Below, piece by piece: positions 1 through 64,000 of a stretch of 64,000 bases of DNA. Source of the DNA: Lepraria neglecta (taxonomy: Eukaryota > Ascomycota > Lecanoromycetes > Lecanorales > Stereocaulaceae); assembly GCA_033220425.1 (NCBI GenBank), contig CM065653.1, positions 3,286,001 to 3,350,000 of the forward strand, written 5' to 3'. Both the position numbers and the translations under genes were made by a program. A model generated the notes under the pieces. That model was given only the letters and a program-made list of their open reading frames with translations. It had not been told where the DNA came from and made no database searches. How positions within the stretch are numbered: the first letter of the stretch is position 1; every line of letters starts with the position of its first letter.

Positions 1-1
1 A

Positions 2-523
2 GCCATCAATGACAAGGCAATTGTCGCAGGCCCAGACTCGAATATCCCAGACTTAATCCTATCAGGTCTTCAATCAGGCCCACAATCAGACCCGACCTCC
101 CGCCGCTCAAAACGAAACACTACCCCACCACCAACACCAACAATACCCGATGGCCTCACCCTCCACCACGTAAACGATGACGGTCTAATCAACGTATCCG
201 ACTGCACCGCCTGCTCCTCCCGCAAAGGCTTCACCTGCGCCAAAGTCCCCTCCTGCAGTCTCGGAAAAATCACATCCACACAAATGTGCGTACAATCCTG
301 CTCGAAATCCTTAAACCCGTGCAACAAGAATACGCAAAATTGCTTCTTCAGTGGGGCGACGGGCTTTTGTCTTGATAATAGGGACGCGACGGCTATCAAG
401 CAGTGTAAGAGTCCGACGAGGAATGCACAGGAGCAGCAGACGAGGGCGGTGGGTGGGGGTAATTTTGGGTTGCCGTATGCGAGGAAGGCGAGTAAATTTA
501 GAGGAGGGCGTATTGGTGGATAG
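2..523 (+). CDS. 3' part of a cysteine-rich protein gene, truncated by the window edge
   Basis: The frame is open from base 2 to a TAG at 521-523 and gives 173 residues with no start inside the window. The first half is Pro/Ser/Thr/Asp-rich with a basic RRSKR run. The second half, roughly residues 70-145, holds about a dozen cysteines in short spacing, including the motifs CTAC, SCSKSLNPC and QNCF. The tail is Gly/Arg-rich. Codons favour C at the third position in the first 300 bases, as expected of a coding region. I do not recognise the family. Clustered cysteines would fit an extracellular or cell-wall protein, but the N-terminus, where a signal peptide would lie, is outside the window. 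The next recognisable gene starts beyond 1.2 kb, so there is no informative neighbour. Confidence 0.55.
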   Translation, partial: AINDKAIVAGPDSNIPDLILSGLQSGPQSDPTSRRSKRNTTPPPTPTIPDGLTLHHVNDDGLINVSDCTACSSRKGFTCAKVPSCSLGKITSTQMCVQSCSKSLNPCNKNTQNCFFSGATGFCLDNRDATAIKQCKSPTRNAQEQQTRAVGGGNFGLPYARKASKFRGGRIGG

Positions 524-1258
524 ATGATTGTAATTTTTAGTTTAGCATACCGTCGATTGCAGAACCATTTAGCGGGAGGTCTAATTTCTGATTTAATAGA
601 GCCCTGGGAAAGAGCCTTATTTCAAAATCTTAAGCATAACGCTGAGCCAGAAGTTGAGTTCTTCAGCTCGAAACGGGCCTGAAGGGGACTACCTGGGGGA
701 CTGCCCCTGTCAACGTGCTAGAGCGCCATTGGTATTAAATAATAGCACGTGATAAATGCAGGATAACTGGCTAGCGTGGTCGGCAGATGGGGCCATCATC
801 TGCAGCAGACGCTTCGTTCTATGTGTACCTAAGATCAACTCGTGACCTCTCACAACATTGTCGCGTTATTACTAGGATTATCAGAGTCATCCCGTGACCA
901 TCCCTAGGCACAGAAGAGCTAGCCTTGTAACTTGTCGCGTTCTCAAACGCCAATACATTGTCGACCTGCCTCATCCTCGCAAGCGGAGGTCCGTCGCCCT
1001 TCCAGCAGCAAGGAGAGGTGGAATGGGTTGCTTTTTGGGAACAGCGTATACTCTGCATCAGTAGTAGTCATGATAGAGTTTGACACATCTTGTGGTAGTT
1101 GATGACTGCATGCATGAATTCTAGCTAATGACAGTGCGGATGGGCTCTAGCTAATAACCGCGTGAATAAGTTCCAAAGTAGCCCGAAATTGAGCCAGGGC
1201 TCTTCGCAGATTTTCAAGGCTTCTCACGGTGATCAATCATAGGATGGGAATCCTCGAA
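524..1258. other. Intergenic, nothing recognisable
   Basis: No supportable gene, RNA or repeat is seen. The few open frames here are under 80 codons and not protein-like. Confidence 0.5.
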
Positions 1259-1561
1259 TCAGTCTAGAGCCTCGTGTTGCTCTTTCTCGCGCAGCCATTT
1301 CATATCCGTCTTGTTGTTCCAACTCTCGTCCGGCTCCTCCGAGATCGGGAAATGTACGAAGCGCGTGACTTTCAGGAACATGGTAAATATTGAATCATGT
1401 GGGAGCCCACCCTTCGAATCTACGAGACCGCTTTTAATTATCGTATCCACATCAGTGCTTCTGTATACTGCTGGATAACACCTTCCAAAAACCGTAAGGC
1501 AGACATCAGTGTGCACGGTTAGTGCGAACAAAAGCGTGTATGTGTCAGCCTGTCCATAAAC
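1259..1561 (-). other. Open frame directly after the SRR1-gene stop, same phase
   Basis: After the TAG at 1562-1564 that ends the SRR1-domain gene, the same minus-strand phase stays open for about 100 codons to 1259, with no ATG near its beginning. Its translation looks fairly protein-like (acidic and Trp-containing, ending WLREKEQHEALD). It may be a separated C-terminal part of the same gene, an exon of an unseen gene, or chance. Confidence 0.3.
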
Positions 1562-2275
1562 CTAGGCTTCATTGACTACTCTGCAACCCTTGGATTCCAG
1601 AAATTCTTTGATTGTTTGCCAGCCACTGGATTTCCATGTACGAAAAGCAAATTTTCCCTTTTCAAGTTCTCCCTTCAAGAAAGGTATCGGTTTGACGAAC
1701 GTTTCTTTGATGGAATCGGCCAATGTTTGAATGGCTGTGACCCCAGATGCATCCATAAACCTTACTATTGCTTCGAGATTGTTGCCCATCCATAGTGCTA
1801 GGAGATACCTCGCGAAAGTTTGAGCACACAGGTTTCCATGCAGGCCAGGTGCGAAGACAAGAGTGGATGAGTCAATGATTTCAAATGCCCGAGGATCATC
1901 AAGAACATGATACTCTTTGTATCGTAAGAATGAGGTGTCCATAGTAGTGAAACGAGGGTCTTGGAAGTAGATATCTTGGATATTGTGTTTCTTTCTCAGT
2001 AGCTCTACCAAGATCGTTAGGAAAATGAGCAGGTGCAGAGGGTTTTGGGGCCATGGATCATATGGATGGTGGTTTGAGAGACTGCCAAGGCCTAGGCAAA
2101 CATACTGGGTGATTTTTGTGTCCTCGAACAGTCTAAGTTTCCGCTCAAAGCAGTCACTCAAAGTTTGAATCCAGCCCTTTTCAATTTCCTTGTGTACCAT
2201 GGTGAATTCTTCCTCCACCTCATCCAAAGACAGCGTTTTCCGCCTGGGAAAGACCCCATCCGCGTCGCATGTCAT
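1562..2275 (-). CDS. SRR1-like domain protein
   Basis: The 237-residue product carries an SRR1-like domain (SRR1 is a plant circadian and light-signalling regulator; fungal members are mostly uncharacterised). Visible landmarks are the GLGSL stretch near residue 62, the hydrophobic helix LHLLIFLTILVELL, the QDPRFTTMD segment near 105, and FAPGLHGNLCAQTFARYL near 143, which matches the 'proline-His-cysteine' part of the domain. The start at 2275 is the first ATG of the open frame; an additional upstream exon cannot be excluded. The gene ends at a TAG, after which the same phase stays open for about 100 codons. It is transcribed away from the NAD(P)HX epimerase gene, with about 1.4 kb between them. 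Domain call is fairly sure, gene boundaries less so. Confidence 0.68.
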   Translation of the reverse strand: MTCDADGVFPRRKTLSLDEVEEEFTMVHKEIEKGWIQTLSDCFERKLRLFEDTKITQYVCLGLGSLSNHHPYDPWPQNPLHLLIFLTILVELLRKKHNIQDIYFQDPRFTTMDTSFLRYKEYHVLDDPRAFEIIDSSTLVFAPGLHGNLCAQTFARYLLALWMGNNLEAIVRFMDASGVTAIQTLADSIKETFVKPIPFLKGELEKGKFAFRTWKSSGWQTIKEFLESKGCRVVNEA

Positions 2276-3646
2276 GGCCGTGATTTGGGTATCTGAGCAT
2301 GCTCTTGTCCAGATTGGGTGATGAAGGATGATTCAGTTTGAAGATCACTTGATGCTCGGCGCAAGTGGGAGGGCCATGGTGGTGGTGTTGTGCTATCAGA
2401 TGGAAGTCTATTCTGATGGGCGAGCAGCTCCGACCTGGAAACCCTCTGGTTTTCATGCTCATCTAGAAGCAAGAGGCGAGAATGGTTTGCAGTCATTGAG
2501 GACAGGTCATGGTCGACGGCCTCGTGTGCTGAGACGGTGCATGCATGGCAAGATTGCTCGCATATTGTATTGATAGGCCAAAGATCCTCCCTATCAAGTA
2601 GAGGCGAGAGAAGGCAGCAACAAAAAATGACAGATGTTCCTTGACTGAGTCGTATCTTGAAACGTTACCTGCGTGGAAAGTGCACCATCCAGTCACAGTT
2701 GACGATGTGATTCTCGGGATCAAGCGTAGTCAAGAAAAGGCAGCAACGAGGACTAAATGTCATCAAATGCTCCCTTTTATGTTTCATTGCATGGATAGAA
2801 AGTTCGTCCGGATCCTTAGGGGTGTGCTTTTCCGATCGGGCAGACGCAGGCAATAGTCATGAGGCCGCTTTATCATTGAGTGCCTTCGATTTTGAAACAT
2901 TGCGTTGATAGCAAACCACGCTGATCCTCGTATAAGGAGTGGCGTACATGTTTCCATAAAGCGGATACAGAAAGAAGTTGCCTTAAGAATAACATATAGA
3001 GTATGATTGGTGGATCGTCCTCCACACTGTTGCGTGCATAAGGAAGCTGACTCGACCCTCGGTGCAGACAGAGGCCTAGTCACATGATCAAATTGGCGGA
3101 TCATTTTTCAAGCCAGGGTGGACAACAGCTGTCATCCTGAACATAGATAGAGGCGTACTTGCTGCTAGCTTCTTGTAAAAGGGGGAACCCGATTCTTTGC
3201 AATCTACGATTTTTGAAGACAAAGATTCGCCGTTCAACCTTCTACGACGTTTTTGATCCACAACTTGAAAGGATAAGGCTCTGTTTTCAAACGGAATGGA
3301 GCTGAATGTATCGACGTCAATGGGGAAGGCGAGATGTTCCATTGTCAAGTTTGCACCTAGGTGGCAGGTGTGGTGGGCAGGATCCTTAGCCCTACAGCAC
3401 CATGGAAAGGAGATTGCCACTCTTCTGCTCTTTTTGTCTTGAGAAACAAGGGGTATAGCGGAGAGAGTCACCTGGACTGCCCCTGAGTCTTTACGCAGAA
3501 GTTTTTGAATAGCCGTGAGTATGATTCAATAGGTCATGCACGGCTTGTGAAGGCCCGGGGCCACCATGTCGTCATCCAGTCACCTTCTCCTGCTCTAGGC
3601 TTCATCTTCTCAAAGACCACATACACCAGCCAAAATAAACGCAATC
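2276..3646. other. Divergent intergenic region between SRR1-like and epimerase genes
   Basis: It should hold the promoters of both flanking genes. An unrecognised 127-codon minus-strand frame at 3088-3471 is not convincingly coding. No repeats are seen. Confidence 0.45.
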
Positions 3647-4622
3647 ATGGCTCTCAGGGTATAGAGTAACGCCTCTACACTTCAGTATCGAATGCTGATT
3701 ATATGTTTCAGACTCTCAACGCCAAGAATGCGGCGGCACTGGATAAAGACCTCATGAGTGTAGGGGCATACTCCCTGGACCAGTTGATGGAGTTGGCAGG
3801 CTTATCGGTTTCCCAAGCTGGTCAGTCATGACCTATATCAATGCTTCCACCTGCGGGAATACTAATCGGGTTGTCTCAGTCTATCGCGTGCATCCACCAA
3901 GCAGAGGAAGGAAGATTCTTGTAGCATGTGGGCCGGGAAACAACGGTTTGATACCCCTCTTCGGTGTCCTGATCAAAGCCATTAATCACGCATAGGTGGC
4001 GATGGGCTGGTAGCCGCTCGTCATCTCTTTCACTACGGCTATCAACCTACTATCTACTTTCCTAAGAAAACGGGCAACGAGCTGTACGAGCGTTTGACTA
4101 CGCAGCTAAAGAACCTGGACATCCCTTTCACTGAAGACTTTGAGAACACGTTGAAGACTACCAACCATGTCGTTGACGCTATCTTCGGTGATTCTCTCTC
4201 CTCCCCTCTTGTGCCTTCAAATCTCACTTTTGGCAGGCTTCAGCTTCTCTGGCGAGGTCCGAGACCCGTTCAAAGAAGTCATTTCTGCCATGGAGAACAC
4301 CAAAGTCCCTGTGCTATCCGTCGATGCACCTTCATCGTGGAGCATCGAAGATGGGCCACCAGAATCTGGTCCGGGCGCAAAGTTCATGCCTGCAACCTTG
4401 ATTAGCCTGACTGCACCGAAACCCCTGGTCAAGCATTTCACTGGCACTCATTTCGTTGGTGGAAGGTAAGCAATTCATTCGTTGCTGATTTGGCGTATTT
4501 TTTGAGGGAAAGCTCATCCTCTTCCAAGGTTCCTCCCCCCATCGGTGGCAGAGAAGTACGATCTGGACATACCAGATTACAAGGGTGTGGATCAGGTAGT
4601 CGAGGTGGGAGTCAGTAAGTAG
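3647..4622 (+). CDS. NAD(P)H-hydrate epimerase (YjeF N-domain)
   Basis: The enzyme interconverts R and S epimers of hydrated NAD(P)H so that the S-specific dehydratase can repair them. Six exons are deduced: 3647-3658, 3712-3820, 3880-3945, 3996-4187, 4237-4465 and 4529-4622. All have GT-AG borders and the phases join to 233 codons, the usual length. The first exon codes only MALR. Diagnostic motifs are the N-terminal LDKDLM...SLDQLMELAGLSVSQA, the nucleotide-binding PGNNGGDG, which is created exactly across intron 3, DAIFGFSFSGEVR across intron 4, and LSVDAPSSW. The C-terminal part TAPKPLVKHFTGTHFVGGRFLPP is typical of fungal members. The ATG at 3647 is well supported because the second exon begins in frame. 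No targeting peptide is obvious in this start. Identity is secure; exon borders are inferred by reading. Confidence 0.92.
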
Positions 4623-5467
4623 CAAAGATCAGAAGCTCTTGGGTCTTGCAGAGCACCGGATCTGGGTATATTGGGCTTCTGGATGTGCCTATTTACAAGA
4701 AGAAAGACATGTCTCGGCTCAGTGCATGATTCAATTGACATGCTGATGCCTTCGTCTTCAGGCAATCGTCCTAGGCATCGACTCTAGAGCCAAACCAAAT
4801 GCTGCAAACGACACTTCTAGACCTTTCTCTGGCCCCCACTCATTGCTCACATCTCTCATCTTCTTTGCTTGCGAGGCGAGCTCGCTGTCTTCACTATTGA
4901 GTATCTATTGGGTTCCCGGGCTACCACCCTGTCAATCTCGTACTCCTATGGTGTTGGTACCCTTAAAATCATCGTGAGAGTAGGTCAGTACTTTGGGTAA
5001 AATTATGCTTTGTAGGAGCGTCATAGATTTGCCTTGAGGCTCGACTGAGCCTTTGTATTCGGCCAAACCTTGCTATTTGAGTACAAATTCTGGCAAGGAA
5101 GTTGTTCTATGGGTTCAGAACGGTACTGTCTATCTCAACAGCGAGTTCAAAAGGCCCTGTTTTTGCTCAACTCGTATGTCTCCTGCATGATAAGTCGTGA
5201 ATGCCTGTCAAACGAATGACATCAAACCAGGCGTAATGAAGTAACCTGTGTCCGGGAATACCTTCCTAAAGTAGAAATTAGTGTGTTTAGCCGGAGTTTA
5301 CCCAGCGGGGCTTCTCGTCAAATCCTCACCGGCTCTCACCTGCCGGATCTTACCTGTTTCCATAATCTCAATGATCAAGGGCCAAGGTACTAGCGAAGAT
5401 GTAGCTCAAGGTCTGTGTTTGTCATGCAGAGTACCCTCCAAGTACACCTACTCTAACAATCCACAAA
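4623..5467. other. Intergenic between epimerase and amidase
   Basis: It holds the epimerase 3' end and amidase promoter. No gene or repeat is recognised. Confidence 0.5.
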
Positions 5468-7246
5468 ATGCAGTTTCTCAGCCTCATCCTCGCCTTCCAA
5501 GCAAGCATCGTACAAGCCCAGCTCGACAGCTATGACGTCCGCGAAGCCACCATCGAAGGCGTCCACAACGCCCTCTATGGAGGTCTCACATCCTGCAGAG
5601 GGATCGTTGAGTCCTTTATCGCCCGTATCGAAGCGTACAATCCCACCCTGAACGCCATCATCGCTCTCAAATCGAATGCTCCCACGATTGCGGACGAGAA
5701 AGACTATGCTTTGGCTGCTGGTAATGGGACTGGAGCGCTTTTCTGCATTCCGGTACTGCTGAAAGATAATTATGATACGAAAGACATGAATACGACGGGT
5801 GGGTGCTTGGATCTTGCCGGCTCTCAGCCAACGGCTGATGCACCGGTGGTGAGTGCCTTTGAGAATGCAGGTGCTATCATACTTGGGAAGACAAATCTTC
5901 ATGAATTGGCGCTGGAGGGACTTAGCGTCTCTTCTCTAGGCGGGCAGACGGTCAATCCGTACGATCATACCCGGACACCTGGTGGTAGCTCGTAAGCACC
6001 ATTCCTTCCCTTTCGTTGCCCAAGTTTCAGTTACAAGACATTTTTTGGGAACCGAATTCGGCCATCAAATATGCGACTCGCCCTCCAACCTATTACTCAA
6101 CATGAGATGGTGATGCTGACTCTGATGTGATATAGTGGAGGCACAGGAGCTGCCATCGCTGCCTCTTTCGCTGTATTCGGTACCGGCACAGATACTGTTA
6201 ACTCGCTGCGCAGTCCAGCGAGCGCGAACAGCTTGTTCAGTGTACGACCCACTCGCGGCTTGATTTCCCGAACTGGTATCATACCCATCTCTTATACCCA
6301 GGATGCTGTTGGACCAATTGCTCGCAATGTAAACGATCTTGCCGTTGCTCTCACTGTCATGGCCGGTGTGGGCTATGATCCGGGTGACAATGTCACCGCT
6401 TTGATCCCAAGCAGCTCCGTAGGCCAGGATTACTCGGCTGCACTCCTTGGCGGGTGTCTCCGAGGCATGCGTTTTGGCTTGATTGAAGGCTTCTTCAATC
6501 GTACTGCTAGCAACGAGACCACTCCTGTCAACGACGTCCTTGGTGACATGGTCAATGCTCTCACCGCTGCCGGTGCCACGGTAGTTCCAATCACTGAGAG
6601 CACATATAACTCGAGTGCCATCTCCACCGCCTTTGACGTCCAAAAGCTTGAGTATCGTCAAGAGATGGACACTTACCTGGCCCGACCATCTCTTCACGGC
6701 ACCCATCCTTCGACCTTGGATCAGCTGTATTCCAGCGGTAAATTCCTTGTCATCCCGAGCCAGTACTCATTCGTAAACACTTCCCTTGTATCTTCCACCA
6801 ATAACGTCACCTATGCACCCATCAAGCTGGGTATCCAGAACCTCACCACTGCTCTGGAGAACACCTTCAAGACCAACTCGCTCGATGCTCTGATCTATCC
6901 TGAGCAGGCCAACCTCGTTGTCAAGATTGGCTCCGCCTCACAATCAGGCCGCAATGGCATTTTGGCCGCCCTCGCTGGCTTCCCAGTCGTGACTGTTCCC
7001 GCTGGCTTCTCGCCCAACTCTACCGATGCACCAATCGGCGTGCCAATCGGTATGGAGATCTTGGGAATGCCGTGGACTGAAGGTATCCTGCTGAACATCG
7101 CGAAGATGGTGACTGAGGTGAAGAGAGTAAGGAAAATGCCATCGTCCACTGAGGCGGCCGTGGAGGCGCAAAGTCTCCAGGGAGTACCAATTATTTTGCC
7201 CGATATAGCGGACATCCCCAAGGCATATCCTGTCGGTGTCTTATGA
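5468..7246 (+). CDS. Secreted amidase-signature family hydrolase
   Basis: This is a 544-residue member of the amidase-signature family, which hydrolyses C-N amide bonds with a Ser-cisSer-Lys triad. Two exons, 5468-5991 and 6136-7246, join in phase at the signature glycine-serine loop (PGGSS / GGTGAA). The catalytic lysine is in VLLKDNYD near residue 98. The cis-serine lies in GGSSGGTG, and the nucleophile region reads GTDTVNSLRSPAS, where the usual GGS is VNS, as in a common fungal secreted subgroup. The N-terminus (MQFLSLILAFQASIVQAQ) is a signal peptide with a likely cut after AQA. Several NxS/T sites support secretion. The C-terminus keeps PIGVPIGMEILG, typical of the family. Substrate cannot be read from sequence; it is not expected to be the mitochondrial Glu-tRNA amidotransferase because of the signal peptide. 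Confidence 0.9.
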
Positions 7247-7670
7247 GGCTTTTTTTGCTTCAGCTATTCCCTCAAGTCCATTTCGGATGTGCACTTCGTC
7301 GCATCTGATTATTGTCTTGTGATTAGCGGCTGGTTGGTTCATGCGCGAAACGCGCAGCGCTGCGGCCTATGGTGAATCAAAAATTCCGGCGCAAATGGTC
7401 TAGGAGCAGGAGCGTCACCGGCTCTACTTGTCGCGTATCTGCTCGTGGGATTTGTACGATAACAATCCGGCTTTCGAACGATGCGCGAGCTGGCATAAAG
7501 GCATGGGCTAGTCCGCATAGTGCTGCAATTGTAAGGTAAGCTGAGGTTTGAAGCTGTTATCTAGGATAGTCCTTTGTCTTGCGATACACCTTCTGACCTT
7601 TCCACTTCGTAGGCTTTCCAGGAACCTATCGTCCCTTCTCGTTGGTTCTAGGTACTTCGCTGCCTGCGAC
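7247..7670. other. Intergenic / upstream region of small secreted protein gene
   Basis: No separate feature is recognised. The frame of the next gene is open back to 7548, but the residues before 7671 do not look like its N-terminus. Confidence 0.45.
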
Positions 7671-8228
7671 ATGCTCTCGGTTCTGTTGATGACTTGTGTG
7701 GTCGCCCACGCTTTTGCCGCCTCTCTGCCGACTGTGACCGCTGCCCTCACACCAGTATTCAACGCATCAGGAGTAGCTGATGCAGACATCGAATGCTCAG
7801 ACATCCGCTTTGGAGACCACCTTGACATCAGCGAGTGCCACATGGCTATCTTCTATCTGCCAAGTGATCGCACCGGAGACGTTGACTACAATCCTAAGAC
7901 CGGGACGTACACATATCCAATATTTTCACGCGCCTCCCCGGAAATCCGCCATCGCTTGCCCGTTGTACGCAAGTATGGTTCGTGCCAAGTGGAGGTCACT
8001 TTGCGGTCGTGGGTGCCACAGGATCAATCTTCCTGGAGTACCCTTGCCAACCAGGCAGCACAGATCGTCCACAAGTGTGTAAACATCGGAGATGGGCGGG
8101 GAGGACAGGCAGTCACTGGTGATCATTCGGGAATTGTAATATCTGTCTCCGCTGTCGAGCCAGGTGTGCAGAGACTGTTGAATAGCACCATTTTGTCAGC
8201 GAATACTAGTATCGGAGCGAGGGTGTGA
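7671..8228 (+). CDS. Small secreted cysteine-containing protein, unknown function
   Basis: I chose the ATG at 7671 rather than the upstream one at 7548. It gives a clean signal peptide (hydrophobic LSVLLMTCVVAHAFA, then SLP), whereas the longer form adds 41 arginine- and leucine-rich residues before it. The mature part is about 165 residues with four cysteines (IECSD, SECHM, GSCQV, HKCVN) and a basic dibasic-free core. It ends IGARV without membrane helix or GPI signal. The arrangement, with one cysteine after about 25 residues, FGDHLDISEC soon after, then a GSCQV beta-strand and a late cysteine followed by a Gly-rich loop, resembles a widespread family of uncharacterised secreted ascomycete proteins. 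No function can be assigned. Intronless. Confidence 0.65.
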   Translation: MLSVLLMTCVVAHAFAASLPTVTAALTPVFNASGVADADIECSDIRFGDHLDISECHMAIFYLPSDRTGDVDYNPKTGTYTYPIFSRASPEIRHRLPVVRKYGSCQVEVTLRSWVPQDQSSWSTLANQAAQIVHKCVNIGDGRGGQAVTGDHSGIVISVSAVEPGVQRLLNSTILSANTSIGARV

Positions 8229-8849
8229 AGGGTGAGGGAGGTAGGGGAGGGGAGATACTCTGGAGGCATGGCAAACACCTAGTCAACCGATGCGGGAGGC
8301 AACAAACGGGGAAGTCTTTGCATCTGTCGTTGTCTTAGCCCGTTGGCTGGCTCGCGGGTGACAAGCTAGACTGGAATGGGCTCTTACGAGCCAGCATTTC
8401 GAGGATGAAAACCTCGCCAGTCCAATCTCAAGGGTGTTTTGCTGACAGCTTGAGTCGGCTACATGCTCCTTGTGAATGGTAAGGAGCTGCAAACATGGAC
8501 TCTAATGGCGAAATGGAGCTTCTGACGTGCCAAAGATGTGGTGTACTTCCAGTTTCTTTGGTTATCCACATGGCTGGGTTGGTGGTGTGTATGCATGCTG
8601 CAAACCTTACCCTTACCCTTGATACTCTACTGTGACCCAGCCGGGCCACTACTAAGCAGGTTATTGGCTAATATTCGATACATGAAGGACACACATTCAC
8701 AAAACTCGCCTCATCACCCACCCTCCTTCAACATCACCACCACCAACCTTGCATCAGCAACCAGCTTTCTTGAACATCCATACCTCGAGTCTCCATCGAC
8801 TACATACCCAAATCCTCGAAAACCATCATCTAAGCCATCATCATCTATC
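8229..8849. other. Intergenic; pyrimidine-rich leader before the zinc-finger gene
   Basis: From about 8695 to 8849 the plus strand is strongly C/T- and CA-rich, as is common in 5' leaders of filamentous ascomycete genes. The rest shows nothing recognisable. Confidence 0.4.
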
Positions 8850-9410
8850 ATGGCTCCCAAGGTGGGCCAACACCTCCCCACAGTGAGCTTGATGATCTGC
8901 TGACACACGTTCAGGCTACCACCGGCAAGGCCTCCACAGGCAAGGTCTCCACGGGCAAGACTACCCAAGGCGGGGTCATCAAAGACTCTAGCAACGCCAA
9001 GGTATCTAAGGCCAAGGCGAAGGCACAGACTCCAAACACTCCCAAAACTAAGAAGCCCAAGGGTAATCGGTCTCGTAAAGCGGAAGGTACTGATGGTACG
9101 CTACACCTAATCCTCGAATCTCAAGATTGCAGAGCTAACATCGGCTTGAATGATGACAGCGGCTGGAGTGAAGGCCACCCTCCTTACCATTGATGGAGTA
9201 TATTCCCCTGCCAAAGGGGACACCGTCCAGAAACCTAAGGTCAAGCCCATAGATGGCGGTAAGCTGCCTTGCCCTCGCTGTAAATTCCTCTTGACGAGAA
9301 AGTGGAATTTGCAAGAGCATTTTCCGATCTGTGTTAGGCGCAATGGAAATCCGGACTCTCTCCGTCACGATGATCCAGTGGCTGAGGAGATGGAGCGCAC
9401 AGTGGAGTGA
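8850..9410 (+). CDS. Lysine-rich protein with a single C2HC/C2H2-like zinc finger
   Basis: Three exons (8850-8861, 8915-9095, 9160-9410) join in phase to 147 codons; the first codes only MAPK. The N-terminal 60 residues are low-complexity and basic: three near-copies of a TTGKAST/VSTGK unit followed by KVSKAKAKAQTPNTPKTKKPKG, like a histone-tail-type nucleic-acid-binding region. Near residue 105 there is one finger, CPRC-x12-HFPIC, whose last ligand is Cys rather than His. The acidic tail ends EEMERTVE. One finger plus a basic tail suggests nuclear localisation and DNA or RNA binding, which is inference. The gene family is not recognised. The introns have GTGGGC and GTACGC donors; the first is supported by frame only, so the N-terminus is the least certain part. 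Confidence 0.6.
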
Positions 9411-10284
9411 TGTGAGAGCTCCATAGGAGGGATACGACGATATTGTCGTGGCCTTTGAGCCACAAATGCATGCTTTTAGTCATTGGTAGAGCGAGGAGTG
9501 GGGCGGATGGTGGGTCTTTGGCCCATAGATAGCATGCAAGCCGTCTTTACCTGAGCTACGAACGAACCAATCAAATGTCATTGCTCCAACCAAACAGCCC
9601 CAATCCTGGCTCTCTTGCTTATTCATATTATGCATGAGTGCAAGTTCTTGGTCCTTCCAGCAAACCCATTCCAAGCTGTTGGAGAACTGGCCTCTGTACT
9701 TTCTGTAGGCATATATACATTCGTCCATGTCCAGCTCCCCCGAGCTGACTTCTAGCTATACCCATACTCAATGACTCTCTGATTAGTCGGTTTCGAGCTC
9801 TCTCGTGATCCGGCTGTGTACAAATGTAGTCTCGATTACCACTTCAACATGCATCAGTCCTACCGTCAGCCTTTTCAAAATGTCTATATACTAATTTCCT
9901 GTAATCCAACCATGCACACATTCAACGGTCTAGGTCCAGCCAGTTAGGTCATTTGCAGCTCCCGGAGAGCTGATTCCAGCACACAAGTAGGCTCAACTCT
10001 TCCTGAAGACACAATGGTATAATATTTGCTGTTCTTTGAGCTACGATTGAGCCAATCATACTACGATACTCCTTCCAATCGAATCATTTTCTTCGCCCCT
10101 AGAGAGCTTGTTCCGACGGAAATCGCAGGATATGATACCTTCAGTCTGCCTATGTTTAGGTTCTTGAGCTGTAAATGAACCAAATGGGAATCAAATGGCG
10201 TCCAATCGTTTCATTTCCAGCTATTCCTAATGTACAACTCCATCCTTTGCGCACTTAGTATCGTACGACTAAAAGAAAATAAGC
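9411..10284. repeat. Intergenic with degenerate interspersed repeats
   Basis: Motifs beginning GAGCTACGA...ACCAATC occur near 9552 and 10038, with a weaker GAGCTGTAAATGAACCAA version near 10164. CAGCTCCC..GAGCTGA motifs occur near 9732 and 9955, weaker near 10093. They alternate over about 650 bp, as if an array had decayed. No transposon ends are seen. Confidence 0.3.
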
Positions 10285-11937
10285 CTACCGCTTCTCCCAA
10301 ACAAGCCCCACACTCCCCGCCTTCTTCTTTAGCTGCAACGTAATCTTCACCTCCGAATCCACCACATAATCCATCACCCGCTTCTTCGCCTCCATTCCAC
10401 TCTCTCCCTCCAACACCTTCGGCCGGACCCTCCATTTCCCAAACAACGTAGCAAGCACCGCCACGAACTCCACCTGCGAGAATTTCTTCCCGGCACAAAT
10501 ACGCGGGCCGTCGGCCCAGGGAATGAATGTCCCTTTGCCTCCAGGCGGATCCTTCAGTGTCTCGTTGACGCTGGAAGGAGAAGAGGATGAAGTTATCCAG
10601 CGATCTGGTAGCCATTGTAGGGTATCTTCGCCCCAGTATTTGGGGAGCGTGTGGACTGCTACCTGGTTTATGTCTACGTGGGTATGTGCGGGTATGATGT
10701 ACGACTTTCCACCAATGGTCAAGGGTTGAGGGGTATTGTTTGTGTATTTGGGGAGAACGGTGGTGGGGCCCCAGAGGCGGAGGGTTTCGTACATCATTGC
10801 TAGACAGCGTTTTAATTGCGGGAAGCAGTCCTCGTAGTTTAATGTTTCTTGATCGCCGAGCACGCGGTTTATTTCTTCGTGGAGCCAGTCTTGGTAGGTT
10901 GGGTAGACTGCTAGGAGGTGGATTGCGAAGGCCAGTGTATTGGCCGTGGACTCGTGGCCTGCGAGGTTGTAGAAGAAAATGTTGCCTAGGATTTCGGAAT
11001 CTGTGAGGGCGTGCTCGTTCACTTGGTCTGAAGCACGGACGAGGGAGCTTATTAGATTGCCGGTATTCACGTCCCATTTGTTCACGAGATTGCGTTCTTG
11101 AGAGAGCATTTCTGTCATGTAGGCTTTGAATTCTGTGATGGCGGTGCCTATGCGACGAACTCTAGGTGGCATGCAGGGCAGTGTGAAAAAGTTGAGAGGG
11201 AAAATGAGGATGGGAACGATGTCGCTGACGACGCCCGCTAGAGCGTCACGATAGCTCAGGGTGTGGCCCGCGGGAAGCCTACCAGAGCCAGGTTTGAAGG
11301 AGTAGTACATCCCGAAACCGGCTGAGGTGAGGACATACAGGGCCAAAGTTATGGTGTCGTGGGTTGTACTGTTGGTGCCATTTTTGTTGCACTCTGACCA
11401 CTCATTGAGCATATCCTGGGCTTGTCGTAGAGATTCGTTCCACACGAGACCGCTATTTCGCTCGTTGAAAGGCGGCGTGGTGATTTTCCGATGGCGTTGC
11501 CACTCCGCTCCTTCCACCGTGTCGACATTCTTGCCATAGAATTCAAGTGGCTTGTAAAACGCGAGTGGCTTTGGGAAATCTTTTCTTCTGGAAAGGATCA
11601 AATCGATTGCTTCGCCATCCGCAATATACAACTCGATTGTGCTGGGATTGACGACGACGAATGCAGGTCCGAGTTTCTCGTGGATGCGGTATTTGTCATG
11701 GTAGGGCCATCCGAAGTATATGTACCGTACGAAGCCTGTGATATCCCATGGTGATGACTTGAGATAGGGGACGAGGTGCTGATGGGAAAGGACCCATACT
11801 AGGTTACCGGGGTTTATGGGGCTGATTATGATGGGGAGGTTGAGTTTGCGGGCTTTGATGTAATTTTTGAGGAGTGTGTATGCTGACCATAGGAAATAGG
11901 TAAGTGCGGACAGTGAGATGATGGAGAGCCAGGACAT
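10285..11937 (-). CDS. Cytochrome P450 monooxygenase
   Basis: An intronless 550-residue P450. The N-terminus has one membrane helix (LSIISLSALTYFLWSAYTLL), so it should sit in the endoplasmic reticulum with the catalytic domain facing the cytosol. Visible motifs, in order: the C-helix WQRHRK (W-x-x-x-R) near residue 145, the I-helix oxygen-activation motif AGHEST near 320, the K-helix ETLR (ExxR) near 380, the PxRW-like PDRW near 440, and the heme loop FIPWADGPRICAGKKFS with its cysteine ligand near 479. Length is slightly above the typical 500-530. AGHES replaces the common AG-x-D/E-T, still compatible with function. Family and substrate cannot be assigned by eye. No redox partner or other biosynthetic gene is adjacent. 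A Mutator-like element lies about 150 bp upstream of its start, within the promoter region. Confidence 0.92.
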   Translation of the reverse strand: MSWLSIISLSALTYFLWSAYTLLKNYIKARKLNLPIIISPINPGNLVWVLSHQHLVPYLKSSPWDITGFVRYIYFGWPYHDKYRIHEKLGPAFVVVNPSTIELYIADGEAIDLILSRRKDFPKPLAFYKPLEFYGKNVDTVEGAEWQRHRKITTPPFNERNSGLVWNESLRQAQDMLNEWSECNKNGTNSTTHDTITLALYVLTSAGFGMYYSFKPGSGRLPAGHTLSYRDALAGVVSDIVPILIFPLNFFTLPCMPPRVRRIGTAITEFKAYMTEMLSQERNLVNKWDVNTGNLISSLVRASDQVNEHALTDSEILGNIFFYNLAGHESTANTLAFAIHLLAVYPTYQDWLHEEINRVLGDQETLNYEDCFPQLKRCLAMMYETLRLWGPTTVLPKYTNNTPQPLTIGGKSYIIPAHTHVDINQVAVHTLPKYWGEDTLQWLPDRWITSSSSPSSVNETLKDPPGGKGTFIPWADGPRICAGKKFSQVEFVAVLATLFGKWRVRPKVLEGESGMEAKKRVMDYVVDSEVKITLQLKKKAGSVGLVWEKR

Positions 11938-12143
11938 GTTGATGAAGTGGACAGTGGACTTTGTTGAGAATGAGAGACTTAATAAAGAGAAGTTTGTTAT
12001 TAGCCATTAGGTTCAACACCGAATATACGCGCTCAAAGACCAGAGGAGCGCCAGATCGAGTACCTTGTACTACGCAGATTATATTTAGGCAAATGATCAA
12101 TGCACACCCCTATTCGATGCCCGCACACCCCCAACTTTATGCA

Positions 12144-12409
12144 TGGTTCCAGGTTGATACTTAATGGTATTAGGTTCGATTCCTAATGGCGCTGGTACAA
12201 TGGGTGTTGCTGTTTAGCGTTCTTCTTTGGCAGCGCCATTAGCCGCAGGTCTTTAAAGTTCTTAACCGGGAACAGCCGTTGGTTCGAAATCCGTGCAGTG
12301 ATCCTGCGAAATATTCAGTTGGTTGGCTTACCGTCCGGGGCGGACGCCTGTTGGTTGTGGTCGTGGTTCCAGGTTGATAATTAATGGTATTAGGTTCGAT
12401 TCCTAATGG
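12144..12409. repeat. 46-bp subterminal direct repeat in the MULE left arm
   Basis: The block starting TGGTTCCAGGTTGATA occurs at 12144-12189 and again at 12364-12409, with a third, inverted copy at 13044-13089. The left arm therefore carries a duplication with about 174 bp of unrelated sequence between copies. Each copy contains TTAGG-TTCGATT-CCTAA, a perfect 5-bp stem with 7-nt loop matching the tRNA T-arm / Pol III B-box pattern. Confidence 0.7.
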
Positions 12410-12630
12410 TGTTGCTGTTTTGCGTTCTTCTTCACACCCCCCTAAATTAGGCTTAGTGCTGCCAAGATTACCCCCAGAGCAACCCCCCTTAACTGCAAGC
12501 TCCGGGGAAAGCTCGGGGGGGGGTACAACCCTAGCCCTAAAGCCTAATTCGGTTAGCGCAATCGCCCCTAGTGGACGTATATTCAAATATTCAAAACACA
12601 ATGAACCCACCATGAACTACATATGCAGCT

Positions 12631-12858
12631 ATGAGTCTTGCGCCTCCGCCAGAGGACTTTAGAGCTCCTACACTGGAGCTTATGGTCCTCCAGATCCAAC
12701 GCCACACCCAGCGCCACGGCTACGCTGTCACCAAAAAGCGCACTAAAAAGAGAGGATCTCCATTATACGTCTACAAAGCCTGGCTACACTGTGACCGTTC
12801 TAGGGAAGACAGAGGTATTGGGGGGCTTGGAGTACGTGTGCATACCGGCTCTAGATAG
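12631..12858 (+). pseudogene. Fragment of MULE transposase N-terminus (FAR1-like domain)
   Basis: The frame reads PPEDFRAPTLELMVLQIQ..TQRHGYAVTKKRTKKR...YKAWLHCDRSRE. The order DF - E/L-rich helix - HGYAV - KR(S/T)KK - Y-K-x-x-L-x-CDR is the start of the WRKY-GCM1/FAR1-type DNA-binding domain in fungal Mutator-like transposases. It stops after 76 codons; the catalytic MULE domain is missing. It lies between the inverted repeats of the element described at 12087-13146. The assignment rests on motif memory only. Confidence 0.55.
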
Positions 12859-13222
12859 TTCCTTAGACAGATTAAGTACCTGGTTCTAAGCAAATGTTGA
12901 CCTTTTGGCCTATCATATTTGTGCGTCCGTGCCCCGGAGCCGCCCCCGGAGCTTGCAGTTAGGGGTATCTCTGGGGGTTAGTTTTGGCAGCGCTAAGCCC
13001 AATTTAGGGTGGTGTGCATGCATAAAGAAGAAAGCTACCAGCGCCATTAGGAATCGAACCTAATACCATTAAGTATCAACCTGGAACCATGCATAAAGTT
13101 GGGGGTGTGCGGGCATCAAATAGGGGTGTGCATTGATCCTTTGCCTATATTTATAGGCACTTCTACAAGTCAACGGTCCACTTACTTCAAGCTTCTCGTA
13201 ATTATCCAGATTACACAAGACA

Positions 13223-13705
13223 ATGGATCCCTCCACTCTCGTCAGCACATTCAACGCCCTCCCCCGCAACCGTCTCTCCCCCTCCGGCTCCGTCCCAAAC
13301 CACTGGCACATCTCCCTCCGACACGTCCCCCTCTCCCCACCAGGCCACCTCCTCTACATCATCAACCCCCAAGCGCGCTTCGTCCACGTCGAGGGCCCCC
13401 TACACTCTGACTATAACACCGCAAGCACAGAACTAAAGGCAAGCATGTGGGCTATGTTGCTGCTGAAAGCTTTCATTGAGGGATTGGGGAGTGGTAGTGC
13501 AGGGAGTGTGGGCAGGCCGTGGAGCTGGGTGAGCAATGATGCTGAGATGGCGGGGGCAGTGGGAGAGACATTAAGAAGGATGGGTGTTACGGCGCCGGAG
13601 GGAATGGGGGTGGCTGGGGAGGAGGAGAATGCGATTGCTGATGAGGAGTGGGAGAGGTTTTTTGGGCTGTTGAAGGGTCAGGTTAGGGGAGGAGGGCAGC
13701 AGTGA
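13223..13705 (+). CDS. Conserved-looking hypothetical protein, 160 aa
   Basis: An intronless frame with C-ending codons in the first third and a good start context (ACAATGG). The N-terminal half has HWHISLRHVPL and LLYIINPQARFVHVEGP, which read like beta-strands. Then comes NTASTELKASMWAMLLLKAFIEGL, a probable amphipathic helix, followed by RPWSWVSNDAEMAGAVGETLRRMGV. The end is Gly/Glu-rich and probably disordered. No signal peptide or membrane segment is present. I do not recognise the family. Its start lies only 77 bp beyond the inverted-repeat end of the MULE, so part of its promoter may be transposon-derived. Confidence 0.6.
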   Translation: MDPSTLVSTFNALPRNRLSPSGSVPNHWHISLRHVPLSPPGHLLYIINPQARFVHVEGPLHSDYNTASTELKASMWAMLLLKAFIEGLGSGSAGSVGRPWSWVSNDAEMAGAVGETLRRMGVTAPEGMGVAGEEENAIADEEWERFFGLLKGQVRGGGQQ

Positions 13706-14198
13706 TGAGGAAGCGGGTATGATTAACGATTATTCGCTTGCTCGGTGTTTTTGCACCAGCTCAAGTATCCCGTGACTGTGGGATGAACTACGAGGGTTTA
13801 TGAAGCAAGTGTATGATGGAATGGCATCGTTTCTGGGAATGAACACTGCTGTATTACAATTGGAGCTTATGAGGGCATGTAGGTGGGGTGTAGTAGGGCC
13901 CAATGGAGCATCGATGGCTCTCTGATGGAAAAGGATGAGGCAGCAACTACGAGAGAATGAGTGGAACTCACATAGTCCCACGGCCATTTTGGCAGTGCTC
14001 CTTTTGATCTCCACGACCTCAGCAATTAGAGAAAATAGTGGTATATGACATGATACTAGAAATCAAGTCTATAGTAGAGCTATCGACACGATCGCTTAGA
14101 TGTTGGTCAGGTGGTAGTAGTCCCAATGCGCCATCGCTTTGCCATCCGCGTAGCACGAATCCTGTCTCCATTTCTTCCACCTCCCCTTTATTAAGGCG
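13706..14198. other. Convergent intergenic region
   Basis: It contains the 3' ends of the hypothetical gene and the Ras-like gene. Nothing else is recognised. Confidence 0.5.
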
Positions 14199-15235
14199 TT
14201 AGAGAATATTACACCGCTGCTTCCCCGTATGCATCATCAACCTCTTCTTGGCCGGCTGTTTCCGTCTCCCTGGCCTGTTCACCCTCTCTCCTCTCTCCAT
14301 CTCCCTGATCTGCCGTGTAGCCACATCTTTCCTGATGATTTGTCGGCACAGATCCACAAACGCTTCGTCGACGTTATTTCTTCTTCTTGCTGATGTCTCA
14401 TAGTATGGGGCGTTGTTCCATGATTGGGAGACACTGAAGGCGCGGGAGCGAGAGACGGCGCGGTCTTCTTCGAGGTCGGACTTATTCCCGACAATTACAA
14501 GAGGTATGAGTGGATCATCCTTTATGCGGACGATTTGGTCGCGGAGTTCGTGTAATTCGGTTAGGGAGGAGAGGGATGTTATGCTGAAGACTAGGAGGAA
14601 GCCTTGGCCGGATTTCATGTAGAGTTCTCTGGAAGGTACTCGATCAGGAAGGTTCATTAAGGAGTCGATAGGAGCGTAGGGTACCTCATCGCTGCTAGAA
14701 ATCGATCAGCATGATATTCAAGCAAGTGGGAGCAGCAATCAGAAGTGGACACTTACTGAACTGTTCCGTGCCAGCGGTGTCCAATCTAGAGATTCATCAG
14801 TATCATGTACTCATCGCTGCTCGATAATTCGTACATCTCTAATATACATTGACGACCCTAATCCACGTTAGCAAACATGTCCCGGCTCCACACACGGAGA
14901 TCGCCGTCACCCACATCAACTTCGATTTGCTTCCGGTATGAATCTTCGATCGTGGGATCGTAGCTCTCTATCCACACATTCTGTACGAATTGCGCTGATC
15001 TTCTGTGAGCAAATTGCTTCTTAGCAGCGCGTCATCGTCACGGAGAGGCCGACCTGTGAGACAGCTCTTGCCCACACCACCTATCCAGCTTGAAGTCAGC
15101 GAGCATCTGCGAAAACAATGTCCAGAGGACGTACCAGCTCCCAGCACCACGATATGGTACTCCCTTCTAGCGAATGGCGGTCAGTCGAGGTCATCCGCTT
15201 CGGGACCGTGGACTGATGACACACCTCTGCGACAT
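14199..15235 (-). CDS. Ras-family small GTPase of the RSR1/Krev-1 (Rap) type
   Basis: A 213-residue GTPase. Eight exons are deduced on the minus strand: 15235-15225, 15166-15135, 15080-15054, 14994-14915, 14857-14835, 14785-14757, 14694-14685 and 14628-14199. Every border is GT-AG and the phases restore an uninterrupted Ras fold. Motifs: P-loop GAGGVGKS created across intron 2, effector loop YDPTIEDSY, switch [15 protein letters not shown] assembled from exons 6-8, NKSD for guanine specificity, and ETSA. The effector loop and the hypervariable basic tail followed by CNIL (CaaX prenylation box) fit RSR1/BUD1/Krev-1, which marks sites of polarised growth at the plasma membrane. [15 protein letters not shown] is typical. 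Exon 7 is only 10 nt. The ATG at 15233-15235 is chosen because [15 protein letters not shown] matches the family start. Confidence 0.9.
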
Positions 15236-15902
15236 TGTATATTTCCTCCAGGATGACCTGGCTCTTTTCCTCCGTTCTTGAACGACACCTCAGCGAATCC
15301 TCACTCTTCAGATTCTCGTCCGAAAGACAGCTTTGCAGGCAAGACGCGGTAGTTGCCGTAAGCGTCGATAATCAAGGCCGAGTCTCGTCACGATCATTTG
15401 GCTAGCCGTGCGCTGTCAGATGGCTCGAGCGATGTCAAGAGCAGTGGTGGTAGGGATCGGGCAGAGCAGGAGGAGGTCATAGCAATTTTGGAGGTGAAAA
15501 GAGCATGGGTGCTGGGATCAGGTGCGAATATGTACAAAAAATCCTTCCAGGGCTGGAATTGGAGCGCAAGACACTCGCCCGTAAGCCTTTCAGGTTTGAC
15601 TGGCCTAGATCCCAGAATTGGGACCCAAAGAGACCAGACCCGGCAGTTACTTTAGTCCGCGGGAGATCGTCATGGGTCAGCCTTAGAATCCTTCCGAAAC
15701 AGTCTGCTGGAGAAAGCCTGGAGAAACACCTATCGAAACACCTTACCGAAACACCTTCGATTATTCACCTCAAACTCACATCACTACACCGACTATCCTC
15801 CCACGACCTGCCACTTGCATTGGCTAATGCACATTAAATATCTCAGAAGGGAAATGCTTGCTTCTGCACACCCTCATTCATTATCGCCCTCCCGGGATTT
15901 CC
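15236..15902. other. Divergent intergenic region
   Basis: It holds the Ras-gene promoter. Around 15715-15770 the near-repeat GAAACACCT(T) occurs three times. No gene is recognised. Confidence 0.4.
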
Positions 15903-16643
15903 ATGAATTCGTCATCTCCCGCCGAATCCCACGAACCTCGCGCTACCAATCGATCTTCTACTCCCACCATGCCAGGCTTCCTCGACCTGCCTCAGGAGAT
16001 TCGCCTACAAATTTTCCGCGAGCTCATTCTCCCCAACCAACCTTTTCAGCACACATCGTGGCCATTTTGCAGCTAAACCGCCATTTCGCTACCATACTTC
16101 AATTCTCCGCGTCAGCCAACAGGTTAGTCGCGAGGCACGAAGAGTCTTCGCTGGAGACTCGGAACACCCCTGGGAAATATGTATCAAGCCCTCGACCGTG
16201 AACGTGAGGATTCCGAGATGGAAGGCCCATCTCGACGCTCTACAGCTTCTACCGTGCATGCTTCAATCAACCCACATCAACATCGATTACGCGATGTTTT
16301 TGAGAGGAAAGGAATGTTTATACCAATTCCAGCGCAAGACCTGTGGTCCGGTATCGATCGCATATGCCGGACGTTGTCTGCGGTGCCAATCGCTCGAAAC
16401 ATTGGGATAAACTGGACTGATGCTACTGTTAGTGGGAGCTAGGAAATGACTGGTCGCTACCTTCAACCTTTGGCCATGTTTCCTGTGAACTGCTCTTCCC
16501 GCATCGATCATTTAAATTGGACTCAACGGAGACTATCCTCATCCCAGAGTTTGTTTCTTTACCTAACCAAGGTTACCGGACGAGTCCCCACTGGGGTACC
16601 ACAGCCTAGCTTTAAACGGCCTTTTATTCGAAAGAACGCATAA
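15903..16643 (+). pseudogene. Broken F-box/2EXR-like gene
   Basis: The start MNSSSPAES...MPGFLDLPQEIRLQIFRELILP is the typical opening of the fungal F-box-like/2EXR family (LP-x-E-I-R-x-x-I). That frame stops at 16074. One base further over, the frame reads YHTSILRVSQQVSREARRVF...WEICIKPSTVNV, the expected next segment with family signature LRVSQQVSREA. It then stops at 16408, and the remaining similarity (IGINWTDA, then after a TAG FPVNCSSRIDHLNW) lies in the first frame again. I find no GT-AG introns that could join these pieces. At least two frame changes and one internal stop mark this as a relic. Function of intact relatives: presumed adaptor or scaffold, mostly unstudied. Confidence 0.55.
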
Positions 16644-17175
16644 TGTTAGGGATTATGCCTAGTTCATACCCAAAATTGAATATGATGAGAAATCGTGATA
16701 CCGCTCAAAAATTGTTCCACACAAGTGCCATGGTAATTTTGATTCAAAAATTTCCATTTGTCAGCTCGGGTTACATGAACACGATGATCTGGCTTATTCA
16801 AGAACAGTATCAAATTTGACGCTGCTAACTCAGACAGTCAACCGAGAAACATTCCCGAGTCGAAATTGGAGGCACGAATTGAACTCAATAGTGGCTCAAT
16901 ACTGGGAGACTACCTAGTCCAAATTCTCGCATGAAAGTTCATATCTCCCTCATTGAACGTCAGAAGTGCGCCAACATAACTCCTATCACCTTGGCTCCCA
17001 GAAAGTCGGCTCTAAGGTCTGTGGGCTTACTCACGTGACCAATTCGTTGGCCAATCAGAAATTGATGATGTCAATCACCTCAATCCAAGCCATAGAGTTT
17101 TAGGTGAAAGGTGGGGATACCTCAGAATAGGCAAAACTCGCAGGGTACTCAGACACCTTCAGCCAAGCACCCAAC
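16644..17175. other. Intergenic, nothing recognisable
   Basis: Slightly AT-rich. It holds the promoter of the hydrolase gene. Confidence 0.45.
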
Positions 17176-18180
17176 ATGCCTCGAGGACCCCACGACGCCA
17201 CAGACATACAGTTCTATGAGATTCCCTCATTCACCTTCACTATTGGTGCGACGCTACCCATCAAAGTCGCCTACCGCTCCTACAACCCGTCTGCAAAAAA
17301 GGCAGCCTGCATACCCACGTGTTACGGTGGTAGAATCAATACTACCCTCAACTTCACAGAAGACAATGCCGCCCTTTCCTCCCACCACGTCGTTGTGATC
17401 GCCATGCTCGGCAATGGCGAATCTTCCTCCCCGTCCAACACGCCCAACTTCCCCAAAAATCTCGACTACCGCGACTGCATACACGCTCAATACGAGCTCC
17501 TTACGAAACACCTCGGCATAAGCGAATTAGACGTCGTCTTAGGCTTCTCGATGGGCGGCCAACAAGCATATTACTGGGCCTCCATGTATCCCCACTTCGT
17601 GAAGAACGCAATCGTCATCTGCGGCTCAGCACGAACAAGCGGACACAACTACACTTTCCTCGAAGGACCCAAAACAGCCTTGATAAACAGCATTGACTAC
17701 ATGGACGGTAAATACAAGACCGAAGGCATCAAACCCCTTCGCGGTCTCCGCGCCTTCAGCAGAGCCTACTGCGCCTGGCTGACAAGCGGTGCTTGGTATC
17801 GCGAACGTCATTGGGAAAAATCACTGGGGTATAAAAGTATCGAAGACTACATAAAAGGCAACTCGGAACCAGCTTTCGAGGAATGGGACGCTGAAGACGT
17901 GCTCATATTAGCGCGGATGTGGCAAGCAGGCGATATAGGGACTACAAGGAATGATGGTGATTGTACGAAGGTGCTGGAGGGGATTGAGGCGAGGGTGCTT
18001 GTGATGCCGTCAAGGACGGATCAGTATTTCCTTGTGGCGGATAGTGAGGTTGAGATGAAGTATCTGCGGAAGGCGGAGCTGGCAGTTATTGAGACTGTCT
18101 GGGGACATATAGCTGGTGGTGGGGGGAATGAAGAGGATACGAGGTGGATGAGTGGGAGGATTGCGGAATTTTTGGGGTGA
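17176..18180 (+). CDS. Alpha/beta hydrolase of the homoserine O-acetyltransferase (MetX)-like family
   Basis: An intronless 334-residue alpha/beta-hydrolase fold protein. The nucleophile elbow is GFSMGGQQAYYW near residue 123. The acid is probably the Asp in MPSRTDQYF near 281, and the histidine lies in VWGHIAGGGG near 311, giving the full Ser-Asp-His triad. YRSYNPSAKKAACIPTCYGG and the AQYELLTKHLGI segment before the elbow are typical of MetX-like proteins. The genuine homoserine acetyltransferase is usually longer (about 480 residues) with additional lid motifs, so this shorter paralogue probably acts on another substrate; fungi have several such paralogues. No targeting signal is present. 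The start at 17176 has a plausible context (aacATGc). Confidence 0.82.
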   Translation: MPRGPHDATDIQFYEIPSFTFTIGATLPIKVAYRSYNPSAKKAACIPTCYGGRINTTLNFTEDNAALSSHHVVVIAMLGNGESSSPSNTPNFPKNLDYRDCIHAQYELLTKHLGISELDVVLGFSMGGQQAYYWASMYPHFVKNAIVICGSARTSGHNYTFLEGPKTALINSIDYMDGKYKTEGIKPLRGLRAFSRAYCAWLTSGAWYRERHWEKSLGYKSIEDYIKGNSEPAFEEWDAEDVLILARMWQAGDIGTTRNDGDCTKVLEGIEARVLVMPSRTDQYFLVADSEVEMKYLRKAELAVIETVWGHIAGGGGNEEDTRWMSGRIAEFLG

Positions 18181-18836
18181 CGGGGGAACTTGGAAGAGAA
18201 GTGGTGCTTGCCACGTGGCATAGTCAATGTCACGATGTTGGTATACTTTTTTTGAATACCAAGAATTTAGCAGTACAATGTTACAAGGTCTTCGCAGCGT
18301 GCTTGGTCCGTGCTTCATGAATTGTCTTCCATTCGTAAGTCCCATATGGGTATCCAGACCTGTGTTTGCTCGTCTTCGGCGGTTACGCCATCTGTTTCGG
18401 TTGCTCTCGAGCTTCTCATTGCTGCTATGGTGACCAGCCGTGGAACCCATGAGCTTCTCCTGTGCACTCCAAATCCTAGAAACCCCCCCCCCAGACGCGT
18501 TCGCCTCATCAGCTTAACAGGATGGTCAGCCTCCTTGCAAATCTCAGGAGGTGTCTTCGGAGCCTTGCAGTCCTCGCTCAGAAATTGTACAATAATGTCT
18601 CGCAGAAGCTGGTGTAAAGACAGGAAGGTGATCTCTTTCGGCTCAAGAGCTGCGTGAGTACTGAGCTATGCTCATGGTCTTAGCTGCACGAAGTCGCTTG
18701 AGGTAACACAGATAGATGAATAACTACCAAAGTCATAGCTTGTTGACCATATCCCAGGAAAGTACAAGGGCATGCCGCCTCTCATGCTCGTCCACTCATC
18801 AAGCGTGATTGCTTTCGACTTCGGCCCGTGGTGCTA
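18181..18836. other. Convergent intergenic region
   Basis: It contains two 3' ends. A run of nine C at 18484-18492 is the only oddity. Confidence 0.45.
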
Positions 18837-21801
18837 TTACCCCGTCGCTTGTACGCTCTCTGATACTTTCACGTCTCCGTCCGCAACTCTTAGACTTTCC
18901 AATGACATGGTTGATGCTGCTTGCTCGGTCTGAGGGCTTGCAGGCAGCTCAATGGCCTTGATCTGATGAAAAGGTTTGCTGCGTTCATGTTCTAGTGTTC
19001 TCGCTCGTCCACCAACGATCTGCAGCTTTGCATAACCTTTGGGAATCTGGATTGAAAAATCAAAGCTGGCTCCTTGATGGGTGACCGTGAACATGAAAGC
19101 GAACGCCTCTGGTCCTGCAGACGCGTCTGACTCTGCAGACATGCAATCGGAATGACGAAAGTGGAGACTCTTTTCATGAAAATCATGCACACCGCTGGGA
19201 CAATCACTTGGCACTTCAATATAGGCGTGATAAGAATCTAGCCATACTGTTGTATATGCTCCATAACTTGCGAGTTCGATTCGCACTTCCGCGGTCTGTA
19301 CATCTGCGCCCATGATTGTGAGGGCCCACGCTGGCTGAAAGGCGTGGGATTGGGCTATTATCCCTGACAGCGCAGAGTGGGTAGAATAGTCGCACTTGTC
19401 AGCCTCATCGTCTCCTTTGCCATCTAAGAGGACTTTCGCACCTTGGTGACCGCGATCTGCTGCTCTACGAAGAGCCCTCTCGGAGTCAGGTTGAGATGCG
19501 TCATTCAACGCTAGAATTGTAGGAACCGCTGGCTCAGACAAGTCGCTCGGAAACATCGGGCGTCTCAAGTCCTTGCCCCATGGGCACTTTCGAAGCTTAG
19601 ATATTGCCGCGGAAAGTTCCTTCCTTATACAGCCCCATTCATACGCAAGGAGAAGCCGAACGATTCGACAATGTCCTGCCTCAGCCGCCAGATTCAGCGG
19701 AACAGATCCTTCCTTATCCGAGGCTTCACAGTTCGCTCCATGTTTGATGAGCTGCCGGACAATGTTCTCCACTCCTTCGCGCGCTGCGATATGAAGTGCC
19801 GTCTCCTCTTTGTAATTGGTCGCTTCCACCCGAGCACCCCTCTCAAGTAGAAGCTTTACAATCTTTTCGTTCCTTCCAATGGCGGCTTCGTGAAGTGGAA
19901 AGTTTCCAGCCTCATGCTGTTCTTGGACTTCAAACCCACAATCAAGGAACATGTGAGTAAGCTCCTCGTTTCCACATCTTGAAGCTATTCCGACGAGACT
20001 CAACCCACCAAAGCGTGAAATTTTGTGATGCTCCTTCAGTAGAACCTCTACCAGGGAAGTATGGCCGCATTCTACTACCCAGCAAATTAGCGGCGTCTTG
20101 TGCCAAGGACGTCCGAATACGCTGCAGTGTCGCTTAGCGACCTCAGGCTTTGTAAATTCAGATGCCAAGGACGTCGCAATCTGCAGGGCTCCTCCTTGTT
20201 TGCCATTTGCCTTGGTGCTGTACTTCTCAGATAGCTGTGGCAGTATCCGACGCGCAACACCTTGGGCTTCGTTCTTCATGGCAACTAACAGAATGCAGGC
20301 TATGAGGTCGTCGAGTTTTGCACCCTCTTCAGTGCGTTCAAAGGTATAAGTGTTTATGGCTTCAAGGAGGGTGCATAGATCATACGCATCCAGAGCATTC
20401 GTGAAGGTGACTTGTTCGTCATTAAATGTTACGGAGTTGGAAGCGTCGCGATGAGAGTATGCTAGCCCCTGAAGCGCAATTGCCATCAGGATTGAGCCGT
20501 TCTGATCTTGAGCCACCAGTCTTGCATCTTTGGTGTCTTGCCGCACGAGTAATAGTAGTATGGAGGGTAAGGCTTCTGCGAGCGTACGCAGTTTACAGAT
20601 CGCAAATCTTTGAAACAGAATTTGCTCCCCTCCACCTACTGGACCGCCGTCACGGCTTCGAAGGCTGTTGCGCGGTCGTATTATAAGCCCCTTGTTTGGT
20701 ATCTCCCATATTCGTAGATCCTGGCCTTCCAGATCGCCCAAGTCCGGGAAGACCGACTCCAGAGACTCCAATCTGGAGAATTGATTCTTCAATTCCGCGG
20801 ATAATAGCTGTACCTCCGCAAATTTGCTTGCAGCTATCAAAGACACTTGTGGGTGGCAGGCAATGATGTCCACCACTATCCAAGAAGCCTTGATAAGATT
20901 GATAAAGGCTCCTAATGGAACGCTCTGCTTGGGTGTTAAGATGCTGTAGAGCTCCATCTGGGATCGGAGTAACCACCACCGCCCTGCGTTTATCCATTGA
21001 TCTAGACCTATCGTATTCCAGGATTGAGAGACTTCGGCATTCCTCATGAAGGCTGCGTGGAGAGAAATCTTGAGAAACTCATCGTCCACGGCCGACAATG
21101 AAGGGACCTGGGGTTTCTCGTTTCGTTGATTGCTCATTATGTAGCTTTTGATTGCTTTAACATCTTCCTCTAGGGCTGCGTGAGATGACTCGATACGTTG
21201 AAGAGAAGAGCTAGAGGTTGGTTAACATAGACAAGAATAAATATGGCAAGCAGAGTACATACTTGCCAACAGAGGTCAAGAGCAAATTCATGACCGTATT
21301 GTGGTAGATAAGCTAACACACAATAAGCTGCTGATCGAATCAATAGGAATGTATATCAAGCAGCACTGACCTTGTTTCTAAGTGCGTCTATGCCAGAGAA
21401 TTCGGTCGACCACTTCAACTTGGCCCACAGCTGTTTACGTCTGGAATTAGAGCCTAGTATCTCATATTTGCCCGCCAACTTCTCAAGCCGCTTCAAGGTA
21501 TCGGTGATTCCGGCAATCATTCCATTCACCATCCGCATTCGATTTTCGCCTGCCCGTACCAAAGTCGAATCAGGATTTTTAACTTCATCTTGGAGAATAG
21601 TAAGAGAGTTCCTAAGAGTCGAGACCTCTCCCAAGAGTAATTGGAACTCTTGTGGAGCACCACGAGCCACCATGTAGCAATCGCGGTAGAGCTTCTATCT
21701 CTCGCAATCAACGAAGAACAACATCTACTATGAAAAGGACTGCATACCAAGGCAAGCTCACCCACAGCAATGAAGTCGCTAATGGCGAAGCCGAATGACA
21801 T
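18837..21801 (-). CDS. Ankyrin-repeat protein with fungal STAND-type N-terminal domain
   Basis: Four exons (21801-21748, 21694-21371, 21312-21263, 21210-18837) join in phase to 933 codons. The N-terminus reads MSFGFAISDFIAVGELAL then KLYRDCYMVARGAPQEFQLLLGEVSTLRNSL. This is the opening helical domain found in many fungal NACHT/ankyrin and kinase receptor-like proteins. Residues about 150-200 (LLLTSVGNSSLQRI, then a short coiled coil) finish it. No NB-ARC or NACHT P-loop is visible. Ankyrin repeats occupy roughly residues 525-655, with clear units such as NFPLHEAAIGRNEKIVKLLL, ETALHIAAREGVENIVRQLI and SVPLNLAAEAGHCRIVRLLL. The last 200 residues form an unrecognised, probably globular part. The architecture suggests cytosolic signalling or recognition, perhaps in non-self responses; that is inference. 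It is intact, unlike several neighbours. Confidence 0.85.
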
Positions 21802-24178
21802 TTTGGAAACAACTTAAGTGGAAAGGTTCTTCTTTGGACCTGACGACGATAGGGCTCTGCGGCAAAGTGGAGCGGCCAGAAGCAGCGAAGAGTAGATGTA
21901 CAGAGAGAGACACCCGCAGTCATGAGCTTCCTATGTCATGGTGAAAACATTGATGCTCATCAGTCGAGATCTTCCCTGGCGAGAGAGCCTTGTCAATGCT
22001 GGTATAACAAGGCTTCGACTGGTAATCGATGAGGTGGAGTCAGCCTGCAGTTCAGCCCCCCTGGCCCCCACGCATGTCGATCCTCATGGCAGTCCATTAT
22101 AGACTTAGGGACAATGGGCCGAAATCACGATTTATGCAAATCGATAAATCGTAATTCCGTAATTCTTTTCCGAACCAAAATAAAAATAATTTAATTTAAT
22201 TATATTAATTATATTTATAACGTTAGATAATATTTTACTATTTACGCCTAATCGTCGCACCGCTAGGTAGTCTTGTTCCGGCGGAACGAGTCACGGCCAA
22301 TGTCCTCAAGCAATATAAAGAAATAAAGTACTCACCAATACGACCTCCGAGCTCCAAGAACACCTTCAAAAAATTGATTCCGGACGGCAGAACCCTTTAT
22401 AATAAGCCGCTAGGACGTCGGGTAAAGATGTAATAGAGCGAGAAACAGTGCAAGAGGGAAAAGGACAGCATCAAATAATGCCTTATTATCTACGCCTAAG
22501 TATCTGAACAAGTGGACAAGGTCCATGTCAGCGTGTTCGAAGATGTATGCCGATCAGGTCATCGTCGCAAAAGATTATTTCGGCCAAGCGAGTCACTACT
22601 GGGGTTAGAGCGACGCAATGGCTAGGATAGATGTCCGATGCCCTGCATCAGCTCTCGCGGGATCGAGGGATTACTGGCCGTGCAGCTATAAGGGAAAGCA
22701 ATGTAGCAGAGTGAGGTGGTTCCGAAGTTTGAGGATTATTATGGAGCGGGACACAAGCTCAGTTGATATGAAAGTGCTGCTCTTATTGAATAATTGGATC
22801 AGCTTGGCTTACCATTCCTTTTTAGTGTAGAATGCGCACTTCTGATTCAGAGAGTAAATGGCGTTCTAACATTCGTCAGCTGTTGCTGCTTTGCACAGGT
22901 ATTATTTGCATTCGGCTTCGTTTAGCTCACCTACCGGTCTTGTAATATTCCATACTCTTGCCTGAATCAATAGCCGTATCCCGTTACCCCTATTGTTTTA
23001 AATGTGGCTCTTTCCGAAAATTTGATTTTTTTCAATGAGAGCCCCGGAGCAGCCCCGGAAGCCCCCTCGGAAACCCCCTGGGAAGCCGCCTGGAGATCCC
23101 CTTCTAAGTACGTCTAAGATTCCACTATTTACATGATTACCAGCCTGTACGCTCGCCACTAGGAATTCGTGTGCGCCCTGGACTTTCGACTTCTGGGGGG
23201 GTGTCGTACGTGTTATTTCGGGTATCTCGGGGTATATTAGCAGAGCTGGAAAGTGGTAGAGTTGGAAGAATTTGGTGGTTATGAGGCACTAGCATAGGGG
23301 CGGCCTTAGGGGCATTGAATTTTATTTTGTCGACGAGACAGGGTCTGGACACCTCGGGCGGCCCCCCTGCTACTTCAAGGCATCTAAACGAGGGTTTTAC
23401 CGATATGAATGGCTTCAAGTTGCCAAGAGTCTAGCAAGGGGGCCGCCCGAGGTGTCCAGACCCTGTAATTCATGTCTCCACGACCTCTCTTTGACAAAGA
23501 CACCTTCTTGTGCGCTGGGGCTTCTTCAGGCGAAGTGGACAAGAGCAATCAGTATTAAGTCAGACTGGTTCCTCATGCTCCAACTACGGAAACGAGCTGA
23601 GGCTTTTACAGTATCTATCATCTACAACTCTAAATCCCTTCCCCCGGCGCTTTGTCTTCAATAATCAGCCTATACGTACCTCCGGAAAGCCTTCAAGACG
23701 CGTAGGCCTCAGAGACTTTAATACAAATATCGGAATCAAGCGGCATTCCGAGCTGCAGTTGGCGCTGTGCCCATTCGAACGCCTGCAGTACGTCTGACAC
23801 AAGAAGCCGGAAGGTCGAGTCATGCTTCTCGGAGCCTCTGCCTACACGCCTTTCAATAATCGGGAGCTGAGCTGGGCTGTCTCAAAGTTCAAGCCAGCAC
23901 ATTGAAGAGTCATCGTGTCGAGATCTATAATGCGAGGCCCTGTTTGTAAATCCCTTGAAGGTGGGCCAGCTTCGAACCCCACCTCCACGTTTTCAAAAGA
24001 CCTTCATACTCTACAACTGCGTAGGATGCCGCTCCAGCACCGACATGAGCTAGTGCAAAGATGGCCCAACGCGCTGGAACTCAGAGCCTGGCGCTGTAAG
24101 GGTTATTCTATTTAAAATTGCCGTCGTCTGTGACGTGTCTACCTCCTTTCTCCCTTCGTCGTTCAGAATCCTCTCGAA
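21802..24178. other. Gene-poor, repeat-containing interval
   Basis: No intact gene. At about 22175-22250 the sequence becomes almost pure A/T with many TA steps, surrounded by fragments such as GTTCCGGCGGAACGAGTCAC, an imperfect palindrome echoed weakly at 22575. This looks like a RIP-degraded transposon, but no transposase motif is readable. The 129-bp inverted-repeat element lies at 23338-23466. Confidence 0.45.
23338..23466. mobile_element. 129-bp inverted-repeat element (MITE-like)
   Basis: Arms of 29 bp, 23338-23366 and 23438-23466, are exact reverse complements beginning ACAGGGTCTGGACACC and ending in a C-run. With one mismatch the pairing continues through TGCTA. The 71-bp centre is unique in the window. 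I see no convincing target duplication on the flanks. It could be a small non-autonomous DNA transposon or a solo hairpin left by a larger one. Confidence 0.6.
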
Positions 24179-26063
24179 TTATGCGTCCAATCGCCCTCCA
24201 TTCTCAAGTCCAGTCACCAGTCCCACATACCCGTCTGGCCTTACCACCACCAGCGCACCAATATTCACGTGAACGCCTAGCTCGCCGTGCGATGTGCTGT
24301 TGACGTCTTCGTGTATGCTTGACTTCCAATGTGGGAAGGGTGCTGGCAGGGTCTCTACTGGAACTTCCAGGTGTGGCGAAGTATGGACAAGATAGAGATT
24401 AATAATCGTGGTTGGATCGTTTGCTGGGTGATATGATATATCGTCGGCTCTGCTGATCGATTCTTGTGACAGCCTCATGGAGGAGTGTGACTCCGAGAAG
24501 CGAGTCAGCGGTGAAGAGGAGCTGGATAAGTATGCTGATAGATTATCGAGCCTGCCGTGAGAAAGGGCATCTCCGGCAAAAACAACAATGTGGAAGTGTC
24601 CATTTGATGGCATATTGTCAAGCATATTGACAATTCTACCATCAACATGCCGAGTAAGCGTAATTGGTAGCAACCTTTTCCCCGGTCTCAGCGGCTCCAG
24701 CACTTTTTCATCGATCTCAACATCAACTCGCTCGTCTGTCAAAACGCTTGGAGGGTACTGATGCCCGCAGCCAGAGGTGAGGCCTTTGTTCTAGACGTAC
24801 ATGTCGTGGAACTCCGGACCTTCGAGCTTCTCTGGCGAGGCAGAAAGGTAGGAGAGCTTCTCGTCGAAGTCCACCAACTACCTAGTGGTATATTGGCGCT
24901 CTGTTTGATAGGTTTGCAGGAGTGAGGGTTTGGCACGACCGCGAAGCGTTAGTGCAAGCTTCCATGTAAGGTCGTAGGCATCGTTCATCCTGACATTCAT
25001 GCCTATGGCAGAGATTAGTTGATGAGGGACATAATAAGATGAATGTTTGGTCTACCTCGACCAGCTTTGGGTGAATGTGCGTGGCATGCATCACCAAGTA
25101 TGAAGACTCGATCATCCACGTCACAGAAACAGTCGGCAATGCGCTGCGCAATGTGGTACATCCTCACCGATTCCACCTCTTTAATTTCAATCTTGAAAGG
25201 GTGCAGCAAAGACTTAGCTCGGTCTGTCAGAATTCCGATTACAGTCTTATCATTCGTCAACTCAGAACCCTTTCCTTCATACTTGCTAGCTGACAATCCC
25301 AACACCTCGTCTTCTGTCAACAGAGTGTGAGTCTCATTCCATTATTGGTGTTGGGAATTATCATCATACTTCCCTCATTAGTACGGATAGCGCACCGGCG
25401 CCGAGCATCAAGGAAATTCGTGGCAGCGAAGACTTCAGCCACAGCCCATGAATCACTCGTCTGATGCACTGACGACTCGATCTTCAAACTCTTGCGCACG
25501 GTGCTCCTCCCACCATCGCAACCGAGCACGTGCTTCACCGGCACCTCCTCAACCATCGCCGAAACCAAATTCTTCAACCTCACATTCAAAGGAAACTCCT
25601 CGTGCTCACTCGTCTCGAAACCAACAAATTCCACCGGCCTCTCAACCTCCACCCCTCTACTACTTAAATCCTCAACAAAAATCCTCTCCGTATGCCCCTG
25701 ATGCATGATATTGACATGCGGATAATTCGTTGGGTTAAAAATATCCTTTTCCGGCGAATGCTTCGACCTCTTCAGTTCTCCATTCTCGCGAAACCAGAAA
25801 GATGTCTCAGTCATTTTGTTGCTGTACCTTGCAAGCTCGTGCGGTAGTCCGAGCGAATGGAATATCTCTGCTGTTCGAGGCTGTAGTCCGCTTGCGTGGC
25901 CCCGCTGGATGGGGCTGGGGCGCTTGTCGATGATGCGCAAAGGGATGCCGTAGAGGGATAGAGTTGCTCCGGCCATGAAGCCGGCGGGGCCGGCGCCGAC
26001 GATGAGAACCGGGGTGGGACTACCTTTGCTGAAGGAGTGGATTTCTTTGCTGGGTTGTGCCAT
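24179..26063 (-). pseudogene. Phenol 2-monooxygenase-like FAD enzyme, broken
   Basis: Intact relatives hydroxylate aromatic rings using FAD and NADPH. The N-terminal FAD fold is clear: VLIVGAGPAGFMAG at residues 19-32, then HASGLQPRTAEIF. The second FAD motif DRVFILGDACHAHSPKAGRG is followed by a normal intron (25055-25003), then GMN...DAYDLTWKLAL. The C-terminal thioredoxin-like domain (HFHIVVFAGD, VVVRPDGYVG) is present. The gene is broken at a frameshift near 25325, between MRLTL and LTEDEVLG, where no intron fits. It also has TAG stops at 24880-24878 (before LVDFDEKL) and 24793-24791 (between HDMYV and NKGLTSGCG). Both TAGs could derive from CAG by C-to-T in a CpA context, as RIP would cause. 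A TAA ending the frame at 24179 may also be premature. Confidence 0.78.
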
Positions 26064-26947
26064 GTTATGCCTTAGAAAGGTGCCCTTTCTCTTTTCAAAA
26101 GGTAGGCTTTGAAGTTATCTCGAAATTTTCTTTCTTTTCGCGAAGAGGTTGGGGTGTCATGTATCTAAAACTCAATCCCTTTTTATTAGTCACATATTTC
26201 ACGGGATCTGGTATATCCACTAAGGTTGCACTGACCGGCTTGTTATTTAAAGGCCTAAAAAGCTGTGCGTGTTGTTACAGCGTCGTCGGGCGGAAGGCTC
26301 GGATCGGATATAGGCATGATGTCAATATGCGCATGTGTGTCGGTTTAGGCGATGTCTTCCATCACTGGATTTGCTAGGAGGACGCGATCTGGTGTGTAAC
26401 GTCCTAGGGGAAGAAATGAGCTAATCCAAATATGTCAAGTTCATTGGACAGCCATTGCAGGACATCCTTTTTCCATTTTTGGAAACGTGATCACATGACC
26501 TGCAGCCTACCTGGGTTCTTCGTCAAAACTGATGACGATGAAAGCTGACAACTGAGCCATCAGCAGTACATAGAAAGCTTCGAAGATGGTCAGATGGGCA
26601 AACATGGCAAGATTTTCGCATTTTGAGCTCCCTTGCATGAGTGCTAGTTTTGGGCACCACGGCTTAAGAGTAAAAGTACACCTAAATAGCGTGCGAAAAG
26701 TTGTCGAGAATAGAACATGATTCTGAGGTCAGTCTGGGAAGTCGTAATGTTGATGTCTACAAACAAAACCCGACGTTTTCGTAGGCTATATTCGTAGCTA
26801 ATGAGCAAGCTTGGTCCAGATGCGACTAGAAGTGGGATGCATGACTAGTGCGTTGAACATGATACACGATCAGGCTGAAAGAAAACTTCATTTTACTTTC
26901 AACCCCATCGGTGCACAAAGCTTCTCTGCTTGATTTACACTGGAGCC
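26064..26947. other. Divergent intergenic region
   Basis: It lies between the monooxygenase relic and the ankyrin gene. Nothing recognisable is seen; a 106-codon frame at 26057-26377 is not protein-like. Confidence 0.45.
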
Positions 26948-29554
26948 ATGGTGGATCCGCTATCTATCGCCGCCTCCGTTCTGACAGTGGTTGGCGCCGC
27001 GCACAAAGTCAAAAAAGGCTTGCGCGTGCTCAAGGTTATCAAAGATGCACCAGAAGGCCTCAATGACCTAATTGAAGATGTCTCGCGACTCGAGGTGGTC
27101 CTTGAAACCATCAAGAATGCTACGTCCGATTCCCAGACGGCTATGCCTGCAATGGAAACCTTGCTTGGGGCTGGCCGAAAAAGACTTACCGAGCTGGATA
27201 TACTGATCCAGTACACGTTGACCGAAGCTGGAGAAGATCGTAAAGTTGACCGCTGGCAGTGGGCAAGAGGACGGAGTGATGTTGGGAGGATACAAGGGCA
27301 ATTGGATATTATTCGAAATGATCTGACACTACTGATCAGTTCAAATAACTTGTAAGTCCTATCTCTTACACAGTGGAAATAATACTGAATCTTATTTCAG
27401 CTCCATGTTACAGCAAATATCCGTCCACACGGGCCAAATTGCATCTGAGCAGCAAGCATCGAATCTCCAAGTTGCTGCTGCCCTCCCACAACTTCAGGGT
27501 GCCATAGGCCATCTATACCAGAAGCTCGAAGAGTCACAATCCACTCAGGCAGCATTGACTCGACTTCTTGGTAACGTACGGCAAGCTAGCGTTGATTCGA
27601 CGCCTAATGCAGCGGTTAGGTCACCTGGCCAAACTATGGAAATTGCACGCGAGACTCAACTCACCAGGCATCGTATGAGCTCAACATCTGAGATCAATAT
27701 CAGTGGCATTCGGTATGGACGCTGTCAATCGAGCTGCCCTTGCAGTTGCCACAGGATCAGGAAGTCCGTTCGTTACCGGAGCTCATCCAAGTTGCTAGGT
27801 TTTGGATCGATGTCGTTTGCAGGAATTCCAATGCTTAGAGGCAGATGTAACGTTCAGGCATGCAAGCAGACTACTACACCGTCTGTCAGAATCAACTATT
27901 GGCTGCCGACATGGTTGGCACTCCGCATGATTTCGATATGGTTCACATCATCGCCGCTTTACGGCCCAGAACTTCTGATCAGAGTCCCACGGTACGTAGA
28001 CACAGGGGGGTTCCCGAATCCTCCTGGTGTTGATGCAATAGTCCGACACGATCTAGAAAGCTTGCGACTTCATTTAGCCGATGGGCTGTGCACGCCGAAT
28101 GATATATACGGTCCCACGGACTCGCTTCTACTCGTACGTAAACATTTTCGGGTTTGCTGTAGGTAATTGCCGCTAAGAAAATGGGAGCATAGGTAGCTAT
28201 CCTTCAAGGAAATATCGACATCATAGAATGTCTCTTGCACTTGGGTGCGGATCTCAATTGCCAATCGGCAATCTTAGAAGAGTAAGCCGTCCCACCTTCT
28301 GATTTTGAAGATTCCCACATAACATCTTCTGATTGCAGAGCCGTGGTAACTAATTCCCTGCTATATTGCGTACAGATGAGAGGATGGAATGAGGATACAG
28401 TACCTTCGAAACCATTGACCAAACTTCTTCCAATGATAACATGGGACGACCATTTTGAACAGGCAGGTTTTACAGAGCTTCACAAAATCGTCTGTAACGT
28501 AAGTGGTTGTGACTTGGAAACAGAGGTAGCAGCTCGGCCTGAGGAAATCAATAAGCTAGATATCGACTCTAAGACCCCTTTGCATTATGCCAGCAGAGCT
28601 AGAAACATCGCTCACATTCGCATTCTCTTATCACATGGAGCGGATCCAAACGCCTCAGATTTGCCAATACTTGCCACACCGATACGTTTTAAAGATCGGG
28701 AAGTGATAAAATGCTTACTTGAAGCGGGTGCTTGGATTCTTGGATCACCGAATGAGAGTCAGATGGAAGACAATGCATACCAAAATTATTTTGAGATTCT
28801 TGCGTTCTACTGGTGGTATGACTACGTCGATGAAGCCGAAGCTGAGCGTGTGAATAAGACACTCGCTATCGACAGACTACTCATTGCCTACGAGTTTGAT
28901 CTCAATTATCAGAGGATCACCGGAGAAACATTTGTCATGGCTCTGGCGGCAAACCGTCATTACGACACTCCAAGCGCATCCCGCTTGAGGTTGGCACTCG
29001 AAAACGATGCTGATATCGAATTGGCCGATGGCGTCGGTCTACGGGCTCTACATCACTCAGTGAAAGCTTCGAACACCATCGCATTCGAGAGGCTAGTCTC
29101 TTTTGAAGCACAGCTCGACGCCAAAACGGAGAATGGTAGCACTGTACTGCACTTGGCAGTGAGACACATTTTAGATGTTGATCTGGTTCGAGCAATGCTT
29201 GAGGTTGATCTAAGCTTCATCGACCTCGAAGCAAAAGATCATCGTGGATTGACAGCTTTCGCGTTGTTGAAGATGAGGGCTGGGAAGCGGCGAGACCTTT
29301 GGGGTTACTTTCCTGAAATAAGAATTTACGACAGTTGGGACAACAATTATGTGACACAAAAGACCGAAAGCGACATCGTCAACGGACTTGAAATCCTACT
29401 ACGGCGAATCCAGGAGGCGCAGGGTGTTCCAGTTGAAGAAAGATATCCACCATTGTTCAATGCAGCAGGGTTTGTTGAAGATAACGGACATGAGGAGGAC
29501 AATTTTGATCTGCTTACGAGGGGCCTGCCAGGGACATGGCCTACGGAGCTCTGA
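26948..29554 (+). CDS. Ankyrin-repeat protein with fungal STAND-type N-terminal helical domain
   Basis: Four exons (26948-27351, 27401-28133, 28193-28281, 28339-29554) give 813 codons in phase. The start MVDPLSIAASVLTVVGAAHKVKKGL is chosen over the ATG at 26930 because VDPLSIAASV is the conserved beginning of this fungal N-terminal domain. After it come an amphipathic helical region and a Cys/His cluster, CQSSCPCSCHRIRKSVRYRSS at about 152-172, a pattern seen in many fungal ankyrin proteins. A following CNVQACK is also typical. Ankyrin units are visible from about 385: NIDIIECLLHLGADLN, TPLHYASRARNIAHIRILL, REVIKCLLEAGA, STVLHLAVRHILDVDLVRAML. No P-loop is seen. It resembles the 18.8-21.8 kb gene in architecture but not in sequence. 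Role in signalling is inferred from family context. Confidence 0.83.
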
Positions 29555-29843
29555 AGGGAGTTATTTGTTGATGACATTGATTTGGGTCAAATAGTTCTAA
29601 GCCTTGCAATACTTACAACTTCATTCTGGACATTTGCACTTTCACCAAACTCCAAATTCTCTGCAACCCGCGTAGGCTTGAATGGACTGCGGAGCAACGT
29701 ATTGTTAGGACGCCTGGCGATGAAAAGCCGACACTTTCCAGACGGCTAGCCCTGACCCTAAGTCACATTAGCGTCGCCGAGGCATCTCGCATCTCCAAGC
29801 AGAACGTCACCTTTCAGTTCCAATCTTTCTACACACAGCCAAC

Positions 29844-30727
29844 ATGTCTACAGCATTGAAGATATTAGTACCCGTCAAACGGGTCATAGACTATGCCGTA
29901 CGCCCTCCCGCTTCCCAATTGACCCTGTACCACCCTCTCCCCACCCCCCACCACCTCCCAACCCTGCTCCTCCAGCTAACAGACATCCCCCACAGGTCAA
30001 ACCCCGCGTCAACTCCGCCCGCACAGCCATCGAAACAGCCGGCGTAAAACACAGCATGAATCCCTTCGACGAACTCTCCATCGAAGCCGCAGTCCGCATG
30101 CGCGAACGCGGCACCCCCGCCGTCACCGACATCCTCGCCCTCTCCGCCGGTCCCCCCAAATGCGTCGACGTGTTGCGCACAGCGATGGCTATGGGCGCCG
30201 ATAGGAGCATACATGTTGAGATCTCCGACGCGGAAGTGAAAGAGAAGGGGGAATTGGAGCCGCTGGGCGTGGCTAAACTTTTGAAGAGTGTAGTGGAGAA
30301 GGAGGAGAGGAATTTGGTCATTTTGGGGAAACAGAGTATTGATGATGATTCGAACCAGACGGGGCAGATGCTTGCTGGGCTATTAGGCTGGGGTCAAGCT
30401 ACACAGGCCAGCAAGATTGAGTTTGAGGGCGATAATGTGTCTGTGACGAGAGAGGTTGATGGAGGTGTCGAGACGCTGAGGTGTCCGTTGCCGATGGTTA
30501 TTACGACTGATTTGAGGTTGAATGAGCCGCGGTATGCGAGTCTGCCGAATATTATGAAGGCGAAGAAGAAGAAGTTGGAGAAGATGACACTCCAAGATTT
30601 TGGGGTGGATGACGGGAGGAGGTTGAAGACGCTTAAGGTGGAGGAACCGCCGGCTAGGCAGGGGGGTGGGAAGGTGGAGGATGTGGATGGGATGATTAAG
30701 AAGTTGAAGGAGTTGGGGGCTATTTAG
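29844..30727 (+). CDS. Electron transfer flavoprotein beta subunit
   Basis: ETF-beta pairs with ETF-alpha in the mitochondrial matrix and passes electrons from acyl-CoA and other dehydrogenases to ETF-ubiquinone oxidoreductase. Two exons, 29844-29897 and 29996-30727, join in phase to 261 codons, the normal length. The intron interrupts VKRVIDYA-VKPRVN. Hallmarks are KILVPVKRVIDYAV at the start, AGVKHSMNPFDELSIEAAVR, the AMP/NAD-type loop segment LSAGPPKCVDVLRTAMAMGAD, the GKQSIDDDSNQTGQMLAGLLGWGQAT signature near 145-170, and the recognition-loop RYASLPNIMKAKKKKLEK. No long presequence is present, as is usual for ETF-beta. The codons in the first 300 bases are markedly C-rich. High confidence. 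Confidence 0.95.
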
Positions 30728-31330
30728 TGAGGGAGATGGTGATGAGAGTTGTGGTCACGTCTTGTTCGATGTACATATTCCGGGGTTAACATCTTTTGTA
30801 TTCATCGAAGCATCTATCAAGTATTTCTCGAAGCCATTGGCCGAGTCACCTATCCATTTCCCCATCTTTTCTTGTTGTTTTCCAACTTTTCTCTGTCATG
30901 TTTTCGCCTGTCAGAAGAGAATGTATGTATGATCATCCAAACGACTTTTCAAGAAACCGCCATTCACGAAACCGCCATATCAGGAGCCACCATTCAGGAA
31001 ACGACCGTGTAAGAAACGACCATTCAAGAAATCATTTATTAAGAAACCATCGATCAAGTAAACCACCAATCTTCCATCCATCTATGATAGAATTGTGTTC
31101 ATAAGCAGTGATGTCCAACAGTCGGAAGACTGCCAATCTAGTCATGGAAGACGATTCAGCCAATATATTCATGTCATGCTAGGGATGTGTATCTTACATT
31201 GTCGCTCCGACGAGAGGTAGCAGCAATTGCTTGTGAACATTCGCTAGAAGGATCCATTGTTAGCTAACATGCAGGTGATGCAATAGGACATAGCCAGTCT
31301 TACTTGCTCATGAGTGTGGTAACACCCCAA
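30728..31330. other. Convergent intergenic region with minisatellite
   Basis: It holds the 3' ends of ETF-beta and the CCCH gene. The only structured content is the tandem repeat at 30951-31071. Confidence 0.5.
30951..31071 (+). repeat. Minisatellite, eight degenerate units of 14-16 bp
   Basis: The unit consensus is about AAGAAACCRCCATTC. Starts are at 30951, 30966, 30982, 30996, 31011, 31026, 31041 and 31056. Since most units are 15 bp, each reading frame repeats every five codons: KKPPF-like, SRNRH-like and IQETA-like series. No gene model clearly includes it. Confidence 0.8.
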
Positions 31331-32832
31331 TCAAATGGTGAAGTCACGAGAAAGCCACCCCTTGGGTAGCACACCCTCCTCACCAAGGTTATCCATGTTG
31401 TTACCCACGTTCTCCTTGGCCGCCTTCAGGTGATCGATGCAGCGCTTCTCGCGTTGCATCATGTGCATGAGATTGTCTCCAACACCAGTGGCCTTGGAAG
31501 CAAAGTCCGGGATGTTCGGGTTGCGGGGGTGAGAATTCCCATTACCCATGCCGTTGTGAGCGGAAACCTGAGCAGAAGCGTAGCCGTTGAAAGTAGCATT
31601 CGGATTGAGATGCACGCCGTGTCCATTGCCTATGATGAGATTGTATGAGTATCTATGCAAAAGTTCGAAGGAAGAAGGGTCAACGTACCATTCACCACGA
31701 AGTCCTCGCCGCGGCCTTCCTTTGCCATCTGGTATTTAGCAAGCTTGAGGAGTGTTTGGACTTCTTTGGCAGCTCCTTGCTGCTGAAGCTCCATGTTCTC
31801 GATCGCGGTGTCGAGGGCCTGAGCGAGCTGATAGATGGCTTTGTCTTTGACCGCTATCATTTGGATTGTCTGAATGAACTTGTGGTTGATGCCGGCAGCT
31901 TTGAGATGATCCAAGGGACGAGGACAGATCATCTGACGACCCGGATGAGATGGTTGCTTGGATTGCTGGGGAGGAGGAATGGATGCATGCTGCTCATCAC
32001 TATGGGTACGGGCATGCTGAGAAGCACCAACTGCGTGGTGGACGGAAGAATAGCCAAACTCAGGCGACAATGGTGCAGGCTTGCGAGGAGCAGACAAGGT
32101 GGGTGATCCACGGAGGAAGTCGTGATAAACGCGATAGTTGTTCTCAGGCTCCCCCTGGCCGGATTTTACACCGATACCCATGATGTTGTTGTTTTGGTCG
32201 AAACCGTGCTTGATGATATTGATATTTTGCTCGTGAGCCTTGGCCTTGATGAAATCAATTTGCTGCTGAATTTCTGGCTGAATAGTGGTTCCGTTCGACT
32301 GAGAAAGCCCAGCACGCCAATCGAGATAGACAGGATGGGTATTCGAGGCGTTTTTGCCTGCCACGGCGGGTTCTGTTAAAAAGTGTCGTCAACACTAGAC
32401 CTCAGCCCGCGGGGATGGGTGAGGCAAGTGAGGGAAGAGAGTGAAAGTGAACTTACTTCCTTGCTCAACTTGCACTGGCCCACTAGCTAGCTTGCCCGTA
32501 TGGTGGTGAGCGTAGAGACAATCCTGATCCGACCATTTGCACTTGCCATGCCTGGCCCAGAAGTAACAGGTTAGGTTCTTGACTGAGGGAAGAAAGGGAT
32601 TGTCCGGAGGCGATCCCGAAGTTGGGGAGGTCTTCGCAGTCACTGACCGCCAGCCTTTGGATGATGGTGAATACTTGTTGGGTGTTTCGGGATACGATTT
32701 TGAGCGGTCAGTGCGGTACAGGCCAGAAGCCGGAATCTCTCGATACGACTCGGGGTTGTTTTCGCCCGGGAAAACGTTGTCAAGAAAGTCATCCGCGAGG
32801 ATTTCACGCTCGTAGGGCGGTGTAGAAGACAT
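31331..32832 (-). CDS. CCCH-type zinc-finger protein
   Basis: Three exons (32832-32457, 32372-31689, 31629-31331) join to 452 codons. The start at 32832 (MSSTPPYERE) is used; the frame extends two codons upstream only to a GTG. Near residue 91 a single finger reads CYFWARHGKCKWSDQDCLYAH, a C-x8-C-x6-C-x3-H zinc finger followed by TGKLASGPV, as in fungal CCCH proteins thought to bind RNA. The centre contains QQQIDFIKAKAHEQNINIIKHG and a disordered Pro/Gln stretch. Residues about 265-330 form a predicted coiled-coil (IYQLAQALDTAIENMELQQQGA, then EVQTLLKLAKYQMAKEG). The C-terminal exon is Asn/Gly-rich with a final helix MMQREKRCIDHLKAAKENV. It is probably nuclear or cytoplasmic, in RNA metabolism, by family inference. 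It is convergent with ETF-beta. Confidence 0.83.
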
Positions 32833-33678
32833 GGTCACTTGTGATATAGTATACTCCTACAGGGTATCAGCGTCATGGTTCCGGAATGAATATCTCTGCT
32901 TTTTCCTCGTTGACATCATGTGTTTTTGCCCACACAGCGAGGTTAGATCCACGAGTCTACACCTCAAGACGCTCCCCTCCGGAGGTAGAGACTTACAGTG
33001 CTGGGTTCGAGATTCGGTAAATGCAAGTTATGGAGGATGGTCAACACGCATGCACAGCTGGAAAGCTGAGAAATGGGACAGCCGGATTGCAAGCATTGAA
33101 GGATTTGTTGTAGCCTGAAGGGAGGAAGGAGGTGAGGTCCGGTGTTCAGAGGAGTCCATCTATCAAAACAAAACCACTAGCGTGGCTTTCATAGTGGCGT
33201 CATGGCTTCACAGCCCTCGACAGACCCTTCCACGATACAAAGGGTGATATCTACAGACCCCGCTCGGTACCCAGTTGTTTCCTGATTTATCAGGGTATTT
33301 GGAATTAGCATGTTGCTCAAGAGCATCTGTTGAGTGAAGAGCAAATCTCCTAGCTGTCAGCTGGACATCCGATAGACTCTTTTTTCAATTTCTCTCATGG
33401 TGTACAAAAAAATTGATTCGCTCGGAATGGATCCCGCAAAGGCCTCATCGCAAGGCTGCCGTGATATTTGAGGGCATTCAGGGCATGACCCCGCACATGC
33501 TCCGCGGGTTCGATTGCTCTCTTCACCGAAACCGAAGTGAGAAGACGATCTGGTAGACATGGACCTCACAAGGAGAGGTCAAAGCGAAAAGATCTGCATA
33601 AGTGTGTCACTTTCGCCAGGGTCAAGGACTCGCTATATTGAATGATAAGCTACGTGCGTGACTGGAAAGGGCACTCAT
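32833..33678. other. Intergenic; nothing recognisable
   Basis: It includes the CCCH gene's upstream region. Open frames under 100 codons look non-coding. Confidence 0.45.
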
Positions 33679-34849
33679 TCAGCCAGCAACTTTAGCCGCA
33701 TGGCCTGTTACAAGCCCCAGGTTCTTTGCCTCAATGCTGACAGCCTCTGGGATGTAATGATCCAGGCTCTTTTCCTTCGGAGACCAATCTAGTAGCTTAC
33801 GAGCTCTCAAGGCACGGTATCTCGTATTAGCTCCCCATAACACGGCACCCCGCGGAATCATCCCATCCGCGACTTTCTCGGCTATCGTTGCAACTTCATC
33901 CGAAGGGATCAGCCCTTGCTTGTGCGCAGCCGTAGTTACAGCCTTTGCAATATGGCCCCAGGCATGCTCCCCATTCTCAGTGAAATAGTAGCCCTCTTTA
34001 CCCCATGTCGCCTTGCCTCCTCCCTGGACTGCAGTCTCCACAACCTTCAGGTAGCAGTCACTGAGATCGTAGACATGTACAGTAGGCATGGAATTCTTGC
34101 CAGCTCCGACCTGAAAGCCGCTTTTTCTCTCCAGTGTACATCTCGCCATGTCAGGAACCTGATTGCTTCTTTGGTTGTTCGGGCCCCGCCCTTGACCATA
34201 GATGATAGGTGGTAGAACGATAGCAGTCTTCAAATCGGGCCCATGTGAATCGATGATGATTTTGTCAGCAGACCGATGAGGGGCATGTTCCGGTATGGAG
34301 GTAATCTCGCCGATACCTTCCCAGTCATCGTAGATCTTGGTAGATGCTTCGCCGAAGGTCTTCCTGTCGAGATCGGGGGAGGAGAGCAGCGTACAGCCGG
34401 AAGTGTGAATGTAAAACCCTGGCTGGCCAGCTTCCCTAGCCCTAAGTCCTTTGAGAAGGGCTTTGATGGCTGCTTCGTGATCGCTGTTGGCACAGTCTGT
34501 AAGGGTTTTAATGATCAGTCCTTGTCATTCCCCAGGATAGGTCGCGGGCCAAAGGCTACGGGACGCACTCATAACTATGTCCACTTTCGTTGCCTCCTGC
34601 TCCAAAAGCTCCGTATCATCCAGATCTCCATAGACAAGCCTGACCCTTGAATATTGACTTGCTATCTGCGCACCTTTGTCGCTGTTGCGGACGAGGCATG
34701 CTATCTCGTAGTCTGGATGGGCTTGGGCAAGTGTAAATAGAGCATCTCCACCGATGTAGCCTGTAGCACCGAGTCCGCGAGAGCGTTAGTCAAACACACA
34801 GGGGTCTTTGGTTGAAATCTGGGTCTCACAGCAAGATCTTAGGTGCCAT
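33679..34849 (-). CDS. Extended SDR / NAD(P)-dependent epimerase-like protein, first intron irregular
   Basis: Exons are about 34849-34830, about 34777-34569 and 34496-33679, which would give 348 residues. The Rossmann motif reads GATGYIGGDALFTLAQAHP; next come IACLVRN, VRLVYGDLDD, then YIHTSGCTLLSSPD, and IVLPPIIYGQGRGP, typical of fungal atypical or extended SDRs acting on unknown carbonyl or sugar substrates. Intron 2 is normal (GTGCGT..ACAG). Intron 1 has a good donor (GTGAGA) and a CTAAC branch site, but no AG lies between the branch site and the Rossmann motif. The phase-consistent junction would end in CG. Either a base change or indel has damaged the acceptor, or splicing is unusual. 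MAPKILL is the expected start. The fold call is sure; activity of this copy is uncertain. Confidence 0.72.
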
Positions 34850-35552
34850 TGTTGCTGTGCTAGAAAGTAGTTGAGACAGTGCCAAAGATGGAAGGATCAG
34901 GAGGGAGATGAGGTCGATTTACAGTAGTGGCTCCTCCGCGCTATGCTGTTGCTTATAGTTCCTCTATAAGTGTATGACTCAGCACCATGCTGACAGTCCC
35001 AGTCATATGCTGAATCATTGAGCGTTCTCCGCTTCTAGGAAGGTGAAACACGACGATCTCCTAGTCATCGCCCTTTCCAGGTAGCCTAAATCAACATGCG
35101 AGGGCGCATCTGTAGAGGCTAGATATTCAATCTATCCCGTTTAGCCGGAATTACTCAAGTTTTGGAGAGACAATGCATCCTAAACATGGAGACGAGGAGT
35201 GACTGTTCTCCGGCGCGCCAAGATTTCAGCCCTATCAATGAACGGGCGTTCCGCATGTGAATAGGAACACCGAGTGGAAGTTCTTATTGAACAATACTAT
35301 TGAACAAGCCCAGCCTCCTCGCTTCCCGTTGACCTTGTCCTGTTAAAACCTCCACCTCGAGGACACACAATGATCTCTTCATCTACAACATGTGACTGAA
35401 ATCAAGAGGCAACTACCTGCACAACACTTACCCGTACGAACTCCGCCTTACACATCTACTACCTACGTCAAACGAGAGAAGAGCTGCCATCCATTGATGG
35501 TGACAGTGCTAAGAGAAGAGTCAGCTGAGCAGCCCGCGCGGGCTCGAGTAAG
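34850..35552. other. Divergent promoter region of SDR and THO2 genes
   Basis: No gene or repeat is recognised. The last 150 bp before THO2 are AC-rich leader. Confidence 0.5.
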
Positions 35553-38500
35553 ATGGCTCCGGGAGGAGGAGGGAAAAGGAAGAGGCCCGAGAGGACATAC
35601 TCTCACGATGGCAAGGATGACGGCTCGAGACCTTCGCCTCATCGGCCTGATAACCTGAGCTTAGGGCAACAGAGCAATCAGCACCAAGGCCAGCAATTAC
35701 AAACGTATGGGAGGGACCAATATGATCCGCGTGGTGGTGTTAGGAGAAGACCAGGCAGAGGAGGTCGCGGCGGGGCTTCCCAGCGCAGTCCCTTGAACAG
35801 CCCAAACGCCCTACCACTCTCTTCACGACCCAACACTTCATCTTCAAACCCCAAGTCGCCCACGCTTCAATCATTACAGCCCTCGACCGACTCCAAACCA
35901 GAGCCTGCACCACTGCCACCCTCAAGAAACACAGCAACAACTCAGACCCCCAAGCCAGAGCCAGCCAAGCTAGCACCTTACTACTTCGAACATATCACGG
36001 ATGATAGAATCGTAGTTTGGGCGGACACGGGAAGGAAAGACGTTGTTGAAGCCGCTATACAAGCTCGGAATGCAGAAGATGTCCTGACTCTCGGCTGTCT
36101 CTATCAAGAGCTCCTAAGATCCGGTCTTGATGGACGACTTGATGCAACCGAAGCTGGAACAATAGTCAAGGAAATCCTCGAAGCAGATGGAAATGCCAGC
36201 ACCTCACCTGACGCGATGGAGGACGAATTCGCCTTCGATGCCAGCTCTTATTTCCTCGACATCCTATCGATTTACACCGAGGCAATGAATGCCACACCGT
36301 CCTTGACACCATTGCTACGATCACTAGTCTTTGCCATGGAAATCTCCCCCCAAAAGATGCGTCGTGAATTGGACGCCCCGCTCCTGGAGGCCCTCGGAAT
36401 GATACGCAGCACCTTTGTCAGGGTTGGTATTCGACAGCAAACAAACCTACTCTACCGACAGTCAAATTACAACCTTCTGAGAGAAGAGACAGAAGGGTAC
36501 TCGAAGTTGCTGACGGAGCTTTTTACCACTAGCAGCAATGAGCCTCCGAGTAGCGAGGTTGTGGAGGAGACGTTCGAGAGGGTCAAGGGCATGATTGGTG
36601 CTTTCGATCTTGATGTTGGACGGGTTCTTGATATCACGCTCGACGTCTTTGCGGCTGTCCTTGTCAAACAATACCGCTTCTTTGTCAAGTATCTCCGAGC
36701 AAGCTCTTGGTGGCCGCAAGACAAACCTGCTGGAAATCTCTCTGCCGAACACGCTCTGAGCCCACTACCAAAGTGGGCACTACCTGGCTCATCCGGCCGT
36801 CAGTTGAATGAAGAAGAGAAAGACGCGATAGCTTCTGGCAGAATCGAACGAGATCAAGCATTCTGGGCAAGGGCTAAAGAAGTCGGAATGGCAGCTTTCT
36901 TTGAGATCGGTGGCCGAAGGGCGGAGGAGTCGGCACTGAAATCAGCGATCAACACTAGTTCTGCAGACTCATCTCAGGATGAAGAAGATCGCAAGTGGAT
37001 CGAAGTTACGAAAACCCTACCACCTCCTGGAAACAGAGTGGCTGCACAGGTCCTTGGATTCAAGCTCCGCTTCTACAGCTCTACTGCACGAGATCCAATC
37101 GATGTGCTCCCTGTTAACCTGATTTATCTGTCTGCTTTGCTCATCAAGGTCGGCTTCATCTCTCTGCGAGACCTTTATCCTCATATTTGGCCAGCAGACC
37201 CGGTCATGGAAGCTGTTAAGGAAGAGAAGATGAAGGAGAAGGCGGAGAGAGAGAAAATGAATCGACCGGGAGGTGGTGCTATGAATGCCCTAATGGCTGC
37301 TGCAGCCTTACCCGACGACACACTCGATGGAAAGGCCAGAGAAGCTGCAAGATTACGTGAGCTTGATGCAGCACGAAGGAACCCCACAAAGGTGGATCTG
37401 ACAACCGAGAGGTCAACGCCAGCTGCTCAGCTAGAGGAAAAGATCCAAGAGCTGCCAGAACCTTCAGAGCAAAAGGTCCAATTGCTGAAGAGCTTACTAT
37501 GCATTGGGGCTCTACCCGAAGCTCTCTATATGCTTGGGCGCTTTACATGGCTTCCAGACGCATTTCCTGAGCTTCCAGAACATATTCACCGAATTTTGCA
37601 TCATTCTCTCAGCAAAGTCTACGACGATTTACGGCCTCTCAAAGACCAGGTGACCTTGCGAGAGCAGCAGAAATATCCAGATCCCGACCAATCGAGCGCT
37701 GCCAAAGGCGGAGTCAAACTCATGGATGCACCACCGCGTAAGACCATGCGCTGGGCGCAACTCGACAAAGAAGATACCAACGAGTCGATCGATTACAAGT
37801 TCTACTGGGACGACTGGGTCGACAACGTTCCTGTGTGCCAAAGCGTTGACGATGTGATAATCCTCTGTTCGACATTGCTCAACCTCACAGGTGTCAAGAT
37901 CGGCCAGGATCCAGTACTCCTGCTCAAAATCGCACGCATTGGACATAATTCCCTGGCGACCGATACCTCGGATCTGAACTTGTCCCGCTGGACTGACCTT
38001 TCGAAACGACTCTTGGTACCAGCACTTTCCTTCACAAAGCAAAATCCTGGAGTAGTCAATGAAATTTGGGAGCTCATCAAGAACTTCCCGACAGCTACAC
38101 GATATAACATATATGCAGAGTGGTACTCGGGCCAGATCTCCAGGCAGCCAGATATCAAATCCGCATTCGACCAGGCCAGAGCCGAAACCAAGGACGTCTT
38201 AAAACGCATCAGCAAAACTACCATCAAACCGATGGCGCGCGCGCTAGCAAAAGTAGCCTACGCATCGCCAGGTATCGTCTTCTCGGTCGCTATCAACCAA
38301 CTCGAGTCGTACGAAAACATTGCCGATGCTGTCGTCGAATGCGCACGATACTTCACGGAATTGGCTTACGACGTACTTACGTGGTCGCTTATGAGCGCTC
38401 TTGGAGGCGCAGGGAGGAACAGGGTGCAAGCAGACGGCATGCTCACAAGCAAATGGTTAGCAGCACTTTCGCTGTTTGCTGGAAAGGTTTTCAGGCGCTA

Positions 38501-41500
38501 TACCATGATGGAACCAACGCCAATAATTCACTACGTCGCTGATCAATTGCGGCAAGGCAATTCGACCGATCTCATCATTCTCGAAGAAATCACAAAGTCT
38601 ATGGCCGGCATCATTTCGGACAGCAACTTCAACGAAGCACAAGTCCAAGCTATGGCTGGTGGTGAATTACTACAGGCTCAAACGCTGCTACAACTATTGG
38701 ACCGTCGACATGAGTCCAAGAGCTCAGGCAAGCGTCTAATGAAGTCTCTCACGAGCTCCAAACTAGCAGGGCAAATCCTGGTATCGCTTGCTCAGGAACG
38801 GCAGACGGGCATATACCGAATTGAAGAAGCGAACGCACATCCGAAACTACTCGGCAACCTCTTCGACCAGCTTCACCGTATACTGGTTCAGTTTCTGGAG
38901 CTTTTGAGAAGCAATATGTCGGTCAAGGAGTTTGATCTCTTTGTGCCCGGCGTTGCCCAGCTGATCAATGAGTTCGGGATCGACCCGAGCGTTGCATTCT
39001 GGATCAGTCGACCATCTATCGCTGATGCAATAGCTGAATTCGACGCTAAGAATGGGAAGCAAAATTCCGATCTCAAGCAGTCACCCACGAAAGAGGCCGG
39101 AGACGCAGCGCTAAGGGTCCAAGTTGAGGGTGTACCCGAAAAATCAGGTCCGAACGGAACGAAAGCCGATAATGAACAAGCAAACACCAACGAAGCCAAA
39201 GCCACTGTCGAGGAGACGAAAATTTTGTCGATGGAGGGAGTAAACGGTGTGGCAAACGCAGAGAATGGCGAACTTGAAATCAAAGACATCAATGAGAACT
39301 CTTCAGCCATGGCCTCTCCACCTCCAGTCAAGATTGAATCTGTCCATCAACCATGGCATCCTGTACTCCAGCAGGTGATGCACGCAATACGCCCCGCTCT
39401 ACCAGTAGAGACTTGGGAGATCCTCAGTCAACCATTCTATGTAACGTTTTGGCAGCTCTCGCTTCCTGAGATGCACCTGCCGATGACATCTTATGAAGAC
39501 GAGATTAGTCGGCAAAAGAAGAGAATTGTGGCGATCAACAACGACCGCTCTGACATAAGCATTGCAGGCACTCGGCAAAAGGACAAGGACAAGAAAGCTA
39601 TCACTGAATTACAAGATCGCCTGCGCATAGAGTCTAAAGATCGGTTGCATGCCTACACACAAGTGCGAGGGCGCATCCAAAGGGAAAAGGAATTTTGGTT
39701 TCCAAATGCCTGGGGCAAGTGGGATGCTCTGAATGTGGCATTGATCGAACACTGCTTCTTTCCTCGGATCATCATATCTCCAGTAGACGCCTTTTACACT
39801 TTCAAATGGTTGCTGTTTCTTCATGGTTCCGGAACGCCCAACTTCAGGACAATGGGACTTTTGGATCAATTATTCAAGGAAAAGAGGCTGACATCGATGA
39901 TATTTCTTTGCACTGCGAAGGAGGCTGAATGCTTAGGTCGCTTCCTTAACGAAGTACTTCGGGAGCTCAGTAAATGGCACGCTGACAAGGCTGTATTTGA
40001 GAAGATGGCCTATGGTTCAAAGAAAGACCTTCCTGGATTCTGCAGGAAGATGTCGACTGACAAAGAGAAATTCAGCTTCTTGGAATTCGAAGATTTCCGC
40101 AGGATTCTACTCAAGTGGCACAGAGGCCTCAACGGTGCGCTCAAGAACTGTATCGGCAGTGGCGAGTATATGCATGTCCGCAATGCTATCAACATACTCA
40201 ACCATATTCATCAACACTTTCCTATTGTCAACTATATGGGTCAATCTTTACTCACCAGCGTCACGGAGTTGAGCAAGGCCGAGTCCAGAGAAGATTTGAA
40301 GGTGGCAGCCACATCTCTGATAGGAGGGCTTAAGAGGCGGGAGAAGGAATGGGTTATTCCGCAGGCCTTCAGCTTGGTGAGTATAACGGCTTCGAGAACG
40401 GAATAAGGAAAAGCTGACTCTCTTGTTAGGCGACAACAGACAACGGGACTGCCAACACCAATGGGCTTAGATCCACATCAGCAAAACCGTCGACACCACG
40501 GCCGGAAGGCGACAATTCTAAGAGCCTGAATCCCAAAGCGCCTGAATTCCAGCCGAGTCCTCGGCTAACGTAAGTTCAAGCACAACAAACATTCCTAGAT
40601 AATATGTTGACTGACCGATATACAGTGTCAACGGCGCTTCCAAACCGGCTGGCACCGCTTCTGAGAAGGCCGAGGCTGAAGATGGCGAGATCGAAGATGC
40701 CAAAATGACAGATGCGCCACTTACAGAGAATGCGGTTATCAAGGCAATGCCAGCAGAGTTCTCGAAGGATTTGACTGAAGCTGCGCGGGCTGGTTCGCGG
40801 AAAGAGTCACCAGCTCCGGCACAGAGCCAAGCCTCCCGTAACCTCGAACCGGCGACATCGAAACCAGAAACAAGACCTACGCCAACGCCTGCTTCAAACC
40901 AGCCTTCTGCTTCGAGCCGGCCAGATATACCGAGGAATTCGTCATCAACGTCTGTCAACGGCCGCGTGCAGCACAACCTGCCCACTAAGCCGGACGTACC
41001 GCCACCAAGAGCAAGCGACCATCGCATACCTCCGCGCTCTAGTGACCGTGGACCACCTGATTACGCTAGGGATTCTCGCTTCCCTGAGCGCGGCGGAACC
41101 CGAGACCTACTTCGTGACCGGGACCCCAACCGCTCAGCTTCAGGGCCGCACCCACATGGCCATGAGAGACCTGGTGATAGAGCACAGCCAGTGGATAGAG
41201 ATCGTATGGATCTCCGATATGGCAGCGAGAAAGCATCACCAGGGCGTGCTAGTATTGACGATCGATACGGTGGGCCAAGCGCCAGGGATACGAGGCCACC
41301 TCATCGTGATGATAGGTCAGAACGGCTTACATTGGAAAGGCCATATCCTGAGCAGCATCAAAGTCGGAGGGATGCAGAAGCATCAGGACAACATGCGAGG
41401 GACTCCGCCATGCCTCCACCACGATCGAATATACCTCAGCACCCAGACAGAGCTGCTCTCATCCATGGAGGCCAGGGCTCCGACAGAGCACACCCTAACG

Positions 41501-43083
41501 ACCGCCGGCCTGAGCCTCCAAGACAAGAAACCCATCCACATCCTGAGCGGAGCTCTCGAGGACCATCACCAACGCGAGCTGATGATCGTCGACCTCCGCG
41601 CTACGACGGCCGACGTGACGATCGTCCACCAAATGATGGACGTCGGCCAGTCGAAGATCCAGTACGACCGAATGCAGCAAGACTTGACAAGCCTCATGCT
41701 CCGACAGGTCCCCGAACAGGTCGTCCGGCAAATGCTGCCCCATTGACCTCCAATGATCGGTTCAGAGAATCGATGAAACCTTCTCCTGTGGCACCACCGC
41801 CAGATCCAAATCATGGACGGCTGAGCCATGATTCAAATTTCAACAGTCGACAAGGAGAGTCACAATATGGACGTCTCAACACGGATGGCGACATACCATC
41901 AGGGCCAAGAATACCCAATGGAAGCCACCCTCCCGCCCGGGGAGGTCGAAATGTCAGCGCCCCACAACCTCAGCTCAATACACAACTACTTGCGTCTTCT
42001 CATAATCAGGCAACTGCAACTCCAAACCAGGATAGGCTGACACCAAGCGGTCCATCGATGCGAGGGTCGCCACGCAAACCTGGTCCATTTCCACCAGCTG
42101 CAGCAACTTCCTCGGCACCTCCTACACCAGTGACCGAGACGGCTAGCATTCACCCAGATCGACTCAAGGCAATACAGGGATCTGGGGCTGGTACTGTTGA
42201 TAGCGCATCTCAAAATCGTGCTGATCCAGGCCGAGGATCGAGGCTACCTCCACCGCCAGTATCAACGCCCGTATCTGGTCCACCCAGAGGGCCAGGCAAC
42301 CAACTTCCTAGTCCTGTCGGCCCATCAGCTGCTAACCGCAGCCCTCCTACAGGCCCGGCGATGCCCAACGACAGGAGCGGCAGAGACAAGCGCTTTGCAG
42401 GTCTTCAGAATGTACTTCAACAAGGTGCAACACCGAGTGCGCCGGAGCGTTCAGGACAAGGGGCGAGTATTCGTGGCAGAGGTGGTCGTGCCAACAATGC
42501 TACTGTAGCTTCTCTATCAACGTCTGGCCTTCCAACTCCAGGCCTGCCACGACAAGATCAACTCCCTCCACAAGACCTATTTGCAGGGAGGCCAAACGGG
42601 CCAGCGGCATCACAGCAGAGTGAGGAAGATGCAGCTTACGGTAGAGGAAGAAGAGGTGGTCCTAGAGAGCTTCCCAGGGAGGCAGAACGTCGATCTGGCA
42701 GACAACGGAGCCATTCACCTGGCACAGAGAGGGCGCCTGGTGCATCAGTGCGAACTCGTGACGAAGAGTTACCACCGAGGGATGGCGCGAGAGAGCGTCC
42801 AAGAGGTAATGAAGCACTGCCAGAGAGGGATACAAGGGTCGGTGGGCCTCCTGAGGCGAGCATTAAAGGCAGTGACTCGCGGGATAGAGGTCCACCCAGA
42901 GACGCGAGGAGGTCTGGCAGGGAAGAACAGCAATACCGCGAGCGTGATCAAAGAGAAGCGCCTGAACGGAGAGATGATAGGGATAGGAGGGATGGAGGTG
43001 GAAGTGGGAGGAAAAGAGGGAGAGGTGGTGATGATGGGCAGGGTGAGAAAAACTTCTCGGATAGTAAGAGACCTAGGAGATGA
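35553..43083 (+). CDS. THO2: THO complex subunit 2
   Basis: THO2 is the largest scaffold of the nuclear THO complex, which couples transcription elongation to mRNA packaging and export and suppresses R-loops. Three exons (35553-40376, 40430-40569, 40626-43083) give 2473 residues in phase, in the range of filamentous ascomycete THO2. The N-terminus (1-140) is a disordered Gly/Arg/Pro/Ser tract. The THOC2 N-terminal region follows, with the signature FDLDVGRVLDITLDVFAAVL and KQYRFFVKYLRASSWWP near 350-390. Next are the middle region LYPHIWPADPVMEAVKEEKMKEKAE and the conserved C-terminal domain YVTFWQLSLPEMHLPMTSYEDEI to FFPRIIISPVDAFYTFKWLL near 1290-1430. The last 850 residues are extremely Pro/Arg/Asp/Ser-rich and disordered, ending in an RGRGGDDG...KRPRR tail likely to bind RNA. 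Antisense and alternate-frame ORFs in that tail are shadows. The ATG is the first in a clean start context. Confidence 0.93.
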
Positions 43084-43726
43084 GGTGATTGGGGCTGTGA
43101 GATAGGAAAGGATTGTACTATACTTGCATCAAAGGCGCAGAAGGGATGCATCAGCGATCGGAGTGATACCTACCAAAAAGAGTCTGTTCAAAATACCGCT
43201 GGAGGTCTGGCTATCTATTTCTACGATATTCTAGATACTTGAGATAACATTTCTCAAACCATGTTTTCGTATACCAAGTGCTTCAGAGTCCAGTGTGTGT
43301 TCCGTGAAAGCTTCCTTGTGTATGATAAAGATGTTCAAATCCCACTGCTCAAGAGCGGACTCCTAACGAAATTGCCTGGGTCACGTGATCGCTTAGCCCA
43401 AGGAATGACCTGCGAAAACTTCTCCGCCTTTCCACCGCAGAATCCGATAGCCTAAGCACCGTTTCTTTTGCTACAAATCTCTGCACACTTCCGCACCTCT
43501 TTTAAAACCAAGGTCAACCACTCTTCAAGCACAAAATACGTGCATTGTACAACTCGAGAATTTTCTCAATCGTCTTTGCTTGCCTCAATTGCGCAATTGA
43601 CCACATATTCGGGCCCCACTAAGCTTTTCCTCGCAACGGTCAAAAAATTTCGCACACATCCTTCTTGTGCCGCCCTACAAACCGGACTTCCCAAATCACT
43701 GAAGTGCTGAAGGCACAATCGCGCGG
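43084..43726. other. THO2 3' region and CPA1 promoter
   Basis: No gene is recognised. From about 43460 the plus strand is C/T-rich and becomes the probable leader of the CPA1 mRNA. Confidence 0.45.
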
Positions 43727-43880
43727 ATGCGTTGTTCTCCCACAGTCTATACTTCTCAGGTATGTGCAGTGCTGGCTTGTAGGACTTGATCGCTCGTCAC
43801 TATCCTATACGTGTCTACGAAAACCGTCATGCTAATTTCTTGCCCCGTAGGATTACATTTCTGGTACGGTACCTTGGTGA
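43727..43880 (+). CDS. Arginine attenuator peptide uORF (intron-split) of the CPA1 leader
   Basis: A 20-codon uORF upstream of CPA1, in two exons 43727-43759 and 43851-43880, with a 91-nt GTATGT..GTAG intron and a GCTAAT branch site. The peptide is M-R-C-S-P-T-V-Y-TSQDYIS-G-T-V-P-W. The block P-x-V-(F/Y)-TSQDY-(L/I)-S at positions 5-15, including Asp12, aligns position for position with the known attenuator peptide of Neurospora arg-2; the Trp is at 20 instead of 19. In studied fungi this nascent peptide stalls ribosomes when arginine is abundant and thereby lowers CPA1 translation and triggers mRNA decay. The stop lies 128 nt before the CPA1 start, a normal leader arrangement. The intron falls exactly between Gln11 and Asp12. 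Confidence 0.93.
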
Positions 43881-44008
43881 GAATGAAATAAGATCTTCCT
43901 GACTTTGTGTCCCCAGCCCACCTCTGGAAAGCTTCCGTAAACTGAAGCGCCCCTCCAATAAAAAAGAACTACATCATATCTCATACTTTCCGAAACACAT
44001 ACTTCAAC

Positions 44009-45970
44009 ATGGCGTTTCGTCTCTGCAACAAACCCACTCTGGGGCTTCTGAACCTGGCGAAGAAGCCAACGATCTCAGGCCTGCAGATCCGCACTTTTGC
44101 AAATGTCGAAACCAATACTCCTCGCCAGGTTCCTACGCCTAGGCAGAGGCAGACACCAGTGTCTCATGACACTGCCAACTTGACCATCAGAGTGCGTATT
44201 CTGAGAAACGACTAGACGGGGCGGGAGACACTGACCGTATTTGCAGAATGGACCCGTCTTCAATGGCAAATCCTTCGGTGCAAAGTCCAACGTATCGGGC
44301 GAGGCGGTGTTCACTACCTCCCTTGTTGGCTACCCCGAATCATTGACAGATCCCTCCTACCGTGGACAAATTCTAGTCTTCACCCAGCCACTGATTGGAA
44401 ACTACGGCGTCCCATCCTCTGCTCGCGACGAGAACGGTCTCCTTCGATACTTCGAGTCTCCCAATATACAGGCTGTGGGCGTGGTGGTCGCTGATGTCGC
44501 TGAGAAATATTCACACTGGACTGCTGTTGAAAGTCTGAGCGAATGGTGTGCAAGAGAGGGTGTGCCAGCTATCTCGGGAGTTGATACTCGAGCTATTGTG
44601 ACATACCTCCGCGAACAGGGATCTTCTTTGGCCAAGATCACGGTTGGAGAGGAGTATGATGAAGAGCAGGATGAAGCCTTCGTCGATCCGGAACAAATCA
44701 ATTTGGTAAGACTTCGTCATAGGCCTTGGCTTAGATTGAAGGTCTAGCAATTGCTAACTGCTATCTAGGTTCGCAAGGTTTCCACCAAAGCTCCCTTCCA
44801 TGTCAGCTCCGGTACCGGCGACCTGCATGTTGCAGTCATCGATTGTGGTGTGAAGGAAAATATCCTGAGGAGCCTGGTAGGCCGTGGGTGCAGTGTGACT
44901 TGCTTCCCATTTGACTACCCGATCGAAAAAGTGGCACATCACTTCGATGGAGTATTCAGTAGGTTCTATCGGCTTCCAATGCTTTTGGCAATAGACGTCT
45001 AATCACTCACGCTCTTACAGTCTCGAATGGTCCCGGTGATCCCACGCATTGCGTGGATACTGTCCAAAGTCTCCGTGCTCTCATCAATTCAAGCCAGATC
45101 CCAATAATGGGTAAGTCAAGCATAAAATCTATCATTCCGCTCGGGTTCTGACGATTTCAAGGCATCTGTCTTGGTCATCAGCTGGTAGCCCTTGCTGTGG
45201 GAGCCAAGACTATCAAGCTCAAGTATGGCAACCGGTGAGAACGGACGTTTAACCCTCCAGCGAAACATCTTGCTGATTCCTACTCTAGGGCCCACAACAT
45301 ACCTGCTGCACGTGACCCTCTCAAAGACCTGAATGTATAATATGGATGAAAGCTAACCGGGTTGTAGCTGGACCTTACAACTGGACGCTGTCATATAACT
45401 TCCCAGAACCAGTTCGTTTTCCTTTCCGAGTTTTTATAATTTCCCTTTCATACCCTAATTCTGAGCCGGAAATCTTTTCGTGATCATGAGACATGTCTTT
45501 GGGCTCAAAACCCATCTTAAAAGGGAAATGCTGACGCCGAAATCATTCAGTGGTTACGCCGTCGACGCTCAGACACTGCCTAGCGACTGGAAGGAGTACT
45601 TTGTGAATCGTGCGTTTCCTTGTCTAGACTAATCAAACGAAGACGAAGATGCTGACTGCCATCACCAGTGAATGACTCTAGCAACGAAGGCATTATCCAC
45701 AAGTCTCGCCCTATCTTCTCGACCCAATTCCACCCCGAAGCTCGCGGTGGTCCTCTCGACTCCTCTTATCTCTTTGATAGCTACCTCGAAAGCGTAGCAA
45801 GGTACAAGGAGAGCCAGACTATATTCCAGCCAAATAGGGACAATAAGCCAAGTCCCTTGCTGAAGGACCTTTTGGCGAAGGAGAGAGTGGGCGTTGCGCC
45901 GACTCTGGGAATGGAGAACATGGCAAGGGCTAATGGAGGGGAGACTGCTCAGGCTGCGAGTGCTGCTTAA
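44009..45970 (+). CDS. CPA1: Arginine-specific carbamoyl-phosphate synthase, small (glutaminase) subunit, mitochondrial
   Basis: It hydrolyses glutamine and channels ammonia to the large subunit for carbamoyl phosphate in arginine synthesis. Nine exons (44009-44191, 44247-44705, 44769-44958, 45021-45110, 45162-45234, 45289-45307, 45368-45411, 45551-45609, 45669-45970) join to 472 codons. The first 40 residues are basic and amphipathic ([10 protein letters not shown]...IRTFAN), a mitochondrial presequence as in Neurospora. The small-subunit domain has [25 protein letters not shown] and PLIGNYGVP. The class I glutaminase triad is present: nucleophile Cys in GICLGHQ, and His and Glu in FHPEARGGP; also [14 protein letters not shown] and FISNGPGDP. 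Intron 6 needs a GC donor (GCTGCACGT) to reach the conserved [21 protein letters not shown]; a GT donor three bases later would break the frame. Translation is likely controlled by the uORF at 43727-43880. Confidence 0.94.
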
Positions 45971-46270
45971 GATGATCTATGAAGGATTGATGATGAAGTT
46001 GGAGAAGATTTAGGATGCTAGTCGTGTTATTTCAACAGGGTAAATGGTCTGATATATACATTCTGTCAATCTACAGGAGTTCTGGCCATTGTAAATACAT
46101 TCCAAACTAGAAATGGCCTAGATATACGTCCCTCCAAGATAAGGGTTCAGAGTTAGATAAGTAATCGCAACCGAGGCCCTATCTCGATTCAAAGCTTCAT
46201 CCATCCATTCATCTTCCACCTCACAAAGCTTTCTCCCTTGCCACCATCCTTACCATCTCCAACAGCAACA
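45971..46270. other. Short intergenic region
   Basis: CPA1 3' region and isomerase leader. Nothing else is seen. Confidence 0.5.
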
Positions 46271-47172
46271 ATGCCTCCAATTCCACCCCTCTTCGTCCTC
46301 CCCATCACCCCCGCCGGCCGCATAACCTGCACGCAACCCTCCGCCCGAATCTACCTTCTAACCTTCGACTCCCCACCCGATAACCGCATGACCCCCGCCT
46401 TCTGCGCTACGTTGCTGCTCGCTCTCGACATCCTAGATCATAGGTTTCCAAAGGGCGTCGTTATTACGACATCAGGGATCCAGAAATTCTACAGCAATGG
46501 GTTGGACTACGATTCAGCCATCAAAACGAAAGGGTTCTTCGAGGATAGCTTGTATCCGCTTTGGAGAAGACTATTAACGTATGCCCCTCCTTCGCAGACT
46601 TCCACATTGATGTCACCTGGATGTTCATGGCCGATGCTCATAAATTGTCTGCATACAGCTACCCAATGCCCACCATAGCCCTAATCCCCGGCCACGCCTT
46701 CGCAGCCGGCTTCATGACAGCAATGATGCACGACTACCGCCTCATGAACCCCCACCGCGGCTACCTCTGCCTCAACGAACTCAACTTCGGCGCTCCTCTC
46801 AAGCCACCCATGGCCAGCATCTTCCGTCAAAAAGTCCCCAATCCTAATACTTTCCAGACAATGATATTAGAGAGCAAACGATATGGAGCATTGGAGGCTT
46901 TTAAAGAGGGGTTTTTGGATGGGCTGGGGGGCGTGGATGATGTGGTTGCTTTTGTGAATGAGTTGAGGCTGGTGGATCGGGCGAGCAGTGGGGTTTATGG
47001 ACAGTTGAAGGGGGAGATGTGGGGGGAGACTGTGGGGTATTTGGAAAATTCTAGGGGCGGGGAGGAGAGGGCTGAGAGCGAAGTCAACGAACAAGAGGCA
47101 AGAAAGGGGGTGGAGCTGAAGAGGGTGGAAGAGTGGGAGGCGAAAACTAAGACTGCGAAGTCGAAGTTGTGA
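46271..47172 (+). CDS. Peroxisomal enoyl-CoA hydratase/isomerase (delta3,delta2-enoyl-CoA isomerase type)
   Basis: A crotonase-fold protein of 273 residues in two exons, 46271-46578 and 46659-47172. Intron 1 is 80 nt; although one frame runs through part of it, splicing joins LLT to YPMPTIALIPGHAFAAGF, the conserved crotonase segment. The oxyanion-hole regions are SNGLDYD near residue 80 and GHAFAAGFMTAM near 120. LMNPHRGYLCLNELNFGAPL follows, as in the ECI family; the usual catalytic Glu is probably the one in LNELNFG. The C-terminus is AKSKL, a type 1 peroxisomal targeting signal. The enzyme would shift double bonds of unsaturated acyl-CoA during beta-oxidation. The start at 46271 is preferred over 46238 because MPPIPPLFVLP leads straight into the fold. 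Confidence 0.87.
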
Positions 47173-47735
47173 ATGGAGGAATGTTGTGCCAGCGCTACTT
47201 CTGCATCGGTTCGTATACCGTACCGCTGGAGGACATGAGTGCAGGCAACATGATACAACACTCGGATTACATCACCAATACCTTCGTCCCAACCAGCCTC
47301 GCAATCTCCAAGGTGGAAACGCTCCGACTACAGTGCCTACATTATATACCCTGTTCGTCTCTTGATTCTAAAGTCAACGATAAGCTGTAGAAGCCGTTTC
47401 AGAGCACGCGACCAACAAAGCAGCCTCTCCTACATACCAAAATCCACCACTTCGTCCGACATCGGCCCAGACAAACGGAACCGGCCGAATGGCTCTTGAC
47501 GCTACCAGGCCGTTCATTCGAAAACGGTGTCACTGCCTGGCATCATTAGGCAATCGCTCAATGACTCAATGACTGTGGAATTCTTCCGCCTGACATCGAG
47601 ATATTATTCTGCTTCGAGGTCTATACCGATGTTCTACACAAGGACCAATTCGAGCAACATGACCTCCAATCCCTCGTTCCACACGCATTATTCGCCTTTG
47701 CGAATACGAACCCTTGAGCCTAGCCATCTTTCACA
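47173..47735. other. Intergenic, nothing recognisable
   Basis: No gene or repeat is seen. Confidence 0.45.
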
Positions 47736-48456
47736 ATGGCATCTACCACCAACACATCCTCCTTACATACCCCCAACCTCCCACTAACCCTCATAAAAAC
47801 AACGCACCTCCTCACCCGCACAACGCTCAATCGCTCCCCGCGCGCTTTTCACATTCATAAACAAATGCTTCAACATCGGTCACAACCCTCCAGGCCACTC
47901 ATACCTGCCGTGGTCAGATACAACCCGCTTGCGAACACATGAGCAGCTCAGTGAAGAGATAGGACCTGAGGGTTTCACGTTTATCATGCTTGCTGAAGAT
48001 GCCGAAGGGGATGAAAAGGTGATGGCCACAGCGAGCGCGAAACCGTATACATCCCACAAAGCAGCAGCAAATGGCGAGAGGTCAGAATCCCTATTCAAGC
48101 GCCAACCTGGAACGGATAGAGAGCTGGAAAAATACAAGGCGTTGCCGAAATGGGAAGTCCTGGTTATGGTTGTTGACCCTGAGCTTCAAGGACGCGGTAT
48201 AGCGGGTCAATTGATGGGGATGACGGTTGAGGAAATCAAACGACGCTGTGTCACAGATCCGAAAGGAAAGGAAAGTGGGAAGGTCATGTTGATGTTGTCA
48301 TCTATGCAGGAGCTTAATGAGACTTATTATGCTAAGAGAGGGTGGACTACTACGGGCGTGAGGCGGTTTCAGCCGGGGACTATGGGGAGTAGGGACGGGT
48401 TTGGGGTTGTTGAGATGATGAAGATTGTTGATTTACAGGAGATGAGGTTCCTCTAG
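47736..48456 (+). CDS. GNAT-family N-acetyltransferase, with an apparent frameshift near the N-terminus
   Basis: The C-terminal 175 codons carry the GNAT core: FTFIMLAEDAEGDEKVMATASAKPY, then WEVLVMVVDPELQGRGIAGQLM with the acetyl-CoA loop Q-x-x-G-x-G/A as QGRGIAG near the middle, and ETYYAKRGWTTTGVRRF. The expected segment before it, starting about FINKCFNIGHNPPGHSYLPW, is in the same frame but has no ATG; that frame is closed by stops near 47790. The only good start, MASTTNTSSLHTPNL at 47736, is in another frame, and there is no GT between the two that could be a splice donor. A single-base indel at about 47820-47850 explains the data. The copy is therefore either disrupted or contains a sequence error. 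Substrate unknown. Confidence 0.65.
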
Positions 48457-48872
48457 GGATTCAATCTTTGGTGGTCTTGTCGGTAGTATTGCTGCTACAG
48501 TACTACCTAGTGCAGGGTTAAGCCTTTCAGACAATGTTAAAAATAGTTTAATGACAGTAAACGAGAGACGTTGATGTTAAAGTTGGTACCTTGATTGCTA
48601 TGTGACTAGTATGTTGTGGTTTTGCTAGATCCAACCGTATAGACATTGCATATGCTTTCATACCATAAAGACCGAAGAGATTCGCTCAAGATACACCCTG
48701 CTGGTGTTAAACAAAGCTCAAAAACGCCAATAAATATCAAGAAATTAAAGTCAAGTGTATGTCAAGAAATAAAGTATACCATGCCATATATTCCCAACCA
48801 AAAATCAATATACCAAAATACTTCCAAAGGAAGCATCTCCACAATCAAAACAATATATGCTGACTGTCATCA
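48457..48872. other. Convergent intergenic region, AT-rich
   Basis: It contains two 3' ends. Nothing recognisable is present. Confidence 0.45.
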
Positions 48873-51263
48873 TCAATTCACAGCCACTCCCCTCCTCTTC
48901 CCAAACATCCCCTTAAACCCTTTGGTGGGTGGTTGCCTTCCCTCCCTCGGCAACTTCGTGACACTACCATTTCCGGCCAGATGCATAGCATTCGTTCCCT
49001 TACTAACTTCCATCGGTCTCGGATAAACCCCCGCTTCAACCTCTCTGTGATAACTCGGGCCCCTGATCATAGGTGGCGGCGGTTTCTGCGATTTGCTATC
49101 CTTAGAGCGGGATGTAGCGGAGGCGTTGCTATCGCCACGAGCTCGTCGTGGGAAGGAGGAGTCTTGATTTTGTTGCTGGCGGGACTGCGAGCGCGAGCCT
49201 GGGTTCGAAGTGCGGGGTTTGGAGACTTTGAGTGACGTTTTGGAAGTGTCGGAGTCTTTGCGTTGTTGTTGATTTAGTTTTTCAGGGGATTTGTTGGATT
49301 CGTCCCGGAGCCGGGTTTGGGAAGCTGAGGATTGGATTTGTGAGTCCCGGTAGCGGTGGAGCGTGCGTTCCATGCTTGAGTTGCGGAGGATGGGGGCGGA
49401 GATGGACTCTTTCTTTACGTGTCCGGTTTGTTGCTGTGGTTGGTAAGGAGCAGGGTAAGAGGCGTCTGGTCGTGGTGTTTTTTCTTTCTTGCGGCCGCGG
49501 GCGCCGGCCTTCATTAGTTGGCCGATGTGTGGTTTCGTTTCTCTGTATTGGTCTAGGCCTGGTAGAGCAGGTAAGGGGCGGTTGAGGTTAGGCTCTCCGT
49601 TCTTTCGTAGTTTATTGGGTTGATCGCCTTCAGGCCTTGCACTGCGGAAGGAACTCCAGCTGCCTCGTCGCCGCAGGCCGGCTCCTTTCCACCACCCGTT
49701 GCCGCTGCGTCTGCTCATGCTGCTACTTCGGGATTCCGATCTTGACGGGCCGGATGCGGAGGACCTGCCTGAGCGCATGCTGTCTTGGCTTGCGCGAGGG
49801 CGAAGGTAGTTGTTTATGCTACTTGTGATGCTACCGGCTATACTGCCGGCTCTGCTTAATGGGCGGTCATCTTCGGTGTCGCTGTCCAGTCTTGCTCTTC
49901 TCGATCGCTTGGATGCTCGACTTGAGTTTCTTGCTGCTCGTCCACTCTTTTGGTATTTCTCTTCTGCAATTCGTAAGGCTACCTTATGGGCCTCCCATGC
50001 TTTCGCTTGAGGAGTGAGTTCCTCCTCTTGAGACGATGATTTGTCCGATGGGCGTCTCATATATTCCAGTCTCTTATCTTCGCCAGGTGTGATGATTGCG
50101 GAGGTCATTGCTGTAGATGTTGGACGGCCGTGGTTGTCGTACTCAGTATTTGACCGCGTAGTTGACTTGCTAGAGCCTCCCGACTGCTCGCTGTAATCTA
50201 AACGCGTTGCTGAAGAGGATTCCGGTCGAACGTTCTCAGTGTCTCGGTTCGCACGGAATGCAGGGTGGTCCGCGTCTTTAGGCCTCGATCGAGAATTTTG
50301 TACAATTGTAGCGTGGACTGGCGGCAGGTACTCAATAGCAGTGGCGCTTCTCGCTTGCGAAGGACTCCTGGAACTGGCAGAATCCACTTCTTTCCGCTTG
50401 CCAAGGGCTTTGCTCGACATCTTTGTGTGCGTAGGCTCGATTGGTTCCATCTTGGGGCTATAGGTATCCGATGGTCTGCGTTTACCCGCCAGAAGGTCGA
50501 AGTTAGCGGGAAGATGTCCCTGTTTGGGGACGTAGGTCTGTGCCTCTGGTTTGGGTCCAAACAGTGGAACCTCTTCTGTGGGCCGACGCGCGGAGTATCG
50601 TCGTAGTTGCATCTTCCCAGACGGGTCCTTTTGCGGATCTTCCTTTCGAAGAACGGCCGACTTGCCCATTCGAATTTCTGCTTGTTGTGCTGCCACCTTC
50701 CGCCGCTCCGGTTCTGCTCCTCTTACCATCAACCTTCGTGCTTCATCTTCAGCTTTCCTAGCAGCAGCCTTTTGCTCTTTCTCACTCAGTCGAGGCTCGG
50801 AGCGAGGTATTGATTTCGGCGCTTTGACCTCCACTCTCGCCTTCACCTCCGTTGCACGGATTTGGGCTACATGTTTTGCCTTCTTCTGCTCCTCGAACTT
50901 CCTCCTCAAGATCTCCCCATGCTCCGGCTCTTCGTCTGGATCTGGAGGATTCGTCTCATTGACGATGATCGCACAAGCTTCCCTTAGGTCGGATATGAGT
51001 GAGGAGTTCAGGAGTGGCCGCTCCATCTCGGATTCTGTAGGACTGTAGGGAGGGGAAGTATCGACGTCGTAATCTGCACCGAGTTCAATGACCGGTGACG
51101 CTGGCTTCTTTAGACGAGTTAGCTGTAGTCCATGCTTTGCTGATATTTCTAACAATGGACTGCTCAAAAGTCCGGAAACATTCGAAGCGAGGTGAGGGGT
51201 CCATAGCAGGATTCTTACCAGTCGCAGCGAAGACAAGGAGAATTTCTTCTTAGTGAGCCCCAT
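48873..51263 (-). CDS. Large, basic, Ser/Arg-rich disordered protein of unknown function
   Basis: The frame is open for 849 codons from 51422, but the likely start is the ATG at 51263 (MGLTKKKFSLSSL). An in-frame 96-nt stretch at 51218-51123 has perfect intron ends (GTAAGA..CTACAG); removing it joins LSSLRL to LTRLKKPASP and leaves 764 codons. Residues about 70-190 contain a charged helix (LRRKFEEQKKAKHVAQIRATEVKAR, later EKEQKAAARKAEDEARRL). The rest is low-complexity: SRSPSQARS, RSGRSSASGPSRSESRSSS, Pro/Gln tracts, and a GRGRKKEKTPR-like basic patch. It ends KGFKGMFGKRRGVAVN. No known domain is visible. Such composition is common in nuclear or cell-cortex scaffold proteins, but the role is unknown. 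Frequent Ser-Pro and Arg-Ser pairs would be phosphorylation sites. Confidence 0.75.
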   Translation of the reverse strand: MGLTKKKFSLSSLRLVRILLWTPHLASNVSGLLSSPLLEISAKHGLQLTRLKKPASPVIELGADYDVDTSPPYSPTESEMERPLLNSSLISDLREACAIIVNETNPPDPDEEPEHGEILRRKFEEQKKAKHVAQIRATEVKARVEVKAPKSIPRSEPRLSEKEQKAAARKAEDEARRLMVRGAEPERRKVAAQQAEIRMGKSAVLRKEDPQKDPSGKMQLRRYSARRPTEEVPLFGPKPEAQTYVPKQGHLPANFDLLAGKRRPSDTYSPKMEPIEPTHTKMSSKALGKRKEVDSASSRSPSQARSATAIEYLPPVHATIVQNSRSRPKDADHPAFRANRDTENVRPESSSATRLDYSEQSGGSSKSTTRSNTEYDNHGRPTSTAMTSAIITPGEDKRLEYMRRPSDKSSSQEEELTPQAKAWEAHKVALRIAEEKYQKSGRAARNSSRASKRSRRARLDSDTEDDRPLSRAGSIAGSITSSINNYLRPRASQDSMRSGRSSASGPSRSESRSSSMSRRSGNGWWKGAGLRRRGSWSSFRSARPEGDQPNKLRKNGEPNLNRPLPALPGLDQYRETKPHIGQLMKAGARGRKKEKTPRPDASYPAPYQPQQQTGHVKKESISAPILRNSSMERTLHRYRDSQIQSSASQTRLRDESNKSPEKLNQQQRKDSDTSKTSLKVSKPRTSNPGSRSQSRQQQNQDSSFPRRARGDSNASATSRSKDSKSQKPPPPMIRGPSYHREVEAGVYPRPMEVSKGTNAMHLAGNGSVTKLPREGRQPPTKGFKGMFGKRRGVAVN

Positions 51264-52814
51264 GGTGACGGTACTAAGGCTGAGGATCAACCTCGCTGGG
51301 CCCGTCGAGGGGTTACAGCGTCGCCAATATGAGCCGTGAAGTGGTGGAAGCTGGAGCGAAACAGCTATAATATTATTTTGGCCCAAGAATCCTGATATTA
51401 AGATTGCGCACGTGAGTCGCAAATTGTCAATTGGCTTGAGTCATTAAAGATATACAAGAATTGTAGAGCAGTAAACCAGAAGAAGAAGAGGAAGAAGATG
51501 ATGATGGCAATCGTGCGATGGGCACCACAATCTCTCCTCTGTGCCTTTGCCGGTCCTTGGTACAAAAAAACCAACAAGGTGCCCAAGGAGTAGCACATCG
51601 ACGATGGCGTTCCGGCAAGACATGACCAATGAAAAGGGGCAAATTAACATGGTTAAGGTCGAGCCCGCTGTTTGGCGCGCTTTAAGGTCTTTAGGGTTCG
51701 ATTTAATCCCGGTACGCATCGGTTCGTACCTGCCGAGGTCTCGGTAGGTTCTGCAATTTGTCAAAATATACCGTTCCAGACTCCGATCTGCAGGTGCGAG
51801 AGTTACTTTGGGGCAAGGCAGATTTTGCATATTATTATACCTCATCTACTTTGTCCCTTTTATACAGACTGCAGAGATATATTAAAAGAAGAGATGATGA
51901 CCAGGCATCCAACGCTAAATGACTTTAAAAGCATCAAGTTGTTGGTGATGCTGAAATTGCATTTACACTTTCTGGTAGCACCCAAAAAAGCAGACACTGG
52001 CTGGAGAAGAAGAAAACGCAACAGTTCGAAGAGAACCAAAAGAACTGCTCATTAATGGTTCTCGTTATGCTTAGATTGCGATGCTAAGATGAAAATGTAC
52101 GAAAGAGGGTACTGTCGAACGTGTCATGGAGCCGTGCTATCTCCTCTCCTTCAGAATGACACTTTTCTTTTCTTTTCGAAAGTCTTCCCCCACTCAATGG
52201 TCATTGGCCGTAACGACGCAGGCGTATTCACACTGTTTTAAGCTTTGAGCATTTGGGCACTCTGAGATGTATGCATCCGCCCAAGAGCTCGAGTTGATTA
52301 TCAGGTAATTCAGATTTACGTCACTTTTGCCATTGAGCAGATGCATATATGTATCCTTCACCCTTACTAGCCGAAATCCGCCCCTTTATTTGTCAGCATC
52401 CGGCTCTCTTGTGAAGCAATAACACGAAAGAAATCATATACACAGCGGGAAAGGGCTACATCAGGTCTCTTCTAGCTGGAATGCTACAATCGCTATTTTA
52501 CGAAAGGTCTCCTTATGTGTTCAATTGTAGTTGGTCACAATTGTGCTCCTAATTCCCAGCTTTTGATTCAGAATCCATCAGTCATGCCGCTTAGGACCAT
52601 GAAGTGAATCTCAGCAAAATCTTGGGCTAAAGTCTCCAATTTGACGCCACTTCTTTCAATCCTTGCTTGCCATACTCCTCGTCAATCCCAGACTTACAAT
52701 CGTTTTGCTATCTAATCATTTGCAAGTCATTCTGACCTCGAAGTCTGATCCCACATCCTTGCTACATCTTCCAGCATCGACGCTTGATACGAGCCGTACT
52801 ATTTTCAAGCTATC
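51264..52814. other. Gene-poor, AT-rich interval at the edge of the accessory region
   Basis: No gene is supported. From about 51820 onward TA and AT steps are frequent and open frames are short and not protein-like, which would fit degraded repeats. No terminal repeats are seen. Confidence 0.4.
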
Positions 52815-53810
52815 ATGTTCCAGATAGACAACGAATTGAAGGCTCTTGCCACGACTGGCTCTCCCCACGACTGGCTCTCCGCGTTTGAAATGCTTCGAAA
52901 AAGTAGTCCTCCGGGGATTCTTGGATGGAGTCCCAGCAAATCTGAAGCTTTAGGATCTGAAACCTCCCGATGCGGACGATGTGGGATCTGAAGAGCGTGA
53001 AGCAAAATTTGAAGCGAGCCTAAACACTCTGGCAGAGGAGCTCAAAGCCAATCCAGAACAAATCGAGACCACTCATAGGGCCTTCGACGCGCCAATAGGA
53101 CTGAGCTTAGTGGACGGAATACAAAGAACGGGCAAGACCTTTGTAGCCATCCTTCAGGCACTGACTGCCGTTTCACTCGGCCACAAAGTCCTCATGTGTG
53201 CTCATACAAATAGGATGTTCGAGATCAGGGACATGTTCAGCAAACACCGGCCATCGATGCCGAATGGTGAAATGCCTAAGGTCTATCTGTCAGTGAGTCT
53301 TTGGTGGGAAGGCTACCAGAGCAAGATTTTTAATATAGCGGAGGCTAGCCACGAGTCTGACAGCGCAATGCGGGTAAGTGATGAGAATGAGAGCACGAGA
53401 TTATCGCTGAGAACCAGATAGATCACTCTAGACCACGGAGTCTAGAAAGTTCTTCGGGAGAACATCCGCGTCCTAGAAACAGCTGAAATCCAGGCCCTGC
53501 TCAGAAACTGCCGCCGCTACCATCCAGATCTCCAGCGTCTTGTCGAATCGCAGGAGCTGTGGGATATGCTACCAGAAATGCAAGGCTATCCTTCAGATAG
53601 AGAACAAGAACGATTCGTCCACCTCTACAACAAGCTGTACTTCTAAGTGATTGAGGAAGCCGACGTGATCATTACTTCATGCCAAAGTTTCACGTGTCGA
53701 AGACTGGGATCGAGAAAAGCTGTGGAGTCTTTCCTAGACCTTCCAAATCCTCATTTACATGTCAGAAGACGAATCTCAGCTCAGAACAGATGATAAATTT
53801 AGCGGCTAGC
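52815..53810 (+). pseudogene. Degenerate UPF1/DNA2-like superfamily 1 helicase
   Basis: Three frames together resemble the start of a fungal NAM7/DNA2-type helicase. The piece 52815-52990 has MFQIDNELKALATTG. The piece 52981-53421 carries LSLVDGIQRTGKTFVAILQALTAV..GHKVLMCAHTNR, which is motif I with the usual GPPGTGKT changed to GIQRTGKT, followed by motif Ia-like AHTNR. After stops at 53419-53421 and a further TAG, a third piece to about 53650 reads NIRVLETAEIQALLRNCRRYHPDLQ. After another TAA comes EEADVIITSCQS, a typical pre-motif-II segment. Later helicase motifs are absent. The altered P-loop and several stops mean it cannot be functional. Confidence 0.6.
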
Positions 53811-54323
53811 TATTATTAGGATTCTACTTCTTTTCTTTGTACATCTATCTACTAAAGTAGCAAAAATTAGAGGTAGGAGCAGCAGGAAGTAGAGGGCGGC
53901 GAGGTCGAGACTAGCCGGATACGATACGCTTTACCGCAAGAGGTAAATCGAGGTAGGATCTGGTGCATGATTTTATCCTTTCTCATCGTAATACCTCTCT
54001 AAACTGGTGCAGTGGCAGCCTACGATGCCTTGATGGACATAACGTCATTCCGGTAATCTCACGTTCACTACATAAAGATACAGGTCAAACAGCTTCCAGC
54101 AGCGCGCTGTTCGTGAGGGGTCTTTATGAGTCGTGGTTAGAAGAGGGCAACACAATGCATCTTTGCGATCTTATGCTAATCTGGAGCTCACATAACACTA
54201 CTCAGCGGACAGCCATGCTAGACTTCAGCCCAGATGGTGGCTTGGTCAGAGATAATTTCCACATTCCCGCTGCCGTTATAGTTCCATGGAAGTATCGCAT
54301 TTTGGATTGGATACTCATCGGCT
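53811..54323. other. Interval with AT-rich patch and an unrecognised open frame
   Basis: At 53815-53960 there is an AT-rich then purine-rich stretch (TAGCTATTATTAGGATTC, later GAGGTCGAGACTAGCCGG) that looks like transposon remnant. A plus-strand frame at 53963-54367 gives 134 residues including GGLVRDNFHIPAAVIVPW; it overlaps the convergent gene at 54324 and its family is unknown. Confidence 0.35.
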
Positions 54324-55286
54324 TCATTCCAAGGGGGATCGATGGAAGACACCACCATACTGCTTGAGTCGTGTCAGTTCCTCCAAGTCTACAGACGGGT
54401 TCAAGTCGACATCGACCGACTCTGCGTTCCCAAGCTTCTCATCTCTCAATCCATTGGGATCGAATAGAACAGGATCGTCCTTCCTACCAAATGCCGGCTT
54501 CACCCAGGCGTGCCACTCCAAATCGGCTTCCGCTCGAAAGCGAGCTTGGAACTTGCGATTAGGCTTGTAAGTGACGATGATTGGCACAGAAAAGTTCTCG
54601 ATCATGGCGCGATCCACCAACTTATTTTCATTGATCGAGACTTGTAGCATCGAATCCTTCACCTTCAAAACGCTCGTAATTTTATCGTTATCCTCTTTGA
54701 TAGATTTGTGTACTACGTCTTTCTCTGCAGTCACCTTAAGGCTTCCGATGCCGCCTGATCCAGTGGCGCCAAGTTCTCCACCAAAGCGTCCAGGATTTTC
54801 TCGCCTATCTTTATCACCGACGAACATTGAAGGCTGAAATTTCAAAACTTGGGGCCGAGCGTCAATGACTTCGTCCGGTAAATCATCTTCTTCAACGCCC
54901 TTGCTGATCAACTCGGCCCTCTCACAGTCGTCGAAAGCGATTTGCACCATAGCCGACTTATAAACAAATCTTGTCAAGGACGTCGTGAAGACCATGTCGA
55001 AAACGACCACACAGACGTTTTTCACCTCGAAAGTGCCGAATCGCAGCTTTTCCTTGCGACATGCTATGTGCATTGTATAATTTCCACCCCACAGCAGATG
55101 TCCATCTTGCCCCACGACGTCTGATCTTGTGTCTGAATTACGGGTGTCGTTTCGATATATCGTCGTCCCAAGCTGATTAGCTTTTATGGTATCGAATTTG
55201 AGATCGAATGTCGCATTGACAAGGTCGTTCGCATTCTCGTCCCCTACGTCAGCCTTTGTCATATATGGATTAAGATCTTGGGCCAT
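54324..55286 (-). CDS. Hypothetical 320-aa protein
   Basis: A single intact frame with a good start (MAQDLNPYMTKADVG). The product is acidic and polar with no signal peptide or membrane helix. The first 120 residues read like beta-rich structure (ATFDLKFDTIKANQLGTTIYRND; HLLWGGNYTMHIACRKEKLRFGTFEVKNVCVVVFDM). A Gly-rich linker GRFGGELGATGSGGIGSLKV separates this from a second part (MLQVSINENKLVDRAMIENFSVPIIVTYKPNRKFQARFRAEADLEWHAWVKPAFGRKDDPVLFDP). I do not recognise the family. It is divergent from the TPR-CHAT relic with about 375 bp between starts. Being intact among broken genes, it may still be under selection. Function unknown. Confidence 0.68.
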   Translation of the reverse strand: MAQDLNPYMTKADVGDENANDLVNATFDLKFDTIKANQLGTTIYRNDTRNSDTRSDVVGQDGHLLWGGNYTMHIACRKEKLRFGTFEVKNVCVVVFDMVFTTSLTRFVYKSAMVQIAFDDCERAELISKGVEEDDLPDEVIDARPQVLKFQPSMFVGDKDRRENPGRFGGELGATGSGGIGSLKVTAEKDVVHKSIKEDNDKITSVLKVKDSMLQVSINENKLVDRAMIENFSVPIIVTYKPNRKFQARFRAEADLEWHAWVKPAFGRKDDPVLFDPNGLRDEKLGNAESVDVDLNPSVDLEELTRLKQYGGVFHRSPLE

Positions 55287-55661
55287 GTTCCTCGTAGATA
55301 CGTTAGATGATCAAAGATGTTGTGGGAAACATGGCCACATGGCAGATTGGGGCATGATCCCCATATTAGGTCCAGCTGATAACTTTTTGCAGCGCTGTTT
55401 CGCGACATCGCAATAGGCTTGATTGTTGCCAGGGGATGCATTAGCTTCGTCACAGCCTGCCACGCTTACTACTTCCTGCCAGGTTTCAGCGAGGTGTGTA
55501 CTCGATTCGGCAATTGCACGTGTAGCCTGCGGGGCCAGAAAAACCCACCCGCATGGTGAGCGGTCGGCCACTACCTGTTTTTCTTAAACCACCAAAACCA
55601 ACTTCCAGCAGACTCTTCCTTGCCCGTTCGCCAATCCTGAGCGTCATCTGCGATTCGCAAT
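55287..55661. promoter_or_regulatory. Shared divergent promoter region
   Basis: It separates the 320-aa gene (minus) from the TPR-CHAT relic (plus). No specific site is identified; the role is inferred from arrangement. Confidence 0.35.
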
Positions 55662-56059
55662 ATGTCGTACTGGGGCAACCACTCTTCTTTGTACACAACT
55701 GTTCAGCCCCAAGGAGTGCAAGAATTGGAGGTAGCCATCCGTTTTCAGGTTCGCGGAGACTATGCGGATGCTTTGAAGTCATTTGAGCCACTGGACTAGT
55801 CCGCGCATATCGAGAATGCCATCCTTTACGAACGCATGGGGCTCGAGCAAGAGCGACTCAAAGTTTTGAACGCGGTCGAGGTCCAGTCAAAAGAGCCACG
55901 ACGAGAGCCCGGTGCCGATGAATGGGATTTGCTGAACCTGCTGCGAGCAAACGCCGACTTGTGCGCGAATAGAAAGCTAGAGCCTGCACTGTTAGAGGCA
56001 TGCATAGTAGCCGCGCAGGTTAATCAAAAGAGTAATGATGACGTCAGTGATCTGGAGGT

Positions 56060-56202
56060 TGTTGCAATGTGGCAATGGGCTGGGAAGGATATCTAGCTAA
56101 TGGGGGCCCCCAGGGGCCCATATATGGCCAAAACAGACAAAGAACGGCTAGCAACAGGCTTCTGGAATCGCATAGAAAGCAATCAAGCAACGGATTGCAA
56201 CA
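56060..56202 (-). mobile_element. Solo LTR (143 bp), reverse orientation
   Basis: On the minus strand it starts TGTTGCAATCC and ends CATTGCAACA, the same 143-bp unit as the two LTRs at 56332-57108 with a handful of differences. Flanks GAGGT (56055-56059) and AAGGT (56203-56207) differ by one transition, the remains of a 5-bp target duplication. Insertion at the border of a host intron. Confidence 0.85.
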
Positions 56203-56331
56203 AAGGTGAGTACTCACTTGTCGATTATCTCTGACTCTCTAATAGCAGATTGGAAGGTCCATTGTGTATTTGAATGTTGGCACATATCCGCTCTTTGCAG
56301 AGCTAGAAGCAGTTATCTCGAGACTGAACAC

Positions 56332-57108
56332 TGTTGCAATCCGTTGCTTGATTGCTTTCTATGCGATTCTAGAAGCCTGTTGCTAGCCGTTCTTTGTCTG
56401 TTTTGGGCATATATGGGGCCCTGGGGGCCCCCATTAGCTAGACATCCTTCCTAGCCTATTGCCACATTGCAACAGGTTATGAGCCCGGACAGCGCCTATT
56501 TCGCTGTACCTTTATGGGGAAGGTTCCCTCGCAGTACGGTGTCTGCGTTGTATACGTTCAGCCCTCGGATTTGCTTACCAATCGACTTACAGATATAGAG
56601 TCAGAACTCAGTAGAGGCATCATGGAGGAATTCGGCTTCCAGCCAGTTATTTCTGGGAGTATTTCGGTCTGGATACAGGGGAGATAAATTCTCAGGCCTA
56701 CGACGACTACTCAAGCCCTATACGGGCACAGCTCCTCAATCAGTTATTTCTGGGAGTATTGCGGTCCGGATACAGGGGAGACACATGGATTCTCAGGCCT
56801 ACGACGACTACTTAAGCCCTACACGGTTCTGTACGCACGGATCCGGATACAGGGGAGACATATGGATTCTCAGGACTATCAACGACCTCTCGGACGCCGA
56901 CAAATGTTTTGGGTCCAGGATTGAGGGGAGCGCTAGCAGGGATATGTTTCTAGTATCGAGGGGAGTGTTGCAATCCGTTGCTTGATTGCTTTCTATGCGA
57001 TTCTAGAAGCCTGTTGCTAGCCGTTCTTTGTCTGTTTTGGGCATATATGGGGCCCTGGGGGCCCCCATTAGCTAGACATCCTTCCTAGCCTATTGCCACA
57101 TTGCAACA
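56332..57108 (+). mobile_element. Complete miniature LTR retrotransposon (TRIM), copia-like, 777 bp
   Basis: LTRs at 56332-56474 and 56966-57108 are identical over 143 bp, begin TG and end CA. The 5-bp duplication AACAC lies at 56327-56331 and 57109-57113. Directly after the 5' LTR, GGTTATGAGCCCGG (56475-56488) is complementary to the anticodon arm of initiator tRNA-Met, the kind of internal primer site used by Drosophila copia. The purine run GAGGGGAG (56958-56965) directly precedes the 3' LTR as polypurine tract. The 491-bp interior has no gag or pol; it holds a tandem repeat of about 97 bp starting at 56644 and 56741 plus a partial third unit near 56842. Identical LTRs mean a recent insertion. 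Mobilisation would need proteins from an autonomous relative not seen here. Confidence 0.9.
56644..56880 (+). repeat. Internal tandem repeat of the miniature retrotransposon
   Basis: Units start CAGTTATTTCTGGGAGTATT at 56644 and 56741 and contain GGATACAGGGGAGA and ATTCTCAGGCCTACGACGAC. A partial third unit from 56842 repeats TCCGGATACAGGGGAGACAT. The period is about 97 bp, then 77 bp. Confidence 0.85.
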
Positions 57109-59232
57109 AACACGAGGATATCCTGGGAGGATTTAGGTCGATTCTACCTGGCTCAAAGCTTGATACGACACGAAGAATGGATAGAAGATTATGGCAGTAG
57201 TCAGACACTATGCGCCTATGAGGATTTTCTCGAAGCATTCTCAGCGCCAGAGTTCACACGAGATGTTACTGAATCAACACGCACCAAACTCGCATTTACT
57301 CTTTTATTCTATGCTGAGGCTCTTGCTTCAGCGGGTAAAAGCGTGGAGTCTTCTAGACAGCTGGAGGTTACCAAGGCACTCTTGCAGAAGGCTGATACCC
57401 ATTCGCAGCATTCATCTCTAGAGATACCTGCCAGAGCTCAATTGCTGATTGACAGGGTCCATGCTAAGTCTCACGAGGCAACTACCGCAAAGGAAAGAAA
57501 GAACATTAGCCTGGCATATGCGAGCAAAGCCGAAGCTTTAAAGGACTGGCCCGTGTATCGCGAACACATGAGGGCCGCAATCAGACAGTCCTACGAGGCT
57601 AGAGAAGCTGCAGAGCTGGAGTCAAGGGCCGTGGAAGCTAAAAATTACCTCGATATTCTGAAAAGGTACTTGGAGTTTGAGGACAGCGTTGTCCATACTG
57701 CCGCGTTCCTAGGCTCTGCAGTCAGCGAATTTGGCCTCGCCTACGTTCGACAGGGGGCAAGTTAACTCGAGGACTATCTGACAATGGTAAAGGATTTTGA
57801 GAAAGACTTCCCCGACTTCTCTATTCCTTAGAATATGGTAAAGTTCGCACAATCCGCTACTCGAGCTGCTAGAGACCTCGGTAATAGGGAGGCTTTCCTG
57901 CATTGTCGTAATGTAGAACAAAAATGGAACGAAAAATGCCCATGGATGGTGGAACGTTCCGGCCAATACATCCTGGAAGACCACTTGCCTGACAGATACT
58001 CGTTCCGATTTGGAGTCACAGCTTAGATGGTCAGACTCGACGTGCTGCCGCCGAGGTTTCAACGAATCTCATCCTGAGGTGGATAAAGAAAGAGTTGCAT
58101 AAGAATGTATTGAGTAAAGTGGAAGCGGAAGAGTTACTTCAATGGGCCAGGCTCAGAGAAGCTTTTTCTGGCGCAGATGACACGCTACCGAAAAGTGTCA
58201 ATTTGGATGCGTTGCCCACCAATATCATCAATCAGCTCTGCAGCGTTCTGTTCGGCGCCCAGAAGCCGATCGAGAATGAGATTTGGGAACGCTGGTTCTC
58301 CAGCCTGAAAGCCTGGTTGCAGCCTGATCGGACCCCCTCACGATACCAGCGCCTGACCGTACTCAAGGAGGTCCAAATACAAGGTACCAACAGCTCAACA
58401 ACTACAACATGAATGTTCCTTTCTTTACTCGATTGCCACATATACAACACTTGAGGAAAGCGGCAGAGAAGTCGTTTCTACTTCATCAAGAGATACGAGT
58501 TAGTGTGCCAGAAGTGGTCAATGAGTACGAGCTTCTCACATGTCAATGGCAGTGTGCGGGAGCCATAAAATTACTTGGCGTGCAAAGGAGGAGGACATCT
58601 TGATAGATGATCTGATCCTCGAAGCTATCAACATCTATGAAAGTCTAAGCCACGAATTTGATGCTCGTGACGAGCTTATCAATCTTCACCGAGCAATGCT
58701 CACATAGTCTCGCTAGCAACAATTCAGATCCGTGGGTGTGGGTTCTTGTCTCCCATATTTCCGTCGCGCCGAGGAAGTGTATCTGAGGATACGCGTACAA
58801 AATGCTGTCCGCAACTCTTCCAGAGCCCTTGTATCGGAAGACATGCTTGCAGAGCGTCTACAGATGCCTTTGCTGTATAGCATGGCCAGATCCACGGCAA
58901 TCTTAGCCCACGACACGTATGCATTTGCACATCAAGATGACTTAAAGACCGCCCAACGGACCAATAATACAGAAATGGAAGCTTACCGATCCGAGGTGAT
59001 ATCTTGGTGTCAGAGTTCTAAGGCTAGGGTTCTCACAGATGTTCTGGGGATCGAAGCGGACATCCCAGCAGGCATTATGGCTAGTATCAACGAGTCTCCG
59101 GTAGCTGTACAAAGCCTTGCCAAAGAGGAGGCCATTTTGCATGAGGTGGATGGTGCCTCACTCAGCCAGAAGGTACAGCTTCGCGAACAATTGAAGGAGC
59201 TCCAGGATAGCATCCGTATGGATGAGCCTAAG

Positions 59233-59375
59233 TGTTGCAATCTGTTGCTTGATTGCTTTCTATGCGATTCCAGAAGCCTGTTGCTAGCCGTTCTTTGTCT
59301 GTTTTGGCCATATGTGGGGCCCTGGGAGCCCCCATTAGCTAGATATCCTTCCCAGCCTATTGCCACATTGCAACA
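59233..59375 (+). mobile_element. Solo LTR (143 bp), direct orientation, with perfect 5-bp duplication
   Basis: TGTTGCAATCTG...CATTGCAACA, the same unit as the other LTRs with several transitions. CTAAG occurs directly before (59228-59232) and after (59376-59380). The host codons on the two sides are in frame when one CTAAG is counted, so the insertion is precise and lies in the linker before the CHAT domain. Confidence 0.9.
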
Positions 59376-60455
59376 CTAAGTTGAGACCTGTGATGGATAT
59401 GCGGGCAGGCAACTCCCTACCCACCCAAGCATTCGTGGAGCTGGCTGGAAAGGGCGTAGTTATTGTGGACTGGGTGGTTGTGTTCGGTCTACCAATCGAA
59501 GTCATCATGCTAATCTACCGAGAAGGGAGACTCTGCAATATGACACTCTTCAATTAATCCCGAAGAAGGCAATAGTTCCAACGAACCTCCAGGCCCCAGA
59601 GACTACAGACCAAAAAGCGGCAGAAGGACAAAACAAAGACGAGCCTAAGCTACCGCCTCCGCAGCCGTAATGGATTCGATTTCAACAGATTGAGACTTGG
59701 GTGAACGACTCTCTGACAAAGCAAAACCCTCTCAGCAGAAAATACGAGGACGACTATGATTCATCCAAATAATTAAATTGTCGATTGTGATTGTTGTTGA
59801 GTTTGGTCCGTCCGTTGCAGGAACACACAAAAGAGGGAGAGCATCTAATGTTCTGCCCAACGCGAACTTTGTATCGAATCCCGCTCCACGATTTGAAGAT
59901 TGGAGGAACGTCTATTATTGAGCGCGTATATCCAAAGCATATCACTCCTCCGCAGTTACGATGTCTCAATGTACAAAGAACAACTTCGCCCAGCTCGGAG
60001 CCCAGGCGGATATCATACATGCCCACGGACATGTTATCTTCGATGTGAAAGACCCCTTGCCTTTGAAACATCATCTCGTCCTTGGCCATCCCGACGAAGA
60101 CCCCAAGAAACAGCTGAAAGCGGACGAAATATGCAATATCAAGTTCCAGCCCGGTGCTCTCATCATGGCGATGGGTTGCAATATTGGTCGTGCTCGTCAA
60201 TCAGACTGCGATGACCTGCTTGGACTGACGGCAGCTTTCCATTGCGTTGGTGCAGGGACGGTGGTTTCAACGCTTTGGATGATCGATGCAGATGATTGCA
60301 TGACATTTGCGAGTGTTTTCTACGCTTACATCATTGAGCGCTTAAGAGACCGTAGCGACCCAAGTGCCCCCGTGGATCTGGCGGTGGCAATGCAGAAGGG
60401 CATTACTGCTGTTCGTTTTGATGAAGCAAAGAGGGAGCGTGACCCCTATCATTGA

Positions 60456-62436
60456 GTAGGTTTCGTTCTGCATGGTTCTTGGAAATTCCCTCGGTGCAAG
60501 CTTTCATCTCGAGACACTCTGATTGCGCGATCATCCGACGAAGGATGGCGTGATATTCCCATACACCACAAGGGTATTAGATCGAAGTTGGGAGGCTGAG
60601 GAGTAATAATGCGTTCGACAGGCGGTCTAGAAGACGTGAAAACACACTCTGCGTATCTCATTACTGTTTAGATCTTTTCTACTGTTCTTTGAGTTTCTCG
60701 TAGCCCATTTGGTCTTTCCCTCAGCCCCTAGATTCATCATGAATTCAGAAACATCCTGCCCCCTACCTTCATATCGAGGGAATAGATACAACCCTGTCAA
60801 CGCAGTCGGCGAGAAAACAATCTCTTGTCAAGCATGGAAGATCTCAAGAGGGATGGCGTTGGGGCTACAGGTACTTTCTAGCGGAGTAAGGTCTTCTCCC
60901 TACCTGAGATATAGTCACTGCTGCTACATTAATCGGTGTTGCAGTTGTTGTCTCTAGCCCATTCTTCATTTATCGCGGATGTTAACGTACATGCTCTAAA
61001 GGCTTGCTGGAATCAAAGTTATGACTCGGAAACTACAGAATACTCCCTGCGAAGACACTCTGCATGCGCTCCATGGCTGCTGATGAAGCATTTCGATGGT
61101 GACACTGAGCAGCGGCCTGACTGTAAGTAAAGGGGGTAGAGTATACAAATTGCGTAGCGGTGTGGTTCTAGAGTTGAACTGGGCGAACTTCAGACTTAAG
61201 TGCTTTGTAATTTGACGCATTTCACGCTCTACTGCCTCCGGACAAGTCGGCGCCTCGCTCTGGTACTCAGAAAAGCTCGGAAGTAGAGGAACTTAGGAAT
61301 TATAATGGCGGTCTTGAATGCGAGAATTTCTCCTTCGATTCCGGAGTCCCATCCGGTGCACCCTGGCAAGCGATGCAATTGATCGCTATTTCCCCCCATC
61401 ATCAGCCAGCCCCCAAATAAAACTAGATAAGCCTACGTATACAAATATCCGTGATTCATACAGTAGGATTAATGTCCCTCAGATCTCTAAATTCACGAAT
61501 CGGAATACTACAAAACCCTGCCGTCTCCAGCCCGATGCTCGAATGAACCAGGTCGTTTAATTCCCCTTCGCTAAGTTTTCCATCTTTCGAAGTTCCGACA
61601 TCGTAATCCAAGTTGCCAGCTTTGTAAGATGCGACGGAGCCACGGATGGCTTGTGGTACTTGGAACGTGTTTCCAGGTACGAGTTGCCAACTTGTGTTCC
61701 AGCCTTGTGAGATGGTCTGCAAGGATAAACTCGTTAATGAAGGTTCGACTAATTGACCGAGCACAGGCAATGGCACCTAGGGACTGCAAGGACTGCAGGT
61801 TATTTGAAATATTATGAAAGTCTCCAGAAAATCAACGGTGGCATCTCCTTGACAAGATTCTCCCATCCGCCTCTTTCCTCGGGGTTGTGCCTTTTGACCT
61901 GATCATCGGAACTTCTCAAAGGAGCAAGGGCTAATAAATCACACAAGGATAGCCCTGTTGAAGGTGTGATGGGTCAGTCAAGTCGATTTGCCCAAGGGAT
62001 AGTAATTGGCAGCGAGAATTCGTACCTTTCCCATCAAGACATCTCCGTTAAGGATCACTACCGAGATGAAGCGAAAAAGTGACCGACACCAATTTGAAAT
62101 TGACTTGCAATACTGCGAGTATCATACAGCTTTCCTTCTTCACTTTGTGGGTCGTTAGGGCGGCAGTCGTCGTACGAGGGGTGCCCCAAACCCCTTGCAT
62201 ATCCAAGTCTCGGCGGTACAAGGAATGCCACAACCGAGTTTCATGGACCAACTACCGAGATACCATCTGACCTTGCACCGGACGCTCACGCGCCTTCTTC
62301 TTCGACAACTATGGCTCGAGTCTTATATGAAGTATGGGATCCCTCGCCTTTTCTTTTGCGCGCACTTCAAATACGACTCCCCAAGGATCACCACAAGCTA
62401 CATCAGGGGGTCATTTGCCTCCAGGCTCTCTCAATC
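60456..62436. other. Gene-poor interval
   Basis: Directly after the TGA of the CHAT relic the same frame continues with VGFVLHGSWKFP, the usual CHAT-gene ending. Beyond that no gene is secure. On the minus strand, 61456-61990 contains two protein-like stretches in different frames (GWNTSWQLVPGNTF...DGKLSEGELNDLVHSSIG; SSDDQVKRHNPEERGGWENLVKEMPP) that may be remains of an unrecognised gene. Confidence 0.35.
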
Positions 62437-62899
62437 ATGCAGCTATGTAGCTTACACTTCATTGCAGCCCTCGCTCTCTACATCGTTCCCTCTCATGGCT
62501 CTCCGATAGCCTTTCCCGAACATAAGCTCGAAGAGATCAATGCACTACGCGCAGAAGGAGTTTCAGAGGTAAGAAATTTCTTGTCCAACACGGCCGATTC
62601 AAGCTTCCTATCCATAGTGCACTTTGATTTAGCGGCCATTGATGTTCTCATTCAACGTCACAATCTCGAATGCTGACACTCCATAGGCCGCAATAGCAGC
62701 TCGATTTTCACGGCCACTCATAATCCCTGCCGTTGCACCCCTTGAGACTCCACAGCTATACCCGGTAGTCCACTCGACAGAGGTTCTTGATGCTGCTACG
62801 GTCGATATCCCTGCCCAATTCAGACATGCGCACAGTAGGAAGAGGAGGTTGACGCAAAGTGCTGGAAAGAGAGGACAGGAGATGGGACCCAGGTTCTAG
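62437..62899 (+). CDS. Small secreted protein, unknown function
   Basis: Two exons, 62437-62568 and 62687-62899, join in phase to 114 codons through a 118-nt intron with GTAAGA donor, TGCTGAC branch and ATAG acceptor. The first 22 residues (LCSLHFIAALALYIVPSHGSP) form a signal peptide. The mature part begins IAFPEHKLEEINALRAEGVSE-AAIAARFSRPLIIPAV, so the intron falls inside a helical stretch. The tail is basic (RHAHSRKRRLTQSAGKRG) with a dibasic/tribasic run that could be a Kex2 site. No cysteine pairs are in the mature part. Downstream, 62964-63215 stays open in one frame and ends with a hydrophobic helix (SIVYLAILALISTLLCFF). It lacks an ATG and could be a further, alternatively spliced membrane-anchor exon. 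Effector-like size, but nothing proves that role. Confidence 0.5.
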
Positions 62900-64000
62900 C
62901 ATGGCAGCGGACTGAGCAACATATGGTGTAACTGGGAGGATCGAGAGCCGTGATCGATGTTCTGTGGCAACATATTCTCGGATTCGGGGTCAGGGTGCTG
63001 GGTGCTGGGTGGCTCTTTCTCATCAAATAGCGGCTGACGCGGTACTCAATGACAGCGAGGTTCTGAATGTATCCTGCCCCACCAGTTCTAGTTCTTGTTC
63101 ACAGACTACTGAAACCCCTCCGCTTCAATCCATTGTTTATCTCGCCATATTAGCTCTGATATCCACCCTTCTCTGCTTCTTCTCTTCGCATTCTTATTTT
63201 ACATCAGAGGAGTAAGCGCGGATGGTAGTGGCTTCAGAAACTAGTGGATTTCTTTGAAAACTTTGTGCTGAAATTGCGCATACACTGCTTGGCCACGTGC
63301 CAGGACCGTGAGCTCAACCTTGCGGGAATCTTTGTTAGAGATTTGACAAGACTAGAAATAAGTTCAATCTTGAATGGTCAGTGGCCCACAATCCGCCAAA
63401 ATCAAACGTTTCCTCAAGTCTGTTGTTCCGAGTACGAATGAAGCGGGGACGGCAGAGAGAATCAGATGCACGAGCAAAAGGTTCCTTTCTAATGACTTGC
63501 AATCTAGCGCATTTCTACCGTTTGACAGACGACGAAAGGATGGAAGTGCCTACTTTTCAGGCTCGTAACCCCAGCAGTGAGCCACACACATTGACGAGAC
63601 GCATAGGATAAACCATGAACAATGGGTTCCGACCGTACCATGGAGACGCTGTACCGCAATGGAAATCCATTCTGTTGTAGCACGCTCTTCGGCAGATGGC
63701 AAAGCTGGTTTTTCATACTAAAGCCACTTGTATCTTCGAAACCGCGTAGTCTTGATAGTCGTTCCAGGACGGACCACCAGCCGAACATGAAGGCTCTTCG
63801 AGAGTTCCATGCTTGAGGAATCTTTGCTCTCAACCAAGCTCTCCAAGCAATCCTGACATCAGCGTACTAAACGACCTTGAGGGCAACGACAAAATCGGTG
63901 GTGACTGCGGCGCCGCCAATTTTAGAGGAAAGTACATTTGGAGAGGTTTTGGGAACTAAAACTCGACCATCAGACCTGTTGTTAATGGTTGGTTCATTTT
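62900..64000. other. Window end, no secure gene
   Basis: It contains the hydrophobic-ending frame 62964-63215 mentioned with the preceding gene. Other frames are short and not protein-like. Confidence 0.4.

Follow-up and report, generated by a model that had tools for sequence, protein, structure and literature searches.

TRIMs are defined, in plants and animals, as elements shorter than 1 kb that have terminal repeats of 100–250 bp, a primer-binding site (PBS) and a polypurine tract (PPT), and no genes (PMC6934838). In fungi, Zymoseptoria genomes have been screened for them (PMC7014611), and the Helenus TRIMs of the rusts (Pucciniales) have a PBS for the anticodon loop of initiator tRNA-Met (iMet), 5-bp target-site duplications (TSDs) and Copia as the likely helper (Kojima 2024, PMC10886601). 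One Helenus TRIM and its Copia relative have a common interior, with unlike LTRs (PMC10886601). The Copia-1_CH-related TRIMs of Cochliobolus heterostrophus are likewise related to Copia, have LTRs running from TG to CA and come from an ascomycete; there are 7 copies, and the accessible text does not discuss their primer site (PMC4112212). Drosophila copia and yeast Ty5 use an internal segment of iMet as primer (PMC10886601; for the Hemivirus type, PMC8515867). A survey of Copia elements in filamentous ascomycetes describes an internal tRNA-Lys PBS for FunCo1 and none for GalEa (PMC5445492). The general kind of element that we describe here is already known, as iMet-primed TRIMs in rusts (PMC10886601) and as Copia-related TRIMs in an ascomycete (PMC4112212), so the surprise is limited. 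This particular TRIM family did not appear in our literature search, which had most subscription papers outside its reach.

The window that we analyzed is a stretch of 64,000 nucleotides from Lepraria neglecta (GCA_033220425.1, contig CM065653.1, positions 3,286,001 to 3,350,000), and it contains a unit of 777 bp whose parts are listed in Table 1. A first-pass annotation, made from the sequence letters, had described this unit as a recent, copia-like TRIM without coding capacity, and the parts it named are all in place. The two LTRs are identical at 143 of 143 positions with 634 bp between their starts, AACAC is present on both sides, GGTTATGAGCCCGG directly follows the first repeat and ATCGAGGGGAG directly precedes the second. 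The longest frame lying mostly within the unit is 128 aa, and the three inner frames gave nothing over the Pfam cut-off (best E 0.13); a 229-aa frame starting at 57076 overlaps the unit only in the 3' LTR. The identical LTRs also fit the claim that the insertion is recent. With TG..CA direct repeats of 100–250 bp, a length below about 1 kb, a PBS and a PPT, and no transposition proteins, the window copy fits the plant and animal definition (PMC6934838) when compared by description; the 28 tabulated copies of the family range from 708 to 3712 bp, and 12 of them are longer than 1 kb.

Table 1. Features of the TRIM insertion and its surroundings, in window positions.
Feature	Position	Strand	Details
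Solo LTR of the TRIM family	56060–56202	-	95.8% identical; flanks GAGGT/AAGGT (one mismatch)
Left TSD	56327–56331	.	AACAC
5' LTR	56332–56474	+	TGTTGCAATC..CATTGCAACA
PBS	56475–56488	+	GGTTATGAGCCCGG, 14 nt; 14/14 complementary to initiator tRNA-Met anticodon arm
Non-coding interior	56489–56954	+	diverged repeated modules at 56644–56725 and 56741–56826
Short stretch in common with D-type gag start of chimera L035	56618–56630	+	CATCATGGAGGAA, 13 nt
PPT	56955–56965	+	ATCGAGGGGAG
3' LTR	56966–57108	+	same sequence as 5' LTR
Right TSD	57109–57113	.	AACAC
Third LTR of the TRIM family (solo)	59233–59375	+	95.1% identical; TSD CTAAG
CHAT-domain fragment, downstream of the insertions	59922–60452	+	PF12770, E 1.1e-14

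This one TRIM family accounts for three separate insertions within about 3.3 kb (56060–59375), upstream of a CHAT domain. The upstream solo LTR is older than the window TRIM. Neither this LTR nor the one at 59233–59375 had been named in the first-pass annotation. The first-pass annotation had placed the insertion inside a TPR-CHAT gene, and the CHAT part of this stands, on a PF12770 match. We could not confirm the TPR part or that the insertion sits within the same gene: when five flanking fragments were run against Pfam, four had no family at all and TPR repeats were not among the matches. For this reason, the placement of the three insertions in one TPR-CHAT gene stays the reading of that annotation.

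We searched for the family in the genome from which the window comes (42.0 Mb in 11 contigs). With the whole element as query and 40 of 172 candidates scored, there were at least 107 matching pieces, and the LTR as query gave at least 40 matches, each at 97% or higher (40 of 199 candidates scored); these genome-wide counts are lower bounds. The copy search that the first-pass annotation had proposed as a check came out in its favor: TG..CA ends and 5-bp TSDs recur in many copies, and solo LTRs are present as well. Among 29 copies with two LTRs, the TSD was an exact 5-bp match in 26, had one mismatch in 2 and was missing in 1; the PBS was exact in 17 and the PPT was present in 25. The TSD count excludes L022_419, which is a solo LTR mechanically paired with a neighboring copy and is counted with the single LTRs, and L038_333, which is a truncated copy. 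For LTR identity we also excluded L037, and the LTR pairs were identical in 8 of the remaining 28 copies, including the window copy. Single LTRs had an exact TSD in 15 of 17 cases in a first set, and in a second set of 12 there were 8 exact TSDs and 2 with one mismatch; L036 and the 3' end of L038 are ends of truncated copies and were left out of these counts.

The window element is a member of a dispersed TRIM family with dozens of copies, and since the copies elsewhere have the same architecture, a chance origin of the structure in the window is excluded. Two identical repeats close to each other can also be produced by tandem or segmental duplication, and a DNA transposon might mimic an LTR element. 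However, the ends, TSDs, PBS and PPT all recur in copies that are unlinked and number in the dozens, and solo LTRs accompany them. We consider both of these readings refuted.

Repeat-induced point mutation (RIP) leaves transitions in CpA/TpG context as its trace. The differences between paired TRIM LTRs comprise 111 transitions, of which 79 are in this context, and 20 transversions. The interiors vary as well: five of the seven that we ran had tandem units of 56, 69, 74, 97 or 105 bp, which were absent from the window copy at the threshold used for the seven. One copy (L023, 2329 bp) has an element of another family, E, nested inside it. Gene capture or transduction was considered for the longest copy (L024, 3712 bp). 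The 2.6-kb insert of L024 is, however, a separate dispersed repeat found elsewhere (e.g. at 94% at C4:4484924-4487554), so we read it as a nested insertion. We saw no motif by eye over 41 tabulated insertion sites.

At one locus (L044, C2:1379959-1381082) there are two single LTRs in opposite orientation. The 5-mers flanking each LTR do not match, but they match crosswise, one pair exactly and the other at 4 of 5 positions (by eye). This suggests an inversion via recombination between LTRs.

For the primer, the first-pass annotation had proposed an internal piece of iMet, and this agrees with the genome's own tRNA. The sequence GGGCTCATAACCC is present at 13 genomic places, one of which is an Rfam-recognized tRNA (C2:547752-547821, minus strand, 46.5 bits). 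Read by context, 10 of the others are the PBS of copia A or element E (both introduced below), one is a fused site in L067 and one (L074) is neither. The complement of the TRIM PBS lies whole, at 14 of 14 positions, in the anticodon arm of this initiator tRNA-Met locus (L094/L103). The anticodon arm is perfect, yet in the Rfam alignment the 5' acceptor strand lacks two positions, and ARAGORN makes no call at this locus. Neither a pattern for the tRNA D arm nor a similarity search found a second initiator locus, and the tRNA search scored 63 of 1294 candidates. An intron-bearing initiator gene was tried and rejected, with 18 pattern matches against 19 in the reversed control. The PBS would pair with the anticodon region of initiator tRNA-Met and not with its 3' end, which points to half-tRNA (Hemivirus-type) priming, and the primer would end near nucleotide 40 in standard numbering. 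Drosophila copia and yeast Ty5 (PMC10886601) are autonomous, whereas the window TRIM is without coding capacity.

The size class, the 5-bp TSD and the PBS for the iMet anticodon loop are all as in the rust Helenus elements, so one might take the window element for a Helenus-type TRIMp3, whose LTR includes a Pol III promoter derived from a tRNA. However, the tRNA-like Pol III promoter that Helenus has in its LTRs (PMC10886601) was not found in the window TRIM. There was no tRNA match on 56000–57200 up to E 10 (two matches to other families were at chance level), and ARAGORN finds no tRNA in the window. We regard this identity as very improbable.

The RVT_2 profile has 52 matches in the genome, and BLAST among 20 of these loci gave four groups, one of which, group D (L048, L059, L064, L065), resembles the TRIM. 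Its LTR is about 163 bp, and over the first 37–39 bp it matches the beginning of the TRIM LTR at 81–87% identity (87% in L048). The LTR ends in CATTGCAACA in L048, L059 and L064, the polypurine tract CTCGAGGGGAG precedes it, and it is followed by a PBS that is GGTTATGAGCCCGGGG or a RIP-like variant. The alignment of TRIM and D LTRs scores 27.5, while the best of 500 shuffles scores 10.5. Family D has the matching LTR ends and primer site that the first-pass annotation had proposed to look for in a copia element. With LTR termini, PPT and PBS in common with a copia family of the same genome, the TRIM appears to be of the Ty1/copia-dependent type, and copia D is likely its partner.

Outside the LTR ends, PPT and PBS, the similarity between the TRIM and D is weak. 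Beyond the PBS, the two leaders show no significant likeness (equalled by 294 of 1000 shuffles), and the same is true of the TRIM interior compared with D gag past the chimera junction (425 of 2000). The score of the CATCATGGAGGAA match to the gag start is equalled by 8 of 1000 shuffles, and this stretch could possibly be a relic of gag. The arrangement differs from that of the one Helenus and its Copia relative, which have the interior in common and not the LTRs (PMC10886601), whereas here it is the LTR ends that the TRIM and D have in common.

There are 41 matches to the D LTR. Among these we examined eleven single LTRs, with 8 exact TSDs and 1 with one mismatch at the match boundaries, and a ninth exact TSD appears when L136 is extended to the full LTR length (by eye). 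Both two-LTR D elements that we examined have exact TSDs. The LTRs of a 4.75-kb copy (C8:3391789-3396541) agree at 152 of 163 positions, with all 11 differences being transitions. In a 3.4-kb, internally deleted copy (C7:3200188-3203566), the LTRs agree at 162 of 163 positions and the TSD is TCCTT, from which we conclude that copia D moved fairly recently. We assigned 10 copies with an RVT_2 match to D (4 via BLAST and 6 via a D LTR just downstream, with 11 matches), and none of these is intact: 9 have stops and 1 has a partial domain without a stop. Copia D is thus a putative helper at the present day, and an intact D helper may have been missed, may have been lost or may be found in other strains.

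At one D locus (L059, C8:2185436-2189113), a D-type LTR with its PBS runs straight into D interior of the opposite orientation. This is perhaps a self-integration product.

A chimeric copy, L035 (C2:2585773-2586530, minus strand), joins the TRIM and D in one element. It has two TRIM LTRs (140 of 143 positions identical) and the TSD AGCAG, and positions 141–498 of it (358 bp) are D leader and gag start, 92% identical to the best D copy (C7:3200355-3200708); 14 genomic places other than L035 itself match this stretch. From 499 onward the sequence is TRIM again. About 7 nt are missing across the LTR/PBS junction, so the chimera itself is damaged. Gene conversion between integrated copies could also produce such a mix. 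We prefer a template switch between TRIM RNA and D RNA in one particle, and the mix would be as expected from joint reverse transcription of the two RNAs. As support for movement of the TRIM by copia proteins, the chimera is indirect. In cereals, LTR elements have been proposed to switch templates with one another (PMC1950507).

An intact copia of this genome belongs to another family, copia A, and it is possible to imagine that A moves the TRIM with only the PBS in common. The copia A copy L047/L070 (C4:1435975-1440863) has a 1459-aa open frame around the RT, LTRs that are 99.45% identical, the TSD AGATC and the same PBS as the TRIM, and Kojima 2024 (PMC10886601) argues that LTR homology is unnecessary. 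However, the LTR ends of copia A are CGTTAGC..GCTAAAG and not TGTTGCAA..TTGCAACA, the TRIM/A LTR alignment is equalled by 50 of 500 shuffles, and the sequence in chimera L035 is that of D. Copia A also already has a short partner with A-type ends, element E. We consider copia A unlikely as the helper.

Element E has an LTR of 108–109 bp, with the same CGTTAGC..GCTAAAG ends as copia A, not TG..CA (L047/L070, L066, L073, L075), and with the same primer site. Exact 5-bp TSDs were found in all 3 copia A copies and all 3 E copies that have both ends. E also occurs at a fourth locus (L078), which has one LTR only and is outside this count. The E/A LTR alignment exceeds all 500 shuffles. The other LTR alignments were equalled by 66 (A/D), 24 (E/D) and 23 (E/TRIM) of 500. 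Comparing LTR ends and primer sites, each short element matches the ends of one copia, and all four families have the same primer site.

A further structure is found within L067 (1394–1646; C1:5531466-5531718), where two E-type LTRs stand tail to tail, with the TSD GTTGT. Between them, CCCGG marks the point where the iMet primer site joins the 3' end of tRNA-His. This end has CC as in the mature CCA, where the one tRNA-His gene that we saw continues with GT. It looks like an integrated, aberrant by-product of reverse transcription in which a mature tRNA was copied.

Taken together, we believe that the TRIM is a Ty1/copia-type LTR retrotransposon that is non-autonomous and primed by an iMet fragment, and that copia D, or a family closely related to it, serves or once served as its helper; we put the probability of this at roughly 0.88. 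The first-pass annotation had suggested a copia-class non-autonomous family with half-tRNA priming, and the TSDs, the tRNA complementarity and the copia D ends all argue for it. TRIM RNA would be packaged by copia-element proteins, and reverse transcription would start from an initiator tRNA-Met that lacks its 3' part and pairs with GGTTATGAGCCCGG, as the complementarity suggests. Plus-strand synthesis would begin at GAGGGGAG. The helper, with its LTR ends, PPT and PBS in common with the TRIM, would supply the integrase that attaches the TGTTGCAA..TTGCAACA ends at a staggered cut, giving the 5-bp duplications that we observe.

More tentatively, at somewhat under even odds, the genome may hold two parallel pairs of parasite and helper, the TRIM with D and E with A. 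All four families would be primed by the same truncated iMet, each pair would have LTR ends of its own, and L035 (the template switch) and L067 would be integrated fossils of the process. Since each pair has its own LTR ends and the primer is common to all, the primer signal and the integrase signal would be separable. If this is true, TRIMs primed from the iMet anticodon, which have been published for rusts, would extend to a second, RIP-marked fungal-type genome, and chimera L035 would hint at co-packaging. The genome would then be a natural test bed, in which a single primer site is combined with two sets of LTR ends across two non-autonomous/autonomous pairs. More of the interest lies with these parallel pairs and with the fossils.
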